Under the pieces are notes generated by a model. It was not told the origin of the DNA and made no database searches. It worked only from the letters and a program-made list of their open reading frames with translations. The position numbers were made by a program, and so were the translations under genes. From NCBI GenBank assembly GCA_005884305.1, contig VAYL01000055.1, positions 1 through 14,132 of the forward strand: 14,132 bases of DNA, read 5' to 3'. Positions 1 to 14,132 of this stretch are shown in pieces. How positions within the stretch are numbered: the stretch's first letter is position 1; the number at the start of each line of letters is the position of its first letter. Origin of the DNA: Actinomycetota bacterium (lineage in GTDB: Bacteria > Actinomycetota > Thermoleophilia > Solirubrobacterales > 70-9).

Positions 1-937
<937 letters not shown>

Positions 938-939
<2 letters not shown>

Positions 940-943
940 GAGG
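938..943 (+). promoter_or_regulatory. Ribosome-binding site of gyrA
   Basis: AGGAGG lies 10 nt before the ATG at 954 and overlaps the last two bases of the gyrB stop codon. This fixes the gyrA start and suggests that translation of the two subunits is linked. Confidence 0.85.
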
Positions 944-953
944 GCTGGCTGAT

Positions 954-3467
<2,514 letters not shown>

Positions 3468-3482
3468 GTAGGCTGCCGCGCG

Positions 3483-4337
3483 GTGAAGGAGCTGCGCGGC
3501 CGAAACGCACTGGTCACCGGGGCCGGGGGAGGGCTGGGCGGCTACATCGCGCGCGCTCTGGCGGTCGAGGGAGTCAACCTCGCGCTTACCGATCTCCCGG
3601 AGGCGTCGGTGGACGGGCTAGCCGCCGAGCTGCGAGGTCGCGGCGTTGAGGTGAAACACGCGCCGTCGGATCTGACGGACCCCGAGGACCGCCGCCGCCT
3701 GTCGGCGTGGGCGGAGGAGGCTCTTGGTCCGATCGACATCCTCGTCAACAACGCCGGCGTCGAGTTCGGCGGCCCCTTCGTGGAGACCGACGCCGAGGCG
3801 CTCGAGCTCACGGTCACCGTGAACCTGCTTGCGACCATGGACCTGACGCGTCTCGTCATGCCCGGAATGCAGCAGCGCGGCCGCGGCCACGTGGTGAACA
3901 TCGCGTCGCTCGCCGGCAAGCTCCCATCGCCGCAGCTCGCCTCCTATTCGGCGAGCAAGCACGGCGTCGTCGGCTTCACCGGATCGCTCCGGGGCGAGTT
4001 CAGCGAGGGCCCGGTCGGCTTCTCGGCCATCTGCCCCGGCTTCGTAAGTCGCGTCGGGATGTACGGACGGATCGAGCCCCACCTCGGCGATGCGTCGGAG
4101 AATCCGATGGGAACGGTCCCTCCCGAGGATGTCGGCACCGCGGTGGTCCGCGCCATCCGGGAGGACCGCGGCGAGATCATCGTCAACGCGCGCCCGGTGA
4201 AGCCTCTCATCCTGTTGAACGGAGTGGCGCCCAAGCTCGTGGCCCGCCTTGGGCGTCTCCGCAGGGTCCGGGACTTCAGCGACCGGATGCGGAGGGCACG
4301 CGAGCGCTACGAGGAGGCGAGCCCTCCGCAGCGCTAG
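3483..4337 (+). CDS. Short-chain dehydrogenase/reductase (classical SDR), substrate unknown
   Basis: A 284-residue NAD(P)-dependent oxidoreductase of the classical SDR family, cytoplasmic. The Rossmann dinucleotide motif TGAGGGLG is at residues 12-19. An acidic residue after the second strand (Asp37 in LALTDLP) suggests preference for NAD(H). NNAG is at 89-92. The catalytic set is Asn114, Ser142 (NIASLAGK), Tyr155 and Lys159 in YSASK. A CPGFV motif at 184-188 precedes the substrate-binding part. The C-terminal 40 residues, rich in Arg and Glu, extend beyond the usual core of about 250. The start is a GTG 15 nt after the gyrA stop; only a weak AGG precedes it, but the Rossmann fold begins right after it. 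It is probably the last gene of the gyrB-gyrA operon. Its substrate cannot be read from the sequence; related proteins act on acyl-thioester ketones, sugars or other alcohols. Confidence 0.9.
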   Translation: MKELRGRNALVTGAGGGLGGYIARALAVEGVNLALTDLPEASVDGLAAELRGRGVEVKHAPSDLTDPEDRRRLSAWAEEALGPIDILVNNAGVEFGGPFVETDAEALELTVTVNLLATMDLTRLVMPGMQQRGRGHVVNIASLAGKLPSPQLASYSASKHGVVGFTGSLRGEFSEGPVGFSAICPGFVSRVGMYGRIEPHLGDASENPMGTVPPEDVGTAVVRAIREDRGEIIVNARPVKPLILLNGVAPKLVARLGRLRRVRDFSDRMRRARERYEEASPPQR

Positions 4338-4388
4338 AAAAGTCTCGGGACACACCCGCCTCCTCGTCTGCTTCAATCGTCTTACCAG

Positions 4389-4404
4389 AGAAAGGAGGTG
4401 GTCC
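4389..4404 (+). promoter_or_regulatory. Near-complete anti-SD complement (super Shine-Dalgarno)
   Basis: AGAAAGGAGGTGGTCC matches the full reverse complement of the standard bacterial 16S rRNA 3' end (AGAAAGGAGGTGATCC) at 15 of 16 positions, and the one difference would still form a G-U pair. It is far longer than any other ribosome-binding site in this window. It lies just before a micro-ORF at 4409. Its second half, GGTGGTCC (4397-4404), is perfectly complementary to GGACCACC at 4525-4532, so it could be masked in cis. Confidence 0.6.
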
Positions 4405-4408
4405 TAAC

Positions 4409-4453
4409 TTGATTCACATGTTTCTTGGGACGCTGGAGGTGCAGGGCCGCTAG
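4409..4453 (+). CDS. Candidate 14-codon leader peptide
   Basis: A micro-ORF begins with TTG at 4409 and ends with TAG at 4451-4453, encoding MIHMFLGTLEVQGR. An in-frame ATG at 4418 would give MFLGTLEVQGR. The TTG is 4 nt after the extended Shine-Dalgarno (10 nt after its GGAGG core), and the ATG is 19 nt after that core, so TTG fits better. The peptide has no run of one amino acid, so a classical amino-acid attenuator is not obvious. Two perfect hairpins follow the stop codon directly. That it is translated is inferred only from the ribosome-binding site, and no known peptide was recognised. Confidence 0.35.
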   Translation: MIHMFLGTLEVQGR

Positions 4454-4627
4454 GTGGCGGCCTGCCGGTGAGCTTCACCGGCGGAGGCAGGTCAGGCGGC
4501 GGAGCCGCCGCATCTGATCAGTGCGGACCACCCGGCGAATCCACCCCGGGCACCGGCGAAAAGGGAGGCGAGGAGCCACGTCCCGCCCCGCCATGAATCC
4601 CCGCTCGCTCCTACCCGCACCTTTGAG

Positions 4628-4660
4628 CGAAGGGCCGCCTGCGGGCGGCCCTTCGTCTTA
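4628..4660 (+). terminator. Intrinsic terminator-like hairpin
   Basis: A perfect 12-bp, GC-rich stem, CGAAGGGCCGCC (4628-4639) and GGCGGCCCTTCG (4644-4655), closes a TGCG loop and is followed by the short T-containing stretch TCTTA. The weak T-tract is common in high-GC actinobacteria. It would end + strand transcription from the gyr/dehydrogenase operon or from the RNA-like region. It could also act against converging transcription from the HNH gene, but the other strand lacks a T-tract. Confidence 0.75.
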
Positions 4661-4671
4661 CACCACTAACA

Positions 4672-4703
4672 GCACCAGGCAGTTTCGGGGCTAAAGCCCC
4701 TCA
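4672..4703. repeat. 32-nt dispersed repeat, copy 1
   Basis: This element contains CAGTTTCGGGGCTAAAGCCC and matches 9096-9127 at 30 of 32 positions. Its core is a short hairpin, GGGGC-TAAA-GCCCC. It lies 8 nt past the stop codon of the minus-strand HNH gene and 12 nt after the + strand terminator, so both copies sit at gene 3' ends. Confidence 0.8.
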
Positions 4704-4710
4704 TCTACAC

Positions 4711-5352
4711 CTATGCAGCGACCAGATACGGCTCCCAGGCGACCGGGATCCGCGGGCTCGCAAGCTGGATGAACACGGTTGGCCCCGGCGGTCGGGGGCT
4801 CGATCGCGGATGCATGCTCGCCTCGCGCGGCGTCTTATTGCCCTTCTTGCGGTTGCAGGGCGCGCAGGAGGCGACGATGTTCTCCCACACCGACTGGCCG
4901 CCGCGGCTGCGGGGGATCACGTGATCGACGGTGAGGCCCGCAGCCTGGCGCCCGCAGTACTGACAGGTCCACGCGTCGCGGGCGAGCACGGCCTTCCGGG
5001 TGATCTTCCGCCGGTGCACATCGCGCGGCACGCGCACGTACCGGACGAGCCTGATCACGCAGGGCCGCTCGAAGGTGAGCCGCTCGGAATGGAGGGCACC
5101 TTCGCCGCGCTCGACGATCTCCGCCCGCTCCTTAAGCACGAGGACTGTTGCCCGCCTGATGTTGCAGACGTTGATCGGTTCGTAGCTCGCGTTGAGGACC
5201 AGAACCCGGCCGCCGATGCCGACGTGGGTGCGGTGCCCGTTGAGGTGCGCGTGCGCCCCGTTTCCATTGAGGTGCGCTTCGGCCGCACCCCCCGCAAGCC
5301 CCGAAGTGCTCCCGCTTCGAAGGCCTACGTGAGGGTCGGCCGGCGCGTCCAT
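4711..5352 (-). CDS. HNH endonuclease family protein
   Basis: A 213-residue protein of the HNH nuclease family, of the type widespread in actinobacteria. A conserved N-terminal module (about residues 49-120) starts RVLVLNASYEPINV and includes VIRLVRYVRVPRDV. The nuclease module follows: zinc-binding CQYC (Cys130, Cys133) and SCAPC (Cys163, Cys166), with the catalytic-type DH at 143-144, Asn158 and Asn167 in CNRKKGNKTPREA. The first 47 residues are a low-complexity extension with a repeated AHLNG. The only ATG before the domain is at 5352, and it has no clear Shine-Dalgarno, so the true start is uncertain. The C-terminal 35 residues are Pro-rich. It is the last gene of the minus-strand group, 84 nt after pheA. 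Function is unknown: housekeeping nuclease or DNA repair/defence. It has no visible partner gene. Confidence 0.88.
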   Translation of the reverse strand: MDAPADPHVGLRSGSTSGLAGGAAEAHLNGNGAHAHLNGHRTHVGIGGRVLVLNASYEPINVCNIRRATVLVLKERAEIVERGEGALHSERLTFERPCVIRLVRYVRVPRDVHRRKITRKAVLARDAWTCQYCGRQAAGLTVDHVIPRSRGGQSVWENIVASCAPCNRKKGNKTPREASMHPRSSPRPPGPTVFIQLASPRIPVAWEPYLVAA

Positions 5353-5395
5353 AGCGCCACGATTGTAGACAGCGGCCCCGGTCGTCCCGCGAGGA

Positions 5396-5451
5396 GCAGG
5401 TGGCAGGGAGCAGGTAGAACCGGGGGCCTCTACCTGCTACTTGCTACCTGC
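5396..5451. repeat. Inverted array of 7-nt repeats (long imperfect hairpin)
   Basis: Three head-to-tail 7-mers on the left (GCAGGTG, GCAGGGA, GCAGGTA; 5396-5416) face three inverted 7-mers on the right (TACCTGC, TACTTGC, TACCTGC; 5431-5451). The 22-nt arms pair with one mismatch and two G-U pairs around a 12-nt loop. The right arm overlaps the 3' end of pheA, supplying its last codons and stop. As RNA it could end or stabilise the pheA transcript, but no T-tract follows on either strand. Confidence 0.8.
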
Positions 5452-6312
5452 TGCTGTTCCGGGGATGCCGTTCGTCGCGATCGGATAGCTGCCCAGCACC
5501 CGCACAGATTCTGCCTTTCGACGGAGCGCCTGAATCGCCTCCGCCACCGGCCCCTCGTCGACCGAGCCGTCGAGGTCGCAGAAGAACATGTAGCGACCAA
5601 GGCCCTGCCGCAGCGGCCGCGACTCGATTCTGGTGAGGTTGACGTCGCGGCTGGAGAACTCGGTCAGCGCCTCCACGAGCGCCCCGGGATGGTCGGCGCC
5701 GAGCTCCGAGAAGACCAGCGTTGTGCGCCATGGCCCTGTCCCACTCGGCCGCGTCCCCTCGGGTGCGATCCACACGAACCGGGTCACGTTCTCGAGGTTG
5801 TCCTCGACGCCCTCCCGCAGCACGACGCAGCCGTAGATCCGCGCGGCCGATGCCGCCCCCAGGGCCGCCCACGGCTCTTCGCTCGAGGCGACCGACCGCA
5901 CCGCGTCCGCCGTGCTTGCCGCGGCCCGCACGGTGGCCTGCGGCAGCTCCTCGCGGATGAACCGCGCGCACTGTGCGCTCGCCTGGGGATGGGAGAGGAC
6001 GATCGTGATCCGCTCGAGCGGCATTTCGCCGCGCGCGATCAGGCTGTGGCGGATGGGATGGTCGTGCTCGCCGGCGATCGTGATCCCCTCCGCCTCGAAC
6101 GCGAGCGTGTCGAGCGTGGAGCGCACGGCCCCCTCGATCGAGTTCTCGAAGGGAACGAGTGCCCGCCCGGCCTCTCCTTCGGCGACGGCGCGGATCGCCG
6201 CGTAAACGCTCGGGCGCGGGAGCGGGTCGATCTCGGTCTGGCCGACCGCGACGAGCAGAGCGTCTTCGGAGAACGTGCCCGCTGGACCGAGGAAGGCGAC
6301 TCGAGTTGCCAT
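5437..6312 (-). CDS. pheA: Prephenate dehydratase
   Basis: Converts prephenate to phenylpyruvate with loss of water and CO2, the committed step to phenylalanine; cytoplasmic. It is the 291-residue monofunctional form without a chorismate mutase domain. Catalytic-domain motifs in order: FLGPAGTFSEDAL (7-19), VPFENSIEGAV (53-63), SHPQASAQC (107-115), STADAVR (133-139), AALGAASAARIYG (149-161) and EDNLENVTRF (170-179) with the catalytic Thr177-Arg178-Phe179. A C-terminal ACT domain follows from about residue 196, with PGALVEAL and the phenylalanine-binding ESRP (230-233), so feedback inhibition by phenylalanine is expected. The ATG at 6312 directly precedes the conserved N-terminus but lacks a Shine-Dalgarno; leaderless or coupled translation is possible. 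The last five residues and the stop are encoded by the 7-nt repeat array. The upstream neighbour ends 53 nt before it. Confidence 0.95.
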   Translation of the reverse strand: MATRVAFLGPAGTFSEDALLVAVGQTEIDPLPRPSVYAAIRAVAEGEAGRALVPFENSIEGAVRSTLDTLAFEAEGITIAGEHDHPIRHSLIARGEMPLERITIVLSHPQASAQCARFIREELPQATVRAAASTADAVRSVASSEEPWAALGAASAARIYGCVVLREGVEDNLENVTRFVWIAPEGTRPSGTGPWRTTLVFSELGADHPGALVEALTEFSSRDVNLTRIESRPLRQGLGRYMFFCDLDGSVDEGPVAEAIQALRRKAESVRVLGSYPIATNGIPGTAAGSK

Positions 6313-6365
6313 GGGCGCGGAAGGTTACGTAGGGGCGAGCTCGAGCCGCCCACGACCGGGTGCGG

Positions 6366-7439
6366 CTACCGGAACGTCACCTGGTAGGTGGACCGGTTAT
6401 TGGTTGTGATCGTCTCGCCCGGCACCGGGAGCACCGTCACCTCGAGCGTCAGCTCGACGTTCTTCTCCGGCTGCGGATGAATCGGAAGCGTGGCGGTCTG
6501 GATGCCGCCGGGAGCGATCGTCCCGATCGTGGTCGTTCCGTCGATCGTCTGCGGCCCGCCGGTGAGGCTGTAGCTCACGCCAACCCCCTTCTCGTTGGCG
6601 CTGCCCTGGTTGGAGACCTCGACGTCGATCTCCGGGGCCCCGCTGCCCGAGATCGTCGTCGGCGTATCCGGGCTGAGCTGGACGTTTCCGGGCTTCACAA
6701 CCGTCTGCACGATCGCGACGCCGTGAGCGCCGGCAGTGACGTTCTTGGTCGAGATGGCCGAGATCGCTGTCGCCACCTGGAGCGGGTCGAGCCAGCGGCC
6801 GGGATCGGTCATGAAGACGCTCGCCGGCGCCTTCTCGTCGATTCCCTGGTCGGAGAGGACGCTGTCGATCTGGTCCTGCGCCTGCTTGTAGAGCACGTCG
6901 CTCGCCAGGAAGTACTGCATGTAGTCCGTGATGGACGTGACCGCCTTCGTTCGATCCGGGCCGGGATTGCCGAGCGCGGTGGAGATTGCGCTGGAGATCC
7001 CGCTCAGCGCCTGGGCGCGCAGGCTGTACGCCAGCTTCAGCTCGCTCTGCGCGTCGCTCAGCTCGCCCGGCGTGCTGAGCGCGTCGACGCGACTCGACAG
7101 GTTCTCCGCGGTCCCGCGGTCCGTGGCGATCTCGGCCTCGAATTCGAGCGGGCTCGCGTTGCCCGGGTCGCTGAGCTTGCCGAAGAAGTCGCCCGACAGC
7201 TGATTCGTCTGCGCCGTGACGGCCCGCAGATCGGACACGTAGTTCTCGAAGCTACGCGTCTTCCGGGCGTCCAGACAGCCCTTGATTCCGAGGATGATCA
7301 GGATCAGGACGACGACGAGCACGCCGATACCGACCGCGCGGCGCACGAGTATCTGCCGCTGGCGGTCGGGCCCACGGCGGGATGGCGGACCGGTGCCGCC
7401 CGGTGAGGGTCCCAGTTCTTCGTCGTCGAGGAACGCCAA
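6366..7439 (-). CDS. Single-pass membrane protein with C-terminal beta-rich domain, function unknown
   Basis: A 357-residue protein I cannot assign. About 33 polar, Pro/Arg-rich cytoplasmic residues are followed by a membrane helix at about 36-53 (GVLVVVLILIILGIKGC), so the rest should lie outside the membrane. Residues 60-245 look helical, with repeated amphipathic segments and no catalytic motif. Residues 250-357 look like an immunoglobulin-like or CARDB-type beta domain (IDVEVSNQGSANEKGV, then TLPIHPQPEKNVELTLEV and TTNNRS). CARDB-like folds are usually adhesive or structural. The start is a TTG at 7439 with no Shine-Dalgarno; a CATACT 14-19 nt before it could be a -10 box or hint at a slightly different start. 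It is divergent from the kinase gene and probably heads a minus-strand group with pheA and the HNH gene. An envelope role linked to the neighbouring cell-wall cluster is only a guess. Confidence 0.75.
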   Translation of the reverse strand: MAFLDDEELGPSPGGTGPPSRRGPDRQRQILVRRAVGIGVLVVVLILIILGIKGCLDARKTRSFENYVSDLRAVTAQTNQLSGDFFGKLSDPGNASPLEFEAEIATDRGTAENLSSRVDALSTPGELSDAQSELKLAYSLRAQALSGISSAISTALGNPGPDRTKAVTSITDYMQYFLASDVLYKQAQDQIDSVLSDQGIDEKAPASVFMTDPGRWLDPLQVATAISAISTKNVTAGAHGVAIVQTVVKPGNVQLSPDTPTTISGSGAPEIDVEVSNQGSANEKGVGVSYSLTGGPQTIDGTTTIGTIAPGGIQTATLPIHPQPEKNVELTLEVTVLPVPGETITTNNRSTYQVTFR

Positions 7440-7458
7440 AACTCGGGGAAGTATGAAG

Positions 7459-7483
7459 CCTGACCTTCTGCGGCACGGTCAGG
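7459..7483. promoter_or_regulatory. Inverted repeat in divergent intergenic region (possible operator)
   Basis: CCTGACC (7459-7465) and GGTCAGG (7477-7483) are perfect inverted copies separated by 11 nt. They lie 20 nt upstream of the minus-strand TTG start at 7439 and about 75 nt upstream of the kinase start. The spacing between arm centres is 18 nt, not a clean helical turn. A repressor or activator site shared by the two divergent genes is possible, as is a 5' UTR hairpin. No clear -35/-10 pair was seen for either gene. Confidence 0.4.
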
Positions 7484-7556
7484 TTCGACCGCATACGCAC
7501 GAGGCGTTGCGCCACGAGGCAGGTTCCACCCGGCGCGCGGCGAAGCCTAACCCGGA

Positions 7557-9131
7557 ATGGTCGGCGAGGTAGTGATGGATCGCTTCCGGCTCTTGGAGCG
7601 CGTCGGCTCCGGTGGGATGGGCACCGTCTACAGAGCCTTCGACGAGCGGCTCCAGCGCCAGGTGGCGGTGAAGGAGATCACGAGCTCCGACCCGGCCCGG
7701 GTCGCTCGCGAGGCCCAGGCCGCCGCCCGCCTGAACCACCCCGGGATCGTAACGCTGTACGAGCTGGGGTCCGAGGGCGACCGGGCGCTCCTCGTGAGCG
7801 AGCTCGTGGATGGCGCGACGCTGGCGGAGCTCGCATGCTGTGGGGACCTATCCGACCGCGAGGTGGCGGAGTTCGGCGCCGATGTGTGCGAGGCGCTCGC
7901 GCACGCCCATGAGCGGGGGGTCATCCACCGCGACGTGAAGCCGCAGAACGTCATCGTCCGCGTCGACGACGGGGCCGGTCGCCGGGCGAAGCTCATGGAC
8001 TTTGGGATCGCGTCGCTCGTCGGCTCGCCGACCCTCACGGCGACGGGTGAGGTCGTCGGCACGCTCGCCTACATGGCGCCGGAGCAGGCCGCCGGGACCG
8101 GCTCGTCGGAGGCATCGGATGTCTACTCGCTCGCTCTGACCCTGTACGAGTGCTGGGCGGGCACGAATCCGGTCGCGGGCGACACGCCGGCGCAGACCGC
8201 CCGCCAGATCGGTAATCACCTGCCGCCGCTTTGCGACTACCGCCCCGACCTGCCAGCTCACCTGGCCGAGTGCCTCGACGCATGCCTGGACCCTGAGCCC
8301 GAGCTCCGTCCGGAGCTCGACGAGCTCGACCATCACCTCGACGCCTCGATCCCGAGGCTCGACGCGCGGTGCGCTGTGCCCGCGCAAGAGGGCCGGGAGG
8401 AGCCCGTCTCGGGCGAGCGTGGCGCGCTTCTGCGAGTCGGCCAGCTCGCGGCGCTCTGCGCCTGGGGCATCGCCGTGATGCTGCTCGCGGTCGCCGCTCA
8501 TCTACCGGGTCTCGCGCTGGTCCTCGGCGCCTTGAGCGTGCCGGCGATCCTCGTCGCGTCGTGGCTTCCATGGGCGGGGATCCCGGTTCTTGCCCCGCTT
8601 CTGGGCGCCGCCTCCGTAGGCGCCGCGTACCCGGCGCTCGCCGCCTGGCGCGGACCGCTGCGCGAGCGCGCGATCCTGGGCGCGCTGGGATGGTGCTGGA
8701 TGCTGTGTGGCGCCGCTGCCCTCGGGATCGGATCCGCGGCCGGCCTTATGGACGCGCCCCCGCACGACTGGACGCGCTCGACGGGCGATGCCACGAGCGG
8801 CCTGCTGGCACCACTCTTCTCGCCGGAGGCGCTGCTTGGGGCCGCCATCTTCGCCGGCGCCTCCCTGGCGCTCGGCGTGATCCTGCGAGCGCGGCACATA
8901 GCGGTGGCGCTCCTTGGAGCCGTTCTCTGGGCGGCCGGCGTCGACGCTGCGCTTCGGGTCGTGGGCGACGGCGCTCTCGCGGGCGTGCCCGTGGTGGCAG
9001 TCGCCGCCGCCGCGATCGCCGTGATCATGGAGTTCCGGCGCCGCGGAGCCCGGCCCGCGGTCCGCCGAGCACCGATACCCACAACACCTGGAACGGCACC
9101 AGCCAGTTTCGGGGCTAACGCCCCTCACTGA
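7557..9131 (+). CDS. Ser/Thr protein kinase with multi-spanning membrane domain
   Basis: A Hanks-type (PknB-like) kinase, 524 residues. Catalytic domain at about residues 10-262: Gly-rich loop GSGGMGTVY (17-25), ATP lysine Lys39 in VAVKE, Glu52 in the C-helix, HRDVKPQN (124-131) with catalytic Asp126, DFG (148-150), activation-loop threonines Thr161 and Thr163 aligned with PknB Thr171/Thr173, and APE (174-176), so it should be active. After a 30-residue linker the C-terminal half (about 292-491) is strongly hydrophobic with six or seven probable membrane helices, instead of one helix plus extracellular PASTA repeats. The ATG at 7557 gives MVGEVVMDRFRLLERVG, typical of the family; GTG 7572 or ATG 7575 are alternatives. 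The last 11 residues are encoded by a dispersed repeat. Its likely substrates are the FHA proteins and cell-wall enzymes encoded downstream. Confidence 0.92.
   Translation: MVGEVVMDRFRLLERVGSGGMGTVYRAFDERLQRQVAVKEITSSDPARVAREAQAAARLNHPGIVTLYELGSEGDRALLVSELVDGATLAELACCGDLSDREVAEFGADVCEALAHAHERGVIHRDVKPQNVIVRVDDGAGRRAKLMDFGIASLVGSPTLTATGEVVGTLAYMAPEQAAGTGSSEASDVYSLALTLYECWAGTNPVAGDTPAQTARQIGNHLPPLCDYRPDLPAHLAECLDACLDPEPELRPELDELDHHLDASIPRLDARCAVPAQEGREEPVSGERGALLRVGQLAALCAWGIAVMLLAVAAHLPGLALVLGALSVPAILVASWLPWAGIPVLAPLLGAASVGAAYPALAAWRGPLRERAILGALGWCWMLCGAAALGIGSAAGLMDAPPHDWTRSTGDATSGLLAPLFSPEALLGAAIFAGASLALGVILRARHIAVALLGAVLWAAGVDAALRVVGDGALAGVPVVAVAAAAIAVIMEFRRRGARPAVRRAPIPTTPGTAPASFGANAPH
9096..9127. 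repeat. 32-nt dispersed repeat, copy 2
   Basis: 30 of 32 positions are identical to 4672-4703. The two differences are one base near the left end and one in the hairpin loop (TAAC instead of TAAA), so the GGGGC/GCCCC stem is kept. It encodes the last 11 residues of the kinase (APASFGANAPH) in frame; the stop follows at 9129-9131. The hairpin may serve as the 3' end of the kinase transcript. Confidence 0.8.
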
Positions 9132-9140
9132 CATACCTGC

Positions 9141-9178
9141 CCGCGATGGATGGCGCTGGCCGCGATGGATGGCGCCGG
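9141..9178. repeat. 19-nt tandem direct repeat (two units)
   Basis: CCGCGATGGATGGCGCTGG (9141-9159) is followed directly by a second unit (9160-9178) that differs only at position 17. It lies in the 114-nt gap between the kinase stop and fhaA. It may reflect slippage or duplication, or a paired protein-binding site upstream of fhaA. The rest of the gap (9179-9245) has a TAGGAT at 9214-9219 that could be a -10 box, but without a well-spaced -35. Confidence 0.65.
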
Positions 9179-9245
9179 GCGCGCGGCGGGGTCTTAACGG
9201 GGCGCTACTCCGTAGGATTGTCACGCGCGTACAGGGGCAACCGCG

Positions 9246-10037
9246 TTGCCTGAAGCCTCTGCATGCCGCCGTGCGGAACCCGAAAGGGAGCTTGGCATCA
9301 GCGTTCTGAGAAACCTTGAACAGCGGATCGAGAACCTCGTCGAGGGGGTATTCAGCCGTGCCTTCTCGTCGCAGGTCCAGCCGGTCGAGCTCGCCCGCAA
9401 GCTGGCAAAGGAGATGGATGCGCACCGGACGGCATCCGTGGCCCGCACGTACGTGCCGAACCAGTACACCGTTTGGCTGTCGGCCGAGGATCACCGTCGC
9501 CTCGAGGGATACGAGCGTTCGCTGGAACAGGAGTTGTCCAGCTATCTCTTGGTGCTCACCCGCCCGGAGGTCAACCTCCAGACCGACGATCGCCTACGGC
9601 TGGGCGAGTTCGGGATCCAGACGCGCCTCGTCAAGCCACCTGCCCGGCAGGGCGAGGAGCCCTCGCAGGGAGAGCATGGTCACACGATGGTCTACTCCGT
9701 CCCGCCGAAGCAGACGCGGCGCGAGCGCCGCCGCCCGGAGGCGCCTCTGGTCGGGACGAAGGCGATCGTGACCATGGACGATCGTCGCTACGTCCTCGAC
9801 GGGCCCGTCGCGGTACTCGGACGCTCGCGGGATTCCGACTGCGTCTTCTCAGATCCGAACGTCTCGCGCCATCATGCCGAGCTGCGCCGCGGATCGACCG
9901 GGGACTGGCAGATCGTCGACCTAGGCTCCACCAACGGCATCAAGGTGAATGATCGCCGGGTGGACTCGAGTCGGCTCTCTCCGGGCGACGAGGTGACGCT
10001 CGGCACGACCAGATTCGTCTTCGACATCGAGCAATAG
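9246..10037 (+). CDS. fhaA: FhaA-type protein: DUF3662 domain plus C-terminal FHA domain
   Basis: A cytoplasmic phosphothreonine reader; in mycobacteria FhaA binds PknB-phosphorylated partners and tunes peptidoglycan synthesis. The N-terminal DUF3662 domain (from about residue 19, VLRNLEQRIENLVEGVFSRAF, then VQPVELARKLAKEMDA) runs to about 130. A Gln/Glu/Arg-rich linker follows, with a TMVY that could be phosphorylated. The FHA domain is at about 173-260, with GRSRDSD (192-198), SRHH (207-210) and GSTNG (227-231). The start is uncertain. TTG at 9246 (AGGGG at 9233-9237) gives 263 residues. ATC at 9297, 6 nt after AAAGGGAG, gives an N-terminus MSVLRNLEQRIE that aligns exactly with the family start (MGVLxRFEQRLE). 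No ATG or GTG lies in frame between them. fhaB follows after 14 nt. Confidence 0.92.
   Translation: MPEASACRRAEPERELGISVLRNLEQRIENLVEGVFSRAFSSQVQPVELARKLAKEMDAHRTASVARTYVPNQYTVWLSAEDHRRLEGYERSLEQELSSYLLVLTRPEVNLQTDDRLRLGEFGIQTRLVKPPARQGEEPSQGEHGHTMVYSVPPKQTRRERRRPEAPLVGTKAIVTMDDRRYVLDGPVAVLGRSRDSDCVFSDPNVSRHHAELRRGSTGDWQIVDLGSTNGIKVNDRRVDSSRLSPGDEVTLGTTRFVFDIEQ
9283..9290 (+). promoter_or_regulatory. Internal Shine-Dalgarno pointing to a shorter fhaA start
   Basis: AAAGGGAG lies 6 nt before the in-frame codon ATC (9297-9299), exactly where FhaA homologues begin. It is a better ribosome-binding site than the one before TTG 9246. ATC starts are very rare, so the choice is open. Confidence 0.4.
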
Positions 10038-10051
10038 CCAGCCACGCCTAG

Positions 10052-10531
10052 ATGGATACCGAACCGATCGCGGTCGCGCTCAAGTTCGGCTTCCTCGCCG
10101 TTCTGTATCTCTTCCTGCTCTGGGTCGCCCGCAGTGCTTGGCGGGAGCTGCGCACCACGACGACCCCCGCCCCCGAGGCGACGGGCATTCATCCGATCGG
10201 CCCGGGCGGTCGAGCCGCCCCTACGGACGCTTGGCTCGTAGCCACGTCGGGCGGCGGCCTCGAGGCTGGCGAGCGCTTCGATCTGTTCGGCGGGATATCC
10301 ATCGGGCGCTCCTCGGACGCCGACGTGCGAATAGAGGACCGATTCGCCTCGGGGGTGCATGCGCGGGTCTATTCCCGCGGCGCCAACTACTACGTTGAGG
10401 ACATGAACTCGACGAACGGGACGTTCCTGAACGGCGGTCGCCTGAATGGGGAGGCGAAGCTGAACGACCTCGACGAGGTCCGCATCGGGAACACCGAGTT
10501 TCGCTTCGAGCTCGATGTCCCCGACAGCTGA
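10052..10531 (+). CDS. fhaB: FhaB/FipA-type membrane-anchored FHA protein
   Basis: A 159-residue phosphothreonine-binding protein; the mycobacterial homologue (FhaB/FipA) links kinase signalling to cell division and elongation proteins. One N-terminal membrane helix at about residues 8-27 (VALKFGFLAVLYLFLLWVA) is followed by a linker with TTTT at 35-38, the region where mycobacterial FhaB is phosphorylated (Thr36). The FHA domain is at about 61-156, with GRSSDAD (85-91), SGVH (100-103) in place of SRxH, and NSTNGTF (119-125). Pro/Ala-rich residues 39-58 separate them. The ATG at 10052 lies 14 nt after the fhaA stop and has no clear Shine-Dalgarno, so translation may be coupled. The gene position, between fhaA and the phosphatase, is the conserved one. 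Confidence 0.92.
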   Translation: MDTEPIAVALKFGFLAVLYLFLLWVARSAWRELRTTTTPAPEATGIHPIGPGGRAAPTDAWLVATSGGGLEAGERFDLFGGISIGRSSDADVRIEDRFASGVHARVYSRGANYYVEDMNSTNGTFLNGGRLNGEAKLNDLDEVRIGNTEFRFELDVPDS

Positions 10532-10548
10532 GCCCCGGCTGACCACCC

Positions 10549-11907
10549 ATGCTCAAGGTCGTCGAACAGGCATTCCGAACCGACACCGGCCGGCAACGGG
10601 ATGCCAACGAGGACTCCTACTTCGCCAGGTCACCGGTGTTCGCGGTCGCCGACGGCATGGGCGGCGCGCAGGCCGGAGAGGTCGCATCGCGCCTGGCCGC
10701 CGAGTCGTTCGAGGCCGTCCAGCGGGGCGAGGAATCGCCCGAGGTGTACCTGCGCTCGATCGCGAAGACGGCAAACGCGCGGATCCACCGGCTTGCGGAG
10801 TCGGATTCGACGCGCTCCGGCATGGGGACCACGTTCACCGCGGCGCTGGTCGAGGGGGAGGAGGTCGGCTTCGCGCATGTGGGTGACAGCCGGGCGTACC
10901 TGTTTCGCGACGATGAGCTGAAGCTCCTCACCTCCGACCACTCCCTCGTGGAGGAGCTGCGGCGCCAGGGCAGGCTCACCGACGAGCAAGCCGAGGACCA
11001 CCCGCAGCGATCCATCATCACCCGGGCGCTCGGGCCCGAGCGCGACGTGGAGGTCGACACCATGACCTACCGGGCTCGCCCCGGGGACGTCTATCTGCTG
11101 TGTTCGGATGGCCTCACCACGATGATCAAGGAGGACCGGATCGCGGAGATCCTGCGCGAGGCCCCGACGCTCGACGAGGCCGCCGACCGCCTGGTCGCCG
11201 AGGCCAACGAGGCCGGCGGCCGGGACAACATCACGGTCGTCGCGTTCCGGGTGGACACCGAAGAGGTCGCCGCGGAACGCCCGGAGGACCTCACGCTCGT
11301 CGGCCCCGCGGCCGAGGAGGAGGGATTGACCGCCGCGGGCGTGGCGGCGGAGGCCGAGCGTCAGCGGGCGGAGACTCCGGAGCGCGCCCGGGTTCGCGCT
11401 GGCGCAGCGGCGCGCGGAGAGCGGCGCTGGCCCCGCCGGACCGTCACCGCCGTGGTCACCCTCGTGGTGATCGCCGGTTTGGCGGTGGCCGCGGTCTGGG
11501 GCCTGCATCAGGTCTACTTCCTCGGCACCGACTCCGGCGGACGGCTCGCGCTCTATCGCGGCCTTCCGTATGAGCTCCCGCTGGGCATCAACCTGTACTC
11601 GGAGGTCTACACCGCGCCGGTTCAGGTCAACACCATCCCGGCGGATCGTCGCGACAGCGCCACCAACCACACGCTCCGCTCCCACGACGACGCGGTCTCC
11701 CTACTGGACGATCTCCAGGCCGCGGCGGATCGCAGGATCGCGGCCCGCCTGCGGGCAACGCAGCCCAGTCCGAACGGGGGCAAGCAGGGCGGTGGCGGCA
11801 AGGGCGGAGGGTCCGCACAGGGCGGCACCGGAGCGGGGGGCGGCGCGGCGGGCGGAGGCGGTGGGACCGGCGGATCCGGCGGAGGCAAGAACGGCGGCGC
11901 CGGATGA
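10549..11907 (+). CDS. pstP: PP2C-family Ser/Thr protein phosphatase, membrane-anchored
   Basis: Metal-dependent phosphatase that reverses the kinase's phosphorylations, 452 residues. Catalytic domain at about 1-236: RDANEDS (17-23), VADGMGG (33-39) with metal ligand Asp35, MGTTFTAAL (92-100), HVGDSRAYL (110-118), TSDHSLVEEL, LLCSDGL (183-189) with Asp187, and GGRDNITVV (223-231) with Asp226. All metal ligands are present. An acidic/Ala-rich linker (237-296) leads to a membrane helix at about 298-319. Outside the membrane is a domain of roughly 85 residues, and then a tail of about 44 residues (409-452) made mostly of Gly with some Ala, Lys and Ser. The ATG at 10549 is 17 nt after the fhaB stop. 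The 3' end overlaps rodA by 4 nt (ATGA), indicating coupled translation. The extracellular module plus Gly-rich tail is the odd part. Confidence 0.94.
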   Translation: MLKVVEQAFRTDTGRQRDANEDSYFARSPVFAVADGMGGAQAGEVASRLAAESFEAVQRGEESPEVYLRSIAKTANARIHRLAESDSTRSGMGTTFTAALVEGEEVGFAHVGDSRAYLFRDDELKLLTSDHSLVEELRRQGRLTDEQAEDHPQRSIITRALGPERDVEVDTMTYRARPGDVYLLCSDGLTTMIKEDRIAEILREAPTLDEAADRLVAEANEAGGRDNITVVAFRVDTEEVAAERPEDLTLVGPAAEEEGLTAAGVAAEAERQRAETPERARVRAGAAARGERRWPRRTVTAVVTLVVIAGLAVAAVWGLHQVYFLGTDSGGRLALYRGLPYELPLGINLYSEVYTAPVQVNTIPADRRDSATNHTLRSHDDAVSLLDDLQAAADRRIAARLRATQPSPNGGKQGGGGKGGGSAQGGTGAGGGAAGGGGGTGGSGGGKNGGAG

Positions 11908-13310
11908 GCGCGCGCAATCGCGAGCTCCTTGCCCTGATCCCGGTCGCGATCCTCGTCACCGGCGGGTTCACGGCGGTCTTCATCGTCGAGTCGAGCCAGA
12001 TCGGGGATCTCAGCCTGATCTACGGCGGCTATTTCCTCGCCGTCTGCGTGGGAATCCACCTGTTCATCCGGGTGCGGCTCCCCTACGCCGATCCCTACCT
12101 GTTCCCGCTTTGCGCGCTCCTCGCCGCGATCGGCCTGGTGATGCTGTTCCGGATCAACGACGAGTTGGCGCTCAAGCAGGCGTCGATCTTCGTCGGCGGG
12201 GCGGTGCTGCTCGCGCTGACGATCCTCTTCGTGCGGGACTACCACGTCCTGCAGCGCTACCGGTACCTGATCGCCACCGCGGGGATCCTGCTGCTCATGG
12301 CGCCGCGGCTGCCCGGAATCGGGTCGCAGGTGAACGGCGCCTACCTCGGCATCAACCTCGGCCCCTTCTCGTTCCAGCCGGCGGAGGTCGCGAAGATCTG
12401 CATCGTCATCTTCCTCGCCAGCTACCTGGCGGAGAAGCGAGAGCTGCTCACCGTTGCGGCCCGCCGGATCGCCGGGCTGACGATCCCTCCGATCAAGCAC
12501 TTCGGCCCCCTGCTCGTCGTCTGGGGCGCGACGATGATCATGCTGGTCTACATCCGCGACCTTGGGAGCTCGCTGATGTTCTTCGGCGCGTTCCTGGCGC
12601 TGCTCTATGTCGCGACGCAGCGCCTCTCCTACGTCATCGCCGGGCTGGCCCTCTTCTTCGTCGGCGCGACGCTGATTGCCTCGCACGTGTCTCACGTCCA
12701 GGACCGGGTCGACATCTGGCAGCACACCTTCGACAAGAACCCCTGCCACCTGACGAAGCAGGAGATCAACGCGGGTGAGGACTGCGGCGTGGGCCAGATC
12801 CAGCAGTCGCTGTTCGCGCAGGCCGACGGGGGGTTGTTCGGCCAGGGGCTGGGGGAGTCCCTACTGAAGCTGCCTGGACCGTTCGCCCCGCATTGCGAGC
12901 AGCCGTTCCCGGACTGCGGCAGCATCCTGCCGGCGCCGCACACGGACGAGATCTACGCGCTGATCGTCTCCGAGCTCGGCCTCTTCGGCGGCGCGGGGGT
13001 GATCGTCATCTACGCGCTGGTCGCTGCGCGCGGCTTCAAGGCGGCGGTCATGGCGCGCGACGGGTTCTCGAAGCTCCTCGCCGCCGGGCTGTCGGCGGTA
13101 TTCGCGCTTCAGGCATTCGTAATTATCGGCGGCGTCGTGAAGTTGATCCCGCTCACGGGCGTAACCCTGCCGTTCGTGAGCTTCGGCGGCAGCTCCGTGA
13201 TCGCGAACATGATCCTGCTGGGCCTGCTGCTGATGATCTCCAACGACGCCCGGCGCCCGCTCCCGCCCCCGCGTGAGGAGGGTCCCGTGGTCGGAGGCCT
13301 GCCCGCGTGA
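11904..13310 (+). CDS. rodA: SEDS-family peptidoglycan glycosyltransferase (RodA/FtsW)
   Basis: Integral membrane enzyme that polymerises lipid II into glycan strands together with a class B PBP, 468 residues with about ten or more membrane helices. Family motifs: NGAYLGINLGPFSFQPAEVAK (144-164), RDLGSSLMFFGAFLALLY (218-235), RVDIW (268-272), FAQADGGLFGQGLGES (304-319), HTDEIYALIVSELG (346-359) with the conserved Asp348 near the presumed active site, and PLTGVTLPFVSFGGSS (416-431). The large outer loop between RVDIW and HTDEI carries four cysteines (281, 294, 331, 338), which looks unusual. The C-terminus is Pro-rich. The ATG overlaps the pstP stop and the 3' end overlaps pbpA (GTGA), so the three are probably translated together. 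RodA is preferred over FtsW because of the cluster and the adjacent pbpA. Confidence 0.94.
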   Translation: MSARNRELLALIPVAILVTGGFTAVFIVESSQIGDLSLIYGGYFLAVCVGIHLFIRVRLPYADPYLFPLCALLAAIGLVMLFRINDELALKQASIFVGGAVLLALTILFVRDYHVLQRYRYLIATAGILLLMAPRLPGIGSQVNGAYLGINLGPFSFQPAEVAKICIVIFLASYLAEKRELLTVAARRIAGLTIPPIKHFGPLLVVWGATMIMLVYIRDLGSSLMFFGAFLALLYVATQRLSYVIAGLALFFVGATLIASHVSHVQDRVDIWQHTFDKNPCHLTKQEINAGEDCGVGQIQQSLFAQADGGLFGQGLGESLLKLPGPFAPHCEQPFPDCGSILPAPHTDEIYALIVSELGLFGGAGVIVIYALVAARGFKAAVMARDGFSKLLAAGLSAVFALQAFVIIGGVVKLIPLTGVTLPFVSFGGSSVIANMILLGLLLMISNDARRPLPPPREEGPVVGGLPA

Positions 13311-14132
13311 ACGCCCCGATCACCAAGCTCTACGCGCTGATCCTGGTGCTGTTCGCCGGCCTCGTGGGCTTCACGTCCTATTGGGCGGTGTTCGACTCGA
13401 ACACGCTCAAGGCGGAGCCGCAGAACCGGCGGCCGCTGATCATGGAGCAGCAGGTCAAGCGTGGGTTCATCAAGACCTCCGATGGCGTCACGGTCGCGGA
13501 GAGCCATCCTGTTGGCGGCAAGAACCCGGTGTACGTGCGGGATTATCCCCAGGGCTCGACATACGGGAACCCTGTGGGCTACAGCTTCGTGAACGTAGGG
13601 CAGTCGGGGATTGAGAAGTCCGAGAACGGGGTGCTCGCGGGCGAGCGCAACGAGTTCACCTCGATCCTCGACCAGCTCCGCGGCATTCCGCAAGAGGGGA
13701 ACAACGTCACCCTCACGATCGACTCTCGCATTCAGCAGGTGGCCACGCAGGCCCTGCAGCAGGAGATCGCGAGCAACGGACTTCCAGGGGTAGGGGGCGC
13801 GGTGGTCGCGCTCGATCCGTCGACCGGGGCCGTCAAGGCGATGGCGTCGGTTCCGGGATTCGACCCCAACAAGGTCAAGAACACCAATACCTACCAGCAG
13901 CTCACCCACGACAAGTCGGCGCCGATCCTAAACCGCGCGACGCAGAGCACTTATCCGCCCGGCTCGACCATGAAGGTCGTCACGGCGGCAGCGGCCCTTG
14001 ACTCCGGGAAGTTCACACCCGACAGCGTCCTAAGCGGTCACTCCCCGCAGATCATCGGCGGCGTTCCGCTGTTCAACGCCGGCGGTGAGGAGTTCGGTGA
14101 CATCAACATGACCGAAGCGCTCACGGCTTCTG
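13307..14132 (+). CDS. pbpA: Class B penicillin-binding protein (PbpA), N-terminal part; continues past window
   Basis: Peptidoglycan transpeptidase partner of RodA; 275 complete codons are visible. One membrane anchor at about residues 8-24 (LYALILVLFAGLVGFTS). The class B N-terminal signature is seen as RGFIKTSDGVTVAES (52-66). Pedestal-domain residues include YSFVNVGQSGIEKSENGVLAG. The transpeptidase domain begins near residue 130 (NNVTLTIDSRIQQVA), with AVVALDPSTGAVKAMAS (165-181) and the active-site SxxK as Ser220-Thr-Met-Lys223 (nt 13964-13975), in PPGSTMKVVTAAAALDSG. The SxN and KTG motifs lie beyond the window. The start is GTG at 13307, overlapping the rodA stop by 4 nt, with GGAGG at 13293-13297, 9 nt upstream. 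In related genomes a PASTA kinase (pknB) follows, but that lies outside what can be seen here. Confidence 0.94.
   Translation, partial: MNAPITKLYALILVLFAGLVGFTSYWAVFDSNTLKAEPQNRRPLIMEQQVKRGFIKTSDGVTVAESHPVGGKNPVYVRDYPQGSTYGNPVGYSFVNVGQSGIEKSENGVLAGERNEFTSILDQLRGIPQEGNNVTLTIDSRIQQVATQALQQEIASNGLPGVGGAVVALDPSTGAVKAMASVPGFDPNKVKNTNTYQQLTHDKSAPILNRATQSTYPPGSTMKVVTAAAALDSGKFTPDSVLSGHSPQIIGGVPLFNAGGEEFGDINMTEALTAS

Follow-up and report, generated by a model that had tools for sequence, protein, structure and literature searches.

Positions 4384–4656 of the window, by which we mean the whole 14,132-nucleotide stretch of DNA analysed here, have the look of an autonomous RNA gene that carries a promoter-like box and a terminator of its own. 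On sequence grounds, the element is homologous to the actinobacterial sRNA Ms_IGR-5 (Rfam RF02471), of which it is a very divergent relative lying outside the family's present definition. Comparison across relatives supports a conserved docking site for the 3′ tail of 16S rRNA, a conserved start, frame and stop of a micro-ORF, a conserved stem (P1) and kissing loop, and autonomy from neighbouring genes. The favoured reading, which we hold to be about as likely as not, is that of a translated regulatory RNA related to Ms_IGR-5, which would act in trans as a translation-dependent switch. The features of the element are collected in Table 1.

Table 1. Features of the element, in window coordinates
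Feature	Position	Strand	Remarks
Promoter-like box CTGCTTCAAT	4368–4377	+	6 nt upstream of the expected transcript start
Expected transcript 5′ end, A of ACCAG	4384	+	Base preceding P1; inferred from promoter spacing
P1 stem, 5′ strand CCAG	4385–4388	+	Covariation
Complement of the 16S rRNA 3′ tail, AGAAAGGAGGTGGTCC	4389–4404	+	In the P1 loop; very strong Shine-Dalgarno sequence
Micro-ORF	4409–4453	+	TTG start, 14 codons, TAG stop
Kissing strand GGGACG	4427–4432	+	Within the micro-ORF; covaries with the 3′ hairpin loop
P1 stem, 3′ strand CTGG	4433–4436	+	Within the micro-ORF; covariation
Second GGAGGTG motif	4435–4441	+	Overlaps the micro-ORF end; located in 68/68 loci of the window's order
P3 stem, 5′ strand	4447–4457	+	Around the stop codon; by eye
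Insertion that L011 and L014, of the same genus, lack	4458–4520	+	Limits by eye; holds CCGGTG and a hairpin repeat
P3 stem, 3′ strand CCACCCGGCG	4528–4537	+	By eye
P4 hairpin	4567–4592	+	6/7 pairs; loop CGTCCC (4579–4584) is the kissing partner
Intrinsic terminator hairpin	4627–4656	+	13 pairs including one G-U

Homologous loci, docking site and micro-ORF

A BLAST search with 4385–4660 hit 76 of 101 genomes, some of these hits being to the terminator or to a repeat only. The core 4385–4455 was recovered in 68 of the 101, own genome included, as one locus per genome, all of them belonging to the window's taxonomic order; L077 and L078, which duplicate L014 and L011, were removed. A pattern scan of the phylum with N5 spacing hit 12 of 396 genomes, but this spacing excludes the window's own type and the figure is therefore not a measure of prevalence. 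The named scan matched at least 120 stretches, and among the matches listed are records of Streptomyces, Mycobacterium, Nocardioides, Cellulomonas, Micromonospora, Acidimicrobiia, Conexibacter and Solirubrobacterales. Run against 178 genomes of the phylum, the covariance model R1, which represents the 5′ domain (71 positions, 64 sequences), gave a single match in each of 73 at E ≤ 0.001; under strict filters it found no match in the other 105, which we count against the best explanation. Pattern played no part in choosing the R1 hits, but R1 itself has a preference for CTAG, and the BLAST, pattern and R1 sets have some genomes in common.

Three matches carry labels from outside the Actinomycetota, namely L105 and L148 (Acidobacteria/Acidobacteriota) and L157 (Spirochaetia). 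All have complete-looking elements including the micro-ORF, and they may reflect either a wider spread or misassigned (misbinned) contigs. L174, labelled Rhodobacteraceae, has neither stop nor P1 and was taken as a chance match. It is excluded from the main counts of the spacing-box, GTCC-hairpin, fifth-pair and start-codon analyses and included in the P1 helix count, the nearest-ORF count, the pattern-set frame counts and the GTCC-hairpin shuffles.

An earlier note on this DNA had described a 16-nt complement of the 16S rRNA tail, and this is indeed present: AGAAAGGAGGTGGTCC and the tail GGATCACCTCCTTTCT form 15 Watson-Crick pairs and one G-U pair. The tail (within GGCTGGATCACCTCCTTTCT) was found exactly in 12 of the 41 genomes searched; a search for it in the window's own assembly gave no match. 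The 15-mer GAAAGGAGGTGGTCC has a single exact occurrence in the 2.35-Mb own assembly, where one other site differs by one mismatch. It is identical in 60 of the 68 loci, and each of the remaining eight carries one change, all pairs being kept through G-U. Among the model hits, the GTCC of the docking region is altered in 4 of 70 (L264, L266, L272, L285). By eye, the second GGAGGTG perhaps pairs with CACC at 4551–4554.

The 14-codon micro-ORF that the same note had seen is likewise there, with its start, frame and stop kept in relatives. The varying loop length had made the micro-ORF appear non-conserved, a view that was rejected because the frame must be counted from the stop. Counted from the end, a stop codon (TAG, TAA or TGA) is kept in 67 of the 68 BLAST loci, the sole exception being L014, in which a one-base deletion shifts the frame. 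Stops are also kept in all 121 distinct pattern cores (L174 set aside; TAG/TAA/TGA 94/7/20) and in all 70 R1 hits (54/2/14). Earlier in-frame stops amount to 0/950 in the R1 hits, as against 82/927 and 70/911 in the other two frames, when the four hits with a changed docking site are left out (66 of 70 used). The pattern loci (L174 included) give 2/1078 against 116/1052 and 89/1019, both in-frame stops preceding an ATG.

NTG is the first start encountered in frame within 16 nt in 59 of 67 BLAST, 118 of 121 pattern and 61 of 70 R1 loci, and the first in-frame NTG lies mostly 2–6 nt downstream of the docking site. All 20 exceptions (17 distinct loci) read ATC, ATT, ATA or ACG 2–3 nt past the docking site, a regularity noticed post hoc; near-cognate starts of this kind are reminiscent of infC. 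Start, open frame and stop are conserved across lineages, from which we infer a translated micro-ORF whose reading frame appears to be under strong selection. The peptide is not conserved. Ends of the type ...EVxxR or ...LEVxGR are common to many loci, and f5, f53, f7 and f8 read GGAGGT in a different frame, giving for example ...SGGGSS. Therefore, it is probably the act of translation, and not its product, that matters.

Conservation of the stop could be partly structural, as the codon overlaps the putative P3 stem and R1 prefers CTAG; the interchange of TAG, TGA and TAA argues against this. TAG is by far the commonest stop (94 of the 121 pattern cores, 54 of the 70 R1 hits). Such dominance is unusual for high-GC actinobacteria, and the excess may stem from a structural CTAG or from a release-factor effect.

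Stem P1 and the kissing loop

Across relatives, P1 is a stem of 4–6 bp around the docking site. In alignment A1, 92.8% of 251 cells are paired and 63 cells are changed on both sides. Its covariation reaches 0.595, compared with 0.169 ± 0.023 in shuffles that ignore kinship among loci; none of 500 shuffles was as high, and the value fell to 0.071 or less when the strands were slid. On two of the five measures, P1 did not rise above the shuffles, these being pairs with a double change (373/500) and further pair types (138/500). CCAG/CTGG is found in 62 of the 68 loci and CCGG/CCGG in six, while the complete range of pair types comprises CCAG/CTGG, CCGG/CCGG, CACG/CGTG, CGCG/CGCG, CCAA/TTGG, CCGA/TCGG and CGAC/GTCG. 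In 132 pattern loci (L174 included), the helix averages 4.33, whereas the shuffles reach at most 3.71.

The kissing contact joins the micro-ORF to the loop of P4, a hairpin that was assigned by inspection for seven loci, the window included. Matching changes are seen, among other pairs, in GGGACC/GGTCCC, AGGACC/GGTCCT, TGGACC/GGTCCA, CGGACC/GGTCCG, CCGGACG/CGTCCGG, TGGACA/TGTCCA, AGACC/GGTCT, GTGACC/GGTCAC and GCGCGACC/GGTCGCGC; in some loci the complements are weak or unconvincing. A hairpin of the GTCC type is present in 96 of 129 loci, compared with 13.8% of shuffles. With controls that again disregard kinship, the fifth pair is Watson-Crick in 61 of the 98 loci with a usable hairpin (out of 119), against a mean of 25.6 and a maximum of 40 in 2000 shuffles, and a loop complement of at least 6 nt occurs in 30 of 69 loci (one duplicate dropped), against a mean of 6.9 and a maximum of 17 in 300 shuffles. 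Where an ACN (Thr) codon is present, the fifth pair falls on its wobble base. A GGAC-type kissing complement was looked for in f5 (L278, L279, L283) and f53 (L282) and was not found, although the ORFs there are open. Judged by these comparisons, P1 and the kissing loop are the conserved pairings of the element.

The mutually exclusive hairpins of the earlier note are therefore to be replaced in their specifics: P1 (4385–4388/4433–4436) and the kissing contact (4427–4432/4579–4584) are conserved instead of the pairings it had named. The match of GGTGGTCC (4397–4404) to GGACCACC (4525–4532) exists, but its conservation does not, since GGACCACC stands at that place in the window only (1/68). It occurs anywhere in the searched stretch of three of the 68 loci, the copies in L057 and L073 lying elsewhere, and by eye it more probably pairs with GGTGG just past the stop. 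Similarly, CCGGTG at 4465–4470 and both copies of CACCGG are present, but they do not form a conserved switch, CCGGTG being found within the stretch searched in 8 of the 68 loci. The window's copy sits in an insertion that is missing from L011 and L014 and, by eye, is not shared by the third same-genus locus, L010. A dispersed hairpin repeat around GGCGGCGGAGCCGCCGC (4485–4512), with at least 12 other copies in the own genome, seems to have been inserted into this variable region of the element.

P3 was drawn by eye, with CCGTTAG/CTAACGG in L042 and CTCTGA/TCAGAG in L068 as examples. A further long-range pairing, GCUGGAY/RUCCAGC with GUGCGG/CCGCAC, was attractive by eye; a crude test gave a mean of 5.94 against 5.90 for shuffled sequences, and the pairing is therefore not claimed.

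Locus and kinship with Ms_IGR-5

The window runs from the end of gyrB through gyrA and an SDR gene to the element, and then to minus-strand HNH and pheA-like genes (names by eye and tblastn). A TGCTTCAAT-like stretch keeps a constant spacing to ACCAG in the 68 loci of the window's order, with G at −15 in 57, T at −13 in 59 and T at −8 in 58; this fixed distance of the promoter-like box is why the transcript is expected to begin at 4384. In the named and pattern loci, TANNNT stands at −20 or −21 relative to AAGGAGG in 97 of 129. With its core recurring in 68 of 101 genomes and an MFE z of −2.88, the element exceeds what chance would give. The terminator proposed in the earlier note was borne out, and a terminator-like hairpin lies downstream of the element in 57 of the 68 loci. 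Its statement that no plus-strand gene follows also holds, the next conserved gene being HNH on the minus strand (4711–5352); a plus-strand ORF at 4810–6387 is taken as an antisense artefact over the HNH and pheA-like genes. Its suggestion of a free RNA agrees with the wider picture: by crude ORF calls with L174 included, 56 loci have their nearest downstream ORF on the same strand and 55 have it on the opposite one, and thus no fixed cis target is seen.

A role as leader of the HNH gene was considered and rejected; the element often lies between gyrA and HNH, but many loci, viewed with 1.5-kb flanks, show neither. In L115, L120, L123, L131, L182, L188, L204 and L213, the next ORF, on the minus strand, is nitrobindin-like and not HNH, and in six loci a ygfZ-like gene precedes the element in place of gyrA (all names by eye). 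Directly beyond the terminator, 4656–4700 of the window holds a stretch of about 35–45 bp with the inverted repeat GGGGCTAAAGCCCC, which is dispersed in the own genome, partly in near-tandem rows. It accounts for at least 32 of 46 own-genome matches (40 of 90 candidates scored), with one copy at 9084–9124 of the window.

The earlier note recognised no known RNA family. This is right insofar as the window stays below every Rfam cut-off, a scan at the gathering threshold giving no match to any family; it is incomplete in that relatives link the element to RF02471 (Ms_IGR-5). The window aligns with RF02471 over the full length of the model (1–184) at 18.5 bits (E 0.047 and 0.025), below the cut-off of 45 bits. 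Of the 61 genomes searched in the window's class, six match RF02471 at E ≤ 0.001, and a single one of these (G059, 45.5 bits) exceeds the cut-off; none of 14 control genomes matches. The locus of G062 bridges the two, with a BLAST E of 1.6e-12 to the window core and 43.5 bits with RF02471, while R1, built from both kinds of loci, matches across the phylum. Intermediate sequences thus lead from the window to members above the cut-off, and because relatives bridge the gap in this way, the element is considered homologous to Ms_IGR-5.

Twenty loci were chosen for scoring against RF02471, and 11 of them attain its cut-off: three mycobacterial (175–186 bits), two from Streptomyces, one each from Nocardioides, Micromonospora, Cellulomonas and Actinomycetospora, and two labelled Acidobacteria/Acidobacteriota. 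Loci that the motif picked up in mycobacteria and Streptomyces score 78–186 bits. The nine below include L136 (Conexibacter), L139 (Solirubrobacterales), L126 (Acidimicrobiia) and L157 (Spirochaetia). The 5′ GGAGGUGGUCC, GGAC..GAGGUG and the downstream hairpin with a GUCC loop follow one another in the same order as in RF02471. Ms_IGR-5 shares the 5′ docking sequence with the window and the GUCC-loop hairpin with its relatives; it differs in that the Rfam structure line displayed draws neither P1 nor the kissing loop, and in that Rfam lists the family among sRNA genes.

A second family, RF01867 (CC2171, a Caulobacter sRNA), reached 17.7 bits against window positions 4382–4463, short of its cut-off of 75 bits, and a search for it in the own genome gave no match. 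Its 5′ end GAAAGGAGGUGAUCC also complements the 16S tail. However, the visible match comprises the 5′ motif and one stem only, with 106 model positions outside the displayed alignment. CC2171 is possibly an analogous RNA in another phylum; a literature search on it found nothing.

Passages of published studies provide some experimental background. They support Ms_IGR-5 in S. lividans by RNA-seq (PMC8079986), describe an sRNA transcription unit in S. avermitilis (PMC8780764) and place ribosome-protected reads on the MS_IGR-5 homologues of M. abscessus and M. smegmatis (PMC4974804). The passage on the two mycobacteria also reports such reads on many non-coding RNAs (PMC4974804), and footprints are therefore weak proof of translation; an RNA that pairs with 16S rRNA could be protected without being translated. 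In the portions available of the literature on Ms_IGR-5, anti-SD sRNAs, mycobacterial sRNAs and Ribo-seq, no function for Ms_IGR-5 was found.

A proposed translation-dependent switch and its rivals

According to the proposed mechanism, the RNA would start at about 4384 and end after the terminator at 4627–4656, and in its 5′ hairpin the ribosome would meet a sequence complementary to nearly the whole 16S tail, with the micro-ORF coming after it. Because P1 and the kissing strand sit in and around the ORF, translation would open both P1 and the kissing lock: a ribosome reading the roughly 14 codons would have to unfold P1 and break the contact with P4, and would terminate just past P1. Without ribosomes the RNA would lock, and the loaded and locked folds would constitute two functional states. 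These may differ in activity or stability, with the 3′ part acting in trans or setting the stability of the RNA, which would report ribosome or initiation status. The term 'translation-sensing' used in the earlier note is a fair reading, since the RNA has a site where the ribosomal anti-SD can dock and its micro-ORF stays open in the loci examined.

Next in rank after the translation switch comes a 30S-binding or sequestering RNA, a sponge or hibernation aid, whose micro-ORF would simply let captured ribosomes start, stop and leave. A nearly invariant 15-nt complement exposed in a hairpin loop, the second conserved GGAGGTG and the ribosome-protected reads described for homologues in PMC4974804 all speak for it. 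We nevertheless consider it rather unlikely, as sequestration would need neither an open frame with interchangeable stops nor a covarying kissing loop, and each of the 73 matching genomes has a single match. More improbable is a dual-function RNA with a peptide of 10–15 residues as its product. The conserved frame, start and stop and the recurring ...EVxxR or ...LEVxGR ends would suit it, but the sequence is wholly different in f5, f53, f7 and f8, and the EV and Thr codons are conserved because they coincide with RNA motifs. SgrS/SgrT and RNAIII are dual-function small RNAs that carry a short ORF; the element differs from them in that its conserved fold runs through the ORF and its peptide is not conserved.

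Two further possibilities would leave the micro-ORF aside or tie it to a neighbour. An ordinary trans-acting antisense sRNA would use its structure and SD-like sequence to pair with targets or to gain stability, its frame arising as a by-product. This would fit the filing of Ms_IGR-5 as an sRNA by Rfam and a free-standing unit with terminator and no fixed neighbour. A by-product frame would not be expected to give 0/950 earlier stops and 70/70 terminal stops, and we hold this account to be less probable again. A cis-acting leader or attenuator of a downstream gene is largely refuted and very improbable: although micro-ORF and RNA folds resemble leader peptides, there is no consistent same-strand gene downstream (56 versus 55, crude ORFs), the window's next conserved gene is on the opposite strand, and 57 of 68 loci have a terminator-like hairpin. 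Attenuator leader peptides and infC-type start control also combine a short ORF with translation that alters RNA folding, and with non-AUG, sometimes AUC or AUU, starts; the element differs from leader peptides in having no fixed downstream gene and in being free-standing with a terminator.

The translation switch can be stated more boldly, and here only tentatively, as possible but short of probable: an RNA widespread in the phylum with the ribosome as its sensor, offering a docking site close to the maximum, in which completion of a dispensable micro-ORF product would choose between kissing-locked and opened RNA and would thereby measure initiation capacity, acting in trans. Its often non-AUG starts, AUC and AUU among them, should be sensitive to initiation factors. 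A family catalogued as an sRNA appears, on the comparisons above, to carry a strongly selected reading frame that is overlapped by a kissing loop absent from the Rfam structure line. This would help to account for the published ribosome-protected reads on Ms_IGR-5, and it ties in the loci labelled Conexibacter (L136), Solirubrobacterales (L139) and Acidimicrobiia (L126), all of which fall below the Rfam cut-off.
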